In this document: one piece after another, positions 1 to 64,000 of the stretch
Numbering within the stretch: position 1 is the stretch's first letter
How the letters are laid out: every line of letters begins with the position of its first letter
NCBI RefSeq assembly: GCF_028471945.1
Contig: NZ_CP110128.1
Location: 4,266,501 to 4,330,500, forward strand
Reading direction: 5' to 3'
DNA: 64,000 nucleotides
Source: Pseudomonas sp. WJP1
GTDB taxonomy: Bacteria; Pseudomonadota; Gammaproteobacteria; Pseudomonadales; Pseudomonadaceae
Notes under the pieces: model-generated
What the model was told of the DNA's origin: nothing
Database searches by the model: none
Seen by the model: only the letters and a program-made list of their open reading frames with translations
Program-made: the position numbers and the translations under genes

Positions 1-1
1 C

Positions 2-733
2 GCGCAGCGGGTCGATGAGATGCTGGCGCTGGTGCAAATGCAACACCTTGCCAAGCGCAAGCCCGCCGAACTGTCCGGTGGCCAGCAGCAACGGGTGGCT
101 CTGGCCCGGGCCCTGGCGCCCAAACCCAAAGTGCTGTTGCTGGATGAGCCGCTGTCGGCGCTGGACCTCAAGCTGCGCAAGGAAATGCAGGTCGAACTCA
201 AGCGTGTGCAGAAAGAAGCCGGGATCACCTTCATTTTCGTCACCCACGACCAGGAGGAAGCCCTGACCCTGTCCGATCGCATCGCCGTGATGTCCGCCGG
301 CAAGATTTTGCAGATCGGCACACCCAACGACATTTACGAACGCCCGCAGCATCAGTTCGTCGCCCAGTTCATCGGCGACATCAACTTCCTCCCCGGCCAC
401 CTCAAGCGCGGCCAACAGAACGAACACCTGTTCGTGCCCAATGGCATGCCGGTGGAAATCCCCTGCCCGGCCCAAGGCATCGACGGCAAGGTGCAACTGG
501 CCTTCCGCCCGGAACGTTCGCAACTGGTGGACCCGGCGCAACCCCATCACCTGCGCGGCGTGATCGAGGCCGTGCTGTATGTCGGCACCGCGACCTTGTA
601 CCAGTGCCGCCTGAACAACGACATCAAGGTCATGCTGCGCGAGAACAACGAAGGCCTGAACCGCAGCCGCGGCGTCGGTGATCGCGTGGCGGTCAACCTG
701 CCACCCCACGCCTGCCTGTTGATGGAGGCCTGA
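2..733 (+). CDS. ABC transporter ATP-binding protein, polyamine type (5' partial)
   Basis: This is the C-terminal part of an importer ATPase; the reading frame is open at the window edge, so the start and Walker A lie outside. Visible motifs are the ABC signature [15 protein letters not shown], the Walker [13 protein letters not shown] and the switch histidine in VTHDQEEAL. The remaining ~130 residues match the TOBE-type regulatory domain seen in PotA-like ATPases. One base separates its stop from the next permease gene, so it is the leading visible member of a four-gene importer operon. Energising the two membrane subunits at the inner face of the membrane is the expected role. The substrate (putrescine, spermidine or a related cation) is inferred from family only. 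Confidence 0.93.
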
Positions 734-734
734 G

Positions 735-1652
735 ATGAGCGTCAGCAGCACTTCCCCAGCCCTCAACCGCGCGCTGTTGCTCAGCCCGGTGGTTCTGACC
801 CTGCTGGCCCTGATCGCCATTCCGCTGGGCATCATGGGCTACATCAGCCTGTTGCCGCGCAACGTCTATGGCGGCGTCGACTGGCAGGCCGACTGGCAAT
901 TGCAAAGCTACGTGCAGCTGTTTTTCCAGGAAGGTTTCGACGGTGAGCTTGAGCTCAATTGGGTCTACGCGCAGGCGCTGTTGCGCTCGGTGTTCCAGGC
1001 CGGTGGCACCACGGTGTTGTGTTTCCTGTTCGGCTTTCCGGTGGCGCTGTGGATGTCGAGCCTGACACCACGCCGGCGCAACCTGATGGTGTTGCTGATC
1101 ACCATCCCGTTCTGGACCAACCTGCTGATCCGCAACTACGCCTGGTTGATCATCCTGCGCGAACAGGGTTGGGTCGCCCAGAGCCTCAACGCGCTGTTCC
1201 CCAGTGCCGGCGGCATCACCCTGCTCTACAACGACTTCGCGGTCAGCGTCGGGCTGGTCTACAGCTTCCTGCCGTTCATGATCCTGCCGATCTACTCGAC
1301 CCTGGAGAAACTCGACTGGCGCCTGGTAGAGGCGGCCTATGACCTGGGCGCCAATCGCTGGCACGCGCTCAAGCGGATCATCCTGCCGCTGTCGATGCCG
1401 GGGGTGATTGCCGGTTCCCTGCTGGTGTTCGTGCCGAGCCTGGGGGCCTTCATCACCCCGGCGATTCTTGGCGGCGGCAAGACCCTGATGATCGGCAACC
1501 TGATCCAGCAGCAGTTCGGCACCGCGCGCAACTGGCCACTGGGCAGTTCGCTGTCGTTCCTGTTGCTGGGGATTCTGCTGCTGTCGTTGGTGCTGTACGC
1601 CCTGTATAGCCGCAGCGCCGCCAAAACTCTTCGTCGGGGAGCCACCGCATGA
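735..1652 (+). CDS. ABC transporter permease, PotB-like
   Basis: A 305-residue inner-membrane permease with about six hydrophobic segments, the first near residues 13-35. The cytoplasmic coupling loop is clear near residues 200-225 (EAAYDLGANRWHALKRIILP), the EAA motif of binding-protein-dependent permeases. It starts one base after the ATPase stop and its end overlaps the next permease by four bases (ATGA), so the three are probably translated together. By family it forms the translocation pore with the following PotC-like subunit. The large periplasmic loop after the first segment is usual for PotB/PotC-type proteins. Substrate specificity cannot be read from it. Confidence 0.92.
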   Translation: MSVSSTSPALNRALLLSPVVLTLLALIAIPLGIMGYISLLPRNVYGGVDWQADWQLQSYVQLFFQEGFDGELELNWVYAQALLRSVFQAGGTTVLCFLFGFPVALWMSSLTPRRRNLMVLLITIPFWTNLLIRNYAWLIILREQGWVAQSLNALFPSAGGITLLYNDFAVSVGLVYSFLPFMILPIYSTLEKLDWRLVEAAYDLGANRWHALKRIILPLSMPGVIAGSLLVFVPSLGAFITPAILGGGKTLMIGNLIQQQFGTARNWPLGSSLSFLLLGILLLSLVLYALYSRSAAKTLRRGATA

Positions 1653-2437
1653 TCGCCCTGCACCTGAAAAAACTGCCGATGACCCGGGAAGTCAGCCTGC
1701 TGATCCTGGCCTACCTCTACTTGCCGATCTTCGTGTTGATCGCCTACAGCTTCAACGCCAACCGCTCGGCGACGGTGTGGACCGAGTTCTCGTTCGCCTG
1801 GTACGGGCGGATCCTGGCCAACCCGTCGATCCAGACCGCGGCGCTGAACTCGATCATCGTCGCCGGCATCGCCACGGTCTGTGCCACGGCCATTGCCCTG
1901 CTCGCGGCACTGGCGACCTACCGGCCGTTCTACGGGCAGAAGATGGTCGAAGGCGGGATCAACCTGCCGCTGATCCTGCCGGAGATCGTCACCGCCGTGG
2001 CCACCCTGCTGTTGTTCATGGCGCTGGGGATCAAGCTGGGATTGCTGACGGTGATCGTCGCGCACATCGGCTTCTGCATTCCTTTTGCCTACCTGCCGAT
2101 CCGCGCGCGGCTCAATGACCTGGACAAGAGCCTGCTGGAAGCGGCGAACGACCTGTATGCCAACCCCTGGCAGGTGTTCCGCCGGGTGACGCTGCCGCTG
2201 TTGTGGCCGGCGGTGCTGTCCGGTTCGGTGCTGGCGTTCGTGGTCAGCCTCGACGATTTCATCATGACCTTCTTCGTCGCCGGCCCTGGTTCCACGACCC
2301 TGCCGGTGTACATCTTCTCGGCGATCAAGGCTGGCGTGACGCCAGAGATCAACGCGATCTCGACCCTGATGCTGGTGATTTCCATCGTGCTGGTGGTGCT
2401 GGCCTTCTGGCTGGGACAGCGCGGCAAACAACAATGA
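1649..2437 (+). CDS. ABC transporter permease, PotC-like
   Basis: A 262-residue permease, the second membrane subunit of the importer. The EAA loop EAANDLYANPWQVFRRVTLP is visible around residues 165-185, and hydrophobic segments run through the whole chain. The ATG overlaps the stop of the PotB-like gene by four bases, indicating translational coupling. The binding protein follows immediately. The length matches the PotC family. Pairing with the preceding permease and the partial ATPase is strongly supported by order and overlap; the transported compound is unknown. Confidence 0.92.
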   Translation: MIALHLKKLPMTREVSLLILAYLYLPIFVLIAYSFNANRSATVWTEFSFAWYGRILANPSIQTAALNSIIVAGIATVCATAIALLAALATYRPFYGQKMVEGGINLPLILPEIVTAVATLLLFMALGIKLGLLTVIVAHIGFCIPFAYLPIRARLNDLDKSLLEAANDLYANPWQVFRRVTLPLLWPAVLSGSVLAFVVSLDDFIMTFFVAGPGSTTLPVYIFSAIKAGVTPEINAISTLMLVISIVLVVLAFWLGQRGKQQ

Positions 2438-2454
2438 GCCTGGAGTGTTCGTCC

Positions 2455-3507
2455 ATGAAAGTGAAAAGCATGCGTTTCGCCTTTGCCGGTCTGGCCTTGA
2501 GTTGCTTCACCGCGCTCAGCGCCCAGGCCGCCGAGCCCAAGGAACTGTTCTTCTACAACTGGACCGATTACTACCCGGTCGACCTGCTGGCCAAGTTCGA
2601 AAAGGAGACCGGGATCAAGGTCACCATGGACGGCTACGACAGCAACGAAACCCTGCTGGCCAAATTGCAGGCCGGGGGCGCGGCGTACGACGTGATCGTG
2701 CCGTCGCAATCGATCATGCGCACCTTGATCAACCAGAACCTGCTGCTGCAAATCGATGCCTCGACCCTGCCCAACTTCCAGTACGTCAAGCCGGCGTTCC
2801 GCGATCCAAGCTTCGATCCTGGGCGCAAATTCTCGGCGCCGTACCTGTGGGGCAGCACCGGGTTCTCCTATGACAGCGCGCGAGTGCCCGGCGGCAAGCT
2901 GGACGATTCTTGGAAAGAGTTCTTCGAACCGCGCAAGGAGCTGCAAGGCCAACTCGCCGCCCTCGACACCTCCAGCAGCGTGATCAACGCCGCCAGCCAT
3001 TACCTGAACGTCGACGAATGCACGGAAAACCCGCAGGACGCCAAGCGCATCCTCGAACTGCTGCAAAAACAGAAACCCTTCCTGAAGATGTACAGCTCGG
3101 ACAACACCGTCGACCGCATGGCCTCGGGCGAGGTGATCATGATGCAGAACTGGAACGGCTCCACTGCCCGGGCCACCTTGCAGAAGAGCACCATCAAGTA
3201 CGTGTATCCGAAAGAAGGCCTGGCGATGTTCCAGGACAACTTCGCCGTGCCGAAAAGCGCACCGCACCCTGGCAACGCGAAGATCTTCATCGACTGGATG
3301 ATGAAACCGGAAAACGCCGCCGCCGTGTCCAACGCCATCGCCTACGCCAACGGCATCCAGAGCGACAAGCTGATCGATGCCAAGTGGCGAGTCATGGACG
3401 CCATCAACATGCCCGACGAATTCGCCTCGCGCCTGCGCCCGGAGAAGGAATGCAGCAACAAGGCGCGTGAGCTGCAGGATCGCATTTGGGCGAAGCTCAA
3501 GGGCTGA
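2455..3507 (+). CDS. Periplasmic substrate-binding protein, PotD-like
   Basis: A 350-residue extracytoplasmic binding protein of the spermidine/putrescine class. The N-terminus is a signal peptide: basic KVKSMR, a hydrophobic stretch, then ALSAQAA with likely cleavage near residue 26. The mature start (ELFFYNWTDYYPVDLL) and later YDVIVPSQ are typical of PotD/PotF-like proteins. The frame is open further upstream, but the ATG at 2455 is preceded by GGAG with suitable spacing and gives a clean signal peptide, so I chose it. It is the last gene of the importer operon. A REP hairpin separates it from the amidohydrolase genes, which may weaken read-through. Confidence 0.92.
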   Translation: MKVKSMRFAFAGLALSCFTALSAQAAEPKELFFYNWTDYYPVDLLAKFEKETGIKVTMDGYDSNETLLAKLQAGGAAYDVIVPSQSIMRTLINQNLLLQIDASTLPNFQYVKPAFRDPSFDPGRKFSAPYLWGSTGFSYDSARVPGGKLDDSWKEFFEPRKELQGQLAALDTSSSVINAASHYLNVDECTENPQDAKRILELLQKQKPFLKMYSSDNTVDRMASGEVIMMQNWNGSTARATLQKSTIKYVYPKEGLAMFQDNFAVPKSAPHPGNAKIFIDWMMKPENAAAVSNAIAYANGIQSDKLIDAKWRVMDAINMPDEFASRLRPEKECSNKARELQDRIWAKLKG

Positions 3508-3527
3508 CTTAAAACCGAGTCGCGGCC

Positions 3528-3618
3528 ATCGCTGGCAAGCCAGCTCTCACAGTGATTTGTGCTGATCACACATTTTGCGAACACCCCCAAACCCTGTGGG
3601 AGCTGGCTTGCCAGCGAT
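3528..3618. repeat. REPIN-like inverted repeat
   Basis: Two arms of about 25 bases face each other: atcgctggcaagccagctc near 3528 and gagctggcttgccagcgat ending at 3618, separated by about 40 bases. The arms are near-perfect reverse complements and carry the TGTGGGAGC-type REP core of fluorescent pseudomonads. It lies between the binding-protein gene and the first amidohydrolase gene, where such elements commonly stabilise or end transcripts. Confidence 0.85.
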
Positions 3619-3655
3619 TAGGCCCGCCTGAACAACACAGAATCTGAGGTAAGCA

Positions 3656-4852
3656 ATGACCCAACCCCGCTGGCTACGCAACGTACGCCCCTACGGCGCC
3701 CCCGCTGAAGACCTGCTGATCGAAAACGGCCGGCTCAGCCAACGCCGCCCCGCTTCGAACGAAGCCCTGTCGGCCTCCGACATCGACGGCCAAGACCAAC
3801 TGCTGACCCCTGCCCTGGTGGAAAGCCACGTGCACCTGGACAAAACCCTCTGGGGCCAGCCCTGGCGCCCCAACAGCGCAGGTCCCACCCTCAAGGACTA
3901 CATCGCCAACGAGCGGCGCATCCTGCGCGACGTCACCGCACCGATTGCGCAACGAGCCGGTGCCCTGCTGGAAAACTGCATCGCCCGCGGCTCGCTGACC
4001 CTGCGTTGCCACGTCGATATCGACCCGGAGTTCGGCCTGCGCCATGTCGAAGCCATGCAGCAGCTGCAGGAAAAATACCGTGACCTGATCGACCTGCAAC
4101 TGGTGGTGTTCCCGCAAACCGGCCTGATCAGCCGCCCCGGAACCGCCGAGCTGATGCGCGAAGCCATGGCCCTGGGCGTGGAGAACGTCGGTGGTCTTGA
4201 CCCGTGCGGCATCGACAACGACCCGATCGCACAGCTCGACTTCGTGTTCAAACTGGCCAGCGAGTTCGACCGTGGCGTCGACATTCACCTGCACGACAAG
4301 GGCGAGCTGGGCCTGTGGCAGATCGCTCTGATCGCCGACTACACCCAGCGCTTCGGGCTCCAGGGTCGGGTGATGATCAGCCATGCCTATTGCCTGGGCA
4401 TGTTGCCGTGGAACCAGGTCAAGTCGGTGGCCGAACGGCTGGCGATCCTGGGTATTTCGCTGATGAGCTCGGCCCCGGCCGATTGCGCGGTGCCGCCGTT
4501 CCTGGCGTTGCGCGAGGTTGGCGTGAATGTGTGCCTGGGCTCGGACGGTATCCGCGACGCCTGGTCGCCCATGGGCAACGGCGACATGCTGGAGCGGGCG
4601 ATGCTGCTGGCGTTTCGTTTCGATCTGAACAAGGACGAAGAACTGGCGGCGGCGTTTGAGGCAGCAACGGTCAATGGCGCCCGGGCGCTGGGTCATGAAG
4701 GTCTGGGCCTGGAGATTGGCCAACCGGCGAACTTCCTGTTGATGCCCGTGCAGACTTTGGGCGAGGCCGTGGTGGCACGGCCGCTGCGCGAGGTCTATCG
4801 CGGAGGGCAGTTGATTGCCTCCGCTGGGCGCCTGCTGGAAAGTCGCCTGTGA
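3656..4852 (+). CDS. Amidohydrolase, cytosine deaminase-like
   Basis: A 398-residue TIM-barrel metal hydrolase. The metal-site motifs are present in order: SHVHLDKT (about residue 60), IHLHDKG (about 205), SHAYCLG (about 240) and GSDGIRDAW (about 300). This set fits the cytosine deaminase/CodA-like branch of the amidohydrolase superfamily, which deaminates cyclic amidines or ureides in the cytosol. The ATG follows the RBS-like GAGGTAAGC. The stop overlaps the GTG start of the next amidohydrolase. Context (a cation-type ABC importer upstream, a flavin reductase downstream) suggests use of a nitrogenous compound. The exact substrate is not predictable; cytosine itself is only one option. Confidence 0.87.
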   Translation: MTQPRWLRNVRPYGAPAEDLLIENGRLSQRRPASNEALSASDIDGQDQLLTPALVESHVHLDKTLWGQPWRPNSAGPTLKDYIANERRILRDVTAPIAQRAGALLENCIARGSLTLRCHVDIDPEFGLRHVEAMQQLQEKYRDLIDLQLVVFPQTGLISRPGTAELMREAMALGVENVGGLDPCGIDNDPIAQLDFVFKLASEFDRGVDIHLHDKGELGLWQIALIADYTQRFGLQGRVMISHAYCLGMLPWNQVKSVAERLAILGISLMSSAPADCAVPPFLALREVGVNVCLGSDGIRDAWSPMGNGDMLERAMLLAFRFDLNKDEELAAAFEAATVNGARALGHEGLGLEIGQPANFLLMPVQTLGEAVVARPLREVYRGGQLIASAGRLLESRL

Positions 4853-6336
4853 AACGCATCGGCCTCAAGGCCACCTGCGTGGTCGGCTTCGACGGTGCGC
4901 AGCATGTGCTGTGGCGCAACGGCGAAGTGGTGTTCGAAGGTTCGCGCATCCTGTTTGTCGGGCGTGATTATGCAGGTCCTGTGGATCAGTGGATCGATTA
5001 CGGCAACGCGCTGATCGGTCCCGGCTTCATCGACCTGGATGCCCTGGGCGATCTCGACTCCACGGTGCTGACCCTGGACAACGGCGACGAGCGCGACATG
5101 GGCCGGATGTGGTCGGCGCAGTATCTGGCGCGCGGCCCAAGGGAGAGCTACAGCCCCGAAGAAGAAGTCTTCAAGTACCGCTACGCCTTCACCCAATTGA
5201 TCCGCAACGGCATCACCACGGCCATGCCGATCACCTCGATGTACTACCGCGAGTGGGCCGAGACCTACGACGAGTTTGCCGCGGTGGCCGGCGTGGCGGC
5301 CGAGTTGGGGCTGCGCACCTACCTCGGCCCCTGCTACATGAGCGGCATGAGTTACTGGCAGGCCGACGGTACCCTGGCCCACCACTGGGACGAAGCCCGG
5401 GGCCTGGCCGGACTTGATGCGGCGCAGCGGTTTTTCGAGGATTTCGAGGGTGCTCATCACGGATTGATTCGCGGCGCGCTGCTGCCGGATCGCATCCAGA
5501 CGTGCACGCCAGCCTTGCTGCAACGCACCGCCGCGCTGAGCAGGGAACTCAATGCGCCGATGCGCCTGCATTGCTGCCAGGGCCTCGGCGAAGTGGCGAT
5601 GGTGGAACAACTTCGCGGTTTTTCACCACTGGGCTGGCTGGAGGATCTGGGCCTGCTGACCCCACGCAGCCTGTTGCCCCACGGCATCTACACCCACGGC
5701 GATGCCGACCTGCAACGGGTGGTGGATGGCGGCGCGAGCCTGGTGCATTGCCCGGTGGTGTTCGCCCGGGACGGCGAGGCGCTGAATTCGTTTGGTCGCT
5801 ATCGCGCCAAGGGCATCAACTTCGCCCTGGGCACCGACACCTGGCCGGCGGACTTGCTGGACAACATGCGCCAGGGCTTGAACATCGCGCGCCTGATGGA
5901 AGGCGGCAATGCGCTCACCAGCACACTGGATCTGTACAACGCCGCCACCCTCGGCGGCGCCAAGGCCCTGGGCCGCGACGATATTGGTCGCCTGGCGCCG
6001 GGGGCCAAGGCCGACATCACCGTGTTCAGCCTGCGCGGCCTGCACCTGGGACCGTTGTTCGACCCGTTGAAAAACCTGGTCCTGGCCGGGCGCGGCGACG
6101 ACTGCATCGCCAGCTACATCGATGGCCGCTGCGTGATGCAGGACGGTCAGGTTCAAGGTGTCGACTACTCCGCCCTGCAACGCCAGGCCCAACAGCAATT
6201 CGAAAATCTGATGCGCAGCCACAGCGACCGGGCCTTCGGCCAACCGGACTGGAAGACCCTGTTCCAACCGGCCATCCCGTTCGCCGACGACTACAGCGCA
6301 CAGGCGCCGCTGTGCGCCATTGATCCACTCCTTTAG
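4849..6336 (+). CDS. Amidohydrolase family protein lacking the usual HxH pair
   Basis: A 495-residue protein of the chlorohydrolase/deaminase branch of the amidohydrolase superfamily. The start is GTG, overlapping the stop of the preceding gene (GTGA). The barrel framework is clear: GPGFID near 58-62, RLHCCQG (about 240), LPHGIYTHGD (about 277) and LGTDTWPADL (about 325). The first-strand metal pair, normally HxH after GFID, reads DLDAL here (D62, D64). The other histidines and the barrel aspartate remain, so it may bind one metal or use different ligands. It may act on the product of the preceding enzyme. Whether the DxD form is a subfamily trait or a loss cannot be judged by eye. Confidence 0.83.
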   Translation: MKRIGLKATCVVGFDGAQHVLWRNGEVVFEGSRILFVGRDYAGPVDQWIDYGNALIGPGFIDLDALGDLDSTVLTLDNGDERDMGRMWSAQYLARGPRESYSPEEEVFKYRYAFTQLIRNGITTAMPITSMYYREWAETYDEFAAVAGVAAELGLRTYLGPCYMSGMSYWQADGTLAHHWDEARGLAGLDAAQRFFEDFEGAHHGLIRGALLPDRIQTCTPALLQRTAALSRELNAPMRLHCCQGLGEVAMVEQLRGFSPLGWLEDLGLLTPRSLLPHGIYTHGDADLQRVVDGGASLVHCPVVFARDGEALNSFGRYRAKGINFALGTDTWPADLLDNMRQGLNIARLMEGGNALTSTLDLYNAATLGGAKALGRDDIGRLAPGAKADITVFSLRGLHLGPLFDPLKNLVLAGRGDDCIASYIDGRCVMQDGQVQGVDYSALQRQAQQQFENLMRSHSDRAFGQPDWKTLFQPAIPFADDYSAQAPLCAIDPLL

Positions 6337-6348
6337 AGAATTCTGCCC

Positions 6349-7011
6349 ATGCAAAGCTTCGACTTCAGCCAACTGAGCCCACGAGACAAGTACAAGATTC
6401 TGATCGGCAGCGTGGTGCCACGGCCGATTGCCCTGGTCACCACCGTCGACGCTGAAGGTCGCGTCAACGCCGCGCCGTTCAGCTTTTTCAACGCGCTGTC
6501 GGCCGACCCGCCGATCCTGGCGCTGGGCGTGGAGAACTACGGCGACCAGAGCCCCAAAGACACCACGCGCAACATCCAGCTCAATCAGGAGTTCACCGTG
6601 AACATCGTCAGCGATGCCCTGGTGGAAGCCATGAACGTCTGCGCCGTGCCCTTCGCCCCGGGCTTCGACGAACTGACCGCCGCCGGCCTCACCGCCATCC
6701 CCGGCACCACGGTCAAATGCCCGCGCATCGGCGAGGCTCCGGTGGCACTGGAGTGCCGGCGGATGATGGCGCTGAACATCGGCCAGTCGCGGGAGATCAT
6801 CTTTGGCGAAGTGCTGATGGCCCATGTGCGCGATGAGCTGATCGACCCGAAGACCCTGTACATCGATCAATTGGGGCTGGATGCGATCGGGCGCATGGGT
6901 GGGCATGGGTATGCGCGTACCCGGGATTATTTCGATTTGCCGACGCGCTCGTTGCAGGCGTGGACGGAGGCACCGGGGGGTGGGGAACGGTTTTGGCCAA
7001 TCGCCAAGTGA
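6349..7011 (+). CDS. Flavin reductase family protein (FMN-binding)
   Basis: A 220-residue protein of the DIM6/NTAB flavin-reductase-like fold. The N-terminal FMN site is visible: GSVVPRPIALVTTVD (about residues 23-37) followed by NAAPFSFFNALSADPP (about 43-58). These proteins bind FMN and either pass reduced flavin to a monooxygenase or act directly on a small substrate. It follows the amidohydrolases by 12 bases on the same strand, so it is probably co-transcribed. No partner oxygenase gene lies in the visible neighbourhood, so a flavin-supply role is uncertain. A REPIN ends the unit. Confidence 0.87.
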   Translation: MQSFDFSQLSPRDKYKILIGSVVPRPIALVTTVDAEGRVNAAPFSFFNALSADPPILALGVENYGDQSPKDTTRNIQLNQEFTVNIVSDALVEAMNVCAVPFAPGFDELTAAGLTAIPGTTVKCPRIGEAPVALECRRMMALNIGQSREIIFGEVLMAHVRDELIDPKTLYIDQLGLDAIGRMGGHGYARTRDYFDLPTRSLQAWTEAPGGGERFWPIAK

Positions 7012-7028
7012 CCTGCCTTCACACATAA

Positions 7029-7122
7029 CCTGTGGGAGCGAGCCTGCTCGCGATGGCGGTCTAACATCCAACATCGATAGTGTCTGACCTACCGCTATCG
7101 CGAGCAGGCTCGCTCCCACAGG
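7029..7122. repeat. REPIN, convergent intergenic
   Basis: A long imperfect palindrome: cctgtgggagcgagcctgc at 7029 and its reverse complement ending at 7122. The central part contains the usual CATCCAACAT spacer seen in other copies here. It fills the space between the flavin reductase and dnaE2, which face each other, and it directly abuts the dnaE2 stop codon at 7123. Confidence 0.9.
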
Positions 7123-10100
7123 TCAGTGGAAATCGCGGCTGCGTACCGTGATGCCGTCGAGCAGTGGGCTCAGGTCACTCAAGCGCCCGGCAATCAGATG
7201 CCGCACCTCCCCCTCCTTCTCCCAGCGCCCATCGACCTTGAGTAGCTGCGAACCCACCAGCACCTGGCGCTGGCGCTCGGCCAGGTCGCGCCAGACCACC
7301 ACGTTGACGTTGCCGAACTCGTCTTCCAGGGTGACGAAGGTCACGCCGCTGGCGGTGCTCGGGCGCTGTCGGCCGGTGACCAGCCCGGCGACGCTGACCG
7401 GTCGCCCGTGCTCCACCTCCAGCAACTCCTTCGAACTGCGGCAGCGCCGGGCTTTCAACTCGCCGCGCAACAAGGCCAGCGGATGCGGGCCGAGGGTGGT
7501 GCCGAGGCTGTTGTAATCGGCCAGCAGGTCCTCGCCGACCGTGGGTTTGGGCAGCGCCACCGCGCCCTCTTCCTGACGGGGCAGCCCGGCAAACAGACCG
7601 AGTTGTTTTTGCACCCCCGCCACTTCCCAGCGTGCCCGATGCCGGTCACCGGCCAGCCCCCGCAATGCGCCGGCATCGGCCAGTTGTTCCTGGGCGCGCG
7701 CATCCAGGCCTGCCCGTTCGCCAAGATCGGCGATGTCGGCAAAGGCGCCTTTTGAACGCGCCACTTCGATGCGCCGGGCATCGTCCTGGCGAAAGCCCTT
7801 GATCATGCGCAAGCCCATGCGAATCGCCGGTTGCGCACCGGCAATCGGCTCGAGGCTGCAATCCCAGTCGCTGGCCCGTACGTCCACCGGGCGAATCTGC
7901 AAATGGTGACGGCGCGCGTCCTGCAGAATCTGGTCCGGGCTGTAGAACCCCATGGGCCAACTGTTGATCAGGGCACAGGCGAAGGCCGCCGGTTCGTGGC
8001 ATTTCAACCAGCAACTGGCGTAGGTCAGCAAGGCAAAACTGGCGGCATGGGATTCGGGAAAACCGTAGCTGCCAAAGCCTTTGATCTGTTCGAAGATCTG
8101 CGCGGCGAAATCGGCGGTGTAGCCTTTTTTCTTCATCCCGGCGGCCAGGCGATTCTTGTGGGGTTCCAGGCCACCGTGGCGTTTCCAGGCCGCCATGGAG
8201 CGGCGCAACTGATCGGCTTCGCCGGGGCTGTAGTCGGCGGCGACGATGGCGATCTGCATGACCTGCTCCTGGAACAGCGGCACGCCGAGGGTACGTTTCA
8301 ACACCTCGCGCAGCTCTTCGGAGGGATAGCTTTCGAGCTCTTCCTTGTTTCGCCGGCGCAGGTACGGGTGCACCATGCCGCCCTGGATCGGACCGGGGCG
8401 AACGATGGCCACCTCGATCACCAGGTCATAGAACTCGCGGGGCTTGAGCCTGGGCAGCATCGACATCTGTGCCCGGGACTCGATCTGGAACACCCCGATG
8501 GTGTCGGCGCGGCCAATCATGTCGTAGGTCAGCGGGTCTTCGGAGGGAATCGTCGCCAGGCTCAAGTCCAGGTCGCGATGACGACGCAGCAAGTCGAGAC
8601 AACGACGAATCGCGCTGAGCATGCCTAATGCAAGGATATCCACCTTGAGCAGGCCGACCGCGTCCAGATCGTCCTTGTCCCACTGGATGATAGTGCGCTC
8701 GGCCATGGCCGCGTTTTCCACCGGCACCAGAGTGTCCAGGGGATGCTCGGAAATCACGAAGCCGCCGGGGTGCTGGGACAAGTGTCGGGGGAAACCAATG
8801 AGTTGTTGCGTCAAGCTCAACACCCGGCGCAGCACTGGGCTCTCAGGATCGAAACCGCCTTCACGCAAGCGCTCCACGGGCGGTGTTTCATCACTCCAGT
8901 GACCGCAGCAATCGGCCAGGGCATTGATCTGGTCCGGCGGCAACCCCAACGCCTTGGCCACATCGCGCACGGCGCCGGCCGCGTGGTAGGTGCTGACCAC
9001 CGCAGTCAATGCCGCGCGAGTCCGCCCATAGCGCTGAAACACGTACTGCAAGACTTCTTCGCGGCGTTCGTGCTCGAAGTCCACATCAATGTCCGGCGGT
9101 TCGTCGCGCTCCTTTGAGAGAAAGCGCTCGAACAACATGTTCATCCGGTCGGGGTCGATTTCGGTAATGCCCAAGGCGAAACACACCGCCGAGTTGGCCG
9201 CAGAACCTCGGCCCTGGCAGAGAATTTTTTCGCGCCGGGCGAAGGCGACGATGTCCTGGACGGTGAGGAAATAACTCTCATAACCCAGCTCGGCAATCAG
9301 CCCCAGCTCCTTGTCGATCAGCCCGCGGACCTTCTCGCTGGCACCCTGGGGCCATCGCTGGCGAATGCCACGCTCGGTCAATTCCCGGAGCCAGGACGCT
9401 GCGCTGTGTCCCTCGGGCACCAGCTCCCGCGGATACTGATAACGCAACTGGCCCAGGTCAAAGGTGCAGCGCCGGGCGATGTTCAGCGTTTCTTCGAGCA
9501 AGGCTGGCGGATAGAGCTCGCGCAACACATCGAGGCCGCGCAGGTGCCGTTCGCCGTTGGGGTGCAGGCGCAGCCCGGCATCGGCCACCGGCAAGTGATG
9601 GCGGATCGCGGTCATGGTGTCCTGCAGGGCCCGGCGCCCGCGCGCATGCATGTGCACATCGCCGCTGGCCACCGCGGGAATCCGCAGTTCCCTGGCCAGC
9701 GCCAGGAGATCGTTCAGCCGCCGGGTATCGTCCTGGCCGCGATGCAGCTGGACCGCCAGCCACAAGCGATCGGCGAAGGCTTGTTTCAACCAATGGCCCT
9801 GTTCAAGGTCATTGACCGCGTCGGGCACCCACAGCGCCAGCAGCCCTGGCAACGCGTCGCCGAAGTCTTCGCGCAGCACTTGATACTGACCTTTTTGCGT
9901 ACGGCGTCGGGCTCGGGTGATCAGTCGGCACAGGGTCTGGTAACCCTCGAGGTTTTCCACCAGCAACACCAGCTTCGGGCCATTCTCGATGCGCACTTCA
10001 CTGCCGATGATCAGTGACAGCTCCACGGACTTCGCCGCTTGCCAGGCACGGACGATACCGGCCAGGGTGCATTCGTCGGTGATCGCCAGGGCCTGGTAGC

Positions 10101-10200
10101 CCTGTTTTTTCGCCCGTTGAAACAACTCCAGGGCACTGGAAGCACCGCGCTGGAAACTGAAGTTCGACAGGCAGTGCAGCTCGGCATAGTCGGTGCTCAT
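7123..10200 (-). CDS. dnaE2: Error-prone DNA polymerase III alpha subunit DnaE2
   Basis: A C-family replicative-type polymerase of about 1025 residues, shorter than the main DnaE (~1170), as usual for DnaE2/ImuC. It extends primers past lesions during induced mutagenesis. The PHP domain is N-terminal ([17 protein letters not shown]); the polymerase core has [12 protein letters not shown] and the catalytic PDIDVDFEH near residue 375; HhH and OB parts follow. QLGLF in the C-terminal third could bind the beta clamp. An upstream in-frame codon exists, but the ATG at 10200 overlaps the imuB stop (ATGA) and gives the conserved start MSTDYAELH. It is last in the lexA2-imuA-imuB-dnaE2 operon, so control by LexA2 is expected. 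Confidence 0.97.
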
Positions 10201-11612
10201 GCGAACCAGCCCTGCAGCCACAACGGGCCACCCTCACCCACAGCGCGGTAGGCCCAACCCTGCTGGCCGGCACGGGTTTCGATCAGATAGTAATCACGGC
10301 GTACGTCATCGCCGTCCCACCAACCGGATTCGATGCGTTCCGGTCCCATGAGGATACGCGTCGAGCCTTCGTGCAACGCCAGCGGCTCGGTCAGCAGCCA
10401 GCCCGGTCGCTGCACGGTCGGCAATCGCGCACCGGGCTGGCTGTCGGCACTGGCCTGCCACGCGCACTCGGGCCGGTGATCGGCCTGAAAGCGCAGGCCA
10501 TGCACGGCGTCATCCCCCAGCCGTGCGCGCAGGCGTTCGCGCAGTTGCTCCCAGGGCAAGCTCTGCTGCGGGCGATCGTCGAACAACTCCTGAAACTGCG
10601 GGACGAAGCTCGGCAGGTCTTCGGCGCGCAGGCGAAAACCGCGCACCGGGGCCTCGACCTGGACTTGCTCCAGACGCCCCCGGGCCAGTTCGAACAGCAT
10701 CGCCGGATCGCGTTCGGCGCTGAGCAGGCCGACCTTGATCAGCGTGTCCGGCAACCCGGCGTGCTCCAGGTGCAGGTCGAAACGCTGCACACCGCTGTCG
10801 CGACCGCACAGGAACGCCGACAGGTCTCCCGTCAGGCGGCGCAACGGAAACAGCAAGGCCTGATGGGATTGCACATCGAAATTGAGCTCGATGCGTACGT
10901 CGAAACGGTCCGGCGGCAAGTAGAACGCCAGCGCCAGACGTCGTGTCCCCAGCAAGGCATCCAGGTGCATGAGCACCTGGGCCTCGAAACGCCGGGCCAG
11001 GCTGTGCCGGGGCAACGCCTGCACCTGGCTCAAGGTGCGCAGGCCCATGCGCGACAACGCCGTGGCGACGCTGGCCTGCAGCCCGATGCGGTCGACGGGC
11101 ATTTGCCCCAGGTAATGCTGCAAGGCTTGCTCGTCGGGCACCACCAGGCCGTCATAGGCGTTGGCCAGCACCCGCGCGGCTACCGGATTGGGCGCGGCGA
11201 CGATACGGTGACGAAAGCCCAGTTCGCCGAGTTCGCTGCGCAGTCGCGCCTCGAATTGCGGCCAGGGGCCGAACAGCCCCAGGCTGGACTCGATTTCGAA
11301 CACCAGCGCCCGCGGGTAATGCACGCTGACCTGGGAACTGAAGCGATAAGCCCAGGCGGCCAGGAATTGCTGCCAGTGTTCGATGTCGGCGACGTCGTAC
11401 TCGGCGGTGGCAAAGCCCTTGCTCAAGGCCTGGGCGGCGCTCATCGACTGGCCGGGGCGCAGGCCCAGCGCCCGCGCCGGGCCGTTGACCGCCTGCAGCA
11501 CCCGACGCTGGGCCGGGCCGGTCAGCAGCGCCAGAGGCTCCTGGGGGTCGGCGCGCTGACGCAGTACCGCGTCCAGCGCCAATTGCGGGAACAGAATACA
11601 GACCCAGCGCAT
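10197..11612 (-). CDS. imuB: ImuB, Y-family polymerase-like protein of the mutagenesis cassette
   Basis: A 471-residue protein beginning [14 protein letters not shown], the form seen in ImuB. The family resembles Y-family polymerases but is thought to lack polymerase activity; it acts as the hub that brings ImuA and DnaE2 to the beta clamp. The frame is open well upstream, but the ATG at 11612 lies seven bases after the imuA stop and matches the conserved N-terminus. The start of dnaE2 overlaps its stop, indicating coupled translation. Gene order and overlap make the assignment firm. I did not locate a clamp-binding motif with certainty. Confidence 0.95.
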
Positions 11613-11619
11613 GGCAACC

Positions 11620-12237
11620 TCAATGCCCCACGGCGAAGGCAATCGGCGTCGAGCGGGCCAACCCGCCGCGGCACTTGAGCACGCGCAATTGCGCGGGCCT
11701 GGCATCGATGGCGATGCGCAGGGCCGCGGGCGAAGGGTTGATCGCTTCGCTGAGCGAGCGATAGGCGAACGCCAGGGTCGAGCCGGTTTCCGCCGCCACC
11801 TGCAAGCGGCGCAAGGCGCGGTCATCGGCTTTGTGCGGCCAGCACAGCACCGCGCCACAACTGCCCGAACGCAGGCATTGTTCCGCCGCCCACAACGCAT
11901 CGCGCTCGCTGGCCTGGATGATCGACAACTGGCGCAGATCGACCCCGGCATTCTGCCAGGCCTGGGGATAGGGCACGCAGGGCGGCGCCACCAGCACGAT
12001 GCGCTCACCCGCCGCCGACAGCCGCGCCAGCGCCGGCCACACCAGTTGCAACTCGCCCACGCCCTGCCCGGCCAGGAGGATTTCCGTCAGCGCCGCCTCC
12101 GGCCAACCGCCCGTGGGCAATGCCGCATCCAGTGCGGCATGCCCGGTGGGTTGCGGGCTGACGGCCGGTGGCGCAGGCCGGCCCCTCCAGACCTGCCCGC
12201 CATTGAACAGCGTATCCAGCGCGACGACGGCACCCAT
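11620..12237 (-). CDS. imuA: ImuA, SulA/RecA-like accessory protein of translesion synthesis
   Basis: A 205-residue protein of the SulA-like/ImuA family, often annotated as a cell division inhibitor. The start MGAVVALDTLFNGGQVWRG and the segment SLSEAINPSPAALRIAIDA are typical of this family. Its ATG shares one base with the lexA2 stop (TGATG), so it is translationally coupled to its own repressor gene. It probably works with ImuB and DnaE2 in lesion bypass. The division-inhibitor label should not be taken literally: membership in this cassette points to mutagenesis. Confidence 0.93.
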   Translation of the reverse strand: MGAVVALDTLFNGGQVWRGRPAPPAVSPQPTGHAALDAALPTGGWPEAALTEILLAGQGVGELQLVWPALARLSAAGERIVLVAPPCVPYPQAWQNAGVDLRQLSIIQASERDALWAAEQCLRSGSCGAVLCWPHKADDRALRRLQVAAETGSTLAFAYRSLSEAINPSPAALRIAIDARPAQLRVLKCRGGLARSTPIAFAVGH

Positions 12238-12854
12238 CAGCCTTGCCTCACCAGGCCGCAGAACACCCCTTCGATGGCCAGGTCGCGGTCGGCTTCGACG
12301 ATGATCGGTTGATAGGCCGGGTTGCGCGGCAACAGGCGAACCCGCTCGCCAACCCGCTCGAAGCGCTTGATGGTGACTTCGCCGTCGAGCCGCGCCACGA
12401 CGATCTGGCCATTGACGGCCTCGGGGCTGCGGTGCACGCCCACCAGGTCGCCGTCGAGAATGCCGTCCTCGATCATCGAGTCACCGCGAACCCGCAGCAT
12501 GTAGTCCGGCACCCGCGAGAACATCGACGGATCGAGCAGCAAGCGACTATGGACCTCGGCATCGGCACCGATTGGCGTACCGGCCGCCACCCGGCCGAGC
12601 ACCGGGATGTCCAGCAGCTCGGGGCGCGGCGGCTGCCCGAGCAAGCGAATGCCCCGGGCCTGATGCGGGTTGACCTCGATAAACCCGGCTTCGGTCAGTG
12701 CCAGCACATGCTTGCGCGCCACGCTGCGGGAGGCAAAACCGAACGCCTCGCTGATTTCAGCGAGGCTCGGGGACTGACCGTGTTCGGCGATGCGTTCGCG
12801 GATGAAGGTCAGGATGGCGGTACGGCGGGGAGTTAATGTGGTCATGGAGTACAT
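12237..12854 (-). CDS. lexA2: LexA2 repressor of the mutagenesis cassette
   Basis: A LexA-family repressor of 205 residues from the chosen start. The N-terminal winged helix includes SPSLAEISEAFGFASRSVARKH. The self-cleavage domain has the Ala-Gly site in GRVAAGTP, the nucleophile serine in GDSMIEDG and the general-base lysine in VTIKRFE. RecA-stimulated cleavage would derepress the operon. Two ATGs compete: 12854 (MYSMTTL), with GGAAAG eight bases upstream, and 12845 (MTTLTP). I chose 12854 because of the RBS. The operator palindrome covers this start region, so repression is autogenous and very close to the initiation site. This is the cassette-linked LexA, distinct from the housekeeping LexA1. 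Confidence 0.93.
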   Translation of the reverse strand: MYSMTTLTPRRTAILTFIRERIAEHGQSPSLAEISEAFGFASRSVARKHVLALTEAGFIEVNPHQARGIRLLGQPPRPELLDIPVLGRVAAGTPIGADAEVHSRLLLDPSMFSRVPDYMLRVRGDSMIEDGILDGDLVGVHRSPEAVNGQIVVARLDGEVTIKRFERVGERVRLLPRNPAYQPIIVEADRDLAIEGVFCGLVRQG

Positions 12855-12861
12855 TTGTACT
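12848..12861 (-). promoter_or_regulatory. LexA2 operator, AGTAC-N4-GTACT palindrome
   Basis: A perfect 14-base dyad AGTACATTTGTACT with five-base arms. It resembles the AGTAC-N4-GTGCT site described for LexA2 of Pseudomonas putida, here with two identical half-sites. It overlaps the two candidate lexA2 start codons, so the bound repressor should block transcription of the whole cassette. Confidence 0.85.
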
Positions 12862-12892
12862 CTTTCCGCAATTTCCTGGCAAGGACCGCCAG

Positions 12893-13810
12893 TCAATTCA
12901 AACCGCGGGACGCCAGAAACGCAGCGATGTAATCGATAAACGCCAGCACCTTGGCCGTGGCCCGCCGATGGCTCGGGTACACCGCCAGGATGTGCGGGCC
13001 GAAGCTGTCCGGGTCGATGTCATAGTCGGCCATCACCCGCACCAGGCGCCCATCGGCGATGTACGGCGCCGCACTCCACAACGGCGTATGCAGCAACCCC
13101 CGCCCGGCCAGGGCATTGGCCAGCAGCAAGTCGTAGTTATCGCTGCGCAAGCGTGGTGCCTGGGGTTGCGGCAGGCTCAGGCGCTGGCCGTCACGCTCGG
13201 CCCACCAGAATTCGCGGCTGAGCAACGGATGGCGATACAACAACCATTCGTGCTCATCGAGGGTCTGCGGGGTGACCGGCAGCCCCTTGCGCGCCAGATA
13301 CTCCGGGCTGGCACACAGCGCCAGGCGATTGCTGCCGACCACACGGGCGATCAACCCCGGCAAGTCGTCATGACCTTCGCGCAGGGCAAGGTCGTAGCCA
13401 CTCTCCAGCAAATTGACGAACTCGTCACACAGGTCCACTTGCAGGTTGATCTGCGGGTATTGCTCGAGAAAACCGCCACACACCTGATCGAGAAAGGCCT
13501 GCCCATAGGCCAGCGGCGCGGTGATTTTCAGGCTGCCGCGCAAACCATGCTGCAACTGCTCGATTTCCTCGCCGGCCTCGTCCAGGCGCTGCAACACCTG
13601 GCGCGCGGTTTCCAGGTAGAGCCGCCCGGATTCCGTGAGCAAGATCCGCCGGGTACTGCGCTCGAACAAACGCGCGCCGAGCTGCGCTTCCAGGTGATTG
13701 ACCGCCTTGGTCAGGGCCGACGGGGTCTTGCCCAATTGCTCGGCGGCGCGGCTGAAGCTGCCCAGTTGCGCCGTGACCACGAACATTTTCAGTGCACCCA
13801 GCTTGTCCAT
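12893..13810 (-). CDS. LysR family transcriptional regulator
   Basis: A 305-residue LysR regulator. The N-terminal winged helix reads KMFVVTAQLGSFSRAAEQLG, then KTPSALTKAVNHLEAQLGAR and FERSTRRILL. The remainder is the periplasmic-binding-protein-like effector domain. The frame is open far upstream, but the ATG at 13810 gives the family start MDKLGALKMF. It is divergent from the amidohydrolase gene at 13914 across 103 bases, so that gene is its probable target. Its 3' end lies close to the lexA2 promoter but on the same strand, so the two units are separate. The ligand is unknown. Confidence 0.93.
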   Translation of the reverse strand: MDKLGALKMFVVTAQLGSFSRAAEQLGKTPSALTKAVNHLEAQLGARLFERSTRRILLTESGRLYLETARQVLQRLDEAGEEIEQLQHGLRGSLKITAPLAYGQAFLDQVCGGFLEQYPQINLQVDLCDEFVNLLESGYDLALREGHDDLPGLIARVVGSNRLALCASPEYLARKGLPVTPQTLDEHEWLLYRHPLLSREFWWAERDGQRLSLPQPQAPRLRSDNYDLLLANALAGRGLLHTPLWSAAPYIADGRLVRVMADYDIDPDSFGPHILAVYPSHRRATAKVLAFIDYIAAFLASRGLN

Positions 13811-13827
13811 TCTTTTTCCATTCAGGC

Positions 13828-13839
13828 AAAAACGTTTTT
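13828..13839. promoter_or_regulatory. Palindrome in divergent LysR/amidohydrolase promoter
   Basis: A perfect 12-base palindrome AAAAACGTTTTT lies in the 103-base divergent spacer, 18 bases upstream of the LysR start codon. It could be part of the regulator's binding site, but it lacks the full T-N11-A context I would want, so this is a weak call. Confidence 0.35.
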
Positions 13840-13913
13840 CGTGAGTAAGGCGTTCTGCCAAGCACGGCAAGCCACTAATCTGGCCATCAGACGCAATAAC
13901 AAGGAAACATTCA

Positions 13914-15656
13914 ATGAAAAGATTCATCCCGAATCTATTGATGCTGGCCGTCAGTTTTGCCTCGTTGGAAGCCATGGCGGCCACTGACCTGGTGCTGTTC
14001 AACGGCAAGATCTTCACTGCCGACCGCAACCAGCCCAAGGTCCAGGCGCTGGCGGTGCAGGACGGCAAAGTGTTGCAAGTCGGTACCGATGCGCAAATCA
14101 AGGCCCTGATCGATTCGGGAACCCAGGTCATCGACCTGGATGGCAAGACCCTGATGCCAGGCCTGATCGACAGCCACTCCCATGCGATTTTTGGCGGCCT
14201 GGAAATGAGCTCGGCCAACATGGCAGATGAAGTGGTCGACCTGGACGAGCTGGAAAAACGCCTGCTGGCCTGGCGTGAAGATGGCAAGGCCAGGCACGGC
14301 GACGTCCTGATCGTGGCCGGCATGAGTTCGGCCTATTGGGCGCAGGCCCAAGACCTGGGCAAGAAATTCAACAGTGGCGAATGGGCAGACGTGCCCGTGG
14401 TGTTCATCGGCAGCGACCATCACACGGCCTGGGCCAACAACGTGATGCTCAAACGCGCAGGCATCGATGCCGCGCTGCTGAAAAACCTGCCGGACGCCGA
14501 GAAAGACACCATCGGCAAACTCGACGACGGCAGCCCCAACGGCTTTCTGGTGGACGCTGGCTGGGACCGGGTCGCCTCGAAAATGCCCTCGCCGAGTGCC
14601 GCCGAGCTGCTCAAGGCGGCGCAAACCGCCGTGAGCTACAACAACAGCCTCGGCATCACCGCGTGGATGGACCCTGCCGCCAACGCCGCGCCTGGCGAGC
14701 CGGTGTTTGCCATGAAGCCCACGGAGAAAACCGTCGGCGTGCTGCCGACGTACAAGGCGTTGGCCGAGAGCGGTGGCATGAGCGCCCACGTCGCCGCGCT
14801 ATTGGTGGCCAATTCGAAAAGCGTGCCCACCGATCTCGACACCCTGGACAAAGTCCGCCAACAGTTCCAGGGCATTCCCAACCTGACGCTGCCCGGCATC
14901 AAGATTTTCGCCGACGGCGTGATCGAGTACCCGGCACAGAGCGCCGCGATGATCGACCCTTACACCAACTCGCACAAACCGGGCGAACTGTTGATCGACC
15001 CGAAACACTTCGGCGAGCTGGTCAGCGCCATCGATCAGCGTGGCTGGCTGGTGCACATCCATGCCATCGGCGACCGCGCGGTACGCGAATCGCTGAACGG
15101 CATCGCCCAGGCGCGCAAGGACCGGCAGAGCGGCGTGACCCACTCCATCACGCACTTGCAGATCGTCAATCCGAAAGAGTTCGCCCGCTTCAAACCGCTC
15201 GACGTCATCGCCTCGATGCAACTGCTCTGGGCCAGCGCCGACGACTACACCACCGGCATGATCAAGCCTTACGTCAGTGCCCTGGCGTTCCGTTACCAGT
15301 ACCCGGCGCACTCGTTGCTCAAACAGGGCGCGACCATCGCCGGGGCCAGTGACTGGGCGGTGTCTTCGCCCAACCCGTGGAACGCCATGGCCCAGGCCAT
15401 CACCCGGGAGGGTCCGCTTGGGGTACTCAACGCCGATGAACGCATCGACCGCGAAACCATGTTCTACGCCTACACCCTCAATGCCGCACGCACCATTGGC
15501 CTGGACAAACAGATCGGCTCGCTGAGCGCCGGCAAGCAGGCTGACTTCATCGTGGTGGATCGCGATGTGTTCAGCGTCGACGAGAAAGCCCTGCACGACA
15601 CCCAAGTGCTGCAGACCTGGTTCGCCGGTCGGCAGGTCTACGCGCCAACACTCTAA
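13914..15656 (+). CDS. Exported YtcJ-type amidohydrolase
   Basis: A 580-residue metal-dependent amidohydrolase of the YtcJ/imidazolonepropionase-like group. A signal peptide is visible (MKRFIPNLLMLAVSFASLEA, cleavage near MAA at 20-23), so it is probably periplasmic, unlike most of the family. Metal motifs are LMPGLIDSHSHA (about 80), VHIHAIGDRA (about 380), SITHLQIVNP (about 410) and GASDWAVSSP (about 480). The start at 13914 gives the signal peptide directly. It is divergent from the LysR gene, which may sense its substrate or product. The hydrolysed bond is unknown; family members act on cyclic amides or N-acyl compounds. Confidence 0.88.
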   Translation: MKRFIPNLLMLAVSFASLEAMAATDLVLFNGKIFTADRNQPKVQALAVQDGKVLQVGTDAQIKALIDSGTQVIDLDGKTLMPGLIDSHSHAIFGGLEMSSANMADEVVDLDELEKRLLAWREDGKARHGDVLIVAGMSSAYWAQAQDLGKKFNSGEWADVPVVFIGSDHHTAWANNVMLKRAGIDAALLKNLPDAEKDTIGKLDDGSPNGFLVDAGWDRVASKMPSPSAAELLKAAQTAVSYNNSLGITAWMDPAANAAPGEPVFAMKPTEKTVGVLPTYKALAESGGMSAHVAALLVANSKSVPTDLDTLDKVRQQFQGIPNLTLPGIKIFADGVIEYPAQSAAMIDPYTNSHKPGELLIDPKHFGELVSAIDQRGWLVHIHAIGDRAVRESLNGIAQARKDRQSGVTHSITHLQIVNPKEFARFKPLDVIASMQLLWASADDYTTGMIKPYVSALAFRYQYPAHSLLKQGATIAGASDWAVSSPNPWNAMAQAITREGPLGVLNADERIDRETMFYAYTLNAARTIGLDKQIGSLSAGKQADFIVVDRDVFSVDEKALHDTQVLQTWFAGRQVYAPTL

Positions 15657-15775
15657 TAAAAACCGCCCCCCTGCCCGACCTCGTGTTTTTCAACACGGGG
15701 CGCGGCGCAGCCTTGCCCGATTTCTGCCCATAACAATCCTGCCCTTAACAATAAAAAGCAACGGGACGTACCCCC

Positions 15776-16513
15776 ATGAAAGCTTTCACCCTGATCGCCC
15801 TCGGTTCCTTGAGCCTGCTGCCTTTGAGCAGCCAGGCCATTCCCTTGAACGATGATTTCGCCCTGCTGCTGGACGTGACCCTGGCCAGCGACTACCGCAC
15901 CCGCGGCATCTCGCAGACCCAGAACGACCCGGCACTGCAAGCCGGTGCAACCCTGGCCCACAGCAGCGGCCTGTACCTGGGCGCATGGACTTCCAACGTC
16001 GACTTTGGCGGTGGCCTGAAAACCCGGCAAGAAGTCGACTACTACGCCGGTTGGTTGTGGCAGGCCACCGATGACATCAGCCTCGACCTGGGCTACCTCA
16101 AATATGCTTACCCGAAAGAAAGCCAGTTCAACCAGAGCGAGGCCTACGGCATTCTCAGCGTCTACGGGGTGAAACTCGGGGCCTATTACTCCGCCGATGC
16201 GCCGGGTATCGATAGCGAGCAGAACTCGCTCTACAGCTATGTCGGTTACGAGACCGAATTGCCCTACGACGTCGGCCTGAAACTGCGCTACGGCGACATG
16301 GACTTCAAGGATCCGCACCTGTACTCACGCTCGGGTGAGGCTGAAGACTCGTACCGTGAGTGGGAGGTCAAGCTGACCCACGAACTGGCAGGCGTGATGC
16401 TGGGCCTGAGCTACATCGACACCGACCTGTCAAAGAGCCAGTGCACCAGCAACTGGGGCTTCGACGATGTGTGCAGCGCGACGGTAGTAGCGAGCCTCAG
16501 CAAATCTTTCTAA
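15776..16513 (+). CDS. TorF family putative porin
   Basis: A 245-residue outer-membrane beta-barrel protein of the Gcw_chp/TorF type. The signal peptide is at 1-21 (KAFTLIALGSLSLLPLSSQA). The mature start LDVTLASDYRTRGISQTQNDP is the family hallmark and alternating aromatic/polar strands follow (LYLGAWTSNVDFG, EVDYYAGWLWQ). The C-terminus ends in phenylalanine (SLSKSF), the usual signal for outer-membrane insertion. It follows the exported amidohydrolase by 119 bases and could supply its substrate, though it may have its own promoter. A REPIN starts eleven bases after its stop. Confidence 0.9.
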   Translation: MKAFTLIALGSLSLLPLSSQAIPLNDDFALLLDVTLASDYRTRGISQTQNDPALQAGATLAHSSGLYLGAWTSNVDFGGGLKTRQEVDYYAGWLWQATDDISLDLGYLKYAYPKESQFNQSEAYGILSVYGVKLGAYYSADAPGIDSEQNSLYSYVGYETELPYDVGLKLRYGDMDFKDPHLYSRSGEAEDSYREWEVKLTHELAGVMLGLSYIDTDLSKSQCTSNWGFDDVCSATVVASLSKSF

Positions 16514-16524
16514 CGAACACGGCC

Positions 16525-16601
16525 CCTGTAGGAGCGAGGCTTGCCCGCGAAGGCTGCTTACCTGACACACCGCCTTCGCGGGCAAGCCTCGCTCCTACAG
16601 G
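16525..16601. repeat. REPIN overlapping the end of the DUF971 gene
   Basis: A hairpin with arms cctgtaggagcgaggcttgc at 16525 and its complement ending at 16601. It sits between the convergent porin and DUF971 genes. The right arm contains the TAG stop codon of the DUF971 gene (16595-16597). Confidence 0.9.
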
Positions 16602-16879
16602 TCCGGTGTTAATCCCGAGAGATAAGGCCACGGAAAAATCCCCCGCTCATGCCCGTCACTGAACACCAATTGCAATCCATACCCCTGCGGATTCAATTTG
16701 ACCACGCGCACACGATCGTCAACCAGCGGCGGTGTCCCGCGCAATCGAAACGCCCGGCACTGCGAACACGGGCACTGGCGGCGCAGCTCGGCATGGTCCA
16801 GCCACTGCTCGCGGCCATCCGGCCAGTTCAAGCGCAGCTGCTGCCTGCTGCGGGAATTGCCCACTGCCACCGGGTTCAT
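16595..16879 (-). CDS. DUF971 (gamma-butyrobetaine hydroxylase-like N-terminal) protein
   Basis: A 94-residue protein consisting of one DUF971 domain, also known as the N-terminal domain of gamma-butyrobetaine hydroxylase. The start RLNWPDGREQWLDHAELRRQ is followed by CPCSQC, a likely metal-binding cysteine cluster, and IFPWPYLSGL near the end. Standalone DUF971 proteins are linked to iron-sulfur metabolism in some bacteria, which would suit the AprAB-like enzyme genes upstream. The ATG overlaps the HEAT-gene stop by four bases. The final leucine and stop codon come from REP DNA (CTG TAG), so the C-terminus seems shaped by that insertion. Confidence 0.87.
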   Translation of the reverse strand: MNPVAVGNSRSRQQLRLNWPDGREQWLDHAELRRQCPCSQCRAFRLRGTPPLVDDRVRVVKLNPQGYGLQLVFSDGHERGIFPWPYLSGLTPDL

Positions 16880-17838
16880 TGCAGCTGACTCAGGGCAATG
16901 CGCACCGCTTTGCGCACTTCCGGATCACCATCGTCCTGCGCGGCCAGCAGCGGGGCGATGGCGCCTTTTTCATTCAGTTCGCCGAGGGCCAGGGCGGCTT
17001 CCTTGCGCAGGTTGCTGATGCGGTGGCCCAGGGTTTCGATCAGCGCGTCTAGTGCCTGGGCGTAACGCAAGCGGCCGAGGCTGCGGGTGGCGCGCAGGCG
17101 GACTTGCCAGTAATCGTCGCTCAAGGCCTGGACCAATGCCGGGCCAGCGTCGACGTGCCCGACCTTGCCCAGGGTGGTGGCGGCTTCCTCGCGCACTTGC
17201 CAGGCCTGGTCCTGCAAGGCCTGGCGCAGGGCCGGCAGCACCTGTGCGTCAGAGGCCAGGCCGAGTGCACCGGTGGCGGCGCGGCGCACTTCGGTGTCGG
17301 GGTCGGTACTGGCCAGCCGCGCCAGGGCCGGCAAGGCGTCGAGTTGTTTGAGCCAACCCAGCACGCCGACAGCTTCACGGCGGACATTGGCCTCCTGATC
17401 GCTCAAGGCAACCAGCGCCGCCGGGGCCGCCTGCGGGTAGCGCAACTCGCGCAAGGCCCTGAACGCGGCGATGCGCACGCCGATCTCGGCATGCCCGGTC
17501 CACGGCAGAATCACCCCGCCCGCCGCTTCGCTCTTGAGCAGGCTGAGGCTTTGCGCGGCGGCGGCTTGCACGGCTGCGGATGGATCGGTCAAAGCCTGGC
17601 ACAGCGCTTCGACCACAGGTTCATCTTCCCAGGCTTCGAGCAACCGCGCGGCTTCGGCACGGACGTCTTCGGCCGGGTCCCCGGCCAGTCGGTTGACCAA
17701 CCACAGGAGGCCGTCCGGCTCTTCCAGGTCGGCCAGTTCGATCAGGGCGATGCGGCGCACGCCGGCATCGTCGTCAGTCAGGCGTGGTTGCAGGGCGAGA
17801 ATGTCTTCGTTATCGGTTACATCGAATAGTGAGGTCAT
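16876..17838 (-). CDS. HEAT-repeat domain protein
   Basis: A 320-residue helical-repeat protein. Units of about 30 residues of the form 'D-x-VRR-A-A-x-x-L-G-x-L' recur throughout (EVRRAATGALGLA, QVREEAATTLGKVG, QVRLRATRSLGRLR, NLRKEAALALGELN). These match PBS-lyase/HEAT repeats, which serve as protein-binding scaffolds. No signal peptide is present, so it is cytoplasmic. It overlaps the ATPase gene upstream and the DUF971 gene downstream by four bases each, so it is made together with the ABC transporter. A role in assembling or maturing the AprAB-like enzyme is plausible but inferred. Confidence 0.9.
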   Translation of the reverse strand: MTSLFDVTDNEDILALQPRLTDDDAGVRRIALIELADLEEPDGLLWLVNRLAGDPAEDVRAEAARLLEAWEDEPVVEALCQALTDPSAAVQAAAAQSLSLLKSEAAGGVILPWTGHAEIGVRIAAFRALRELRYPQAAPAALVALSDQEANVRREAVGVLGWLKQLDALPALARLASTDPDTEVRRAATGALGLASDAQVLPALRQALQDQAWQVREEAATTLGKVGHVDAGPALVQALSDDYWQVRLRATRSLGRLRYAQALDALIETLGHRISNLRKEAALALGELNEKGAIAPLLAAQDDGDPEVRKAVRIALSQLQ

Positions 17839-18683
17839 AGGGCAAATCGCGGCAGTTTGTTTTCTGGGGGAAGTCCGAGAGGGTTCAGGCGTGGCAGCTG
17901 CCGACCGTCTTCGTGACGCAGGAGTTCGAGGCAGTGACGCTTCAAGCGGGAAAATTCGTGGCTGGTCACCAGTTCGGTGGTGCGTGGCCGGGGGAAATCC
18001 AGGCGCAGGTCTTCGATGATCCGGCCGGGACGCGTGCTCATCACCAGCAAGCGATCGGCGAGGAACAGCGCTTCGTCGATGTCATGGGTGACGAACACCA
18101 CGGTGGTGCGAATCCGTGTCCAGATGTCCAGCAGCAGCTCCTGCATGTTCAAGCGGGTCAGGGCATCGAGAGCGCCAAAGGGCTCGTCCATCAGCAACAG
18201 GCGCGGGCGATTGACCAGCACCCGGGCGATTTCCACCCGTTGCTGCATGCCACCGGAGAGCTGGTTCGGCCAGCGCTCGGCGAAGCCTTCAAGGCCCACC
18301 AGGGCGAGGATTTCATCGGCGGCCTTGTGGCGTTCGGCTTTCCCGATGCCGCGCATTTTCAGGCCGAACGCAACGTTGTCGCGCACCGTGCGCCAGGGAA
18401 ACAGGGTGTGTTGCTGGAACACCATGCCGCGTTGCGGCGACGGGCCGGACACCGCCGCGCCATCGACCTTGAGGCTGCCAGCGCGCGGTTGCAGGTGACC
18501 GGCCAGCGCGCCGAGCAAGGTGGACTTGCCGCAACCGGACGGCCCGAGGATGCACACGAACTGCCCCGGTTCGATCAGGCAATCGAGGCCCTGCACGGCT
18601 TCAAACGCGGCACTGCCCTCGCCCAGGCTGATCGACAGACCGCGGATATCGATCCGCCCTTCAGGCTGTTGAAACACACTCAT
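17835..18683 (-). CDS. ABC transporter ATP-binding protein, SsuB/TauB type
   Basis: A 282-residue importer ATPase. Motifs in order are Walker A LGPSGCGKSTLL (about 43-54), signature QLSGGMQQRVEIARVL (about 145-160), Walker B LLLMDEPFGALD and the H-loop in FVTHDIDEALFLAD. These forms are typical of nitrate/sulfonate/taurine-type importers. The frame is open upstream, but the ATG at 18683 shares one base with the permease stop (TGATG) and gives a full-length protein. About 30 residues after the core (LPRLNPLGLPPENKLPRFAL) are unusual. It works with the permease and the binding protein at 19605-21011. Confidence 0.93.
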   Translation of the reverse strand: MSVFQQPEGRIDIRGLSISLGEGSAAFEAVQGLDCLIEPGQFVCILGPSGCGKSTLLGALAGHLQPRAGSLKVDGAAVSGPSPQRGMVFQQHTLFPWRTVRDNVAFGLKMRGIGKAERHKAADEILALVGLEGFAERWPNQLSGGMQQRVEIARVLVNRPRLLLMDEPFGALDALTRLNMQELLLDIWTRIRTTVVFVTHDIDEALFLADRLLVMSTRPGRIIEDLRLDFPRPRTTELVTSHEFSRLKRHCLELLRHEDGRQLPRLNPLGLPPENKLPRFAL

Positions 18684-19465
18684 CAGGCTTTTCCTCGTGG
18701 TCGATGCCAGGGCGTGAACACGCCGCCCAGGCGTTTGATCAGCAGACTGCTGCCCATCCCGAGTACGCCGATCAGCAACATGCCGACCACGATGTCGGGG
18801 TAGTTCTGGATGGTGTAGGACTCCCAGGTGTAATAGCCGATGCCGTACTGGCCGGAGATCATCTCGGCGGTCACCAGGCAAAACCACGAGGTGCCCATGC
18901 CGATCGCCAGGCCGGTGACGATGCTGGGTGCGGCGCCCGGCAGAATCACTTCCAGCAGCATCGCCCGGCGCCCTGCCCCAAGGCTTCTGGCCGAGGCGAT
19001 CAAGCGGGGATCGACGCCTTCGACGCCATGCACAGTGTTGAGCAGGATCGGGAACAGGGCGCCGGTAAAGGTGATGAAGACCATCGACAGCTCGGACGAG
19101 GGGAACATCAGGATTGCCAGGGGAATCCAGGCCACGGCGGGGATTGGGCGCAGCACTTCCAGCGGTGGCAGCAACAGGTCTTCGGCCCATTTCGAGCGGC
19201 CGATGGCCAGGCCCAAGGCAACGCCGACGACCAGCGCCGCGAGGTAACCGGCGAAGACCCGGCTGAGGCTGCTGCCAAGGTGCCGGGCGAGCTTGCCGGA
19301 GTCACCCAGGCCCAGCGCCGCTTCAATCACGGCCAGCGGGGTCGGGACGTTGGCGAAGGTCACCAGGCCGAGGTTCCAGTGACCACTTGCGGCGAGTTGC
19401 CAGAACAGCAGGCAGAGCAGCAGTGAGGCGGCTCGGAGGAGCCAGCGGTTAAATGATCCGTACAC
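18683..19465 (-). CDS. ABC transporter permease, SsuC/TauC type
   Basis: A 260-residue inner-membrane permease with about six hydrophobic segments, the first near residues 8-25 (LLRAASLLLCLLFWQLAAS). The coupling loop ASARSLGAGRRAMLLEVILP lies near 155-175. The sequence RPIPAVAWIPLAILMF is highly typical of sulfonate/taurine/nitrate importers. It starts the translationally coupled run permease-ATPase-HEAT-DUF971. A REPIN separates it from the binding-protein gene upstream, so expression may drop there. The substrate is probably a sulfur- or nitrogen-containing anion. Confidence 0.92.
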   Translation of the reverse strand: MYGSFNRWLLRAASLLLCLLFWQLAASGHWNLGLVTFANVPTPLAVIEAALGLGDSGKLARHLGSSLSRVFAGYLAALVVGVALGLAIGRSKWAEDLLLPPLEVLRPIPAVAWIPLAILMFPSSELSMVFITFTGALFPILLNTVHGVEGVDPRLIASARSLGAGRRAMLLEVILPGAAPSIVTGLAIGMGTSWFCLVTAEMISGQYGIGYYTWESYTIQNYPDIVVGMLLIGVLGMGSSLLIKRLGGVFTPWHRPRGKA

Positions 19466-19488
19466 AATTCGTCCTCTCTACACTGCCC

Positions 19489-19582
19489 CCTGTGGGAGCG
19501 GGCTTGCTCGCGAATGCGGTCTGACATCCAACATTGATGTTGACTGACCCACCGCTTTCGCGAGCAAGCCCGCTCCCACAGG
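19489..19582. repeat. REPIN inside the ABC transporter operon
   Basis: Arms cctgtgggagcgggcttgc near 19489 and the complement ending near 19582, with the CATCCAACATTGA-type spacer. It sits between the binding-protein gene and the permease gene on the same strand, a place where REP hairpins often set different mRNA levels for binding protein and membrane parts. Confidence 0.9.
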
Positions 19583-19604
19583 GGGGGGTGTGGTGTTCTC
19601 GGGG

Positions 19605-21011
19605 TTAGCGCGCGGCCACGGCCTGGGTCGTGGCATCCGTGAAATCGAACACTTTGCCGCCCTGGGCCGTGGCGAATTGCTGGGCCTGGCCCTTGAGCAG
19701 GAACGCACTCAGTTGCCCCTTGGCATCACTGGCAAACCACGCCTGGTCGGCCAGCAGCTTGATCCCGCTGTCACTGGCCTGGGCATACACCGCGCGGATG
19801 TTCTTGCCTTCCTGCTTCAGCGCGGCCAGCGCGGTGAACGCCGCTTGCGCCGAGGCGTATTGGCGGACTTTCGGCTCGCCGCGCACCCAGATCTCGGCCA
19901 CGTGGCTGAAATCGGTGATGGCCTGGCCACTGGCTGCGTCGACGGCCTTGAGCGGCGTTTGCTGGTAATTGGCCAACTGCGCGCTGTAGTCCAGATTGGA
20001 CGCCTTGAACGCCGCGCGAATGTACTGGTCGTCGATGAAGGTATTCAGGTCGAGGCCGCGATCAGCCTTCTTCAACAGCTTGAGGGTGTCGATGGCGGTG
20101 CCGACGGCCTGGCGATATTCCGGCTTCCAGGTCAGGTCGCGGGTCTGCACGCCGAGGGGACCGTGGAACAGGTAGTTGACCTCGGCATCGACCCCGGTGA
20201 CCTTGGCGATCAGCTCGCTGTATTTCTCAGGCTCGGCGGCGAGCAACTGGTTGGCTTCGATGCTGGCGCGCAGATAGGCGACGACGATTTCCGGGTATTT
20301 CTTCGCATAGGCCTGGTCGACCAGCGCACCGTGGAAAGTTGGCGCGCCGGCCTGGGAACCGTCGTAGATCTTGCGTGCGAAGCCACGGCTCGGGAACAGT
20401 TCGGCGAACGGCACGAAGTCGGCATGGGCGTCGATCTTGCCGGCCTGCAACGCGGAACCGGCGACTTCCGGTGGCTGGGCAATGATGTTCACGTCCTTGA
20501 GCGGGTCCCAGCCCTGTGCCGCCACAGCGCGCAACAACATGCCATGGGCGGTGGACGCGAACGGTACGGAAATGGTCTTGCCCTTGAGCTCGGCCAGTGA
20601 CTGCACGCCCGATGCGCTCGGCACCACGATGCCGTTGCCACTGCCCTTGGTGCTGCCCGACAGCACGCTGATGAACAAGCTGTGCTTGCCGGCGGTTTCA
20701 AACGCCACGCCGTTGAACGAACCTGGGAAATCGGCCATGGCGCCGAAATCGAGTTTGCCGGCGACCATCTCGTTGGTCAGCGGCGCGCCACTGGTGAAGT
20801 TCTTCCACTGCACCTCGTATTGGGCGTCCTTGTAGGGGCCGTCGTGGGGCAGGTATTTGTCCAGCAGGCCCAGCTCGCGGATCAACAGGCCGCCGGCGGC
20901 GCAGTTGATGGTGGTGTCCTGGGTGCCAATGGCGATACGGATGGTTTCGGCCGAAGCCGACAGGGTGAATGAAGCCAGTACCAGACCGGCCAAAGCTGCA
21001 CGCAACATCAT
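19605..21011 (-). CDS. ABC transporter substrate-binding protein, sulfonate/nitrate-type fold
   Basis: A 468-residue periplasmic binding protein, longer than the usual 320-340 of SsuA/TauA. The signal peptide is LRAALAGLVLASFTLSASA, with cleavage before ETIRIAIG. The ligand-region features CAAGGLLIRELGLLDKYL, NEMVAGKLDFGAMADFPGSF and GIVVPS are those of NMT1/TauA-like proteins. The C-terminal ~130 residues have no counterpart in short family members. Two adjacent ATGs (21011, 21008) follow GGGGAAAC; I chose the outer. It is divided from the transporter genes by one REPIN and from the ferredoxin gene by another. Confidence 0.9.
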   Translation of the reverse strand: MMLRAALAGLVLASFTLSASAETIRIAIGTQDTTINCAAGGLLIRELGLLDKYLPHDGPYKDAQYEVQWKNFTSGAPLTNEMVAGKLDFGAMADFPGSFNGVAFETAGKHSLFISVLSGSTKGSGNGIVVPSASGVQSLAELKGKTISVPFASTAHGMLLRAVAAQGWDPLKDVNIIAQPPEVAGSALQAGKIDAHADFVPFAELFPSRGFARKIYDGSQAGAPTFHGALVDQAYAKKYPEIVVAYLRASIEANQLLAAEPEKYSELIAKVTGVDAEVNYLFHGPLGVQTRDLTWKPEYRQAVGTAIDTLKLLKKADRGLDLNTFIDDQYIRAAFKASNLDYSAQLANYQQTPLKAVDAASGQAITDFSHVAEIWVRGEPKVRQYASAQAAFTALAALKQEGKNIRAVYAQASDSGIKLLADQAWFASDAKGQLSAFLLKGQAQQFATAQGGKVFDFTDATTQAVAAR

Positions 21012-21143
21012 GAGTGTTTCCCCTCGAATCATTTATAGGATGTTCGTCTCCGCCACGATCAGGGCGTGGTGGGAAACGAGGGGTGTTTTTCAGTACAGCG
21101 TCCGGTGTTGCCGGGTAGCTCTTTCGGGTTGTCACAAAACCAA

Positions 21144-21231
21144 TGTAGGAGTGAGCCTGCTCGCGATGGCGATGGCACATCCAACATCTCATTGTCTGAC
21201 CCACTGCGATCGCGAGCAGGCCACTCCTACA
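21144..21231. repeat. REPIN between ferredoxin and binding-protein genes
   Basis: Arms tgtaggagtgagcctgctcg from 21144 and a complement with one mismatch ending at 21231, around a CATCCAACATC spacer. It lies within a leftward gene series and may act as an mRNA-stabilising hairpin at the 3' end of the ferredoxin message. Confidence 0.88.
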
Positions 21232-21242
21232 GGGATTGGGTT

Positions 21243-21512
21243 TCAGCGCAGGAGGTACGGGATATCCACTTTCACCGCCCCGGTCGGGCAGTCCTTTTCA
21301 CAGGGCATGCAGTACCAGCATTCATCGAAGGCCATGTAGGCCTTTTGCGTGGCCGGGTTGATTGCCAGCAAATCCATCGGGCAGACGTCGACGCACACGG
21401 TGCAGCCTTTGTGGGCGATGCAAAGGTCCTCGTCGACGGTGACCGGTGCATTGGAGCGAAAGAATATTTCCTGGGGTTGGTAGGCCATTTCACGGGTTCT
21501 CTCTAGTGTCAT
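21243..21512 (-). CDS. 4Fe-4S ferredoxin, AprB-like small subunit
   Basis: An 89-residue iron-sulfur protein with two cysteine clusters, CIAHKGCTVCVDVCP and CWYCMPCEKDCP, each fitting a 4Fe-4S site. The spacing and the motif DECWYCMPCEKDCPTGAV resemble the beta subunit of adenylylsulfate reductase (AprB) rather than a plain ferredoxin. The ATG at 21512 overlaps the flavoprotein stop; a TTG six bases earlier and a later ATG at 21488 are alternatives. It probably passes electrons to or from the flavoprotein encoded immediately upstream. Dissimilatory sulfate reduction is unlikely in this organism, so the pair must do something else. Confidence 0.9.
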   Translation of the reverse strand: MTLERTREMAYQPQEIFFRSNAPVTVDEDLCIAHKGCTVCVDVCPMDLLAINPATQKAYMAFDECWYCMPCEKDCPTGAVKVDIPYLLR

Positions 21513-21514
21513 GC

Positions 21515-23245
21515 TCAAGCCGCGTCGGCACCGACCCGCAACCGGTCGTAGGCCTGCATTTCATCGGCATCCAGCGGGATGATGTAAGGCTCGACGGCTT
21601 TCTTGAAACTGGTCATCACGCCGTTTTCGCCCTTCTTCAGGTGGCAGTGGCAGAACCAGTCGCTGTCGTTGCGTTGCGGGTGGTCGACCCGGTAGTGGTA
21701 AAGCCCCCAGCGACTTTCGGCGCGGAACAACGAAGCACGGGCGGCCATTTCGGCGCAGTCGCGGATCATGCTGACTTCCATGGCGCGCATCAGTTCGTGG
21801 GCGTTGTGGGCCTTGATCTGATCGAGGTCACGCTGGATGTCGCTGAAACGTTGCAGGCCGATCTGCATCTTCTTGGTCACTTTCGGCGGCTGCAGGTAGT
21901 CGTTGACGAAGCGCCGCAGCTTGTACTCGACCTGGGCCGGTGGCAGGCCGTGTTCGCGATCCAGCGGTGCGTAGACTCGCTGTTTTTCGATGTCGATCTG
22001 CTCGGCATCCAGTGCTGAAAACTCGCGTCCGGCGACAAAGTCCGCCGCGTTGGTGCCGGCAAACCAGCCATAGGTGAAAGCGCCGAGCATGTAATTGTGC
22101 GGCACCGCAGCCATGTCACCCGCCGAATACAGGCCCTTGACCGAGGTCTCGGCCTTCTCGTTGACCCACACGCCCGACGCCGAATGCCCGCTGCAAAAGC
22201 CGATCTCGGAGATGTGCATCTCGACCATCTGCGTGCGGTAATCGGTGCCGCGATTGGCGTGGAACTGACCGCGACTCGGGCGCTCGTTGCTGTGCAGGAT
22301 CTCTTCGATGTTCTGGATGGTTTCTTCGGCCAGGTGATCGAGCTTGAGGAACACCGGACCGTTGCCGCTTTCCAGTTCCTGGTGGAACTCCCACATCATC
22401 TGGCCGCTCCAGTAGTCGCACTCGATGAAGCGCTCGCCCTTGTTGTTGGCGGTGTAGCCGCCCAACGGACCGGTGACATAGGCGCAGGCCGGGCCGTTGT
22501 AGTCCTTGATCAGCGGGTTGATCTGGAAGCATTCCAGGTTCGCCAGTTCCGCTCCGGCGTGATAGGCCATGGCGTAACCGTCGCCGGCATTGGTCGGGTT
22601 TTCGTAGGTGCCCATCAGGTAACCCGAGGACGGCAGGCCCAGGCGCCCGGCGGCACCGCAGGCGAGGATCACGGCCTTGGCCTTGATCACATGGAAGTCG
22701 GCCGTGCGGCAATCGAAGCCCATCACGCCGTTGACCGCGCCCTCCTCGTCCTTGAGCAAACGGGTGCAGACCAGGCGATTGGTGATGCTGACCCGCGCCC
22801 GTTTCAACTGGCGGTACAGGACTTTCTTGATGTCGTGGCCTTCCGGCATCGGCAGCACGTAGGCGCCCATGTGGTGGACCTTTTTCACCGCGTAGTCGCC
22901 GGTCTCGTCCTTCTCGAACTTAACGCCCCAGCGGTCCAGCTGTTCGATGGTCTCGAAGCTGTGGGTCGCGTAGGCATAGACCGCGGCCTGATTGACGATG
23001 CCGTCGTTGGCGATGGTGATTTCCTTGGTGTATTGCTCCGGCGTGGAGTGGCCGGGAATGATCGCGTTGTTCAGGCCGTCCATGCCCATGCTGATCGCGC
23101 CGCTGCGCTTGACGTTGGCCTTGTCGATCAACAACACCCGCAAGTCGCGGTTGCGTTCCTTGGCCTTGATCGCCGCCATGGGGCCGGCCGTGCCGCCGCC
23201 GATCACGACGATGTCGTATTCCTGTTCGAGAGTCGTTCGGGTCAT
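21515..23245 (-). CDS. FAD flavoprotein, AprA/fumarate reductase-like
   Basis: A 576-residue flavoprotein. The N-terminal dinucleotide site is VVIGGGTAGPMAAIKAKE and the second FAD contact is GLYSAGDMAAVPHNYMLGAF near residue 370. VKRSGAISMGMDGLNN and the C-terminal helical part resemble adenylylsulfate reductase alpha (AprA) more than succinate dehydrogenase. Its ATG overlaps the GntR gene stop by four bases and the ferredoxin gene overlaps its end, so the three form a coupled unit. Inferred role: oxidation or reduction of a sulfur compound brought in by the adjacent sulfonate-type importer. The substrate is open, and the generic label 'fumarate reductase' would mislead. Confidence 0.9.
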   Translation of the reverse strand: MTRTTLEQEYDIVVIGGGTAGPMAAIKAKERNRDLRVLLIDKANVKRSGAISMGMDGLNNAIIPGHSTPEQYTKEITIANDGIVNQAAVYAYATHSFETIEQLDRWGVKFEKDETGDYAVKKVHHMGAYVLPMPEGHDIKKVLYRQLKRARVSITNRLVCTRLLKDEEGAVNGVMGFDCRTADFHVIKAKAVILACGAAGRLGLPSSGYLMGTYENPTNAGDGYAMAYHAGAELANLECFQINPLIKDYNGPACAYVTGPLGGYTANNKGERFIECDYWSGQMMWEFHQELESGNGPVFLKLDHLAEETIQNIEEILHSNERPSRGQFHANRGTDYRTQMVEMHISEIGFCSGHSASGVWVNEKAETSVKGLYSAGDMAAVPHNYMLGAFTYGWFAGTNAADFVAGREFSALDAEQIDIEKQRVYAPLDREHGLPPAQVEYKLRRFVNDYLQPPKVTKKMQIGLQRFSDIQRDLDQIKAHNAHELMRAMEVSMIRDCAEMAARASLFRAESRWGLYHYRVDHPQRNDSDWFCHCHLKKGENGVMTSFKKAVEPYIIPLDADEMQAYDRLRVGADAA

Positions 23246-23994
23246 GCCTGCGCCCCTTTTTGCCGGTCGATCCGCAAGCGGTACTGGAAGGCATCGCCAC
23301 GGTAGTAAAGGTGTTCGAAATCCACTGGACGGCCTTCGGCGTCGTGGGTCAGGCGCTCGATGCGCATGATCGGCGAGCCGGCCTCGACGTTCAGCGCCTG
23401 GGTCAGGTCGCTGTCGGCCAGCACCGCGTCGATGGCCAGGTCGGCGTGACCGAGGGCCAGGCCGCAGTCGTTTTCCAGGATCAGGAAAATGTCACGGGTC
23501 ACCAGATCAGCCTTCTCCAGGCGCTCGCCAAGGGCTTTGGGCAGGTAAGTGATTTCCAGGGAAATCGGCTCGCGGTTGATCAGGCGAACCCGCTTGATCT
23601 GCGCCACGGTCTCGCCTTCGGCGACCTGCAGGCGTTCGGCGACCAGCTTGTCGGCGGCGATGAACTTGAAGCTGCGCAGGCGGTTGATCACCTCATAGCC
23701 GCGACCGGTCATGGACTCGGCCAGGCCTTGCAAGGTGCTGACGTTCTGGAAGGTTTTCGGCTTGGCGACGAAGGTGCCCTTGCCGTGGATCTTGAAGATC
23801 AGCCCTTCCTTCTGCAGATCGCCAAGGGCCTGGCGCACGGTGATGCGACTGACCTTGAACAGCGCACCGAGCTCGCTTTCGGAAGGCATCTGGCTGTCTT
23901 GCGGATATTCACCGTCGAGGATGCGCGCACGCAACACATCGCGCAGCTGGGTGTGCAGGGGAACGCTACTGAGGGATAGAACGTTATCGGTCAT
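23242..23994 (-). CDS. GntR family regulator, HutC/UTRA type
   Basis: A 250-residue regulator. The N-terminal winged helix is clear (LHTQLRDVLRARILDGEYPQ, then SESELGALFKVSRITVRQAL) and the C-terminal UTRA ligand domain follows (RLINREPISLEITYLPKALG, then HLYYRGDAFQYRLRI). UTRA regulators bind small effectors and usually repress the adjoining operon. I chose the ATG at 23994; a GTG at 24003 is possible. Its stop overlaps the flavoprotein start. An 18-base palindrome lies twelve bases upstream of the start, a likely operator for self-control and for the AprAB-like and transporter genes. Confidence 0.93.
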   Translation of the reverse strand: MTDNVLSLSSVPLHTQLRDVLRARILDGEYPQDSQMPSESELGALFKVSRITVRQALGDLQKEGLIFKIHGKGTFVAKPKTFQNVSTLQGLAESMTGRGYEVINRLRSFKFIAADKLVAERLQVAEGETVAQIKRVRLINREPISLEITYLPKALGERLEKADLVTRDIFLILENDCGLALGHADLAIDAVLADSDLTQALNVEAGSPIMRIERLTHDAEGRPVDFEHLYYRGDAFQYRLRIDRQKGAQA

Positions 23995-24005
23995 GAAGAT
24001 CACTT

Positions 24006-24023
24006 GTCATAACGAGTTATGAC
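24006..24023 (-). promoter_or_regulatory. Putative GntR operator palindrome
   Basis: GTCATAACGAGTTATGAC is a perfect inverted repeat with eight-base arms and a two-base centre. It lies directly upstream of the GntR/UTRA gene, where an autoregulatory site is expected. The length and symmetry suit a dimeric HutC-type repressor. Confidence 0.75.
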
Positions 24024-24127
24024 GTGATCTTAGGGTTCTAAGGAGAGGCTTGAGAAATACTGTTTGGGCATAAGGTTAGATGCGTCGGCCTACCTGACAC
24101 ACCGCAGAGCCCGGTTCACCCGGTTCG

Positions 24128-24363
24128 CCTGTAGGAGCCAGGCTTGCCGGCGAAGAACGATGACGCGGTGCACCAGATACACCACGGCGTCTGGTTCGCC
24201 GGCAAGCCTGGCTCCTACAAGCGAAGAACGATGACGCGGTGCAACAGGTACACCGCGGCGCCCGGTTCGCCGGCAAGCCTGGCTCCTACAAGCGAAGAAC
24301 GATGACGCGATGCAACAGATACACCGCGGCGTCTGGTTCGCCGGCAAGCCTGGCTCCTACAGC
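24128..24363. repeat. Tandem REP array, 71-base period
   Basis: After one REP arm in the opposite direction (cctgtaggagccaggcttgc at 24128) comes a 71-base unit repeated three times, with CGAAGAACGATGACGCG starting at 24151, 24222 and 24293. Each unit ends in GGCAAGCCTGGCTCCTAC. Copies differ at only a few bases. This is local amplification of a REP unit between the GntR operator and the Dyp peroxidase gene. Open frames across it are low-complexity and not credible genes. Confidence 0.92.
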
Positions 24364-24377
24364 ACGTGCATGCGGGA

Positions 24378-25262
24378 TCAGGTGAGTAATGCGCGCAGAT
24401 CCAATCGACCATCCTTCAACGGCGGGCACCAGTAGTAGCCACCAGTAATAGGCCGGCTGATGCGGTACAAACCATCGGTGATGCCATCTTCCAGCCCGCT
24501 CATGCGCCGCAGCTGGACTTCGAAGGCATCGAGGGAAAAACCGAAAGCCAGGAACATCAACCCGGCGCGATCGCCTTCGATCCACGGCATCGAGCGGCGA
24601 ACCACGAACGCCTCAGGGGCGAAGCTCTCCTGGGCGGTGCGTTTGACGTGGGCGGAGATCGGAGCGTCGTCGAGCTCTTCGTTATCGCTCAGGCGGCGGC
24701 CCATGATGTTATCCGTCTCATGGGACGGCATCGCACGAAAGCCCTTGAGGTCATGCTGCCACTGCTGGATCGCGGCAAAGCTGCCGCCCACCATGCCCTC
24801 GGCGCCCGCCCCCACCAGCGCGGCGGCCGCGGCGGCTTCGTCACGGGGGTTTTCGGTGCCGTCTTCGTAGCCAGTCAGGTCATGGCCGTCACGGTGACGG
24901 AAACCCTCGGTCACTTGCACCAGGCGCAGGGCCGGGGCCAAAGCTGCCTCGAAAGCGTTGCTGCGGTTAAGCAGCTCGCCACGGTCAACCCCGTGCAACC
25001 AGCACCAGAGTGCCTGTTGCGTCGACGGGTTATCGACGCCGACACCGCTCAGCGCCGGGAACGCGCGCAAGCCTTCGACATGCCCGCCGAGGGCCTTGAC
25101 CAGGGACTCACCGAAGCCGACCACCGCCGATTTGCCATCCACCAGTTGCGCCAGCTTGTCCAACGCGGCCGGGAGGGCCGCGGCCGACTCCAGGGCGAAG
25201 AACATGTGACGAGCGAGAGGCGGAACAGGGGTGGCGAGAATGCCCGGCTGGTAGTGACTCAT
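24378..25262 (-). CDS. Dyp-type heme peroxidase
   Basis: A 294-residue dye-decolourising peroxidase of the short cytosolic (YfeX-like) class. The hallmark GYEDGTENP, with its catalytic aspartate, is near residue 150; the expected proximal heme histidine is in ISAHVKRTAQ (about 205); a conserved arginine-rich strand follows (LMFLAFGFSLDAFEVQLRRM). There is no signal peptide. The enzyme uses hydrogen peroxide with broad substrates and may act on porphyrins; its physiological role is unsettled. It stands alone, with the REP array downstream and about 260 bases of promoter DNA upstream shared with the divergent gapN gene. Confidence 0.94.
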   Translation of the reverse strand: MSHYQPGILATPVPPLARHMFFALESAAALPAALDKLAQLVDGKSAVVGFGESLVKALGGHVEGLRAFPALSGVGVDNPSTQQALWCWLHGVDRGELLNRSNAFEAALAPALRLVQVTEGFRHRDGHDLTGYEDGTENPRDEAAAAAALVGAGAEGMVGGSFAAIQQWQHDLKGFRAMPSHETDNIMGRRLSDNEELDDAPISAHVKRTAQESFAPEAFVVRRSMPWIEGDRAGLMFLAFGFSLDAFEVQLRRMSGLEDGITDGLYRISRPITGGYYWCPPLKDGRLDLRALLT

Positions 25263-25522
25263 GTGAACTCCTTTAGAAAAGTGCGCGAAGTTTAACCCCG
25301 ACTCCGGCCATTGTGTGCTCCCAGGTCAAAAGATCGCGTTTCACCCAACGCCGATTGCGGTCTACGCTTGAAGCACAACAAACACACCTTCACCCCTCTA
25401 TTCTGCCCATCAGCGCTCGATTGCAGTTAAAAAAAACCATCAACAAGGCGTATAACCCTTGAACTGGATTCTTCAACGGCTAGCCATAAGCGCACGGCTG
25501 ACATTACACACGGGGTAGCAAC

Positions 25523-27148
25523 ATGACGACCGCACAGATTCTTGGCAACCTGTTTCCCGACGCCGGCAGCATCCCGGAAAAATACTGTCTCGACGGCCAG
25601 GTCGAACAACGTGAGTACCTGGTCGACGGCGTGTTGAAAACCTGGCCAGGTCCCCTCGCCCAGGTCCGCAGCCCGGTGTACCTGAGCGGCCCCGGCGGCG
25701 ATGAACAAGTCATCCTCGGCAGCACGCCGCTGCTGGATGCCGCCACCGCCTTGACCGCCCTCGACGCCGCCGTGCGCGCCTATGACCGCGGCCAGGGTTT
25801 GTGGCCGACCATGCGCGTGGCCGAGCGCATCCAGCACGTCGAAACCTTCCTGGGGCACATGCGTGAACAGCGCGAAGCGGTGGTGAAGTTGCTGATGTGG
25901 GAAATCGGCAAGAACCTCAAGGATTCGGAAAAGGAATTCGACCGCACCTGCGATTACATCGTCGACACCATCAACGCCCTGAAAGAACTCGACCGCCGCT
26001 CCAGTCGCTTCGAACTGGAACAGGACACCCTCGGCCAGATCCGTCGCGTACCGCTGGGCGTGGCGCTGTGCATGGGTCCGTACAACTATCCGCTGAACGA
26101 AACCTTCACCACGCTGATCCCCGCGCTGATCATGGGCAACACCGTAGTGTTCAAGCCGGCCAAGCTGGGTGTGCTGTTGATCCGCCCACTGCTGGAGGCC
26201 TTTCGCGACAGCTTCCCGGCCGGGGTGATCAACGTGATATACGGCAGCGGGCGCGAGACGGTCAGTGCGCTGATGGCCAGCGGCAACATCGACATCTTCG
26301 CCTTCATCGGCACCAACAAGGCCGCCAGTGACCTGAAGAAATTGCACCCGCGCCCCCACCGTTTGCGCGCGGCACTGGGACTGGATGCGAAAAACCCCGG
26401 CATCGTCCTGCCGGAAGTGGATCTGGACAATGCGGTGACTGAGGCGCTCACCGGCTCCCTGTCATTCAACGGCCAGCGCTGCACTGCCCTGAAGATCCTG
26501 TTTGTCCACGAAGACGTGGTCGAAGCCTTCATCGAGAAATTCAACGCCAAACTGGCCACGCTCAAACCCGGCATGCCGTGGGACAGTGGCGTGGCCCTGA
26601 CGCCGCTGCCGGAGTCGGGCAAGGTCGATTACCTGCACTCACTGGTGGCCGATGCCGTGGGCAAAGGCGCGAAAGTGGTCAACCCCAATGGCGGCGAGGC
26701 CCGCGCGTCGTTCTTCTACCCCGCCGTGCTGTACCCGGTGACGCCGCAGATGCGGGTCTACCAGGAAGAACAATTCGGCCCGGTAGTGCCGATCGTGCCC
26801 TATCGTCACCTGGACACGGTGATCGACTACGTTCTCGAATCGGACTTCGGCCAGCAACTGAGCATTTTCGGCACCAACCCGGTGGCGGTCGGTCGACTGG
26901 TCGACACCTTCGCCAACCAGGTTGGGCGCATCAACCTCAACGCCCAATGCCAGCGCGGCCCGGACACCTACCCGTTCAATGGCCGGAAAAACTCCGCCGA
27001 GGGCACCTTGTCGGTGCATGACGCGTTGCGGGTGTTTTCGATCCGCACGCTGGTGGCGACCAAATTCCAGGAGACCAACAAGGATCTCATCAGCGAGATC
27101 ATCAGTGGCCGCAGCTCAAGCTTCCTGACCACTGACTACATCTTCTGA
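25523..27148 (+). CDS. gapN: NADP-dependent non-phosphorylating glyceraldehyde-3-phosphate dehydrogenase
   Basis: A 541-residue aldehyde dehydrogenase of the GapN group, oxidising glyceraldehyde-3-phosphate to 3-phosphoglycerate and yielding NADPH. The catalytic cysteine is in FNGQRCTALK (about residue 320) and the substrate-side motif GPYNYPLNETFTTLIPAL matches GapN. The position of the usual general-base glutamate (ELGGK in most ALDHs) reads GLDAKNPG here; this could be a subfamily trait. The ATG at 25523 is divergent from the Dyp peroxidase gene. The FUSC gene follows within 25 bases, so the two may be co-transcribed. Confidence 0.88.
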   Translation: MTTAQILGNLFPDAGSIPEKYCLDGQVEQREYLVDGVLKTWPGPLAQVRSPVYLSGPGGDEQVILGSTPLLDAATALTALDAAVRAYDRGQGLWPTMRVAERIQHVETFLGHMREQREAVVKLLMWEIGKNLKDSEKEFDRTCDYIVDTINALKELDRRSSRFELEQDTLGQIRRVPLGVALCMGPYNYPLNETFTTLIPALIMGNTVVFKPAKLGVLLIRPLLEAFRDSFPAGVINVIYGSGRETVSALMASGNIDIFAFIGTNKAASDLKKLHPRPHRLRAALGLDAKNPGIVLPEVDLDNAVTEALTGSLSFNGQRCTALKILFVHEDVVEAFIEKFNAKLATLKPGMPWDSGVALTPLPESGKVDYLHSLVADAVGKGAKVVNPNGGEARASFFYPAVLYPVTPQMRVYQEEQFGPVVPIVPYRHLDTVIDYVLESDFGQQLSIFGTNPVAVGRLVDTFANQVGRINLNAQCQRGPDTYPFNGRKNSAEGTLSVHDALRVFSIRTLVATKFQETNKDLISEIISGRSSSFLTTDYIF

Positions 27149-27171
27149 GGAGAGCCGACCTGAGCGCATCC

Positions 27172-28227
27172 ATGGCTCTTCGCCTGCCACCGCTACTGCG
27201 CCGGTTACTGCGCCGGTTACTGCGTCCGCTGCTGGACCCGTACCAGCGCTATCGCCACGCGCGGATGATCCATGCGGTGCGCGTGTCGCTCGGGTTGCTG
27301 GCGACGATCCTGCTGACCACCGGCATCCACCTGCCCCACGGCGAGTGGGCCTCGGTGACGATGCTGGTGGTGATCGGCGGCTTGCAGCACCACGGCAACA
27401 TCGGCAAGAAAGCCGCCGAGCGGGCCATCGGCACCCTGGTCGGGGCGGCTATTGGCCTGGTGCTGGTGGTGCAACAGTCCTGGCTCGGCATGCCGTGGCT
27501 GACCTATTTCGCCATGGCGGTGGTGTGCGGATTCTTCTCGTACCACGCCATCGGCAAGGGCGGATACACCGCGCTGCTGGCCGGCATCACCGTATTCATC
27601 GTCGCCGGGCATGGCGACAATCCAGTCTCCGACGGACTGTGGCGCGGGGTCGACATCCTGATCGGCATTGCCCTGGCCCTGGCGTTTTCCTTCGCCCTGC
27701 CGCTCTACGCGGTCTATTCCTGGCGCTACAACCTGGCTGACGCCCTGCGTGATTGCGCGACGATCTACGGGCGCATCATCGACGGCCAACCGGTGACCGC
27801 CGACGAACACCTCAAGCTGATGGGCCGCCTGAACACCGTGATGGTGCAACTGCGCTCACTGATGCCATCGGTATCCAAGGAGGTGAAGATTTCCATGACC
27901 GAACTCGATGCCATCCAGCGTCAGCTGCGCCTGTGTGTCAGCACCCTTGAGATACTGGGCAATGCCCGACCGGATGCCGGCGACCTGCAATCGGCCTTGA
28001 AGGCAGAACATCGGCTGATTCGCGTGCAACTGGTTGGAATGGCCCGGGCGCTGAAGTCCGGCGTCACCCACCGGCTTGACCGCCCCGTGGCGCTGCCGAT
28101 CGTCAGTCTCGATGCACCGGTCTATAACGCCCTGGATGGTTACCGCTTGTTGACCGAGCAATTGCTGGCCAACATCGGCCAGATGCGCCAGCGCCTGGCC
28201 AAGACCGCGCCGCGCTGGAACATCTGA
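27172..28227 (+). CDS. FUSC family membrane protein
   Basis: A 351-residue inner-membrane protein of the FUSC (fusaric acid resistance/aromatic efflux) superfamily. The N-terminal half has about six close hydrophobic segments; KAAERAIGTLVGAAIGL (about 80-96) is a family hallmark. A helical cytoplasmic domain follows. The first ATG is 18 bases from the best RBS (GAGGAGAG at 27147-27154), while an in-frame CTG at 27160 is five bases from it, so translation may begin there, four codons earlier. It lies just after gapN. The exported substrate is unknown. Confidence 0.88.
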   Translation: MALRLPPLLRRLLRRLLRPLLDPYQRYRHARMIHAVRVSLGLLATILLTTGIHLPHGEWASVTMLVVIGGLQHHGNIGKKAAERAIGTLVGAAIGLVLVVQQSWLGMPWLTYFAMAVVCGFFSYHAIGKGGYTALLAGITVFIVAGHGDNPVSDGLWRGVDILIGIALALAFSFALPLYAVYSWRYNLADALRDCATIYGRIIDGQPVTADEHLKLMGRLNTVMVQLRSLMPSVSKEVKISMTELDAIQRQLRLCVSTLEILGNARPDAGDLQSALKAEHRLIRVQLVGMARALKSGVTHRLDRPVALPIVSLDAPVYNALDGYRLLTEQLLANIGQMRQRLAKTAPRWNI

Positions 28228-28233
28228 AGCGCT

Positions 28234-29127
28234 TTACGGGGTAACGGTCCGCCGAAACTTCAGGCTCCAGCCCTGCTGCATGCCGGCCGCGGCCAGCAGG
28301 ATCGCGGCCACCCCGATCCATTGCAGCGGTTCCAGGCGATGGCCGAAGGCAAACCAGTCGACGAAAATCGCCGCAATCGGATAGATGAACGACAGCGCGC
28401 CGGTCAATGCCGTCGGCAGCTTCTGGATCGCGCCATACAACAGCACGTACATCACGCCGGTGTGCACGATGCCCAAGGTGACCAGGCTACCCCAGGCGCT
28501 TGACCCCTGCGGCAGGGCTGAAAAGTGCGCGAATGGCGCGAGCAGCAACACACCGGTGCTGACCTGTACCAACGCGATCAGATGCGGCGGCGTACCGGTC
28601 AGGCGCTTGATGATCAACGCGGCGATCGCGTAGAGGAACGCAGCACCCAAGGCCAGAACGATACCCACCAGGTACTCGTTACCGCTGTCGCCCTCCCCGC
28701 CATGTGCACTGACAATCGCCAGCATCCCGAGAAACGAAACGCCCAGCCAGGCCAGTTTCTGCAGGGTGATTTTCTCGTTGAGAAACACCGCCGCCAGCCC
28801 CACCAGCATGAACGGCTGGACGTTATAGACCGCGGTACCGATGGCAATCGAGGCCCGGGAATAGGAGGCGAACAACAGCACCCAGTTGCCGACGATCGCC
28901 ACACCGCTGAGCACCGCCAACAGGAAGGTGGTACGGGTCAGGATGCCAGGGCGAAGGAAGCCGAATGCCGCGCAAATCAGCAGCAACGCACCGGCCCCGA
29001 ACAGGCAGCGCCAGAACACCACGTCCAGCACCGGTTGCCCGGACACCAGCACAAACCAGCCGATGGTCCCGGAGATCAGCATGGCGGCGGTCATTTCGAA
29101 CGAGCCGCGACGTATCGAGTTGTCCAT
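28234..29127 (-). CDS. DMT superfamily (EamA) exporter
   Basis: A 297-residue membrane protein with about ten hydrophobic segments arranged as two EamA repeats (first half to about residue 140, second half after GNEYLVGIVLALGAAFLYAI). Members export amino acids or other small metabolites. Two adjacent ATGs (29130, 29127) follow AGGAG; I chose the second for better spacing. The Lrp-type regulator at 29265 is divergent, a frequent arrangement for amino-acid exporters, so export of an amino acid under Lrp control is the natural inference. It converges on the FUSC gene with six bases between. Confidence 0.9.
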   Translation of the reverse strand: MDNSIRRGSFEMTAAMLISGTIGWFVLVSGQPVLDVVFWRCLFGAGALLLICAAFGFLRPGILTRTTFLLAVLSGVAIVGNWVLLFASYSRASIAIGTAVYNVQPFMLVGLAAVFLNEKITLQKLAWLGVSFLGMLAIVSAHGGEGDSGNEYLVGIVLALGAAFLYAIAALIIKRLTGTPPHLIALVQVSTGVLLLAPFAHFSALPQGSSAWGSLVTLGIVHTGVMYVLLYGAIQKLPTALTGALSFIYPIAAIFVDWFAFGHRLEPLQWIGVAAILLAAAGMQQGWSLKFRRTVTP

Positions 29128-29264
29128 CATCAGACTCCTGTAGTTGATGGGCAAAGTATGCCAATCCACCGGAACGCTTCTCCAGCGCAAAAATCAGGCT
29201 AAACTCGGAATCTGCCTTTATTGCGAAGGCGATTTTGCAAAACTGCCTAAGAGAGGTATTCGCC

Positions 29265-29702
29265 ATGACCGATGACATCGACCAGGTGCTGATCACCGCC
29301 TTGATGGAAGACTCGCGACGTTCCCTCAAGGCCCTGGCGCAAATCAGCGGCCTGTCCTCGCCCAGCGTAGCCGAGCGCCTGCGACGTCTCGAAGAACGTG
29401 GCGTACTCAAAGGCTACACCGTGGAAATCGACCCTAAATGCTTCGGCTATCAGCTGCAGGCCATCGTGCGCGTTCGCCCGCTGCCCGGCCAATTGCAGGA
29501 AGTGGAGAGGCAGATCATGGCGATTCCCGAGTTCACCGAATGCGACAAGGTCACCGGTGACGACTGCTTCATCGCCCGCCTGCACGTGCGATCGATGGAA
29601 CAACTGGACACCCTGCTCGACCGCCTCAACACCCACGCCGAAACCAACACCGCCATCGTCAAGAAAACCCCGGTCAAGCGGCGCCTGCCACCGATGGCTT
29701 AG
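29265..29702 (+). CDS. Lrp/AsnC family transcriptional regulator
   Basis: A 145-residue regulator with an N-terminal HTH (SLKALAQISGLSSPSVAERL, then RRLEERGVLKGYTVEIDP) and a C-terminal ligand/oligomer domain (GYQLQAIVRVRPLPGQL, then CDKVTGDDCFIARLHV). The ATG at 29265 follows GAGAGG; an upstream TTG is less likely. It is divergent from the EamA exporter across 137 bases and probably controls it in response to an amino acid. It ends in a basic tail (KKTPVKRRLPPMA). Confidence 0.93.
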   Translation: MTDDIDQVLITALMEDSRRSLKALAQISGLSSPSVAERLRRLEERGVLKGYTVEIDPKCFGYQLQAIVRVRPLPGQLQEVERQIMAIPEFTECDKVTGDDCFIARLHVRSMEQLDTLLDRLNTHAETNTAIVKKTPVKRRLPPMA

Positions 29703-29758
29703 ATGAGGAACCTTTCGAAAGCTGTAAACTGGCAGTTTTTCAGCTAAGGAATGGCGGT

Positions 29759-30085
29759 ATGAAAACCCTGTTTATGTTACTAGCGGTGCTAACAGTTGCG
29801 GGATGCGGCACGGTTCAGACGGTGATGCGCGCAGATGAAGTGGCCGCAAAAAGCCTCAAGGAACAAAAAAGTTACTGCGGCGCCATTCCCCGAATCTACA
29901 GCGGCGTGACGTACGACTTCTGCTATTTGAACGCACCTCTGGAAAAAGGACGGGACGCTCAGAACCATGACAACGCTCCAGCCATCGTACTGATCGATGT
30001 GATCCTTTCCGGCGCGCTCGACACGGTGCTGTTGCCCTATACGCTCTACCGGCAACAAGCCGATGGGAGCATCATCATTAAGTGA
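29759..30085 (+). CDS. YceK/YidQ family lipoprotein
   Basis: A 108-residue lipoprotein. The lipobox is TVAGC with the acylated cysteine at residue 16, after a short hydrophobic signal (KTLFMLLAVLTVAGC). The family signature IPRIYSGVTYDFCYL and the C-terminal DVILSGALDTVLLPYTLYRQ fit YceK. Its function is unknown; it is predicted to be anchored in the cell envelope. AAGGA lies upstream of the start. It converges on the Bax-inhibitor-1 gene and shares a terminator with it. Confidence 0.9.
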   Translation: MKTLFMLLAVLTVAGCGTVQTVMRADEVAAKSLKEQKSYCGAIPRIYSGVTYDFCYLNAPLEKGRDAQNHDNAPAIVLIDVILSGALDTVLLPYTLYRQQADGSIIIK

Positions 30086-30103
30086 CCCTGTATTTCAGAC
30101 ATG

Positions 30104-30129
30104 AAAAAACCCGCCGAAGCGGGTTTTTT
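30104..30129. terminator. Bidirectional rho-independent terminator
   Basis: The symmetrical sequence AAAAAACCCGCCGAAGCGGG continues into a T run: a CCCGC/GCGGG stem with a short loop, A-run on one side and T-run on the other. It serves both the yceK-like gene and the convergent Bax-inhibitor-1 gene. Confidence 0.92.
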
Positions 30130-30145
30130 CAATCATGGCTGGCGA

Positions 30146-30817
30146 TCAATCGTCGCGGCTCATGATGCCGAACAGCTGTAACAAGCTGATGAACAGGTTG
30201 TAGATCGATACATACAGGCTGATGGTGGCCATGATGTAGTTGCGCTCGCCGCCGTGGATGATGGCGCTGGTCTGGAACAGGATGCAGACCGAGGAGAACA
30301 GCACGAAGCCCGCGCTGATCGCCAGTTGCAGGCCGCTGATCTGGAAGAAGAAGCTCGCCAGCGTCGCACCCAGCAGCACAAAGAAGCCCGCCGTGATGAA
30401 ACCGCCGAGGAAGCTCATGTCCTTGCGGGTGATCAGTACATAAGCCGACAGGCCGCCAAACACCAGTGCAGTCATGGCAAAGGCCGAGCTGACCACTTCA
30501 GCGCCGCCCTGCATGCCCAGGTAACGGTTGAGGATCGGACCGAGCAGGAAACCCATGAAACCGGTCAGGGCAAAGGCGGACACCAGGCCCCAGGCGGAAT
30601 CACGGAGTTTATTGGTCAGGAAGAAAAGGCCGTAGAAGCCGATCAGCACCACGAAAATGTTCGGGTAGCCGACACGCATCTGCTGGGCGACAAACGCCAT
30701 CACGCCGCTGAATGCGAGGGTGAGAGCCAGCAAGCCGTATGTGTTGCGCAGGACGCGGCTAACCTCTAGCTGCTCAGCCTGCACGCTGTTGTTCACTGCG
30801 TAATCCTGTTCGCGCAT
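30146..30817 (-). CDS. Bax inhibitor-1/YccA family membrane protein
   Basis: A 223-residue inner-membrane protein with seven hydrophobic segments. The BI-1 family is recognised by NTYGLLALTLAFSGVMAFVA (about 28-47), the mid segment TGFMGFLLGPILNRYL and the last segment ATISLYVSIYNLFISLLQLF. Family members affect membrane ion (calcium) flow or interact with FtsH; the bacterial role is poorly defined. The ATG at 30817 has a reasonable RBS (AGGAGTG). It is transcribed away from tRNA-Ser and ends at the shared terminator. Confidence 0.93.
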   Translation of the reverse strand: MREQDYAVNNSVQAEQLEVSRVLRNTYGLLALTLAFSGVMAFVAQQMRVGYPNIFVVLIGFYGLFFLTNKLRDSAWGLVSAFALTGFMGFLLGPILNRYLGMQGGAEVVSSAFAMTALVFGGLSAYVLITRKDMSFLGGFITAGFFVLLGATLASFFFQISGLQLAISAGFVLFSSVCILFQTSAIIHGGERNYIMATISLYVSIYNLFISLLQLFGIMSRDD

Positions 30818-30894
30818 GGCGACACTCCTGTTGGTTTGAAACGTTCAGTCGCAAAGATCATAACAGACGCCCTGTAACAAGCTATGCAGAGAGT

Positions 30895-30922
30895 TTGACA
30901 GTGTGTTTCATTCAGGTATTAT
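30895..30922 (+). promoter_or_regulatory. Sigma-70 promoter of tRNA-Ser
   Basis: TTGACA at 30895-30900 and TATTAT at 30917-30922 are separated by 16 bases. The GC-rich discriminator GGCGCCCGC follows, typical of stringently controlled stable-RNA promoters, and the tRNA begins 18 bases after the -10 box. Confidence 0.85.
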
Positions 30923-30940
30923 GGCGCCCGCAACAACAAC

Positions 30941-31028
30941 GGAGGTGTGGCCGAGTGGTTTAAGGCAACGGTCTTGAAAACCGTCGACTGTAACAGGTCC
31001 ATGAGTTCGAATCCCATCGCCTCCGCCA
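30941..31028 (+). tRNA. tRNA-Ser (anticodon UGA)
   Basis: An 88-base class II tRNA with encoded CCA. The acceptor stem GGAGGTG/CGCCTCC, the D-arm TGGCCGAGTGGTTTAAGGC, the anticodon arm ACGGT-CTTGAAA-ACCGT (anticodon TGA), a long variable arm and the T-loop TTCGAAT are visible. The T-stem ATGAG/CCCAT has one A-C mismatch at its fourth pair. tRNA-Ser genes are frequent island insertion sites, and the DNA downstream here is accessory. Confidence 0.96.
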
Positions 31029-31036
31029 TCTTTATA

Positions 31037-31072
31037 CGACAAAGCCCTGATTATTCAGGGCTTTGTCGTTTC
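31037..31072 (+). terminator. Terminator after tRNA-Ser
   Basis: CGACAAAGCCCTGA and TCAGGGCTTTGTCG form a perfect 14-base stem around TTAT (31037-31068), followed by TTTC. It lies eight bases after the tRNA end. Confidence 0.88.
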
Positions 31073-31244
31073 TGGGGTTTGGTGGTTCGATGCAGTGGTG
31101 ACGCCATCGTTTCCGCATCTTTTCGGCTATTTCCGCAACTCTCCCTCAGAAATTACTCGAATCATCTGCCTTTAACCCCCTTCCCCGGCGCGCTGCCGAT
31201 CTCAAACTCCCCTGCTACGCTGACCTCAAAACCGAGGATTCGCG

Positions 31245-31453
31245 ATGCCAAACTCAGATCTGCTCCCTTCCCTGCTCTTCAAGATCAATGAAAACCAGCT
31301 CGCCTGGAGGCCGCCACCCTGGAGCTTTCGAACTGGGTCGAGCAGCGAGGTGCTGCCGACGTCGCTGATAACGTGCGCGGCGCCTTGGTCACCATCGATA
31401 AGAACGAAGAGTTCATCAAGCTGACACTCGCGGTGCTGATGACGCCAGAATGA
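31245..31453 (+). pseudogene. Frameshifted small conserved-type gene
   Basis: From the ATG at 31245 the frame reads MPNSDLLPSLLFKINENQLA and then degenerates. Moving one base at about 31305 restores a sensible chain, LEAATLELSNWVEQRGAADV, continuing to TLAVLMTPE and a TGA at 31451-31453. The total is 209 bases, one short of a multiple of three, so a single-base deletion (or a sequencing error) is implied. The restored ~69-residue acidic helical protein resembles small proteins I have seen in other pseudomonads, of unknown function. Confidence 0.7.
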
Positions 31454-31698
31454 CTCAAATCGGCCAAAAGCTGCTGGTGGACGGAGCGATTGCAAATGAG
31501 TAGTTATACTTGGTCTGCTACCGGAGTTGACCGGTGAAGGAATGAGTTTATACACGCCAAAAGACTGTTCGACTGGCGCGAATTTCTTTTGGAGTCCTGA
31601 ATTCCGAAGGGAAGCAAGCTCCACCAGGAGACCCGACCCTTCGTTGCAGTGGACTGCCTTCGGCAGCCGCGAAACTCAAACATGAGGGCTCGTCAGCA

Positions 31699-32178
31699 AT
31701 GTCACCACTTGCCCACCTCGTCCAGATCCTAGCCGGCCTTGTTGTCACATTCTTGCTCGGCCTGACGGTCAAGCCGTTGTTGACGCATGCGACGAAGTCA
31801 ATGTCTCTTCCACCGCCAAGCAGTGCTCTAGCTAGCGAATGGGTGAGGGTAGTATCGAAGAACGAAGGCGGCAGTGTGTTAGGTCCTCTAGAGCGTTTTC
31901 TGTTTTTCTGCGCTTTTTTGGTAAATGCTGACGTTGTAGTGGCTGGTTGGCTTGCCTTCAAGGTCGCATCAAAATGGAACGTTTGGACAAATATCGTCTC
32001 TGTGCCGAAAGACATCCCGGATATCGACCCCATCGGTTTCTTAATCGCCCGTCGTAGCTGGGCGTCACACCTTCTCGTGACGTTTCTTGTCGGCACGCTG
32101 GCAAACGTCATCGCGGGGTTTCTTGGCGTCGTTGTCGCACGCCACGGTTATGCGGTGGTAATGAGTCTTCTACGTTGA
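31699..32178 (+). CDS. Hypothetical small membrane protein
   Basis: A 159-residue protein of no family I recognise. Three hydrophobic segments are visible at about residues 7-24, 66-88 and 123-147. The loop between the first two is polar (SALASEWVRVVSKNEGG) and the last loop is basic (ARRSW). GAGGG lies upstream of the ATG at a workable distance. It sits alone in the accessory stretch after tRNA-Ser, before the nonamer repeat. A frame on the opposite strand (31548-32111) is less convincing because it lacks an RBS and a coherent domain. Membrane location is supported; function is unknown. Confidence 0.6.
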   Translation: MSPLAHLVQILAGLVVTFLLGLTVKPLLTHATKSMSLPPPSSALASEWVRVVSKNEGGSVLGPLERFLFFCAFLVNADVVVAGWLAFKVASKWNVWTNIVSVPKDIPDIDPIGFLIARRSWASHLLVTFLVGTLANVIAGFLGVVVARHGYAVVMSLLR

Positions 32179-32289
32179 GACAGGCGAGCCCGAAACCTGC
32201 AGTCGAGGTGACGCTGAATGTAGTGAAGCCGTGCGCTTCGAGAGGGACGTTATAAATGTCTGAAAAGGGTTGTGAATTCAGCCGGAATA

Positions 32290-32370
32290 GATAGCTTGGA
32301 TAGCTTGGATAGCTTGGATAGCTTGGATAGCTTGGATAGCTTGGATAGCTTGGATAGCTTGGATAGCTTG
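32290..32370. repeat. Nine perfect tandem copies of a 9-base unit
   Basis: GATAGCTTG is repeated nine times without any change, 81 bases in all. It is intergenic, between the two hypothetical membrane-protein genes, 95 bases upstream of the second. The lack of drift between copies points to recent expansion or ongoing slippage. It has no spacers, so it is not CRISPR. Confidence 0.97.
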
Positions 32371-32464
32371 CTCTAAGCTTGGGAGTATTAGGCTTAGGTC
32401 ACTACCTCTTTATGCAAAATGATGCTCTATCCTTAACGGCTCCCACTTCATCTGGAGTGATTAA

Positions 32465-32944
32465 ATGGCAGATCAATCACCTCCAGCGGCATCAGGCACG
32501 GACAAGGAGCGCTTCGATCAATGTATCGCAATGCTTAAAGCCTATTATGATGCGATCGAAGCCCGTCTGGCACAGAATATCACAGCGTATCTGGCTGCAC
32601 TTGGATGGTTACTCACTTCATCCCAAGCAAGAAGCACACTAGGTGACTTCAAAGCGTTTTCACTAATCATAATGGTAGTAGCGCTAGTATTCACTATGTA
32701 CACACTCAATATTTACCACTATTTGAAACGCTGGCGAGAAATCCGAAATACACTTATGGCTCTCGACTATCTTGAGCGAGAGTACTTTGCGCGCTATGAG
32801 CTTCCAAAATACGCTTTTTACACTTACATGGCACCAGTATTTGTACTGCTCGTATTTTTAGTAGTGTTGCTTTTCTGGGTTCACTTTGGATTTATAGGTG
32901 CTGCCGACTTACCACTCCCGACCGTGGGCCATCCACCTCGCTAG
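32465..32944 (+). CDS. Hypothetical membrane protein, AT-rich
   Basis: A 159-residue protein. The N-terminal 35 residues are polar and helical (DKERFDQCIAMLKAYYDAIE), followed by a hydrophobic helix at about 40-52 and two strong transmembrane segments at about 65-85 and 119-141, the pair separated by a charged, tyrosine-rich linker (HYLKRWREIRNTLMALDYLE). TGGAG precedes the ATG with good spacing. Base use is more AT-rich than the surrounding core genes, consistent with acquisition. The architecture (cytoplasmic helix, two TMs) is seen in some membrane effectors of defence loci, but there is no direct evidence for that here. Confidence 0.68.
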   Translation: MADQSPPAASGTDKERFDQCIAMLKAYYDAIEARLAQNITAYLAALGWLLTSSQARSTLGDFKAFSLIIMVVALVFTMYTLNIYHYLKRWREIRNTLMALDYLEREYFARYELPKYAFYTYMAPVFVLLVFLVVLLFWVHFGFIGAADLPLPTVGHPPR

Positions 32945-33351
32945 CAGAAAATGGGCGCTTTGGCCGATTGTTGCCTGTCACCACCGCCGGCTTTGGGTCG
33001 GTTTCAGCCGGTCATAGGGGGGGGGGCAGAAATCGGCCAAAAGCAGCCACTAAGGACGGTAGCGCGCTCTGTGGCGCTGAGCACGCCACAGGCCAGAATG
33101 AAAAGCTCCAGTACAACAACAGCGTGCTTATGAAAAATATAGAGGCGGCTGGAGATGCGGATGAGGGACGCCCGTCAATGCGATCTGCCACGGATGTCCA
33201 ACGTGAAAGCATAACGAAAATCCGCGGCAATAAACCCTACCCAGGAAGCCACCCAGGCTGAACGTAGTAGGCAAGCAAACAACATGGCACCTGACACTAC
33301 GGCCTGGCACCACCGCCCCTGGGTGCCGGGTCTCCCGCTCGGCACACAAGA
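32945..33351. other. Gene-free stretch with inverted repeat and ten-G run
   Basis: No convincing gene lies here. It holds an imperfect inverted repeat: TTTGGCCGATT near 32959 and AATCGGCCAAAAGCAGCC at 33031-33048. A related sequence, AATCGGCCAAAAGCTGC, occurs at 31458, so this is a small dispersed element. Ten consecutive G residues lie at 33017-33026. The rest, up to the stop of the WYL gene at 33352, shows nothing I can name. Confidence 0.65.
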
Positions 33352-34440
33352 TCAATCGTCAGCATAAAGGCTCACAGCACGACGCAGCGCATCTCGCACA
33401 TGAGCTCGGATAACGGGAGGTTCAATCACTTCAATTTCGTCCGCATTGCTCAGCAGAAACAGTCTCAAACCCTGAGTATCGAGCAGTGTGCATCTCAGCT
33501 CCCATTTCCCGTCGGATGACTGTTCCATGAACTGGTCAGCCGTCAGAGGATTTTCCGAGAGTCGGTTGTGCAGGTTGGCGCCCAGCCGGAGATGGAGTTC
33601 AACAGACTCATTATCATGAATGGTCATGAGGTGCTTTTGTGCTTCGGGCGAGTTAACGTCGAAATCCCCGGGCTCTGGAATCTCCCAGCCGCTCTCGCCA
33701 ATCGCCACCACTCGATGGAGCATGAGTGCGCACTGCGTGTTCGGACCATTGCTGCTGTACTTACCTCGCTTTGCGCCGGGCTCGGGTGCGCAGCCTTCTG
33801 GCCACTCTTCTATCAGTACATAGGCAGACAGGTAGATGTTCGAGTCCTGATAGGAGAGTGCTAGCGGTTTGAGGTGATACACACACTCAACGCCCCCGGC
33901 ATCCCTGGGGAGGTACGTGACCTTCAACGGCTCATTGTATCGAAGCGCATCCTGAATCCTGGCTACATGGTCGGGATTGGATCGACCCGGTTGCAGCACC
34001 GTGAAGCGTGTGCCCGTGGTGATGCGTTTGGCCCATTCCAGCTTTCGGCGAGGTCCCTTTCTCATGACGCGATCAACGTACTTGTGCAATTTACCCAGCA
34101 TTTCGGGTGGCGCCTGAAGGCCAAAGCGAGCTGCGTGATCGATGATGGCCGATACCGTCATGGCCTCAGTCGGCAGGAGTGTCAGATCGAGGCCAGGCCC
34201 TGCCCACTCCCAGAAATTGGCTCGTAGATCCGAGTCCAGCTTGATCTGCCTGACGTCCCCGATGCGCTCCAGTGCTTCAAGGTCCCGCTGCGTACTTTTG
34301 GGAATGTGGTTCTCAAGTGCTAACTCGCCGCAGACACGCTCGTGCAGAACGGTGGTCGACTGCGGCTCCTTGTACTCAAGCAAAATTTTGCGCAGGCAAT
34401 CCCGGCGATCAAACAAATCCACTTTATTTTTCACAGCCAT
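33352..34440 (-). CDS. WYL-domain transcriptional regulator (BrxR/CapW-like)
   Basis: A 362-residue regulator. Residues 8-78 form a winged helix (HIPKSTQRDLEALERIGDVR). A WYL domain spans about 155-240, with the core strand SYQDSNIYLSAYVLIEEW. A WCX-type C-terminal region follows (LHNRLSENPL, RAHVRDALRRAVSLY). Regulators of this build repress phage-defence operons (BREX, CBASS) and may sense nucleic acids. The open frame extends upstream, but the ATG at 34440 gives a sensible N-terminus. It is divergent from the five-gene unit starting at 34535, and a 15-base inverted repeat lies nine bases upstream. It most likely represses itself and that unit. Confidence 0.88.
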   Translation of the reverse strand: MAVKNKVDLFDRRDCLRKILLEYKEPQSTTVLHERVCGELALENHIPKSTQRDLEALERIGDVRQIKLDSDLRANFWEWAGPGLDLTLLPTEAMTVSAIIDHAARFGLQAPPEMLGKLHKYVDRVMRKGPRRKLEWAKRITTGTRFTVLQPGRSNPDHVARIQDALRYNEPLKVTYLPRDAGGVECVYHLKPLALSYQDSNIYLSAYVLIEEWPEGCAPEPGAKRGKYSSNGPNTQCALMLHRVVAIGESGWEIPEPGDFDVNSPEAQKHLMTIHDNESVELHLRLGANLHNRLSENPLTADQFMEQSSDGKWELRCTLLDTQGLRLFLLSNADEIEVIEPPVIRAHVRDALRRAVSLYADD

Positions 34441-34448
34441 CCTATTGC

Positions 34449-34463
34449 GGACACGATCTGTCC
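34449..34463. promoter_or_regulatory. Putative operator in the WYL divergent spacer
   Basis: GGACA-CGATC-TGTCC is an inverted repeat with perfect five-base arms, placed in the 94-base spacer between the WYL gene and the divergent operon, immediately upstream of the WYL start codon. Position and symmetry suit the site of a dimeric repressor. Confidence 0.55.
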
Positions 34464-34534
34464 CTATCCAATGTTTTGATGCTCTGGCTGGCAGGCAATT
34501 TCGCTCATCGTAACGCCAGCCCACAGGAGTATTC

Positions 34535-35416
34535 ATGAACCGCCAGACCTACCTCGCCCTCCCCTACGTTTCTCAGTTCATTGACTGGCTCGCGGCAGAA
34601 CTCGACTCTCAGTGGCGCTTCACGCACGAGTATGTTGACCGTCGTACCGGTGCGCAATGGTCTTGTAGCAGCTTGTTTGACGCCTTCAGTCACTACCGCT
34701 GGAATCATCCGGGAAACTCGCGACTGGCGTTCAATCCGGGAAACTGCGCCATGAGCAATGCTCTTGCACTGGCTGCGTTGCGCAACGATCTCGAGCATAT
34801 CCATGGTGATGACAAGCGCGCTCTGGACGCAACACTTGACGTGATGAGTTGGGGCGGCGTAAGTGCCGGTAACGCAAGCTGGCTCAAGGCAAATAAGCAA
34901 GGACTGGCAGGTCTGCTAGAGGCCGTACAGAGAGCGATGGACGCTGGCGATGAGCTTTCTCCAATTCTTTGCTCGAAGCATCTGCGCTTCAACTCTGGAA
35001 TGACCAAGGTCTACTCGCTGCTCTGCAAGAATTTCGTCATCTATGACAGTCGCGTCGCCGCAGCACTCGGCTGGCTGATTGTGAAGTACTGTCAATCCCT
35101 AGGTCTTTCTAACGTACCGCACGCATTGTGCTTCCCTTGGGCTGCGGCCAAGGAAGCGCCCAACGCAGCCGCCCCGAAACGGCGGAACCCCGGTGATGGC
35201 AATCTCCAATTCAAAGGGCTTCGCTCGGGCACTCATCATGCGCTCTGGAATCTGCGAGCGAACTGGGTGTTGAACGCCGTGTTGGCACACCCAGCCGCGA
35301 TAGGAAGCCCCTTCCACTCGGTCGCATCTCCGCACGATCCACTGCGCGCCCTGGAAGCTGCGCTGTTCATGATCGGCTATGACCTCGGCCTTCAGCGAGT
35401 AGCCGTGGCCGCCTGA
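34535..35416 (+). CDS. Hypothetical protein, possible OGG-fold (HhH) type; first gene of the putative defence operon
   Basis: A 293-residue cytoplasmic protein I cannot assign firmly. Residues 147-180 read SKHLRFNSGMTKVYSLLCKN and then FVIYDSRVAAAL. The pattern 'S-K-x-L ... IxDSRV-x-x-AL' resembles the region after the helix-hairpin-helix in OGG-like DNA glycosylase-fold proteins found in defence neighbourhoods. The product at 42779-43471 has a similar pattern (ASKLLRFLRPDMHASLDGRI). AGGAG precedes the ATG. It is the first gene of the divergent operon and is 61 bases from the next. DNA binding or base recognition is a guess from this pattern only. Confidence 0.7.
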   Translation: MNRQTYLALPYVSQFIDWLAAELDSQWRFTHEYVDRRTGAQWSCSSLFDAFSHYRWNHPGNSRLAFNPGNCAMSNALALAALRNDLEHIHGDDKRALDATLDVMSWGGVSAGNASWLKANKQGLAGLLEAVQRAMDAGDELSPILCSKHLRFNSGMTKVYSLLCKNFVIYDSRVAAALGWLIVKYCQSLGLSNVPHALCFPWAAAKEAPNAAAPKRRNPGDGNLQFKGLRSGTHHALWNLRANWVLNAVLAHPAAIGSPFHSVASPHDPLRALEAALFMIGYDLGLQRVAVAA

Positions 35417-35477
35417 CAACAGGAGCCCTTCCCTCGCTCGCTGGGCGAGGGATATCACTGACTCATTGAGGTGAACG

Positions 35478-35849
35478 ATGAAACGCTTGAGATCGATCCA
35501 AACCCTGATCGTTAACCTGGCCGCGAACGGCATACGGGCCATCGACCTGAAACACGCTGTCGCCCGCAATTTTTCGCACCTGGAGGAGGCGCAATATCAA
35601 TCTGCGCTGTTGGGCCTGCAGGAACTCGATTGCCTGGTGGGCGAGGAAATGCAAGGAGAGTGGTTTTTCAAAACCCTTGATAAGACGCGGCCTGATTATC
35701 AGCCCCTTGAATACAGCCCTGAGTTTGCGGAAAAAATCATCGCAGCGTCCTGCGGGGAGTTCGTAGAGATCGACGTCGACGATTTCCTTGCACAACTGGA
35801 CGTCATGATCGCCAACGCGAAAGGCACTGACTCGGATTCGTCCAACTGA
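35478..35849 (+). CDS. Small protein of the putative defence operon
   Basis: A 123-residue protein with no family I recognise. Residues 20-62 (RAIDLKHAVARNFSHLEEAQ, then YQSALLGLQELDCLVGEEM) could form a winged-helix-like unit; the C-terminal third is acidic (EIDVDDFLAQLDVM) and ends in a polar tail. GAGGTGA lies upstream of the ATG with good spacing, supporting a real gene. It lies between the OGG-like gene and the zinc-ribbon membrane gene on the same strand. A small adaptor or regulatory role would fit its size. Confidence 0.72.
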   Translation: MKRLRSIQTLIVNLAANGIRAIDLKHAVARNFSHLEEAQYQSALLGLQELDCLVGEEMQGEWFFKTLDKTRPDYQPLEYSPEFAEKIIAASCGEFVEIDVDDFLAQLDVMIANAKGTDSDSSN

Positions 35850-35898
35850 TGATCCAGTGACATGTTGCGCCTGCACAACACACTTCAGAGGGACAATG

Positions 35899-36876
35899 AT
35901 GAGCGCCAAGGGAGACTATGTCTCAGTTGAAAAAGACGAGTTCGAGGGCCTAACGACCATTGAACATGTGCGTCATTGCCGCCATCGCGGGGGTGAGAAT
36001 GAACTCACCCTGTCCTGGCGTCGCAATATTCGCCAGACCTCAGACCGCATGATTCTGGATCTTGAAATAAAGACGTCCCGCGCGGGCGGCTGGTTGCCTT
36101 CCAAACTGGTCGCATTGGCCGATGACCAGCGAATCGAGTTGAACTATCTCCCGAACAAGATCGGCGAATACCACCGCGGCGACCTGTATGAAATCGGCCT
36201 ATTTTTTCTGGAGCCCGCACCTTGGATGATGCGTACGCTGTGCGACGCGGCGTCGCTGAAACTCAAGTTGTACTCGAGCGAAAAGAATGAACACATGCTG
36301 CTACCCGATCAGTTTTGTACCCAGTTGCAGCTCCAGGCCCGGCAGTTCTACAACAATGCATTCGATCAGACCCAGTACATGGATGCAGTCACTGAAACTG
36401 CCCCACGGACAGAGGAGGAAGCTTTCGAAGAGTACATCGCTCGCCGCGAAAAACGTTACCGGTCGTTGTGCAGCTACCGGCTAATTTGGGGCATGGTGTG
36501 GCTCGGTATCATCAGTGGGTTATGCCTGATCCCGGTGTTCTCGACAGTGAGTCTATCGAATAGCACAACCGATCTAGCCATCATTATCGCGTTGCTGAGC
36601 TCATTGAGCTGGGTTGTACCTCATGTGCAAATTCTCTGGATTGAGCAACAGAAAAACAAAGAGTGCCCACGCTGCCATCGTCGTGCGATAAAGCTCACCG
36701 GTTACCGGGAAAATGTCTATCAGGTGCGCTCCGTTGAGCAGATTGTGAACGACCGGCTGACGGGCAAGCGAAAATCGCAGCAGGTGACCGTCACGGATCA
36801 TGAAGTAACGCAGGATTTCACCTGCATGGACTGTCGTCACAAGTGGACGCGTAGCCATATTTCGCGGGGCTTCTAG
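35899..36876 (+). CDS. Membrane protein with N-terminal soluble domain and C-terminal zinc ribbon
   Basis: A 325-residue protein. Residues 1-185 are soluble, first beta-rich (ELTLSWRRNIRQTSDRMILD), then helical. Two transmembrane segments follow at about 195-213 and 224-246. The C-terminal cytoplasmic part has CPRCH (Cys256, Cys259) and CMDCRHKW (Cys309, Cys312), a four-cysteine zinc ribbon. I recognise no family. Two adjacent ATGs follow AGAGGGAC; I chose the second (35899). It sits before the AddB-like gene with 26 bases between. In defence loci two-TM proteins are often the membrane-acting part; here it might place the nuclease complex at the membrane. Confidence 0.8.
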   Translation: MSAKGDYVSVEKDEFEGLTTIEHVRHCRHRGGENELTLSWRRNIRQTSDRMILDLEIKTSRAGGWLPSKLVALADDQRIELNYLPNKIGEYHRGDLYEIGLFFLEPAPWMMRTLCDAASLKLKLYSSEKNEHMLLPDQFCTQLQLQARQFYNNAFDQTQYMDAVTETAPRTEEEAFEEYIARREKRYRSLCSYRLIWGMVWLGIISGLCLIPVFSTVSLSNSTTDLAIIIALLSSLSWVVPHVQILWIEQQKNKECPRCHRRAIKLTGYRENVYQVRSVEQIVNDRLTGKRKSQQVTVTDHEVTQDFTCMDCRHKWTRSHISRGF

Positions 36877-36902
36877 GTTAAACATCAGCAGGGAGCAGAA
36901 TC

Positions 36903-39527
36903 GTGTCCGAAATGCAGATTACATTTGGTATGCAACTCGATGGTCAACGGCCGGTACGGCCTGGCAATCGACTTGGGTTTGTGACGGTAGGCCCGCTAGG
37001 CTTACTGGAAATTCTCGAGACACAGCTTGGGCTGGTCGCCCTCCAGCACTGTGCCATCCAGCGAGTGACGGCGTATCGAGATTGTCTTGCCAAAGAAGCC
37101 ACCGACAAACGCTTCTATCTCGCCAGCTTTATGGCCGATGAGTTGGGCGTCGCTGCCGAGCTCCTTTCGTGGCGTGATGATTTGTACCTACATGGCTGGG
37201 ACGGTACAACCGGCCCCAATGCAAGTGTGCGCATCAGTGATCTGGCCCAAGTGGAACGACATGCCAAGGGCTATATAGCTCCATCGGTGGGAGAGCGCTT
37301 GCAACAAATAGCGTCACTATTGCAGACACGTCGTACACCCATTGGAAAAATCCTGTTGGCGGATGACTGGCACGCTTACCCAAGCGCCTGGCAAGCCGTT
37401 CTCCATTGCCTGCCGCATGAGTCCATCGAGCGACCGAAAGGACGTGCCAAAGGCTTTTTAGGAAAGTTGCAGGTACAGCTACAAAAAAGCATCGCCGGCG
37501 AACAACTTGAGCCACTCGCGTGGGAAGACGACGGCACTGTGCAGGTTGTTCAGGCGCAAACGCTCTCCCTCGCAGCCAGTTGGCTCAGTCGCTCGCTTAC
37601 GGACACCGATTCACTCCTGCTGGTCGCAAGCCAGGAAGGTGGTCGCCTTGACGCGCATATGGTCGGCGCCAACCGGGCTCGTCAGGGGCTCGATAGTGCA
37701 AGTGCACTGAGACCTGCTCTGCAGGTGTTGCCGCTGGCACTGGAGCTTCTCTGGGCGCCGCTGAATTACCCAGCGCTGCTGCAATTTCTCAGTCACTCCA
37801 TTTGCCCGATTCGCGCCCATGCTCGCCGCAAGCTGGCGGCCAAGATTGCTGCGTCCCCTGGAGTGGAAGGTGTCCTCTGGGAAGAAGTACTGAGCGGTAT
37901 TAGCGAGCACTACGGTGTGGACGCTGAACAAGTTCTAGAGTCCGTAACCGCTTGGGTGCAGTGCCCCACGTACAGCAAAGACCACGGTGCGCCTTTGGAA
38001 GACGTGCTGGGACGAGTTCGACGGCTTGGCATGTTCTTTCAGGGCCGAACGGGGCACTCCGAAACCGCACACCGTCTCGCCGCTCTTGCAGGCCATGCGC
38101 AGTGCGCAGCGGTTGAGCAAGCTTTGGAAACGCTTGCCGCACAGGATGTACAACTGCTGCGTCCACGTCAGTTGCAACAGATTGTGGAACAGGCCACCGC
38201 GAATGGGACCAATAACCCTTTACTGGCGGCTCAAGTGGGCGCGCAACAGACCGTCTCACGGCCCGGAGCGGCTATAGAGCACGTGGACACGGTGCTGTGG
38301 TGGAACATGACGATGCCACCTCTGCCCGGCCATTCGGTTTGGTCCAACGCAGAACTCAAACAACTTGCAGAGATCGGTGTATCGCTGCCCACAGGGTCGG
38401 CCCTGCTCGCACAAGCCACTCAAGACTGGCTACGCCCCGTATTGGCGGCGGACCGCCGCCTCATATTGGTACTCGGACGCCAAAGCGAGGAAAGCCATCC
38501 TATATGGCAGATGGTTGAAACGCTGGTGGATCATCCCAAGGTCACCGCACTTGAGGCGTTATTGATTGCTCCCGGCCCCTTGTCCCAGCCTCACCCGTTA
38601 GCGCCCCTGCCGTCACGCAAACGCTGGTGGAAGCTACCAGCCGAAACGCCACTGTCAGCGTTGGAAAAATCGTCCTACTCCAGTTTGAATCTGCTCCTGT
38701 TCAACCCTTATCAGTGGTTGTTGCATTACGCAGCACGAATTCGCCCATCGGAAAGCCTTGCTTTAGGCGATAGCTATCAACTCAAGGGAGTGCTGGCTCA
38801 TCGCGTAGTGGAGCATTTTTTCGCTTCGCCCAACGCGTTGAACATGGACAGTCGCGATTTTTCAGCTTGGTTCGTGACTCACTTCGACCAAGTGATCAGA
38901 GAGGAAGGGGCTGTACTGTTGATGGATGGACGTGGCGCTGATCTCGCGACCTTCCGACATCGACTGCAACGGGCGCTGGAGCAACTGCGAATTCATTTCT
39001 CGGCTGCGTCCGCACAAAGCGTTGTTTGCGAAACACAGCTTGAGGGGCAGTTCGCTGGAGGTGTGCTGGCTGGATCTGCCGACCTGATCATCACCAAAGC
39101 GAACGGTCATAAGGCGATAGTCGACATGAAATGGGCTGGGGGCAAAAAGTACCCGGAACAACTCAGGGACAATCGTCACCTGCAGCTAGCGATTTATGCC
39201 GAACTGTTGCGCCAGACTACGGGATCGATGCCTTCCGTGGGGTATTTCATTCTCGACTCCGCCCGGCTTTTGACACCGGATGATCAAGCATTTGCGGACT
39301 CCGAATGCATTCCGGCAAATCCACCAGGCACCACGCGCGAGCTGTGGCAGAGCTTTACGCAAACCTGGGCATGGCGTCATGGCCAGATTGCGCAGGGGGT
39401 TTTCGAAGTTGCCTTGGAGGACATCGAAGAGGACGAGCTATCCGTCCCGCCTGCAGGAGCGTTGTCGATGGAATATCTCAAAGAAACCTATAACCGCTAC
39501 TTGGCCCTTGCCGGGTGGGAGCAATGA
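36903..39527 (+). CDS. AddB-like PD-(D/E)XK nuclease with degenerate helicase part
   Basis: An 874-residue protein. The C-terminal nuclease is clear: AHRVVEHFF, then GSADLI (about 723), IVDMKWAGGKKY (about 738) and QLAIYAELL (about 761), the D...D-x-K...Q-x3-Y pattern of RecB-family exonucleases. The N-terminus looks AddB-like (VGPLGLLEILETQLGL), but no Walker A (GxxGxGKT) is present, so the helicase part is probably inactive, as in several AddB-type subunits. The start is GTG after AGGGAGC. Its end overlaps the AddA-like gene by four bases (ATGA). The two probably form a heterodimer that degrades DNA ends, separate from the housekeeping RecBCD. Confidence 0.88.
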   Translation: MSEMQITFGMQLDGQRPVRPGNRLGFVTVGPLGLLEILETQLGLVALQHCAIQRVTAYRDCLAKEATDKRFYLASFMADELGVAAELLSWRDDLYLHGWDGTTGPNASVRISDLAQVERHAKGYIAPSVGERLQQIASLLQTRRTPIGKILLADDWHAYPSAWQAVLHCLPHESIERPKGRAKGFLGKLQVQLQKSIAGEQLEPLAWEDDGTVQVVQAQTLSLAASWLSRSLTDTDSLLLVASQEGGRLDAHMVGANRARQGLDSASALRPALQVLPLALELLWAPLNYPALLQFLSHSICPIRAHARRKLAAKIAASPGVEGVLWEEVLSGISEHYGVDAEQVLESVTAWVQCPTYSKDHGAPLEDVLGRVRRLGMFFQGRTGHSETAHRLAALAGHAQCAAVEQALETLAAQDVQLLRPRQLQQIVEQATANGTNNPLLAAQVGAQQTVSRPGAAIEHVDTVLWWNMTMPPLPGHSVWSNAELKQLAEIGVSLPTGSALLAQATQDWLRPVLAADRRLILVLGRQSEESHPIWQMVETLVDHPKVTALEALLIAPGPLSQPHPLAPLPSRKRWWKLPAETPLSALEKSSYSSLNLLLFNPYQWLLHYAARIRPSESLALGDSYQLKGVLAHRVVEHFFASPNALNMDSRDFSAWFVTHFDQVIREEGAVLLMDGRGADLATFRHRLQRALEQLRIHFSAASAQSVVCETQLEGQFAGGVLAGSADLIITKANGHKAIVDMKWAGGKKYPEQLRDNRHLQLAIYAELLRQTTGSMPSVGYFILDSARLLTPDDQAFADSECIPANPPGTTRELWQSFTQTWAWRHGQIAQGVFEVALEDIEEDELSVPPAGALSMEYLKETYNRYLALAGWEQ

Positions 39528-42500
39528 GCATGTCGACCACGCCCCATATCACGTTTATTAGCGCCGGCGCCGGCAGTGGAAAAACCCATCGGCTCACAGA
39601 GATCCTTCACCAGGAACTGCTCAGTGGAGAAGTCGATCCGGCAGGTATTTTCGCCACCACCTTTACCCGAAAGGCGGCAGCGGAGCTGCGCGAACGGGTA
39701 CGTAGCCATTTACTCAAACAAGGTAATACAGGCTTGGCGACCGCTATGGGCCTGGCGCGCATCGGCACAATCAACAGCCTCTGCGGCCAGTTGCTGGAAA
39801 GGTTCGCCTTTGAGGCAGGCATGCCACCCCAGCAACGTGTATTGGAAGACAGCCAGGCGAACGTGCTGCTGAACCAAGCCATCGATCGTGTCCTCAACGG
39901 CGAAACGCTGGAGCGTTTCCTCGCTGTTGCTCGCCGTATGGGCCTGGAGATAAACGAGCAAATGGGAGAGCTTAAAACGCACAACTGGCTCGACGACCTA
40001 CGTCAAATACTGGTCCAGTTACGCACCAATGACATCGATCTCGAATCAGCCATGGCTTTTTCAAAGCGTAATGCTGATGAACTGCTTGCGCATTTTCCGG
40101 CACCTGCATCTGTCGATTTGAAACAGGAGTTACTCTGCGCCATTCCCAGCGTGCTTGCCCAATTGATTGATGCCCAAAGCGACGTCGGCATCACGCGCAC
40201 CTACATCGCATTACTCAAGGACTTCCAGCGGTCTCTGAATCACGACAGCGCTCGCTGGAGCGATTGGGCAAAGCTTTCAAAAACCGAACCGCAGGCAAAG
40301 CTCAAGCCACTGGTCGAGCTCATTGGTGAAACCGCTGCCCGCTTCGCCGAGAGTCAAGCGCTACACAACGACATCCGCGACTACCTCCAGCAGATCTTTA
40401 GTCTGGCAATCAGTGTGGCAAAAGTTTATGGCGACTCCAAACGTGAGCTGGGGGTGCTTGATTTCGCGGATCAGGAGCATGCCCTTCTTAAATTGCTGGA
40501 TAACCCTGCAGTGTCCCAAGTCCTGGAGGAGGAACTGGATCTGGTCATGGTTGATGAGTTCCAGGACACCAGCCCCATACAGTTGGCGATCTTTCTGAAA
40601 CTGTCGCAATTGGCAAAACGGGTGTACTGGGTGGGCGATATCAAGCAGGCCATCTATGGTTTCCGCGGCAGTGACAGTGCCTTGATGCAGGCCATCCTCA
40701 AATCGCTTCCACAGCTCGGAGGAAAAAAAGAAGTCCTGACTCGATCCTGGCGCTCCCGACCGGAACTGGTAGAGCTGGTAAACGAGGTCTTTGTGCCTGC
40801 ATTTGAACCCGGCCTGACAGGGCCGGAGGTGCAGCTGACGCCGACTCGCGAGGATAGCCTCCCAGGGCCGGCATTTGCCAACTGGGGTCTGGACGGCGGC
40901 AATATTGGTCAGCATATGGAAGCGTTGGCACTGGGTATCCAGCAACTGATCGAGCAAGGCCACCGCGTATTCGATAACGCCAGCAAATCCATTCGAAATG
41001 TTCGCCCTGGCGACATCACGGTACTTTGTTATTCCAACAGCAACGTGGCTAAAGTAGCCAGTGCCCTCACCCAAGCGGGTCTCCAATGTTCGACAGCCCA
41101 ACCAGGATTGCTGGCTAGCGCAGAAGCGACCCTGGCGCTGGCATGTTTGCGGCGTCTGAATGATCCCGCCGATACGCTGGCCACTGCCCAGATCGTTTCA
41201 CTGACCAGCACCGAGGAGCCAGAGGTGTGGGTCTCTGAACGATTGCGCTATCTGGCGCAGGAGCATCCCAACACTGAATGGCGTGAACGGGAGATTGAAG
41301 ACCATGCAGCCCACCCAGTGATCGCTGCGATCGCTGCGTTGCGCGCCGACCTTCCCCTGATAACCCCCAAGGAAGCGTTGCAACGTGTGATCGCCGAATG
41401 CGATCTCCTCTCCCTTGTGACCGCCTGGTCCTCGTCCCCGATACAGGCGCAGCGGCGTCTGGCCAACCTGGATGCGTTGATTGACCTCGCCCAGCAACAT
41501 GAGGAGCTTTGTTTGAATGGGCTGGGCGCCGCTTCCATCTCCGGACTGATTCTTTGGCTCGATGAGATCGCCAAAAGCCAAAGCGATGCGCTACCGTTAC
41601 CGGCACTGGATGCCGTACAGGTGATGACCCATCACGCCAGTAAAGGGTTGGAATGGCCAGTGGTCATCCTGATGGATCTGACGCGTGATTTTGGAGATCG
41701 CTTATGGGCTGTCTCAACACGCTCAAACAGCCTTTTCGACCCTCAGAGGCCACTGCATGATCGGTTCATTCGCTGCTGGCCATGGCCGTTTGGCAAGCAG
41801 CAAAAAGTGCCAATCGCTGAAAAAATAGCGAGTTCTGAAGCTGGGATCATGTTTAAGCATGAAGCCACAGAAGAAGCGAAGCGCCTGCTGTATGTCAGCA
41901 TGACCCGTGCTCGTGATCTATTGGTCATCGCGTCCCCCGCCAAAAAAATGAGTGGCCCATGGCTTAACTGCGTAAACGCTCCGTGGCTGGTACTGTCTGA
42001 TGGCGAGCAACCGTTGACGTTACCCAGCGGCAAAACGCTGCCCGCAAAATCCCAAAAGTTGTCACCCGGGACTTTGCCGGCTACACGTGGTGTCAACGAT
42101 GAGACGCTTCACTGGTTTGCACCAAGCCAGGCCCGCGAGCCGAAGCGGCCACTAATATTTCAGCCTTCCGGTAGCGCAGCACGCGGCCTCTCAATGCCAC
42201 TGGACAAATGTCAGATTGGAACACGCATCGCGCTGAAGGGCCGTCCAGAAATGAGTGTCTTGGGGGCCGCGATTCACGCAAGTCTGTGCCTTTCATTTGC
42301 GGACAAAGATCAGCCGATCACGCTGGATGACATTCACCGCCTGCTGACGGCCCATAACCTTCTTGATTATCTGAATGCACAGCAGCTCCACGATCAAGTG
42401 CTAGCGCTTCACGACTGGATTACGTCTCGGTGGCAGGGATCTCGGGCAATGGCTGAATATCCCGTACAACAAGTGCTGGAGACCGGCCAGGTCCTGAACG

Positions 42501-42715
42501 GGCGTATTGATCTGCTGCTCGATACCCATGAGGGCTGGGTGCTGATCGATCATAAATCGAACCCATCACCGAAGGCGCGCTGGGATGAATTGGCCGACGA
42601 CCACGTCGGCCAACTCGAAGCCTATGCCAAGGCAATCCATATGGCGTCGGGCAAACCGGTAGCACAAGGATGGATATTCCTGCCCACGGCCGCCGGCGCG
42701 GTGCGGGTGTTTTGA
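39524..42715 (+). CDS. AddA-like UvrD/Rep helicase-nuclease
   Basis: A 1063-residue superfamily 1 helicase with a C-terminal nuclease. Helicase motifs are Walker A SAGAGSGKT (13-21), TTFTRKAAAELRERV (Ia), VDEFQDTSP (II, about 344), GDIKQAIYGFRG (III, about 372), MTHHASKGLEWP (V, about 700) and LLYVSMTRARD (VI, about 788). The nuclease has NGRIDLLL (about 992) and VLIDHKS (about 1005), with QLEAYAKAI after. All catalytic residues appear intact, so it should unwind and cut DNA. The ATG at 39524 overlaps the AddB-like stop; ATG 39530 is possible. It is the last gene of the unit, followed by a hairpin. Confidence 0.93.
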   Translation: MSMSTTPHITFISAGAGSGKTHRLTEILHQELLSGEVDPAGIFATTFTRKAAAELRERVRSHLLKQGNTGLATAMGLARIGTINSLCGQLLERFAFEAGMPPQQRVLEDSQANVLLNQAIDRVLNGETLERFLAVARRMGLEINEQMGELKTHNWLDDLRQILVQLRTNDIDLESAMAFSKRNADELLAHFPAPASVDLKQELLCAIPSVLAQLIDAQSDVGITRTYIALLKDFQRSLNHDSARWSDWAKLSKTEPQAKLKPLVELIGETAARFAESQALHNDIRDYLQQIFSLAISVAKVYGDSKRELGVLDFADQEHALLKLLDNPAVSQVLEEELDLVMVDEFQDTSPIQLAIFLKLSQLAKRVYWVGDIKQAIYGFRGSDSALMQAILKSLPQLGGKKEVLTRSWRSRPELVELVNEVFVPAFEPGLTGPEVQLTPTREDSLPGPAFANWGLDGGNIGQHMEALALGIQQLIEQGHRVFDNASKSIRNVRPGDITVLCYSNSNVAKVASALTQAGLQCSTAQPGLLASAEATLALACLRRLNDPADTLATAQIVSLTSTEEPEVWVSERLRYLAQEHPNTEWREREIEDHAAHPVIAAIAALRADLPLITPKEALQRVIAECDLLSLVTAWSSSPIQAQRRLANLDALIDLAQQHEELCLNGLGAASISGLILWLDEIAKSQSDALPLPALDAVQVMTHHASKGLEWPVVILMDLTRDFGDRLWAVSTRSNSLFDPQRPLHDRFIRCWPWPFGKQQKVPIAEKIASSEAGIMFKHEATEEAKRLLYVSMTRARDLLVIASPAKKMSGPWLNCVNAPWLVLSDGEQPLTLPSGKTLPAKSQKLSPGTLPATRGVNDETLHWFAPSQAREPKRPLIFQPSGSAARGLSMPLDKCQIGTRIALKGRPEMSVLGAAIHASLCLSFADKDQPITLDDIHRLLTAHNLLDYLNAQQLHDQVLALHDWITSRWQGSRAMAEYPVQQVLETGQVLNGRIDLLLDTHEGWVLIDHKSNPSPKARWDELADDHVGQLEAYAKAIHMASGKPVAQGWIFLPTAAGAVRVF

Positions 42716-42752
42716 GAGTTCAGCATCCTTGATGCGTGTGACACCCTAAATG

Positions 42753-42778
42753 GCGGCCCAAGTCCGGGCCGCACATTT
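42753..42778. terminator. Hairpin between convergent genes
   Basis: GCGGCCC and GGGCCGC pair around AAGTCC, followed by ACATTTT. It lies between the AddA-like gene and the convergent HhH-protein gene and could end transcription from the left. The T tract is short. Confidence 0.6.
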
Positions 42779-43471
42779 TCACTCAGCGGCAGCCATCTGG
42801 CTCTCTGCGTCAGGTACCGTGCTCGTACGGTCGGCCCAAGCAAACAACGCCATCTCTACGTCTGCCACTCGCCAGCCTGTCTGGGTTGCTGCCGCCAGAA
42901 GGTTGCATTCCGGCCGGGCAATCTTCGCCGCATCCAGTTGCGCCACCAACTCAACGCAAAAAGCCTGGAACGCGACATAGCCTCGAACCATCGAGTTTTC
43001 ATTGCTGTCGTAGACCCTGTCCAACAACCGGGCTTTCAGCATTGCTTCGCGTATACGCCCATCAAGGCTGGCGTGCATGTCCGGTCGCAGAAAACGCAAC
43101 AGTTTCGATGCGTAGGTTAATCCGCAACCCGGGATTTGCAGCGCCGCAGTGATCGCTTTTTTTGGATCATCGATGTTGGCCAACACTGGCGCGAAAATGC
43201 CCAGCAGCGACACATTACCCAGACCCACCTCAAACCTCATCCGCGGATCGTTTTTTCCGGCGCCCCACGCAAGGAGCTCACGAACATAATCCGTCGGTGC
43301 ATTGGTCAGTGATGCCTGTTCAACCAGCCAACTCCCCCGCTCTTCTAAGGATTTAATCCACGGGAAGGTGGGATATTGATCGCCTGGATACCCTCTGGCC
43401 TTATGGTTCGCGTTCGACCAGTTGTAGGCACGAAAGAAGGCGGGAAACTCATTGATATTGATGACAGACAA
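42779..43471 (-). CDS. Helix-hairpin-helix (OGG-fold-like) protein, convergent with the nuclease operon
   Basis: A 230-residue cytoplasmic protein. LQIPGCGLTYASKLLRFLRP (111-130) fits a helix-hairpin-helix followed by the helix usual in OGG-like glycosylases, and ASLDGRIREAML (134-145) gives the acidic/arginine pattern. I see no secure catalytic lysine, so enzyme activity is unproven. The C-terminal WRVADVEMALFAWA is family-like. Its layout resembles the first gene of the nuclease operon (34535). It converges on that operon and may be a separate part of the same locus, or an independent gene. Confidence 0.78.
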   Translation of the reverse strand: MSVININEFPAFFRAYNWSNANHKARGYPGDQYPTFPWIKSLEERGSWLVEQASLTNAPTDYVRELLAWGAGKNDPRMRFEVGLGNVSLLGIFAPVLANIDDPKKAITAALQIPGCGLTYASKLLRFLRPDMHASLDGRIREAMLKARLLDRVYDSNENSMVRGYVAFQAFCVELVAQLDAAKIARPECNLLAAATQTGWRVADVEMALFAWADRTSTVPDAESQMAAAE

Positions 43472-43602
43472 GATGCTTCCTTAGCGAATTTCAGCGGTAG
43501 TTAATTTTAGCGTTTATGGAGCGACGGCATTTGGGTTATAGGGACCTCTCTCCGGAGAAAAGCATTCGCGATTTCCAGCTAACTAGATGAGCCACAGTCG
43601 AC

Positions 43603-43947
43603 TCACCTGCAGACGATGTGTGCGCCAGGCGTCACAGGGCCTATTCGCTCGTACGAGATCAGTTGCCCATCCCTTCGCATCTCAAATGATACGGCACCCT
43701 CGTCCGGAGGCAGAACAGTCGTCACGGTCTTGTAGCCTAGGTTGAGCCCTGCGCTGGAAGCCGAAGTATCTAGGTTCACACCCGCGGTAGTGACCGTTCT
43801 CACTAACGAGCATGGGCCAGCCTTTTCGGTGATTGATAGAAGTCCAATCCTCCTGGTCGCCCCGTCGCCATCGACATAGGTGATGGCGCATCCGCTGATG
43901 GACAGCGCAAAGTACAAAACTAATGGCAAAAGCTTCAATCCGGACAT
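43603..43947 (-). CDS. Small lipoprotein
   Basis: A 114-residue lipoprotein; lipobox ISGC with the acylated cysteine at residue 20 after a hydrophobic signal (LLPLVLYFALSISGC). The mature region contains VNLDTSASSAGLNLGYKT, which resembles a stretch of the neighbouring lipoprotein (IDASQSSTGGGIGFRN). Its ATG overlaps the end of that gene by thirteen bases, so the two are co-expressed. It ends HIVCR. Function is unknown; both are probably anchored in the envelope. Confidence 0.8.
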   Translation of the reverse strand: MSGLKLLPLVLYFALSISGCAITYVDGDGATRRIGLLSITEKAGPCSLVRTVTTAGVNLDTSASSAGLNLGYKTVTTVLPPDEGAVSFEMRRDGQLISYERIGPVTPGAHIVCR

Positions 43948-44600
43948 CCTTGCTGATCGATGTTGCCAACCACTTTTTTGGCGTACTTCTGGGCCATATT
44001 CACGGATGCATTCCCGGTCGCGAACGTGTACACACTCCGTGTTCCACCTATTTCAGTCGGTTCTGCCTTGCTGCCATGAGCCGTCTCTAAGGTGCTAATC
44101 GATACGGAGCCATAGGCGCTGCCAATGTGTTCATTCTTGACAGGCATACGAATGCCGACAATTCGACGATACCCAAACGAAATACCGGGGCCAACCGCAT
44201 CCCCCATGCTGACTTCAAGAAGGGACCACGATGTGTCAGCTACAAATATTAGCGGGCCTGGCTCCTTCTGCGGGGCGTTCTTGATCTCGGCAACAAGATC
44301 GCTAGCCTTACTTTTTCCACTAGCACACACAGCCGCTTGGCCGGTGGCGACTGTTTCTACCAGAACAAGGTTGCGGAGCGCGAGATCGACATCTGTGGTG
44401 CCCAACACGTCATATGCATCGCCATTCTCCTTTGTCGGCGCAACTGTCAATGCGACGTTCCTAAATCCGATGCCACCACCCGTACTGCTTTGCGATGCGT
44501 CAATCCCGACGCGTGTGTACGTTCCTACATACAACGTGTTGGGAGTCGAACAGCCAGATAATGAAAGAATAGCTGCCATCAATGTTAGTTTTCTGATCAT
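43935..44600 (-). CDS. Lipoprotein paired with the downstream small lipoprotein
   Basis: A 221-residue lipoprotein; lipobox SLSGC with the cysteine at residue 17 (RKLTLMAAILSLSGC). The frame is open far upstream, but the ATG at 44600 follows GGGGAAC and gives the signal peptide. Mature features are TLYVGTYTRVGIDASQSSTG, a repeated-strand middle (ALTVAPTKENGDAYDVLGTT) and a C-terminal cysteine (DQQGCPD). It shares a motif with the 114-residue lipoprotein that overlaps its 3' end. I recognise no named family. Two lipoproteins side by side could form an envelope complex. Confidence 0.82.
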   Translation of the reverse strand: MIRKLTLMAAILSLSGCSTPNTLYVGTYTRVGIDASQSSTGGGIGFRNVALTVAPTKENGDAYDVLGTTDVDLALRNLVLVETVATGQAAVCASGKSKASDLVAEIKNAPQKEPGPLIFVADTSWSLLEVSMGDAVGPGISFGYRRIVGIRMPVKNEHIGSAYGSVSISTLETAHGSKAEPTEIGGTRSVYTFATGNASVNMAQKYAKKVVGNIDQQGCPD

Positions 44601-44820
44601 CCGAATGTTCCCCTGACGAATAATTTCACGTACGTCGAAAGGAGTATAGAGAGCACTTTTGATCCCGGCTGATTGCCAGCCTCCCAGTGAGCTTTTTATT
44701 GAGTTCAAAAAATTTTCCTTCTCTTTCCACCCCAAACGACGGTTGGTAAAAATTGTGCTTGAATGGAGTGGAGCCGTCTGAAGCTGTCGTTCAAATCTCA
44801 AGAACCGTGGGAGCCAAACG

Positions 44821-45240
44821 ATGCCAACTGATTTCGTGGTGTGCAAAGAAGAAGTGGACAATCGCGGGCCGGCCCCGGAGTCATTCTTGTTGGAAATCGT
44901 TGCGTGGGCGAAGGAGGCCCCAGATGAAATCTTCCTGCCAAACCAGCGGGCTGATATTTACTCCAGCGTCCTTACCAAACTTGGACCTTGGGAGGGGCTC
45001 CTGCATCGCAAAGCTGTGATGCTCGAAGTCCTGCGTGTTTTAGGTGGATTCGAAAGTTCCTGGAATTGGCATGAAGGGCGGGATATCAACAATTCGAAGT
45101 CCAACACTCCTTGCACGGAAGAAGCTGGAATTTTTCAATGCTCAGGGGACTCGATGCACTTTGATCCATCGCTGAAGGAACTGCTCTTGCAGGCGGCGGG
45201 AAAGACCGACTGCGACGCGTTTGAACATTTGTATAAGGTT
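44821..45240 (+). pseudogene. Truncated gene, original C-terminus replaced
   Basis: The first ~140 residues look like a genuine cytoplasmic protein (KAVMLEVLRVLGGFESSWNW, then TPCTEEAGIFQCSGDSMHFD, then KELLLQAAGKTDCDAF). The segment ESSWNWHEGRD with TEEAG resembles lysozyme-like or transglycosylase-like active-site contexts, but this is a weak impression. After about position 45235 the frame runs into unrelated low-quality DNA that has a 17-base tandem duplication and reads to 45588, overlapping the end of the SIR2 gene. I conclude that the 3' part was lost in a rearrangement. The remaining protein may not be functional. Confidence 0.55.
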
Positions 45241-45280
45241 TCTCTTCTATGTGGCCCTCGCAGGCCATATACCCCAAAAG

Positions 45281-45314
45281 CCAGCAAAAGGAGACAGCCA
45301 GCAAAAGGAGACAG
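45281..45314. repeat. 17-base perfect tandem duplication
   Basis: CCAGCAAAAGGAGACAG occurs twice in direct contact (45281-45297, 45298-45314). The following bases (ATTTATTTTCAGAAAATATC) resemble hairpin repeats found beside small REP-associated transposases in pseudomonads, but no transposase gene is present. It marks the break point of the truncated gene. Confidence 0.7.
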
Positions 45315-45401
45315 ATTTATTTTCAGAAAATATCCCCTTTCTGGACCGCCCCCTTTCTGGTCCAAGAATACTTTTAGACCACCCAGCAAAAAGCGCCATG
45401 C

Positions 45402-46268
45402 TTACCAGTTTTGCTTCGTTGCCAAGGTACGTCTTGCGTCTTCAACCAATTGCACAAGTTCACCTAGCGACTCGGTCAGTTCTGCATGCCCCTTATCCGG
45501 AGAGTATGTCAAAAACTTTATTTTCATAGACTCAGAAGCAACGGAAAGTATATCTGAATGCACCTCTCCTTCCGGCAGCGTCATATAATGAAATGGCATG
45601 CGACCGTAAACATACTGAACATCCTCGAATAGAGACCTTATATCAGGATCATCTATCCCACAACCAACAAACACGAACGTATGAGTTAATACCAACGATT
45701 TTATCAGAGCATAAAAAACCTGATATTTCGTTCTCGCTTCCGCATAATCTCGCCTTGTGAAAATAAGGTTACCCGGAGCATCTGCTGAACCATGCGTTTT
45801 CAACAAAAGCCGACTATCGCCACCAGATATACAATACAAAATATCAGAACTTGTGTGATCCTTTTTTATGACTGTCCCATGCGAAGCATTGTAGGCATAA
45901 GTATCATATATAAGATCAAAATTCGGAGTAGCAACAATCGACGAATCAAGATTATATATGTGTTCGTGAATTTGGGCAGGCCGATATCCCGGCCGTTGAT
46001 ATTCCGCCTGAACCAGACTTACAAAAACATCATCGCCTACCTTTTTCTTAATTAACTCACAAGCAGTGAGATAGTCGCGCAGATCAATCAACTCTGCAAT
46101 AACAGGCGGCGAATCAATCTTCGCTGCGGCTGACTTCAAGAAATCCACCCAAGTCGCCGGACGTTTGCCATCAGCATTTGTAGAGTTTCGCGAGACCCCT
46201 GAACCTATCATTATCACGCTACGTCTGCGAGCAATAGCAGAAACTAATTCATCACCCCAAGCGATCAT
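45402..46268 (-). CDS. SIR2-family protein (putative NAD-consuming effector)
   Basis: A 288-residue protein of the SIR2-like (SIR2_2) fold. The NAD-binding loop is VIMIGSGVSRNS (18-29), the catalytic-region Asn/Asp are in ATPNFDLIYD (113-122), a histidine is in LLLKTHGSADAP (155-166), and VFVGCGIDDPDIRSLF follows. In defence systems such SIR2 domains deplete NAD+ when infection is sensed. There is no signal peptide. Its ATG shares one base with the stop of the ParA-type gene (TGATG), so the two are co-translated. The DNA is visibly AT-rich. A chromatin-type deacetylase role is unlikely. Confidence 0.9.
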   Translation of the reverse strand: MIAWGDELVSAIARRRSVIMIGSGVSRNSTNADGKRPATWVDFLKSAAAKIDSPPVIAELIDLRDYLTACELIKKKVGDDVFVSLVQAEYQRPGYRPAQIHEHIYNLDSSIVATPNFDLIYDTYAYNASHGTVIKKDHTSSDILYCISGGDSRLLLKTHGSADAPGNLIFTRRDYAEARTKYQVFYALIKSLVLTHTFVFVGCGIDDPDIRSLFEDVQYVYGRMPFHYMTLPEGEVHSDILSVASESMKIKFLTYSPDKGHAELTESLGELVQLVEDARRTLATKQNW

Positions 46269-47257
46269 CAGCCAATCCTTTGGTCAAGTTTATCAGCAAT
46301 TGCATGATAAAAACTTCCAGCTTCTTCAACACGATTATAGTTAGACCCAACGATACCGTCTTTTGCACCCAAATCAAATATCGGGGCATGCGCCTGCTGC
46401 GATAGTGGAACGACACTACTTAGAGTTGGAACTTCGCCTAGGTTTACTTCAGAAAGCTGAACATCAAAAAACTCACAGAGCAACTTCAATTCCTCGTTTT
46501 GTTTTTTTATTATGTTCTCGAAAGCATCTACCGCTTGCCTTACGCCCTCTTTCTTTTTAGCAGTATATTGCTGCATTACATAACCGGCAAACTTCAAATC
46601 CCACTCTACAACCGCATCCTTCACCATAAATGGCACACCCTCGTCTACCACGTAACGATCCAAAGCTCCAATGAGCGAGGTGCGCCAGTTAGCAAAGGAT
46701 TTGAGAATATTACTCACTGCCATTAGGCTAAAAATATCGACAGATAACGGCATCAAAAAATAATCAACGGCGAGCACTACGGACCTGTTTAGAGCTCCTA
46801 AGGATGGCCCCATGTCCACTAGAACATAATCGTACTCTTCAAGCCTACCCACCAATTCCCGAAGGGCAAAGGTTGTCTGAAAGCCTCTGGGATCACCGTT
46901 GCGCGTTGCCGCCCAATCAGTAGCAAGGAGATCCTCACGAATAGAGAGTTTTGGGTCACCCACAATTACGTCAACACCAAACCTTTCACTCCGCACAATC
47001 GTTGGAATGTCTGAGGCATATCCATGACCACGGCGAACAGGCTCGAAAAAAGCATCAATGCTTTGATGGGTGCCATCCATCAGAATAGACTCGAGCATTT
47101 TATCAGGTAAAAGGTACGCCGATGCATTGCACTGAGGATCTGCATCCAGAACCAAAACTTTCTTTTTTGATTTTAGCGCCAAGGACGCGGCAACATTGCA
47201 TAACAAAGTTGTTTTTCCAACGCCTCCTTTGTTATTGAAAAAAGCGATACTTTTCAA
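46268..47257 (-). CDS. ParA-type (AAA_31) ATPase coupled to the SIR2 gene
   Basis: A 329-residue ATPase with the deviant Walker A KGGVGKTT (10-17) and the switch segment VLDADPQCNASAYL, followed by YVLVDMGPSLGALNRSVVLA. These mark the ParA/Soj family. No parB gene or parS-like repeats accompany it, so chromosome or plasmid partition is unlikely; coupling to a SIR2 gene suggests it is the sensor or control part of a two-gene defence unit. The start codon is TTG, with AAGGAG six bases before; this RBS decides the start. Parts of the middle (VMQQYTAKKKEGVRQAVDAF) are lineage-specific. Confidence 0.9.
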   Translation of the reverse strand: MKSIAFFNNKGGVGKTTLLCNVAASLALKSKKKVLVLDADPQCNASAYLLPDKMLESILMDGTHQSIDAFFEPVRRGHGYASDIPTIVRSERFGVDVIVGDPKLSIREDLLATDWAATRNGDPRGFQTTFALRELVGRLEEYDYVLVDMGPSLGALNRSVVLAVDYFLMPLSVDIFSLMAVSNILKSFANWRTSLIGALDRYVVDEGVPFMVKDAVVEWDLKFAGYVMQQYTAKKKEGVRQAVDAFENIIKKQNEELKLLCEFFDVQLSEVNLGEVPTLSSVVPLSQQAHAPIFDLGAKDGIVGSNYNRVEEAGSFYHAIADKLDQRIG

Positions 47258-47475
47258 TTACAGCTCCTTTTAATTCTGACCACTGAAGCTATTCAGTCTT
47301 ACGAATAGGCTAAAATACCATGAAGGACAATACTGCCCCAGTAGTGTAAAGGTATCAAAATGCCACCCTGGCGTCCATGTGTCTTGCCACAGCTTTACCC
47401 CCCAACAAACTGAAGCGTCGTACCTCAGGACGTCCTAGTGAAATACAACCTCCGATTAGGCCACATCACGCATAG

Positions 47476-47660
47476 GTGAAATTGCGCAATCAGGCCAGGC
47501 CGTTCCGTGCAGAGTGCCTGAAGGGCCTGAAGGGCCTGAAGCAACTGAAACAGCTCAAGAGTGAAGGCATCGACGAAGTGGCGGGGCTGGTGGACTTTGG
47601 CATGCCTCAGTACAGTGTTGAAACAACGCTACCTACACTGGCGACTTACTTTGAAACAAG
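47476..47660 (+). pseudogene. Possible remnant of a larger gene's 3' end
   Basis: The stretch encodes LKSEGIDEVAGLVDFGMPQY followed by SVETTLPTLATYFE, which looks like the C-terminal end of a luciferase-like monooxygenase module of the MupA/Atu3671 type. It starts after a short triplicated CTGAAGGGC segment and has no RBS. No upstream partner is present. The rest of 47258-47475 holds the promoter region of the ParA-type gene and nothing else I can name. Confidence 0.3.
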
Positions 47661-47668
47661 GAGGTTAT

Positions 47669-48325
47669 ATGAACACGATGAAGCTGATGCTTGCGCTGTT
47701 GGCGAGCACGACCAGTTACGCTGCACTGGCCGCAGAAAAAACCTTTGCGCTGACCGCCTTCAGCAGCGTTGAAGCCCGACAGGGCATCAACCTGTCGATC
47801 AAATGCGCTGCAACCTCATCAATGGTTGTCTCAGGCTCCGCCAATACGCTGAATACACTCCAGGTGACGACGAACAACAAGGCGTTATTGCTCGTGAATG
47901 ACGCAGCGGAAAATGTTCGCCTCGCCTCCCCTACGCTGGATATCACGCTGTATACCAGCGAACCACTGACGGGGCTGACAGGAAAAGCAGGGGTGAAAAT
48001 CGTGGTACCTGCGTGTGCCGTCGATCCGTCCAAACTGACGGTGGCAGGCAGCATGGGCACTGACATCCAGATCGAGGGCAAGACGGGTGAGCTGGTGCTT
48101 GACCTGGCAATGGGTGGCACCTTTAACAAAAAACCGCAGCCCTTCACTGCGGATGTGGCGAATGTGCGCATGAGCATGGGAGCGGAGTCATCCCTGTGCC
48201 ACATTCCCCGGATCAACAGCAGCTTGTCTGCCGGCGCACGGCTGTCTGTCAGTCCATCGGCTCAGGTCGATACCGGCGCCACGGGCTCTTTCGCCAGCGA
48301 AATTTCAACCTCTGATTGTTCGTAA
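47669..48325 (+). CDS. DUF2807 (GIN domain) exported protein
   Basis: A 218-residue exported protein. A signal peptide is visible (MKLMLALLASTTSYAALA, cleavage before AEKTFALTAF). The mature sequence is beta-rich with short repeats, e.g. TAFSSVEARQGINLSIKCAA and LTGKAGVKIVVPACAV, characteristic of the DUF2807/GIN adhesin-head-like domain. Length and layout match short members. AAGGAGGT stands immediately upstream of the ATG, a near-perfect RBS, which decides this start over the longer open frame. It probably lies in the periplasm or at the surface; its function is unknown. It is alone on its strand. Confidence 0.87.
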   Translation: MNTMKLMLALLASTTSYAALAAEKTFALTAFSSVEARQGINLSIKCAATSSMVVSGSANTLNTLQVTTNNKALLLVNDAAENVRLASPTLDITLYTSEPLTGLTGKAGVKIVVPACAVDPSKLTVAGSMGTDIQIEGKTGELVLDLAMGGTFNKKPQPFTADVANVRMSMGAESSLCHIPRINSSLSAGARLSVSPSAQVDTGATGSFASEISTSDCS

Positions 48326-48607
48326 ACGGCAGGGGTGAACAGGCCGCTCTCAGTTTGATGACAGCCGAGCTGCCATTGAAATGACATTTGCTGTGAGGCA
48401 AGGATCGCCCCATTAGCTGGACTCTAATCCAGGCTAGCGGGCGTCCCCTTTACACTCCTTTACACCCTTCACACCTCTACATCTGTAAAAGTTCCACCCA
48501 GCGCTTTAGATGCAGGACCCTTCATCCCCCGGCACCCTGACCTGCAAACCCTCAAAGCACCCATTAAATGGCAGAATCCCCTCACCCAGATCATTTCGGA
48601 GACCACA

Positions 48608-50467
48608 ATGCTTCGCGTGTTTGAACGAAGGCTCGACCCATTTCCCCCCGACGAAGCGCCACCTCCGCCTGTCGGCCTGATGCGGTTCCTGTGGGCCTGC
48701 ACACGCGGAGCCCGCGGCTATATCCTCGCGCTGGCCTTGCTCAGCGCCAGTGTGTCGATCTACGAAGCCTGGTTGTTTTCCTTCCTTGGTCAGGTCGTGG
48801 ACCTGCTCTCGACCTGGCAGGCCGGTGGCGATGCGAACGGGCAGGAAAGTTCAGTGCTGTGGGGTATCGCGATCGTGTTGCTCACCAGCATTGGGCTGGT
48901 GGCGCTGCGCACCATGGTGCAGCACCAGGTATTGGCGATTAACCTGCCGCTGCGGCTGCGCTGGGACTTTCATCGGCTGATGCTGCGGCAAAGCCTTTCA
49001 TTCTTCTCCGATGAGTTCTCAGGCAGAGTCACGACCAAGGTGATGCAGACGGCATTGGCCGTGCGCGAAGTCCTGTTCACCTTCATCGAAATCGCACCCG
49101 GAATCGGCGTCTACTTCATTGCAATCATCGCACTGGCCGGCGGCTTCGCCCTGAAACTCATGCTGCCTTTTATTGCCTGGGTCGCGTTGTTCGGCCTGGC
49201 CATGCTGTACTTTGTGCCACGCCTGGGGCAAGTCGGGCAGGAGCAGGCCCACGCGCGATCGTCGATGACGGGGCGTGTTTCAGACGCCTACACCAACATC
49301 ACCACCGTCAAACTGTTCTCGCACTCCAATCGTGAAGCGCACTTCGCGCGCGCGGCGATGGAGGATTTCAAGAACACCGGTTTTCGCCAGATGCGCTTGG
49401 TCAGCCAGTTCGAGATCGTCAATCAGGCACTGGTGGTGGGATTGATCATGGCAGCCGGCGGTTATGCCCTGTGGCTCTGGCACCAGGGAGAAGTCGGTGC
49501 GGGGGCCGTGGCGGCGATTACTGCCATGGCGTTGCGTATCAATGGCATGTCGCACTGGATCATGTGGCAAATGACTTCGCTGTTCGAAAACATCGGCACC
49601 GTTCAGGACGGCATGGCAACCCTGACCCGCGGGCCCAAGGTGCAGGATGCGCCGAACGCCGGCGTGCTGGTACCCTCTGGCGGCGCGGTGAGCTTTGACA
49701 ACGTGAGCTTCAACTACAACGGCGAACGCCAGGTGCTCGACGGCTTGAGCCTGAACATCCGCCCAGGCGAAAAAATCGGCCTGGTGGGCCGTTCCGGTGC
49801 AGGCAAATCGACGCTGATCAATCTGCTGCTGCGTTTCTATGACGTCAACAGCGGTGTGATTCGCATCGACGGGCAAAACATCGCTCAGGTGACACAAGAC
49901 AGTCTGCGTGCCGCTATCGGTATGGTCACTCAGGATACTTCCCTGCTGCACCGCTCGATTCGCGACAACATCGCCTACGGCCGCCCGGACGCGACCGACG
50001 CCCAGGTGCGCAGCGCCGCGGTCAATGCCCAGGCCGACGGTTTCATCAGCCAACTGAGCGATCGGCAAGGCCATAGCGGCTATGACACCCTGGTGGGTGA
50101 GCGCGGCATCAAGCTCTCGGGCGGCCAGCGCCAACGCATCGCCATCGCCCGGGTGATGCTCAAGAACGCGCCGATCCTGTTGCTGGACGAGGCCACCAGC
50201 GCCCTGGATTCGGAAGTCGAAGTCGCCATCCAGGAAAGCCTCGATGAAATGATGCAGGGCAAGACCGTCATCGCCATCGCCCATCGGCTGTCGACGATCG
50301 CGGCCATGGATCGGCTCATTGTCATGGATGAGGGACGCATCATCGAACAGGGTACCCACGCTGAGTTGCTGGGAAGAAACGGCACCTACGCGCGGCTCTG
50401 GCAGCATCAAAGTGGTGGCTTCCTGGGCGAGGATCAGGGGGTGGTTGAGGCGATGGATCAGGCGTGA
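48608..50467 (+). CDS. ABC exporter, fused membrane and ATPase domains (MsbA-like)
   Basis: A 619-residue half-transporter. About six transmembrane segments occupy residues 35-330 and the ATPase domain follows: Walker A GLVGRSGAGKSTLI (about 395), Q-loop in GMVTQDTSLLHRSI, signature KLSGGQRQRIAIARVM and Walker B ILLLDEATSALDSE. It should work as a homodimer exporting lipids or hydrophobic compounds. The 281-base upstream region (48326-48607) shows no gene. It is followed by a small DUF6429-like gene on the same strand. No partner membrane-fusion gene is adjacent, which agrees with an MsbA-type protein. Confidence 0.93.
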   Translation: MLRVFERRLDPFPPDEAPPPPVGLMRFLWACTRGARGYILALALLSASVSIYEAWLFSFLGQVVDLLSTWQAGGDANGQESSVLWGIAIVLLTSIGLVALRTMVQHQVLAINLPLRLRWDFHRLMLRQSLSFFSDEFSGRVTTKVMQTALAVREVLFTFIEIAPGIGVYFIAIIALAGGFALKLMLPFIAWVALFGLAMLYFVPRLGQVGQEQAHARSSMTGRVSDAYTNITTVKLFSHSNREAHFARAAMEDFKNTGFRQMRLVSQFEIVNQALVVGLIMAAGGYALWLWHQGEVGAGAVAAITAMALRINGMSHWIMWQMTSLFENIGTVQDGMATLTRGPKVQDAPNAGVLVPSGGAVSFDNVSFNYNGERQVLDGLSLNIRPGEKIGLVGRSGAGKSTLINLLLRFYDVNSGVIRIDGQNIAQVTQDSLRAAIGMVTQDTSLLHRSIRDNIAYGRPDATDAQVRSAAVNAQADGFISQLSDRQGHSGYDTLVGERGIKLSGGQRQRIAIARVMLKNAPILLLDEATSALDSEVEVAIQESLDEMMQGKTVIAIAHRLSTIAAMDRLIVMDEGRIIEQGTHAELLGRNGTYARLWQHQSGGFLGEDQGVVEAMDQA

Positions 50468-50531
50468 GCGTATTATGGTGTGCCCATCACACACTCGACG
50501 GTACCTGTTGAACATGAGCGGAGTAACGATC

Positions 50532-50792
50532 ATGGAGTACGACGACAAACTGATTGAAGAGGCCGTACTTGCCCTGTTGGCGACCTTCAGTTTCGACGAT
50601 GGGCATGCCTGGAAAGGGTTCGACTTCGAAACCATGAACCGATTGCATGAATATGGTTTCATCAGCAATCCGGTGAACAAGAACAAATCGATCTGGTTGA
50701 CGGAGGAAGGGCTGGAGCGAGGTCGGCAGATTGCCGACAGGTTATTTGGGGTGAGAACTCAAGGGGAGCAGGCATCCAACCCTGAGACATGA
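50532..50792 (+). CDS. Small DUF6429-like protein
   Basis: An 86-residue acidic protein: MEYDDKLIEEAVLALLATFS, followed by HAWKGFDFETMNRLHEYGFI and ends in a polar tail. It fits small proteins named DUF6429, predicted winged-helix-like. CGGAG precedes the ATG; another ATG at 50514 is possible. It lies 64 bases after the ABC exporter stop. Function is unknown; no signal peptide or membrane segment is seen. Confidence 0.8.
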   Translation: MEYDDKLIEEAVLALLATFSFDDGHAWKGFDFETMNRLHEYGFISNPVNKNKSIWLTEEGLERGRQIADRLFGVRTQGEQASNPET

Positions 50793-50992
50793 CTTCATGC
50801 TACAACCAGTTTGGTTGCATCTGAGTATCGTCTAGATGAGCCCGCCCTCCTTGGAGTCAGTGGGGTTTGTGGAACACTTACGATACTTAGGTGGGCATGG
50901 CGATGTACTCCGCACTTAACAGATATTTCGCAAGCGCGCTTCCAAGAGGACTGCCGGAACCGCGGGGCAAACAGCTGCCCCCTGACTCGCCC

Positions 50993-51262
50993 TCACCTAT
51001 TGCGCAAGTTTGGCGCAATCAACTCATGCTTCGTAGCCTCGATACGTGTAATCGCTGGCACTTGGTCTGAGCAAAGTTGGATCTTCAAATATTGCTGGGT
51101 ACGCTCAGTGTCAAAGATTTGCTTTGCTGCTGCCATGTCCTCAAGCAACTGCCGATTAACGGAGTAGTAGCCGCAGTTCGGACATTTAAACTCATCAAAA
51201 CTGCCTACCGGAAAGGCTTTTTCGGCACTCTCGCGACATACGACACAGACAGTGATGCTCAT
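50993..51262 (-). CDS. Small zinc-finger-like hypothetical protein
   Basis: An 89-residue protein. The N-terminal half has two cysteine pairs, CVVC (6-9) and CPNC (27-30), a zinc-ribbon pattern (FKCPNCGYYSVNRQLLED), followed by a helical tail. AAGGAGTCAGGT lies before the ATG, a strong RBS. It stands alone between the DUF6429-like gene and the metallo-hydrolase gene. Function is unknown; a metal-binding or nucleic-acid-related role is possible. Confidence 0.7.
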   Translation of the reverse strand: MSITVCVVCRESAEKAFPVGSFDEFKCPNCGYYSVNRQLLEDMAAAKQIFDTERTQQYLKIQLCSDQVPAITRIEATKHELIAPNLRNR

Positions 51263-51374
51263 ACCTGACTCCTTGTGGATGACCTATCAACTGTAGCTGA
51301 TCCATTCCCACCCTCCTCCACCCGGGCATGACCCTGATCCCGGACACGACGTTAATAAATAGCTGAACGCAAGA

Positions 51375-52238
51375 TCATGACTCAAATCGACTCAGCACCG
51401 CGTACGTATCAAACGGCAGATAACGTGATTGTTTGTCACGCATGACCTTGATCATCGCAATGTCCGGATCACTGGCAAAAAACAGGCGGCCACCGTTGGC
51501 TACGAGGTAATCGAGCAACCGCTCCTTTTCCCCGACGATACCTTCCGGGTTGCGGTCGTTGGCCGTGGTGACCGCCAGGCTCAGCCAGTGGGTTCCGGGG
51601 ATCAGGTCGCCGGCAAACACCACGGGGCCACCCGGCATGGCGATTTCCGGTATCAATTGACCCGGCGTGTAGCCTTCGCTGAAGTGCAAGCGCCAGCCGT
51701 CCCCCAGTTCCTTGCAGCGTCCTCCCTCGACAAGCATCAGCCGGCCGCTGCCTTCGAGCCTGTGCACGATCTGCCGGACGAACAGTGCGCGGTCATGGGG
51801 ATGGTTGTGCAGGGCACGAAACCAGTGACGCTCCCCGGTGATGTAGCGCGCTGCGGGAAACAACAGTCGCGGTGTATCGCCATCGTCAATCGCCGCACGG
51901 GTTTCGGGGCTCAGTTGCGCATGCAGATGACTGAGCACCACCGTGTTGATGTCGCTCTCGGTCAGCCCCTGTTGCGCCAGGCTTTCCAGCAGGCCCGGAA
52001 CGTGCTTCTGGCAGGTGCATGCCCGGCGCGGCGGCGCGAGCAATGCGCTCGCTCCCGCCAGCACCAGGATGTTCCTGTCCCCTTGCTGAACCAGTAATCC
52101 CCGTGAGGCAAGTTGCACCAGATTGTCGTGATCGGGCCTGATCCAGTCGAGCCAGGTATGCCTGGGTGTATTGCCGAACATCACCCCACCATCCAGCTTG
52201 TGACTTCTACCATCCAGCGTGGATAAACGACGGTTCAC
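51375..52238 (-). CDS. Metallo-beta-lactamase-fold protein with degenerate metal site
   Basis: A 287-residue protein of the MBL fold. The first metal motif, normally HxHxDH, reads SHLHAQLSP (H104, H106, then A, Q), so the aspartate and third histidine are absent. The TPGH motif reads GYTPGQ; GDLIPG keeps its aspartate. The site is therefore probably unable to hold two metals. It may be a binding protein or use one metal. The start is GTG (52238) after AGAGGAAAT; ATG at 52181 would remove 19 residues. It is upstream of nothing obvious and may be monocistronic. Confidence 0.8.
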   Translation of the reverse strand: MNRRLSTLDGRSHKLDGGVMFGNTPRHTWLDWIRPDHDNLVQLASRGLLVQQGDRNILVLAGASALLAPPRRACTCQKHVPGLLESLAQQGLTESDINTVVLSHLHAQLSPETRAAIDDGDTPRLLFPAARYITGERHWFRALHNHPHDRALFVRQIVHRLEGSGRLMLVEGGRCKELGDGWRLHFSEGYTPGQLIPEIAMPGGPVVFAGDLIPGTHWLSLAVTTANDRNPEGIVGEKERLLDYLVANGGRLFFASDPDIAMIKVMRDKQSRYLPFDTYAVLSRFES

Positions 52239-52284
52239 AACATTTCCTCTTCGAATAGGCAGTACCCGCTACCGGGTCCAGTCA

Positions 52285-53304
52285 TCACAACAACGTAAGG
52301 ACAGCGCCGACGACGATGAGCTGCGCCGTCAGCCCGAACGCCAGGATCAAGGGCTTGATACCCGCCTTGCGCAGGTCCTGCACACGGGTGCTAAAGCCCA
52401 ACGCGCCCATGGCTGCGGCCAGCAAAAGGTCATCCAGGCCGACGACAAACTGCCGAACGCCTTGGGTCAACGGCATCCAGGAATTGATCAGCATGCAGCC
52501 CACGAAACCCAGCACGAACACCGGCACCGTTACCGACGCCGCGGCTTCATTCCCGGCCCTGCCGCGCGACCACCACAGCCCGACGCCAATCAATACCGGC
52601 GCGAGAAGCAAAACGCGGATGAGCTTGGCAACGATCGCCGCCTCGGCCGCCTGTGGGTTCATGGCTTGACCTGCGGCCACGACCTGGGCGACTTCATGCA
52701 GGGTGGCCCCGGTGAAGACGCCAAAGGCGTGGCTGTCGCCCAGCAACCCCGGCGCGAGGCTGAAAACCCAGGGGTAGGCCAGCATGCCGAAAGTACCGAA
52801 CAGCACGATGCAGGCAATGGCAATGGCGACCTGGTCGTTGCGTGCCCTCACCACCCCCGCGCTGGCGAGGATCGCCGCGGCGCCGCAGATGGCGTGGCCG
52901 GCGCCGATCAGGATGACCGTCTGGCGCTCCATGCGCAGAACGCGCACACCCAGCCAGATGGCCAGGGACAGTGTGGACAGGATCAACAGCACATCGATGA
53001 TAAAGGCCTGCACACCGAGCGCCTGCACCTGTTGCACGGTGAGACGAAAGCCGTACAGCGCCACACCAACACGCAACAATGATTGTTTGCAAAGCTGCAC
53101 GCCACTGGCCAGGGCGAAATGGACACTGCCCGGAGTCAGGTTGCCCAGTGCCAGGCCGAGCAGCATGGCCAGTGTCAGTGCGCCCAGGCCGCTGCCATGC
53201 AGCATCGGAGCCGCAGCGAGCCAAAGGGCGAAACCGGCCAGGGTGAGGCTGCCGGCCAGGCCTGGAAGCAGATTGAAAGGAGAACGAAGGCTTGCGACGA
53301 GCAT
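52285..53304 (-). CDS. YeiH/UPF0324 family putative sulfate exporter
   Basis: A 339-residue inner-membrane protein with about ten hydrophobic segments. Family marks are LLRVGVALYGFRLTVQQV, IGAGHAICGAAAILA and GATLHEVAQVVAAG. The ATG at 53304 follows a GGGAT-type RBS; an upstream TTG is less likely. The family is annotated as putative sulfate exporter; the substrate is not certain. It is preceded by the terminator of the DUF1329 gene, so it has its own promoter. Confidence 0.9.
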   Translation of the reverse strand: MLVASLRSPFNLLPGLAGSLTLAGFALWLAAAPMLHGSGLGALTLAMLLGLALGNLTPGSVHFALASGVQLCKQSLLRVGVALYGFRLTVQQVQALGVQAFIIDVLLILSTLSLAIWLGVRVLRMERQTVILIGAGHAICGAAAILASAGVVRARNDQVAIAIACIVLFGTFGMLAYPWVFSLAPGLLGDSHAFGVFTGATLHEVAQVVAAGQAMNPQAAEAAIVAKLIRVLLLAPVLIGVGLWWSRGRAGNEAAASVTVPVFVLGFVGCMLINSWMPLTQGVRQFVVGLDDLLLAAAMGALGFSTRVQDLRKAGIKPLILAFGLTAQLIVVGAVLTLL

Positions 53305-53360
53305 GAGCAAATCCCGGCCCGATCGGGCCAAAAAGAATTCGAAGGAGTCTGCGAGACGCG

Positions 53361-53388
53361 AAAAAAACCGCTGCCGAAGCAGCGGTAA
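53361..53388 (-). terminator. Terminator of the DUF1302-DUF1329 unit
   Basis: On the minus strand ACCGCTGC and GCAGCGGT pair around TTCG, followed by TTTTTTT. It lies 26 bases after the DUF1329 stop and ends that leftward operon. Confidence 0.93.
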
Positions 53389-53414
53389 AGTGCACAGCGT
53401 CGTGAAACGGAGGA

Positions 53415-54773
53415 TTACTTGCCGTAGCGGCGTAGCGCTGCCGGGCTGTAGTTTTCTTTCGAAGCCAGCTGGTTGAAGACCATCTTCTGCTGGGTCTCGT
53501 TGGTCATGTAGTTGGTGGAGTAGCGACCCGAAATGAAGTCATAGGTGGCTTCCATCGCCTGGAACGGCACATCCACATCCGGCAGCTGAATCGGGTAGCT
53601 TTCGTACATGCGCCACAGTTCGCCACGGCTGTCGTACATCTCCGAACTTGCGATCTGCCAGTTGTCTTCGTCTATGTAGAAGCGACGCTTGCCATATACG
53701 TGACGGGCGCCAGGCTTGAGGGTCGCTTCGACCACCCAGACGCGGTGCTTCTCATAACGCACGTACTGCGGGTCGATAGTGTTTTTCTTCAGCAGGTCGG
53801 CGTATTTCAACGACTTGCTCGCCAGCTTGTAGCTGTTGTACGGGATCAAGCGTTCCTGCTTGCCGATCAGTTTCCAGTCGTAACGGTCCGGGGCGCCGTT
53901 GAAGCCACCCACGCCATCGGAGGTCAGTTGGCCATAGCTGTAGCGGGCACTGTTGTCGTAGGCCACGGTCGGCGCTCGACGCACCCGACGCTGGCCGGGA
54001 ATGTACTGCCAGGCACCGCGTGGCTCGGCAACCTGGTTGACCGGCTCGTGGACCATGGTGATTTCACCGGCCACGCGTGACGGGCTCAGCGCGCGGATCA
54101 TGCTGAAGTACAGGGCGTTTTCTTCCGGTTGCAGGTCACTGACCGCCGAGCGGAAGTGCACGCTCTGCTCATAGGTCACCAGGGTGCTGGCACCGCTGTC
54201 TTCCACGGTGGCCGAAGCCATTTCGCGCTGTACTGAGCTGCCGATGTAACGCGCCAGGTGGTTCCACATGACTTCCAGAGGTTCGGTCGGCATCGGGAAC
54301 GGCACGCCGGTGTTGTAGCCGATGATGCCGTAGCCATTGTCGGCCAGCGTCACCTTGCCGGCGTTGTCACGGGTAGCTGCATTGACCTTGTCAGGCATGT
54401 GCGTGGTGCGGTGCGACGGATAGACATTGATCTGGTAGGTCGCGGGGAAACGCTTGAGCATCGCCACCTGCCCTGGCGTCAGCAGCTTCTCGTACTGACC
54501 GATGTTGGCTGCAGTGACCACCATCGTCGGCTTTTCGCTGGCGAACGGGTCGGTGTAGTCGCCATTGGCACTGGCGCTCAGGCTGCCCGGTTTCAGGCCG
54601 CCGTCCCAGGCCGGGATACTGCCGTCGGCGTTGGCGGCACGCTCGCCGCCCATGGCATTGAGGCTGGTGCCCAGTTTTGACGTGTCGGCGTCCTTGGCGT
54701 ACAGCGATGCACTCAGGCATGCCGAAGCCAGAACGGTCAGTATGAGGGGCAGTTTTATCAGTTTCATGGTCAT
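53415..54773 (-). CDS. DUF1329 envelope protein
   Basis: A 452-residue exported protein with a signal peptide (KLIKLPLILTVLASACLSAS, then LYAKDAD). The mature start LGTSLNAMGGERAANADGSI is the family hallmark. DUF1329 proteins resemble LolB-like outer-membrane factors and almost always sit with DUF1302 proteins; pairs are tied to growth on hydrophobic compounds or to envelope traffic. Its ATG overlaps the DUF1302 stop (TGATG), confirming the pair. It is followed by a strong terminator. Confidence 0.93.
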   Translation of the reverse strand: MTMKLIKLPLILTVLASACLSASLYAKDADTSKLGTSLNAMGGERAANADGSIPAWDGGLKPGSLSASANGDYTDPFASEKPTMVVTAANIGQYEKLLTPGQVAMLKRFPATYQINVYPSHRTTHMPDKVNAATRDNAGKVTLADNGYGIIGYNTGVPFPMPTEPLEVMWNHLARYIGSSVQREMASATVEDSGASTLVTYEQSVHFRSAVSDLQPEENALYFSMIRALSPSRVAGEITMVHEPVNQVAEPRGAWQYIPGQRRVRRAPTVAYDNSARYSYGQLTSDGVGGFNGAPDRYDWKLIGKQERLIPYNSYKLASKSLKYADLLKKNTIDPQYVRYEKHRVWVVEATLKPGARHVYGKRRFYIDEDNWQIASSEMYDSRGELWRMYESYPIQLPDVDVPFQAMEATYDFISGRYSTNYMTNETQQKMVFNQLASKENYSPAALRRYGK

Positions 54774-56620
54774 CAGAAGCTCACCTTAAGGTTGACCGAT
54801 GCAAAGTCACGGTCGTCGAGGGTGCTGAAGTCGCCACCGAAGAAATCGTTGTAGTTGAACTCCAACGAGTAATTGGTGCGGTATTCAAAGAGCAGCGAGA
54901 GACCCACTGCTTTTTGTCCTTCCTGGAAGTTGGGGCCATAACCGTTCACGTCATGGCGAAAGTTGATACTCGGGGTCACGACGGTCGACGGCAGGACGCC
55001 TTCGTAAGCCAGGGCACCGCGCAGGCGGTAGCCCCACGACCAGTCGGTGTAGAAGCCGCGGTTGTCGTTGCAATTGTTGGCGTTGAGGTTGGCGATCTGG
55101 CCGGCGTTGAGGTTGGCCGTGCCCGGCGTGACGCAGAAGCTGGCCGGCACCGCTGGATTGAAAGGCGTGGTGGTCAACTCGCTGCGGCCATAGGCACCGC
55201 TACGGCCGAAGCGCTCGTTACCCAGGTCACTGATGTGGTTGACCGCCCCTTCCGCCGCCCAGGAAAACTTGCTCGCACCCAATACGTTGGACACGCTGTC
55301 GGTGGCACCCAGCGAGAACTGCGACACCGGCATGCGCTTGTAGCCTTCGATCGGAGCACCCAGGGCCGGGGCAACGCCCGGATTGGTGAACGGCGTGTTG
55401 GGGCTGCGCAGCAGGAACTGAATGGTGTCGTTGCCGTTGAAACCCAATGGCTGGTTGGGTCGGTAGCTCAACTCGCCAAACACCGCCGTGCTGCCGACCA
55501 CGCCGCTGAGGCTCAGGCCGAACAGTCGGATGTCCTCGGGGTAGACCGAGTTGTAGCTGGCGGTCGAAATGTTCGCCAGCGAACCGCCCGGCCCGGAAAT
55601 CGGCCGGCTGACCGCCGTACCGTTGAACGATGCGAAACGGCTGGCGTAGTTGGCGTAGTACAGGCCCAGTTCGGCATCGTTCAGGCTTTCGATGACCTTG
55701 TGCAGGGCTATACCGTACTGGCCGCCGTCATGGGCGTAGTCGGTCTGGCCACGCGGAACGAAGGTGCCGGCTCTCAGGGCGGTGGCGGTGGTCTTGTCGC
55801 CGGTCAGGCCGGCAACGATCGGACCGCAGCCTTCCGGCGCAAAGTCGGCGGACTGGAAAAAGGTGCCGCAACCGTCCAGTACCGAAGGCCGGAAGTTGTA
55901 TTGATAGAAACCCTCCAGGCTCAGGGTGTCGTTCAGGCCGAAATTGAACGAGACCATCTCGACCGGCAGCTGCCCTTCCTTGAGTTCGACACCCGGACGG
56001 TTGAACGCCGACACGTCCAGCGGGTTGATGGCGTTGATGCCGTTCTGGAAGAACAGCGCTTCACCCCAACTCAGTACCTGCTTGCCGACCTTGACGCTCA
56101 GCGGATGGTCGGCCACGTCGAAGTTTTTCCAGACATAGGCATCCAAGGTTTCGAAGCCCTGAAACTTCGCCATGTCCGGCCAGCCGGAATCGTCGAATTT
56201 CTTGAAATCGCCGTTACCGCTGTCCAGCGCGTGGTCATACCAGTACTTGAAGCGAATGAAGGCGCCCTGATTGCCATCGTTGAAGTCGAACTCGGTCAGG
56301 CCCTTGTACACCTGGGAAATCGTGTCGTGCTTGGAGAAGTTCAGCCGGCCGTCGTCACCGTTGGTGTCGATGCCCTTGCCGTTCTTGCCGATGCTCCTGG
56401 CGTCCGGGGCGTACATCATGCCCGGATCCGGGTTGCGCAACGCCCAGCTCTGGCCGTAGGTCAAGGTGGTGTTGGTGGTCAGCGACCAGTCGTCATTGAC
56501 ATCGAAGGTCACGGCGTACGCCTGCTGGCTGGCGAAGGTCGCCAAAGCGACGCCGACGGCCAGCAGGCAGGGTGAAAAACGCCGCTGTTGCAGGGTGGAG
56601 ATGGCTGTACTGCTCAACAT
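54773..56620 (-). CDS. DUF1302 outer-membrane protein
   Basis: A 615-residue predicted beta-barrel with a signal peptide (cleavage near QQAYA, about residue 37). It ends NLKVSF, a terminal phenylalanine signal for outer-membrane insertion. VTFDVNDDWSLTTNTTLTYG is the DUF1302 N-terminal pattern. The ATG at 56620 follows AGGTGA; a GTG nine bases earlier is possible. It is coupled to the DUF1329 gene. Together with the MFS transporter and the catabolic genes upstream, it probably serves uptake of the pathway's substrate across the outer membrane. Confidence 0.92.
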   Translation of the reverse strand: MLSSTAISTLQQRRFSPCLLAVGVALATFASQQAYAVTFDVNDDWSLTTNTTLTYGQSWALRNPDPGMMYAPDARSIGKNGKGIDTNGDDGRLNFSKHDTISQVYKGLTEFDFNDGNQGAFIRFKYWYDHALDSGNGDFKKFDDSGWPDMAKFQGFETLDAYVWKNFDVADHPLSVKVGKQVLSWGEALFFQNGINAINPLDVSAFNRPGVELKEGQLPVEMVSFNFGLNDTLSLEGFYQYNFRPSVLDGCGTFFQSADFAPEGCGPIVAGLTGDKTTATALRAGTFVPRGQTDYAHDGGQYGIALHKVIESLNDAELGLYYANYASRFASFNGTAVSRPISGPGGSLANISTASYNSVYPEDIRLFGLSLSGVVGSTAVFGELSYRPNQPLGFNGNDTIQFLLRSPNTPFTNPGVAPALGAPIEGYKRMPVSQFSLGATDSVSNVLGASKFSWAAEGAVNHISDLGNERFGRSGAYGRSELTTTPFNPAVPASFCVTPGTANLNAGQIANLNANNCNDNRGFYTDWSWGYRLRGALAYEGVLPSTVVTPSINFRHDVNGYGPNFQEGQKAVGLSLLFEYRTNYSLEFNYNDFFGGDFSTLDDRDFASVNLKVSF

Positions 56621-56708
56621 GCATGTCACCTTTTTTTGTTTTTAATGGTGCAGCGCTCCCCGCACCGGGGCCTTTGGGCCCCAGCGTGAGTGGGCGTTGT
56701 GTGGCGTC

Positions 56709-58052
56709 TTAGAGAGGGTTGCGGGTGCGCTCGTGCAGCAGTTTCGCGGGGATACCCAGCAGCAGGACCGTCGCGCCGAACACCAGCAGGCCGGCGATCA
56801 CATCAAAGGCGACGAACAGGCTGCCGGTCTGGGTCTTGACGGCGCCCACCAGCACCGGGGCGATCATCGCGGCGATGCCACCCAGGCTGCTGATCAGCGC
56901 AATGCCGCCAGCAGCGACGGGGCCGCTGAGGTAGGCCGGTGGAATAGTCCAGAACAGAGGCACGGATGACAGGCAGGCGGCGGCGCCCAGGCTCATGAAC
57001 AGTACCGACAGCTCAAGATTGCCCTGGAAAATGCCGAGCAAAACGAAGCTGGCAGCCCCCACCAGCATGGTCAGCGCCAGGTGCCAGCGACGTTCCAGGT
57101 GTTTGTCGGAACTGCGGCCGAGCAAGTACATGGCGACCAGGGCGATGCAGTACGGCAGGCTGCTGATCAGGCCGATACGACCGATGTCGGCAAGACCGAA
57201 GCTCTGGATCAGGCTCGGCATCCAGTACGCCACGGTATTGGTGCCCGAATAGATGCAGAAGAACACCAGGCCGGCCAGCAGCACCCGCGGATCACGCAGC
57301 AACTGACGAAACGAGGCATGGGGATTGCCCTTGATCACATTCTCTACTTCAAGCTGTGCCTGGACGACGGACTTCTCATGAGCGTTGAGCCAAGGGGCGT
57401 CCTGTGGTTTGTCGACCAGCCAGAACCAGGCGAACAGGCCCAGAAGCACAGCGGGGATACCTTCGAAGACAAACAGCACCTGCCAGTCGCGCAGCCCTGC
57501 CCAGCCATGGAAATGGGTCATGATCCAACCGGCCAAGGGCCCGCTGACGATCCCGGCAAAGATCCCGGCCATGATGAAGATCGACGTGATGCGGCCACGG
57601 CGTGATGCCGGGAACCAGTAGGTCAGGTACAGAATCACACCCGGAAAAAAACCCGCCTCGGCAACGCCCAGCAAAAAGCGCGCGATATACAACCCGGTCG
57701 CGGAGCTCACCAGGCTGGTGCCGATGGTCACCAGCCCCCACAGCACCATGATGCGCATGATGGTCAGCCGCGCGCCGACCCTTTGCATGTAGAGGTTGCT
57801 CGGCACTTCGAACAGCAGGTAACCCACGAAGAACACCGCCGCGCCCAGCCCGTAGGCGGCGTCGCTCAGCGCGAGATCTTCAGCCATGCGCAACTTGGCG
57901 AAAGAAATGTTGATCCGGTCGATCGAGTTGATCACATAGGCGACAAACAGGAACGGCAACAGGCGCCAGGTGATCTTGCGAAAAATCTGTTGTACCTCGT
58001 GTGCAGATGCCGCACCCGTCAGGCATTGGCCTCGTTCAACCACGCTAGTCAT
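56709..58052 (-). CDS. MFS transporter, anion:cation symporter type
   Basis: A 447-residue major facilitator protein with twelve hydrophobic segments. NSIDRINISFAKLRMAEDLA and YLLFEVPSNLYMQRVGAR are typical of the ACS family (organic-acid uptake, such as tartrate, glucarate and aromatic acids). There is no signal peptide. It lies within a leftward series with the CMD-like, SDR and BKACE genes, so it probably imports the pathway's organic acid. An 88-base spacer divides it from DUF1302. Confidence 0.93.
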   Translation of the reverse strand: MTSVVERGQCLTGAASAHEVQQIFRKITWRLLPFLFVAYVINSIDRINISFAKLRMAEDLALSDAAYGLGAAVFFVGYLLFEVPSNLYMQRVGARLTIMRIMVLWGLVTIGTSLVSSATGLYIARFLLGVAEAGFFPGVILYLTYWFPASRRGRITSIFIMAGIFAGIVSGPLAGWIMTHFHGWAGLRDWQVLFVFEGIPAVLLGLFAWFWLVDKPQDAPWLNAHEKSVVQAQLEVENVIKGNPHASFRQLLRDPRVLLAGLVFFCIYSGTNTVAYWMPSLIQSFGLADIGRIGLISSLPYCIALVAMYLLGRSSDKHLERRWHLALTMLVGAASFVLLGIFQGNLELSVLFMSLGAAACLSSVPLFWTIPPAYLSGPVAAGGIALISSLGGIAAMIAPVLVGAVKTQTGSLFVAFDVIAGLLVFGATVLLLGIPAKLLHERTRNPL

Positions 58053-58158
58053 TGCTTCTCCTCCTGCGACAGACGCATTGGAAACATTTCTTGTTGTTAT
58101 TTTTCACACGCCCGACGGCGCGATTGGAACAGGACAGGACGACCCGCCCTGCCCGCCT

Positions 58159-58899
58159 TCATTGCGCAGCGGATAACGCGCGCAGTTCTTCATCGAGCAT
58201 CGGCACACCCAGCTCGCAGGCTTCAATACCCTGCAGGCTGACGATCTTCAACACTTCCAGCACCTGCTCGCGGGTCGCGCCCAGTTGCAGCGCTGCCTGA
58301 ATGTGACGCCGCGTGCCATGGCCATACAGGTGCGTGATGGCGGCATCGCCGGCGATGCACAGGAACTCGATCCACAGCGGTGGCAGGATGCCGTCCTTCC
58401 ACAGCCCGAAGCCCATGCCGAGGAATTTCTCCAGATAGGCCGGATCCCACTTGTAGAGGGTCTCCCACAGCGGATTGAACATCCCGCCGGCGCGCACGGC
58501 ATCGCAGACCGGTGTCGCACCCGCTGCCACTGGCTCATCGGCTACGCCGGCATTGGCCAACTCCTCGGCAAGGATCGGCACCCCGAGCGCACAGGCATGG
58601 ATGCCGACCACACTGGCCAGCTTGAACACTTCGAGAATCTCGGCACGGGTCACGCCCAGGCGCAGCGCATCACGCACATGACGCCGCACGCCGGGAGCGT
58701 ACAAGTGGGTAGCGGTGACGTCGATGTTCAGACGGATCAGCGCCACCAATTTCGGATCGAGGATGTCGTTGACCTGGCTGTCCTCGACCAGTTTCATGAA
58801 GCTTTCGGTCCATGGCCCATCCCACTCGGCCATGCGGTCCAGGCTTTCATCGAACAGGCCGGCGGCGCGTAGCGCGTTGTAATTCGGGGTATCGCTCAT
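58159..58899 (-). CDS. Carboxymuconolactone decarboxylase-like protein, internally duplicated
   Basis: A 246-residue protein formed of two CMD-like (AhpD-like) units. The units align: IDVTATHLYAPGVRRHVRDA with GDAAITHLYGHGTRRHIQAA, and GIHACALGVPILAEEL with GIEACELGVPMLDEEL. Typical members have one CxxC redox centre; here single cysteines replace it. It may be a decarboxylase, a peroxidase-like protein or structural. It is 28 bases from the SDR gene and is probably co-transcribed. Confidence 0.88.
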   Translation of the reverse strand: MSDTPNYNALRAAGLFDESLDRMAEWDGPWTESFMKLVEDSQVNDILDPKLVALIRLNIDVTATHLYAPGVRRHVRDALRLGVTRAEILEVFKLASVVGIHACALGVPILAEELANAGVADEPVAAGATPVCDAVRAGGMFNPLWETLYKWDPAYLEKFLGMGFGLWKDGILPPLWIEFLCIAGDAAITHLYGHGTRRHIQAALQLGATREQVLEVLKIVSLQGIEACELGVPMLDEELRALSAAQ

Positions 58900-58926
58900 C
58901 GTTCTTCCACTCGCTTAGAAATGAGG

Positions 58927-59748
58927 TCAGATCACGCTGCCGCCATTGGGGCTGAGCACCTGGCCGACCAGGTAATGCTCGCCGGCCAGATACAGCACGG
59001 TGCCGGCATACTCCTCGACCGTACCGAAGCGGCCCAGGGGCACCCCTTGCCACAAACGGTTGCGGGCTTCCTCACCAATGGCATCCAGGTAGCTGTTGAA
59101 CGCAGGGGTGGCAACACCGCCCGGGGCCATGGCGTTGACGAAGATGTTGGCGCCAGCTACCTCGTAGGCCACCGACTTGGTAAAGCTGATTACCGCACCC
59201 TTCGTGGCGCAGTAGTGCGGGCTGTGAGCGCTCTTGCTGGACAGGCCGGCAATCGACGCGATGTTGATGATCTTGCCTTCGCGCTGCGGCTCCATCAGCC
59301 GCAGTGCCGCACGGGTGCAATAGAACATGCCGTGCACATTGACGCCCCAGTAGCGGTGCCATTCCTCGTCGCTGATCGCGCTGGTGAAACCCAGCGAGCG
59401 ACGCGGTTCGGGGTTCGACATGTAGCGGTACAAGGCATTGCGACGCAGCGTGTCGACTTCACGGTTCGGGGTCAGTGCGGCGTTGTTGACCAGCACATGC
59501 AGGGTGCCGAAACGCGCGACGATCAGGTCGAAAATGGCGTCCACTTCGACGCTCGACGACACATCGCAGCGCACCGCCAGGCATTCGGCACCCTGTGCTT
59601 CGACGGCATCCCGTGCCTGCGCCAGCGACTCTTCGCTGACATCGCAAATCACTACCTTCGCTCCGGCCTTGGCAAAAGCCACGGCGCACGCCTTGCCCAG
59701 GCCAGGACCAACGCCGGTCACCAGGGCGACTTTATTCACAAGATTCAT
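58927..59748 (-). CDS. SDR family dehydrogenase
   Basis: A 273-residue short-chain dehydrogenase. The nucleotide-binding motif is TGVGPGLGKACAVAF (about 11-25); CDVSSSVEVDAIFD, then VLVNNAAL (about 85) follow. The catalytic serine and Tyr-x3-Lys are in IASIAGLSSKSAHSPHYCAT and YCATKGAVISF. Of two ATGs, 59748 is seven bases after GGAG and was chosen over 59760. It likely oxidises a hydroxy group of the pathway intermediate with NAD(P), and its product may be a beta-keto acid for the BKACE enzyme next to it. Confidence 0.93.
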   Translation of the reverse strand: MNLVNKVALVTGVGPGLGKACAVAFAKAGAKVVICDVSEESLAQARDAVEAQGAECLAVRCDVSSSVEVDAIFDLIVARFGTLHVLVNNAALTPNREVDTLRRNALYRYMSNPEPRRSLGFTSAISDEEWHRYWGVNVHGMFYCTRAALRLMEPQREGKIINIASIAGLSSKSAHSPHYCATKGAVISFTKSVAYEVAGANIFVNAMAPGGVATPAFNSYLDAIGEEARNRLWQGVPLGRFGTVEEYAGTVLYLAGEHYLVGQVLSPNGGSVI

Positions 59749-59825
59749 TGCACACTCCATGGAAACGGGTGAATCAGGCGACCGGCAGCGTTTTCGCCAC
59801 CGGCCTGCGTCCGGTCACGTGTGAC

Positions 59826-60881
59826 TCAATACTGTCCCGGCACGGTAAAACCACGCTGACCGGGCTTGCGGTTCGGCGCCATGCCCAGCCTGGCGATGGT
59901 CTCGTCAGCGCTGGTGTAGGTCTGGCCGATCTTGTAGATCTCTCGCGCTTCCTTGCCGCTGGCAATCTCGCGACCCAGCTCCCGGGACAGACGCACGGTC
60001 TGTTCGATCTGCTGCACCGAGGTCATGCGTTCGCCCTTGCGACCCCACAGGGTGTCTTCGATGCCGACACGCACATGCAGGCCCATGGCAATTGCCATGG
60101 CGTTCATCGGCAGCACCGCGCGCATGGCGCTTTCCATGGACAGCACCGAGCCCGGCGGGGTGCGCTTGACGAACTCGATCATGTCGGACGGATCCAGGCC
60201 CGCCGCGCCGCCACCGATGGCGACGTAGTTCAAAATCAGCGGCCCGGTGTACAGGCCCTTGCGAATCAAACGCTCGACGGTTTCCAGCTGGTGCACGTGA
60301 CCGAGCATGAAGTGCGGCTGGATGCCGGAGGCCTGCAGGCGCTTGAGGTGCTCGATGAAGAACGACGGACGCGCGTCGGAAACCATCTCCTGGTAGGCGT
60401 TGAAGTACGCAGGCTGTTCCAGGATGGTGCCGGCGATGTCATCGGCCGTCAGCAGCTCGCAGATGTTCATCTGGCTGGTGTTGATGGCGATGGTCACCTG
60501 GTCTGGCTTGGGCGACAGGTCGGCGAGCATGTGCCGGGTGTCGTAATCCAGCCAGGTCGCCGCCTGCCCTTCGCTTTCCGGGGCGAAGGAAATCGATCCA
60601 CCGACCTGCAGGACCATGTCCGGCACAGCCTGGCGCAGCAGCCCGAGCATCTCGTTGAATTTGCTCAGGCGCTTGGAACCCTTGCCGTCTTCTTCACGTA
60701 CGTGAACGTGCAGCACGGTGGCGCCGGCGTTGTAGCAATCGATCGCCTTCTGGACCTGATCGTCCATGCTGACCGGAATATCGTCCGAGTCGGCAGGCGT
60801 CCATTGCGGACCATAGGGCGCCACCTGAATCACCAGTTTTTCCTGGTTTTCCGGGAACAAGCTGTCATCAAGGAAATGCAT
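59826..60881 (-). CDS. Beta-keto acid cleavage enzyme (BKACE, DUF849)
   Basis: A 351-residue TIM-barrel enzyme of the BKACE family, cutting a beta-keto acid with acetyl-CoA to give acetoacetate and a CoA-ester. The metal motif VLHVHVREEDGKGS (about 55-68) and NYVAIGGGAAGLDPSDMIEF are family marks. The start MHFLDDSLFPENQEK lies after GGAGAAGTTACG. The members differ in substrate: 3-keto-5-aminohexanoate, dehydrocarnitine and others. It probably follows the SDR step. It is the first gene of the leftward catabolic series, divided from the AraC gene by a REP hairpin. Confidence 0.93.
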   Translation of the reverse strand: MHFLDDSLFPENQEKLVIQVAPYGPQWTPADSDDIPVSMDDQVQKAIDCYNAGATVLHVHVREEDGKGSKRLSKFNEMLGLLRQAVPDMVLQVGGSISFAPESEGQAATWLDYDTRHMLADLSPKPDQVTIAINTSQMNICELLTADDIAGTILEQPAYFNAYQEMVSDARPSFFIEHLKRLQASGIQPHFMLGHVHQLETVERLIRKGLYTGPLILNYVAIGGGAAGLDPSDMIEFVKRTPPGSVLSMESAMRAVLPMNAMAIAMGLHVRVGIEDTLWGRKGERMTSVQQIEQTVRLSRELGREIASGKEAREIYKIGQTYTSADETIARLGMAPNRKPGQRGFTVPGQY

Positions 60882-61036
60882 CGTAACTTCTCCGTCCTGT
60901 CTTATCGTTATTGAACGAATGAGCGGTGTAGCTGCTCGCATGACTGAAAAGTTACTGCTTTCGTGCTGGATGTTTTTATCATCCTGGCACCAGCTTTTAT
61001 CATTTCGGCACATTCCCGACCGCCGCTGAACGCGCC

Positions 61037-61142
61037 CCTGCAGGAGCGATGCTTGCTCGCGAAAAACGCCAGGCCAATACGGGCATCCAGACAGCCCGCG
61101 TTATCGTTGACGTCCATCGCGGGCAAGCCTCGCTCCTACAGA
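61037..61142. repeat. REP-type hairpin overlapping the AraC gene end
   Basis: Arms cctgcaggagcgatgcttgc at 61037 and gcgggcaagcctcgctccta ending at 61142 are divergent copies of the REP unit, with a longer spacer than other REPINs here. The right arm contains the stop codon of the AraC-type gene (61136-61138). Confidence 0.75.
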
Positions 61143-62173
61143 GGGATGTGTACACCGCCGCGGGTTTTGCGCCACTCCCGCGGCGTACAGTCGAACCAGC
61201 GCTTGAAGGCACGGGTGAAATTGCCCTGGGTCTCATAGCCCAGACGGCTGGCGACTTCGGCGATGGGCAGATCGGGGTCAATCAGCAGGCGGGAGGCCAT
61301 ATCCTTGCGAGTCTGCTCCAGGAGCAACTCGAAACTGGTCTGCTGCTCGCTCAGGTGGCGATAGAGGGTGAAGCGATGCACGGCAAAAAATTCAGCCACC
61401 CGTTCCGCCGAACAATCGCCCTGCAACAGCAACGCTTCGATGACCTGGCGAACCCGGCTGGCCAGGTCTTGACCTTCTCGACCCTGCAGCTCGTCGAGGT
61501 GACCGCGCAGGAAATCTTCCAGTTGGCGATCGTGGGCAGCGCGCGGTTTGTCAAGCAAGGCCTGGGGAAACAGCACTTCATGTTGCGACTGTCCGAACCA
61601 CACCGGACAGCGGAAAAAATGCTCGTACAACCCTGCCGAGCGCGGCTTGCGATAGGCGATGCGAACCAGCGCCGGTCGCCAGGTGTGGCCGACGATGAGT
61701 TCCATGATGGTGACGATGGCGGCCAGGTAAGCCGTCAGCAACTGATCGCTGCCGGGCACATTGCCGACAATGGAAAGGCGCAAACCGGCGTAGCCTCGCT
61801 CCTCGACCAGGGTCAAGTGCAGACCGCGATACCACAACCCGCAATAGCGGATCAGGCTCTCGGTGGCGGCGCGTACCGTCGCGGCGTTGAGCACGAGAAA
61901 GCGCAGCGGACCGGCGTTTTGCAGGTTGGCCCGCTGGCCGAGCAACAAGCCCAGATGATCGCAGCCCGATAGCCTGGCCGCTTCCTCGAGAATCCTGCCG
62001 TGGGTGATGACAGGCAACGGGCTCAGGTGCTGCTTGAACGAGTCGGGATAAATGCCGAATCCGCCCAGCAATGGCCAGGGATCGACCCCATGCTCCTGCA
62101 GCACCACCGGCAACGAGACGAGCGCACCCACCGGAATGGATTTATCCGCAACCCGTGGGCTCGCTCGCTTCAT
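61136..62173 (-). CDS. AraC family transcriptional regulator
   Basis: A 345-residue regulator of the OruR-like type: an N-terminal effector/dimer domain (FGIYPDSFKQHLSPLPVITH) and a C-terminal HTH (about 270-340: DLPIAEVASRLGYETQGNFT, then RAFKRWFDCTPREWRKTRGG). The second HTH helix and final arginine-rich stretch are intact. Its stop codon is in the REP arm. It is on the same strand as the catabolic series, upstream of the BKACE gene, and probably activates it. The acyl-CoA dehydrogenase gene precedes it by 21 bases. Confidence 0.93.
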   Translation of the reverse strand: MKRASPRVADKSIPVGALVSLPVVLQEHGVDPWPLLGGFGIYPDSFKQHLSPLPVITHGRILEEAARLSGCDHLGLLLGQRANLQNAGPLRFLVLNAATVRAATESLIRYCGLWYRGLHLTLVEERGYAGLRLSIVGNVPGSDQLLTAYLAAIVTIMELIVGHTWRPALVRIAYRKPRSAGLYEHFFRCPVWFGQSQHEVLFPQALLDKPRAAHDRQLEDFLRGHLDELQGREGQDLASRVRQVIEALLLQGDCSAERVAEFFAVHRFTLYRHLSEQQTSFELLLEQTRKDMASRLLIDPDLPIAEVASRLGYETQGNFTRAFKRWFDCTPREWRKTRGGVHIPL

Positions 62174-62194
62174 CGCCAGGCTCCGTGAATGGCG

Positions 62195-63967
62195 CTAGAA
62201 CTGCTCGGGATCGAATGCCTTGAGGGTTTCGGCGCCCGTGTTGATACGCTGCAGGTGTATCGTCGTTTCGGGCAGTATACGCTCGAAGAAGAACCGGGCT
62301 GTGGTCTGCTTGGCGCGGTAGAAATCGCCATCGGCCGAACCTTGCGCAAGGTGGCGCCGGGCAGTGACGGCCATCTTCGCCCATTGCAGACCGAACGCAA
62401 CCAAGGCGGTCAGGTGCAGGAAGTCCACCGCACCGGCGGCGGTGGCACTCGCATCGGCGCTGCCCATGTATTCGACGGCCATCACCAGATCTGCCAGGGC
62501 GAGGCGCAGCGCCTGTACTTCCTTCAACTCGTTGCCATGCTCGTCGCAGAAGTCGTCCACCAGCTTCAGGAAACGCCGCATCGCCCGCCCATCGTCGAGC
62601 CTGAGCTTGCGCGCTGCGAGATCCATCGCCTGCACGCCGTTGGTGCCTTCATACAGCGGGGTAATCCGCGCATCGCGCTGAAATTGCTCCATGCCCCACT
62701 CTCGGATATAGCCGTGCCCGCCGAAGCATTGCATCGCCATTCCCGTGCATTCCACTGCCTTGTCAGTACAGTAAGCCTTGATCATTGGGGTGAGCAGGCC
62801 AAGCAGGTCGCTGGCGGCCTCACGCACTTCGGGGTCCGGGTGCTTGTGCGCCAGGTCGACCTGCAGGCCGGCCCAATAGGTGAGCGCCCTGCCCCCTTCG
62901 ATGAATGCGCGCTGGGTCAGCAACATGCGCTGCACATCGGGGTGCATCACGATCGGATCAGCCGGCTGCCCAGGCGTCACCGCGCCACCCGGCGCTCGCC
63001 CCTGAAGGCGTTCACGGGCATAGCGGGCGGCATTCTGGTAGGCCACCGAGGCCAGGCTCAGGCCCTGAACGCCGACCGCCAGGCGTGCGCTGTTCATCAT
63101 CACGAACATGACGCGCAGGCCTTGGTGCGGCTGGCCGATCAGGTAACCGGTGGCACCGTCGTAATTCATCACGCAGGTCGGGTTGCCGTGGATGCCCATC
63201 TTCTCTTCCAGGGACCCGCAACGTACCGCGTTGCGCTCGCCCAGCGAGCCATCGGCGTTGACCAGGATTTTCGGCACGATGAACAGGCTGATGCCTTTTA
63301 CACCCGGCGGTGCGTCCGGCAGGCGGGCCAGGACCAGATGGATGATGTTCTCGGCCAGGTCATGCTCACCGGCGGAGATGAAAATCTTTGTTCCGGTGAT
63401 GCGGTAGCTGCCATCTGCCTGCGGCTCGGCGCGAGTCCGTAGCAACCCAAGGTCGGTACCGCAGTGCGGTTCGGTAAGGTTCATGGTGCCGGTCCAGCGA
63501 CCCTCGATCATCGGCGGCATGAACAGCGCCTTTTGCGCCTCGCTGCCGCCATTGGCGATGGCATTGACCGCGCCATGACTGAGGCCGGCGAACATCGAAA
63601 AGGCCAGGTTGGCACTGGTCATGATTTCCCGCACGGCAATGCCCAGCAGGTGCGACAGCCCCTGACCGCCGAATTCGGGCGACGCGGTCAGGCCGGTCCA
63701 GCCACTTTGCGCGTAAAGCTGGTAAGCCTCGCGAAAACCTGGTGCGGTCGTCACTTCGCCGTCGGCCAGCTTGCAGCCCTGCTGATCGCCGACGGCGTTC
63801 AACGGCATCAGCACTTCACTGGCGAGTTTGGCGGCTTCCTCGAGGATCGCGGCGACGACATCCGGTGTGGCCTCGGCGAAGCCCGACAGGTCGGCGTAGT
63901 GCTCCACTTGCAGCAGTTCATCGAGGACAAAATGCATGTCCCGTAGCGGTGCGTTGTAAGTTGCCAT
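62195..63967 (-). CDS. Acyl-CoA dehydrogenase (long form with C-terminal domain)
   Basis: A 590-residue FAD acyl-CoA dehydrogenase with the extra C-terminal domain. The middle FAD loop is MNLTEPHCGTDLGLLRTRA (about 155-175), KIFISAGEHDL follows, and the catalytic-region motif YEGTNGVQAMDLAARKL (about 430) is present. The start MATYNAPLRDMHFVLDELLQ is the usual form for this class. AAGGAGG precedes the ATG. It may be needed for the pathway's acyl-CoA intermediate, but could also be general. An open frame ending VVIERL lies directly upstream. Confidence 0.94.
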   Translation of the reverse strand: MATYNAPLRDMHFVLDELLQVEHYADLSGFAEATPDVVAAILEEAAKLASEVLMPLNAVGDQQGCKLADGEVTTAPGFREAYQLYAQSGWTGLTASPEFGGQGLSHLLGIAVREIMTSANLAFSMFAGLSHGAVNAIANGGSEAQKALFMPPMIEGRWTGTMNLTEPHCGTDLGLLRTRAEPQADGSYRITGTKIFISAGEHDLAENIIHLVLARLPDAPPGVKGISLFIVPKILVNADGSLGERNAVRCGSLEEKMGIHGNPTCVMNYDGATGYLIGQPHQGLRVMFVMMNSARLAVGVQGLSLASVAYQNAARYARERLQGRAPGGAVTPGQPADPIVMHPDVQRMLLTQRAFIEGGRALTYWAGLQVDLAHKHPDPEVREAASDLLGLLTPMIKAYCTDKAVECTGMAMQCFGGHGYIREWGMEQFQRDARITPLYEGTNGVQAMDLAARKLRLDDGRAMRRFLKLVDDFCDEHGNELKEVQALRLALADLVMAVEYMGSADASATAAGAVDFLHLTALVAFGLQWAKMAVTARRHLAQGSADGDFYRAKQTTARFFFERILPETTIHLQRINTGAETLKAFDPEQF

Positions 63968-63977
63968 GGTCGCCTCC

Positions 63978-64000
63978 TTATAGACGTTCGATCACGACGG
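63978..64000 (-). CDS. 3' end of an upstream gene (partial)
   Basis: On the minus strand the last bases read ...VVIERL followed by TAA (63978-63980), ten bases before the acyl-CoA dehydrogenase start. Such a C-terminus is common in fatty-acid oxidation enzymes, for example thiolases, often co-transcribed with acyl-CoA dehydrogenases. Only seven codons are visible, so no name is given. Confidence 0.5.

Follow-up and report, generated by a model that had tools for sequence, protein, structure and literature searches.

The analysis covered a window of 64,000 nucleotides of Pseudomonas sp. WJP1 (contig NZ_CP110128.1), in which the locus described here occupies positions 33352-43471 (Table 1). A tRNA-Ser(TGA) gene forms the border of an accessory region, and beyond it the GC content drops from about 0.63 to 0.45-0.57. 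A direct-repeat search found no repeat marking an attachment site of the tRNA, and promoter and terminator consensus scans gave matches no higher than those in shuffled sequence. The genes listed in the initial annotation are real and nearly as it described them, but the five-gene unit that it drew from them is a composite, even though this set of five recurs in two arrangements.

Table 1. Positions of the genes and other features of the locus in the window
Feature	Position	Strand	Remarks
tRNA-Ser(TGA), border of accessory region	30941..31028	+	
WYL-WCX transcription regulator of the g2-g3 cassette (by tree)	33352..34440	-	362 aa; longest ORF to 34536
Operator-like inverted repeat GGACA-N5-TGTCC	34449..34463	.	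Between WYL and g2
g2, predicted glycosylase-like (HhH/DUF2419-like)	34535..35416	+	293 aa
g3, small g2 partner	35478..35849	+	123 aa
g4, beta-rich N-terminal domain, two hydrophobic segments, C-terminal four-cysteine ribbon	35899..36876	+	
AddB-like subunit, C-terminal PD-(D/E)XK nuclease	36903..39527	+	PF12705 E 2.5e-17
AddA-like subunit, SF1 UvrD-type helicase and C-terminal PD-(D/E)XK nuclease	39515..42715	+	PF00580, PF12705
HhH/OGG-like protein, convergent	42779..43471	-	230 aa; loose linkage

The AddB-like and AddA-like proteins

Pfam matches in the pair were PF00580 (E 5.4e-45) and PF12705 (E 1.7e-8) for AddA and PF12705 (E 2.5e-17) for AddB. Catalytic residues were counted in 53 AddA and 55 AddB sequences, nine redundant loci and incomplete genes having been excluded beforehand. 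AddA K23 is kept in 52 of 53 sequences, and D347 and E348, as well as H921, D999, D1012, K1014, Q1033 and Y1037, in all 53. In AddB, H633, D727, D741, K743, Q761 and Y765 are kept in 55/55, and there is no Walker A motif among the conserved columns. The pair is the constant core of these loci.

AddAB of the Bacillus subtilis type (TIGR02785/TIGR02784) is similar in that AddA combines an SF1 helicase with a nuclease and AddB is a nuclease on a helicase-dead frame. However, the window AddA scored 243.5 bits against the NCBIfam AddAB equivalog, far below the cut-off of 707.65, and AddB had no NCBIfam match at E ≤ 1. Fe-S cysteines are a feature of AddB, but the 55-sequence alignment contains no conserved cysteine cluster, only two columns being at least half cysteine (C61, 32/55; C401, 29/55). 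The nearest solved relative of AddA by sequence is 3u44 (E 4.6e-31); the AddB profile gave a single row against PDB sequences (E 0.41).

In PADLOC, AddA matched GajB best (E 2e-34) and other helicase models as well (among the best 25 of 54 matches), and AddB matched the nuclease models DruK and Cas4. Gabija (GajA-GajB), whose proposed target in PMC12407980 is linear DNA that is devoid of RecBCD, likewise brings together a nuclease and a UvrD-like helicase in defence islands. In contrast to Gabija, the window AddA has a nuclease domain of its own, so that there are two nuclease subunits. No GajA row was obtained in PADLOC for the nine window proteins (for AddA, among the best 25 of 54), and the adjacent genes encode other domains or none.

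The WYL regulator, the g2-g3 cassette and g4

Both domains of the regulator, WYL and WCX, are over the Pfam cut-off (PF25583, E 1.8e-9; PF13280, E 3.3e-5), the WYL domain barely so (24.2 bits vs 21.8). PADLOC assigned it to its WYL model and, weakly, to a Cas3c model. Linkage was counted after reducing 66 AddB loci to 52 at 90% AddB identity; of these, 40 had 5 kb and 47 had 1.5 kb of upstream sequence. A WYL gene lies within 5 kb upstream of addB in 23 of the 40 non-redundant loci (window counted; L027 scored as lacking WYL although tblastn finds one) and downstream in 2 of 41. Where 9.9 kb of upstream sequence was present (25 loci), WYL was found at 0-5 kb in 17 and at 5-9.9 kb in 4. The WJP1 genome itself has two WYL genes in 7 Mb.

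In a midpoint-rooted FastTree tree of 40 WYL proteins, read without support values, the window protein nests among the WYL proteins of g2-g3 cassettes, and by this placement it belongs to that cassette. It stands apart from the WYL proteins encoded upstream of addB in L012, L015 and L016, where AddBA has its own regulator. Its sister group comprises the WYL proteins of L017, L018, L084 and L085, which are AddBA loci with a Sel1 gene.

GGACA-N5-TGTCC has its sole exact match in the window between WYL and g2 (0.03 expected by chance). The repeat is exact at the same place in three of 14 other loci compared (L011, L125 and L128) and exact also in L134 and L139; among the 15 loci compared, three have two mismatches and eight have three or four. 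According to excerpts of PMC9122601, the inverted repeats to which BrxR binds have a 5-bp spacer. The window resembles BrxR/CapW, as excerpted from PMC9122601 and PMC9122588, in that a WYL-WCX protein adjoins defence-type genes and a repeat with such a spacer lies near the start codon. It differs from the systems in those excerpts in the genes that stand beside the regulator; the repeat is a candidate operator for WYL.

Conservation of the neighbourhood was followed in 15 Pseudomonas stretches of about 15 kb around g2 (120 of 601 g2 relatives were listed). In 11 of the 15, WYL stands with g2 and all or part of g3 while g4 and AddBA are missing, which is why the five-gene unit is regarded as a composite, and only 8 of 63 AddBA loci contain relatives of g2 or g4. 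One fixed five-gene system was therefore rejected. The initial annotation had named independent variation of the neighbours as one of the observations that would refute its proposal, and this is largely what was found, the HhH gene included. That gene is loosely linked to the AddBA locus: its product is similar to that of a gene in the pre-addB slot of L084 (BLASTP E 6e-7), matches occur in 4 of 297 Pseudomonas genomes (one broken by stops, one marginal), and in one AddBA carrier (G105) the relative is on another contig than AddBA.

The window may hold two independent defence cassettes side by side, AddBA and a WYL|g2-g3 unit to which g4 may or may not belong, each working alone and sharing an operon here only through the gathering of such genes in islands. 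This is the strongest alternative, a reasonable though less favoured one, and the 11 free-standing cassettes speak for it, as do the AddBA loci with a WYL of their own and the L012-type loci, in which the modules are oriented towards one another and both have a WYL. Against it, g2-g3 and AddBA are coupled on the same strand in the window and in L011, and a distant g2 relative (30% identity) precedes addB in L018 and the look-alike L027. Moreover, the only Pseudomonas genomes with full-length g4 (3 of 297) are AddB carriers; two partial ribbon matches were found besides. The chance of this 3/3 co-occurrence, own genome included, is 2e-5, or 8e-4 with two look-alike loci taken as one.

The structural model of g4 is of low confidence (pLDDT 64.6), and a structure search with it gave no usable match. 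A defence nuclease with a membrane partner is found in Zorya and Kiwa, according to excerpts of PMC12904381; unlike these, g4 has no PADLOC match at E ≤ 1.

Distribution and surroundings of the pair

The pair is accessory in Pseudomonas, where it is present in 9 of 297 genomes, and it is rare in the host's class. All nine carriers also have full-length RecB, a further difference from AddAB. From its rarity and the presence of RecB in 9/9 carriers it follows that the pair is not the housekeeping enzyme in Pseudomonas, an identity that the initial annotation had named as fatal to its proposal. Relatives (120 of 208 for AddB listed) occur also in other Proteobacteria, on plasmids and adjoining known defence genes. 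The pair was found in 26 of 72,556 plasmid records, 17 of the 26 being typed conjugative, and in L087 it has a TraI_2 relaxase gene in its vicinity.

One scan of viral_contigs gave no relative of the pair, and the only match in a phage collection was MT835507, an unannotated record marked 'UNVERIFIED'. It shares several genes, at 92-99% identity, with the Pseudomonas laurylsulfatiphila locus L015, and restriction-like and Zorya-like proteins were recognised in it by eye. For these reasons it looks like a bacterial island under a wrong label, and a phage-borne pair was rejected.

Eighteen genes other than WYL, belonging to 15 families, stand directly before addB on the same strand (≤ 120 bp; 47 loci), among them SIR2, ADP-ribosylglycohydrolase, UDG-like and AbiE genes. 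Representatives gave Pfam matches to SIR2, ADP-ribosylglycohydrolase, RNase_T, TIR and others. The UDG match (L022) is weak and under the cut-off (E 0.0081), TIR (L046) and RNase_T (L064 and L040) lie outside the 47-locus count, their addB being incomplete or the upstream sequence too short, and PDDEXK_4 (L025) and HD (L045, under the cut-off) came from first, cruder ORF calls and were not retained in that form by the second caller.

For the flanks, one neighbour protein of 120-900 aa was chosen from each cluster, AddA, AddB and WYL being excluded, by going through 43 listed loci in order until 150 had been collected at L058; later loci fall outside the sample. At E ≤ 1e-10 these proteins had matches in 197 PADLOC families (GajA/B, JetB/D, ZacA/B, IetA, AbiEii and SIR2 among the first 25 listed), compared with 25 families for a control of 129 chromosomal ORFs of equal lengths from 19 stretches of the WJP1 genome.

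AddAB/RecBCD enzymes are repair enzymes, and the conjugative plasmids and the relaxase gene would suit a repair or recombination enzyme for the upkeep of plasmids and integrative elements. That the pair serves upkeep rather than defence is nevertheless unlikely, given that the Pseudomonas carriers already own RecB, that WYL and changing defence-type genes stand before addB, and that the flanks are rich in defence families.

Proposed role of the locus

Since the pair recurs in anti-virus clusters with a WYL switch and changing partners, this second DNA-degrading pair probably belongs to a modular defence, so far undescribed, that acts against viruses or plasmids. We put at about 0.55 the probability that AddBA is the accessory AddAB-type helicase-nuclease of a widespread, undescribed, WYL-controlled defence module, joined here to the g2-g3 cassette. 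The initial annotation's defence-type AddAB-like machine near a WYL gene is thus supported by context, although its fixed five-gene set is not, and the single complex with a membrane-bound and a DNA-reading part that it supposed stands as a proposal. As it had also supposed, the set corresponds to no named system: PADLOC, NCBIfam, Pfam and an aimed literature search gave no system matching the locus among the matches listed, and g2, g3, g4 and the HhH protein matched no PADLOC family at E ≤ 1.

In such a module AddA would provide the motor and one nuclease, and AddB a second nuclease on a helicase-dead scaffold. The complex would load on DNA ends, then unwind and cleave the DNA of phages or plasmids as it enters or replicates. 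WYL, bound at the inverted repeat, would hold expression of the operon down and lift this repression when infection or DNA damage is signalled, for example by single-stranded DNA, which one WYL regulator binds according to excerpts of PMC10693628. In many loci the exchangeable gene before addB may add a recognition or killing function; in the window this place is taken by the WYL|g2-g3 cassette, with its predicted glycosylase-like protein and small partner, and by g4, which may tie the complex to the inner membrane.

The predicted glycosylase-like protein g2 has an AF2 model with pLDDT 92. In structure comparison (VIA-align) the best rows were DUF2419 queuosine-salvage enzymes, and MagIII and MutY were also listed; rows missing from such lists were not counted as proof of absence. 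N153, M156, T157, K158, Y170, D171 and R173 are invariant in 33 members; K158 and D171 may correspond to OGG1 K249 and D268, to judge from the sequences. The window g2 did not match the Pfam OGG family PF21790; two of the 33 members did (best E 0.037; P0225 12.7 bits, cut-off 27), and the g2 profile found nothing below E 0.48 among PDB sequences. In 8 of the 15 wide loci g3 follows g2 as a gene of its own, and its residues 78-115 are fused to the g2 C-terminus in L126 and L127, with a weaker match in L131.

Defence islands are also known to encode base-excising proteins: excerpts of PMC11078745 and PMC13160076 describe Brig1, of the uracil-DNA-glycosylase superfamily, and its named homologues Brig2 and Brig3, the last of which has an operon partner, BapA; unlike the Brig proteins of those excerpts, g2 and the HhH protein resemble, on weak evidence, the HhH/OGG side. 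A more specific scheme, which we regard as doubtful, is a modular immune platform in which the AddAB-like, WYL-controlled engine is constant and the exchangeable front gene chooses the target. Here g2 would excise modified or damaged foreign bases, and the engine, located at the membrane, would enter at the resulting breaks, coupling excision to processive degradation.

Least probable is abortive infection by a toxin-antitoxin-like pair, in which g2 would be a base-removing or nucleoside-cleaving toxin, as its DUF2419 rows might suggest, g3 its antidote and AddBA a guarded repair partner; the g3 segment fused to g2 in some genomes was brought forward for it, but an antidote fused to its toxin is not typical, and WYL control and the independence of g2-g3 from AddBA argue against it.

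Should the modular defence reading hold, genomes that already own RecBCD would carry a repair-type enzyme converted to defence, in a portable form that accepts interchangeable partners. It would add a family to the catalogue of DNA-degrading defences and would account for some of the pairs in islands and on plasmids whose annotation goes no further than 'PD-(D/E)XK nuclease' and 'UvrD helicase'. The way in which a second enzyme of the RecBCD kind distinguishes foreign from host ends would then become open to testing.

Gene content of the island and its AddAB-like enzyme

All seven ORFs named in the initial annotation were present in ORF calls; the source genome is complete (7.0 Mb; the window is G000:C1:4266501-4330500). 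The regulator has WYL and WCX domains, the AddB-like protein a PD-(D/E)XK domain and the AddA-like protein a UvrD helicase with PD-(D/E)XK (Pfam). No Pfam match over the cut-off was obtained for g2 (293 aa, predicted glycosylase-like), g3 (its small partner, 123 aa), g4 (325 aa, with two hydrophobic segments and a four-cysteine ribbon) or the HhH protein, and comparison of the locus proteins with PADLOC and NCBIfam gave no named system. The region begins near tRNA-Ser and island GC is low; in its lowest-GC part, a SIR2-like gene (PF13289, E 1e-18) abuts that of a ParA-like ATPase, possibly forming a second defence pair.

Of 7,999 proteins scored in the AddB search, 208 reached E ≤ 0.001, and the match spans most of the length in nearly all of the 120 listed. 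In sequences from the fetched loci, nuclease residues were kept in 55/55 AddB and 53/53 AddA, and the AddA Walker lysine in 52/53; the conserved columns of AddB (n = 55) include neither a Walker A motif nor a cysteine cluster. An AddAB-type enzyme is therefore expected, in which a single motor is combined with two nucleases. The two genes overlap or lie a few bases apart in nearly all loci (gene maps).

The pair is not the housekeeping exonuclease in Pseudomonas, since AddB-like proteins occur in 9 of 297 genomes and all nine carriers, to which RecB scoring was confined, have full-length RecB over the curated cut-off. In a class-wide sample, three of 274 genomes gave a match, namely the window's own and two with marginal short matches. 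The AddB-AddA pair is mobile. It was found in 26 of 72,556 plasmid records, 25 of them with a single-site match to 80% or more of the query. GTDB genomes contributed 58 loci, most of them from Proteobacteria and some from MAGs labelled as other phyla. One further record (L080, MT835507), labelled Bacteriophage sp. (UNVERIFIED) in GenBank, resembles a bacterial defence island, and several of its genes share 92-99% identity with those of a Pseudomonas locus.

WYL regulators and a candidate operator

The proposed association of a WYL regulator with the pair (AddBA) proved real and recurrent. A WYL gene lies within 5 kb upstream in 23 of 40 non-redundant AddBA loci, the window counted, as against 2 of 41 downstream. 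Where 9.9 kb of upstream sequence was available (25 loci), WYL was found at 0-5 kb in 17 and at 5-9.9 kb in four. As the window's own genome has just two WYL genes in 7 Mb, this association is far above chance.

In a FastTree tree of 40 WYL proteins, the cassette WYL of L012 and the WYLs of the window and of L011 (Pseudomonas fluorescens HK44) nest within those of g2-g3 cassettes. L012, L015 and L016 carry, upstream of AddBA, a WYL that belongs to another clade, and the cassette clade has as its sister group the WYLs of the AddBA loci L017, L018, L084 and L085. Our inference is that the window has its cassette at the position where AddBA's own WYL stands in other loci.

The operator-like repeat GGACA-N5-TGTCC occurs as a single exact copy in the window, where 0.03 are expected. 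Among 15 loci compared, it is exact at the same place in L011, L125 and L128, has two mismatches in L130, L135 and L137, and three or four in eight; exact copies are also present in L134 and L139. The inverted repeats bound by BrxR are described as having a 5-bp spacer (PMC9122601), and CapW is described as a repressor of CBASS operons (PMC9122588); a mycobacterial WYL regulator is described as binding single-stranded DNA, acting there as an activator (PMC10693628).

Modular make-up of the locus

Relatives of g2 occur in 47 of 297 Pseudomonas genomes, and 15 stretches of about 15 kb around them (L125-L139) were searched by tblastn. WYL, g2 and g3 (or part of it) adjoin in 11 (L125-L134 and L136), and neither g4 nor AddBA was found in any of the 15; one, L126, derives from a Pseudomonas genome (G052) whose AddB lies elsewhere. 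A g2 or g4 relative is present in 8 of 63 AddBA loci (L001-L005, L011-L068). The gene set at the window's locus is a composite, and the single five-gene system first proposed is not upheld. The strongest rival to a functional link is that cassette and AddBA are independent neighbours; in L012, L013, L014 and L026 (also L081 and L082) a WYL|g2-g3-g4 cassette stands opposite a separate WYL-AddB-AddA unit. Full-length g4 is found in three of the 297 Pseudomonas genomes, all AddB carriers and two with look-alike loci, and a match to its ribbon only in two more. The link between g2 and AddBA is not plainly chance, since two look-alike loci, L018 and L027, also have a distant g2 relative in front of addB.

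Within the g2 stretches, g3 is a separate ORF in eight of 15; in L126 and L127, g2 carries the C-terminal segment of g3 as a fusion, which is seen more weakly in L131. The g2 relatives of L135, L137 and L138 are longer (446-448 aa), with no g3 match. L135, a stretch without AddBA, has relatives of the WYL, Sel1, c21 and OGG-like genes upstream of addB in L084.

Variable neighbours of addB and possible role in defence

A gene lies directly before addB (same strand, ≤ 120 bp) in 22 of 47 loci; four encode WYL and the other 18 fall into 15 clusters. Pfam domains of representative genes before addB are given in the table; not all are of defence type, as an integrase-like protein and an MFS transporter are among them. 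Flank proteins (150 scanned) matched 197 PADLOC families at E ≤ 1e-10 and chromosomal controls (129 scanned) 25, counted as families and with the control drawn from one genome; part of the flank signal is generic, because mad2 and mad3 were matched by both sets. Members of the 5'-nucleotidase cluster also lie near AddBA in L043, L055 and L057.

Features of the window and of comparison loci
Feature	Locus	Position	Remark
Tandem repeat GATAGCTTG	Window	32290-32379	Nine-base unit, about nine copies
Operator-like repeat GGACACGATCTGTCC	Window	34449-34463	Just before likely WYL start (34440)
SIR2-like and ParA-like genes	Window	45402-47257 (-)	
Exact GGACA-N5-TGTCC	L057 (Burkholderia AddBA locus)	6608-6622	Between WYL and 5'-nucleotidase-cluster genes
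Split addA match	L011	12613-18452	Insert of ~2.6 kb; ORFs of 249 and 527 aa
5'-nucleotidase-cluster gene	L021	15801-16727	Overlaps addA end
5'-nucleotidase-cluster gene	L040	6615-7532	Overlaps addA end; PF06189
SIR2	L057		Before addB
ADP-ribosylglycohydrolase	L036		Before addB; same cluster in L055
UDG, weak	L022		Before addB
RNase_T	L064		Before addB; same cluster in L040
TIR + pentapeptide	L046		Before addB
PDDEXK_4	L025		Before addB
Sel1	L017		Cluster shared with L018, L084, L085; adjacency to addB varies
Gene in AbiEii-annotated cluster	L047		Before addB; annotated member in L004
Integrase-like protein	L023		Before addB
MFS transporter	L060		Before addB
Relaxase	L087		Farther from addB

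Searches for an AddAB- or RecBCD-like defence system, its parts and defence glycosylases gave no such system among the papers listed, from a literature mostly without subscription journals; it is possible that the system has already been named elsewhere. Gabija has been proposed to act on linear DNA unoccupied by RecBCD (PMC12407980), so that coexistence of another nuclease-helicase with RecBCD is feasible.

A defence role for the locus is likely, and the locus is best read as a WYL-switched accessory AddAB-like exonuclease acting against foreign DNA with exchangeable partners. The WYL switch would control the exonuclease, which would destroy foreign DNA, and the partners would add recognition or killing. 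A possible task of the window's cassette is the opening of foreign DNA that is modified or damaged; g4 may keep the complex at the membrane, the site of phage DNA entry.
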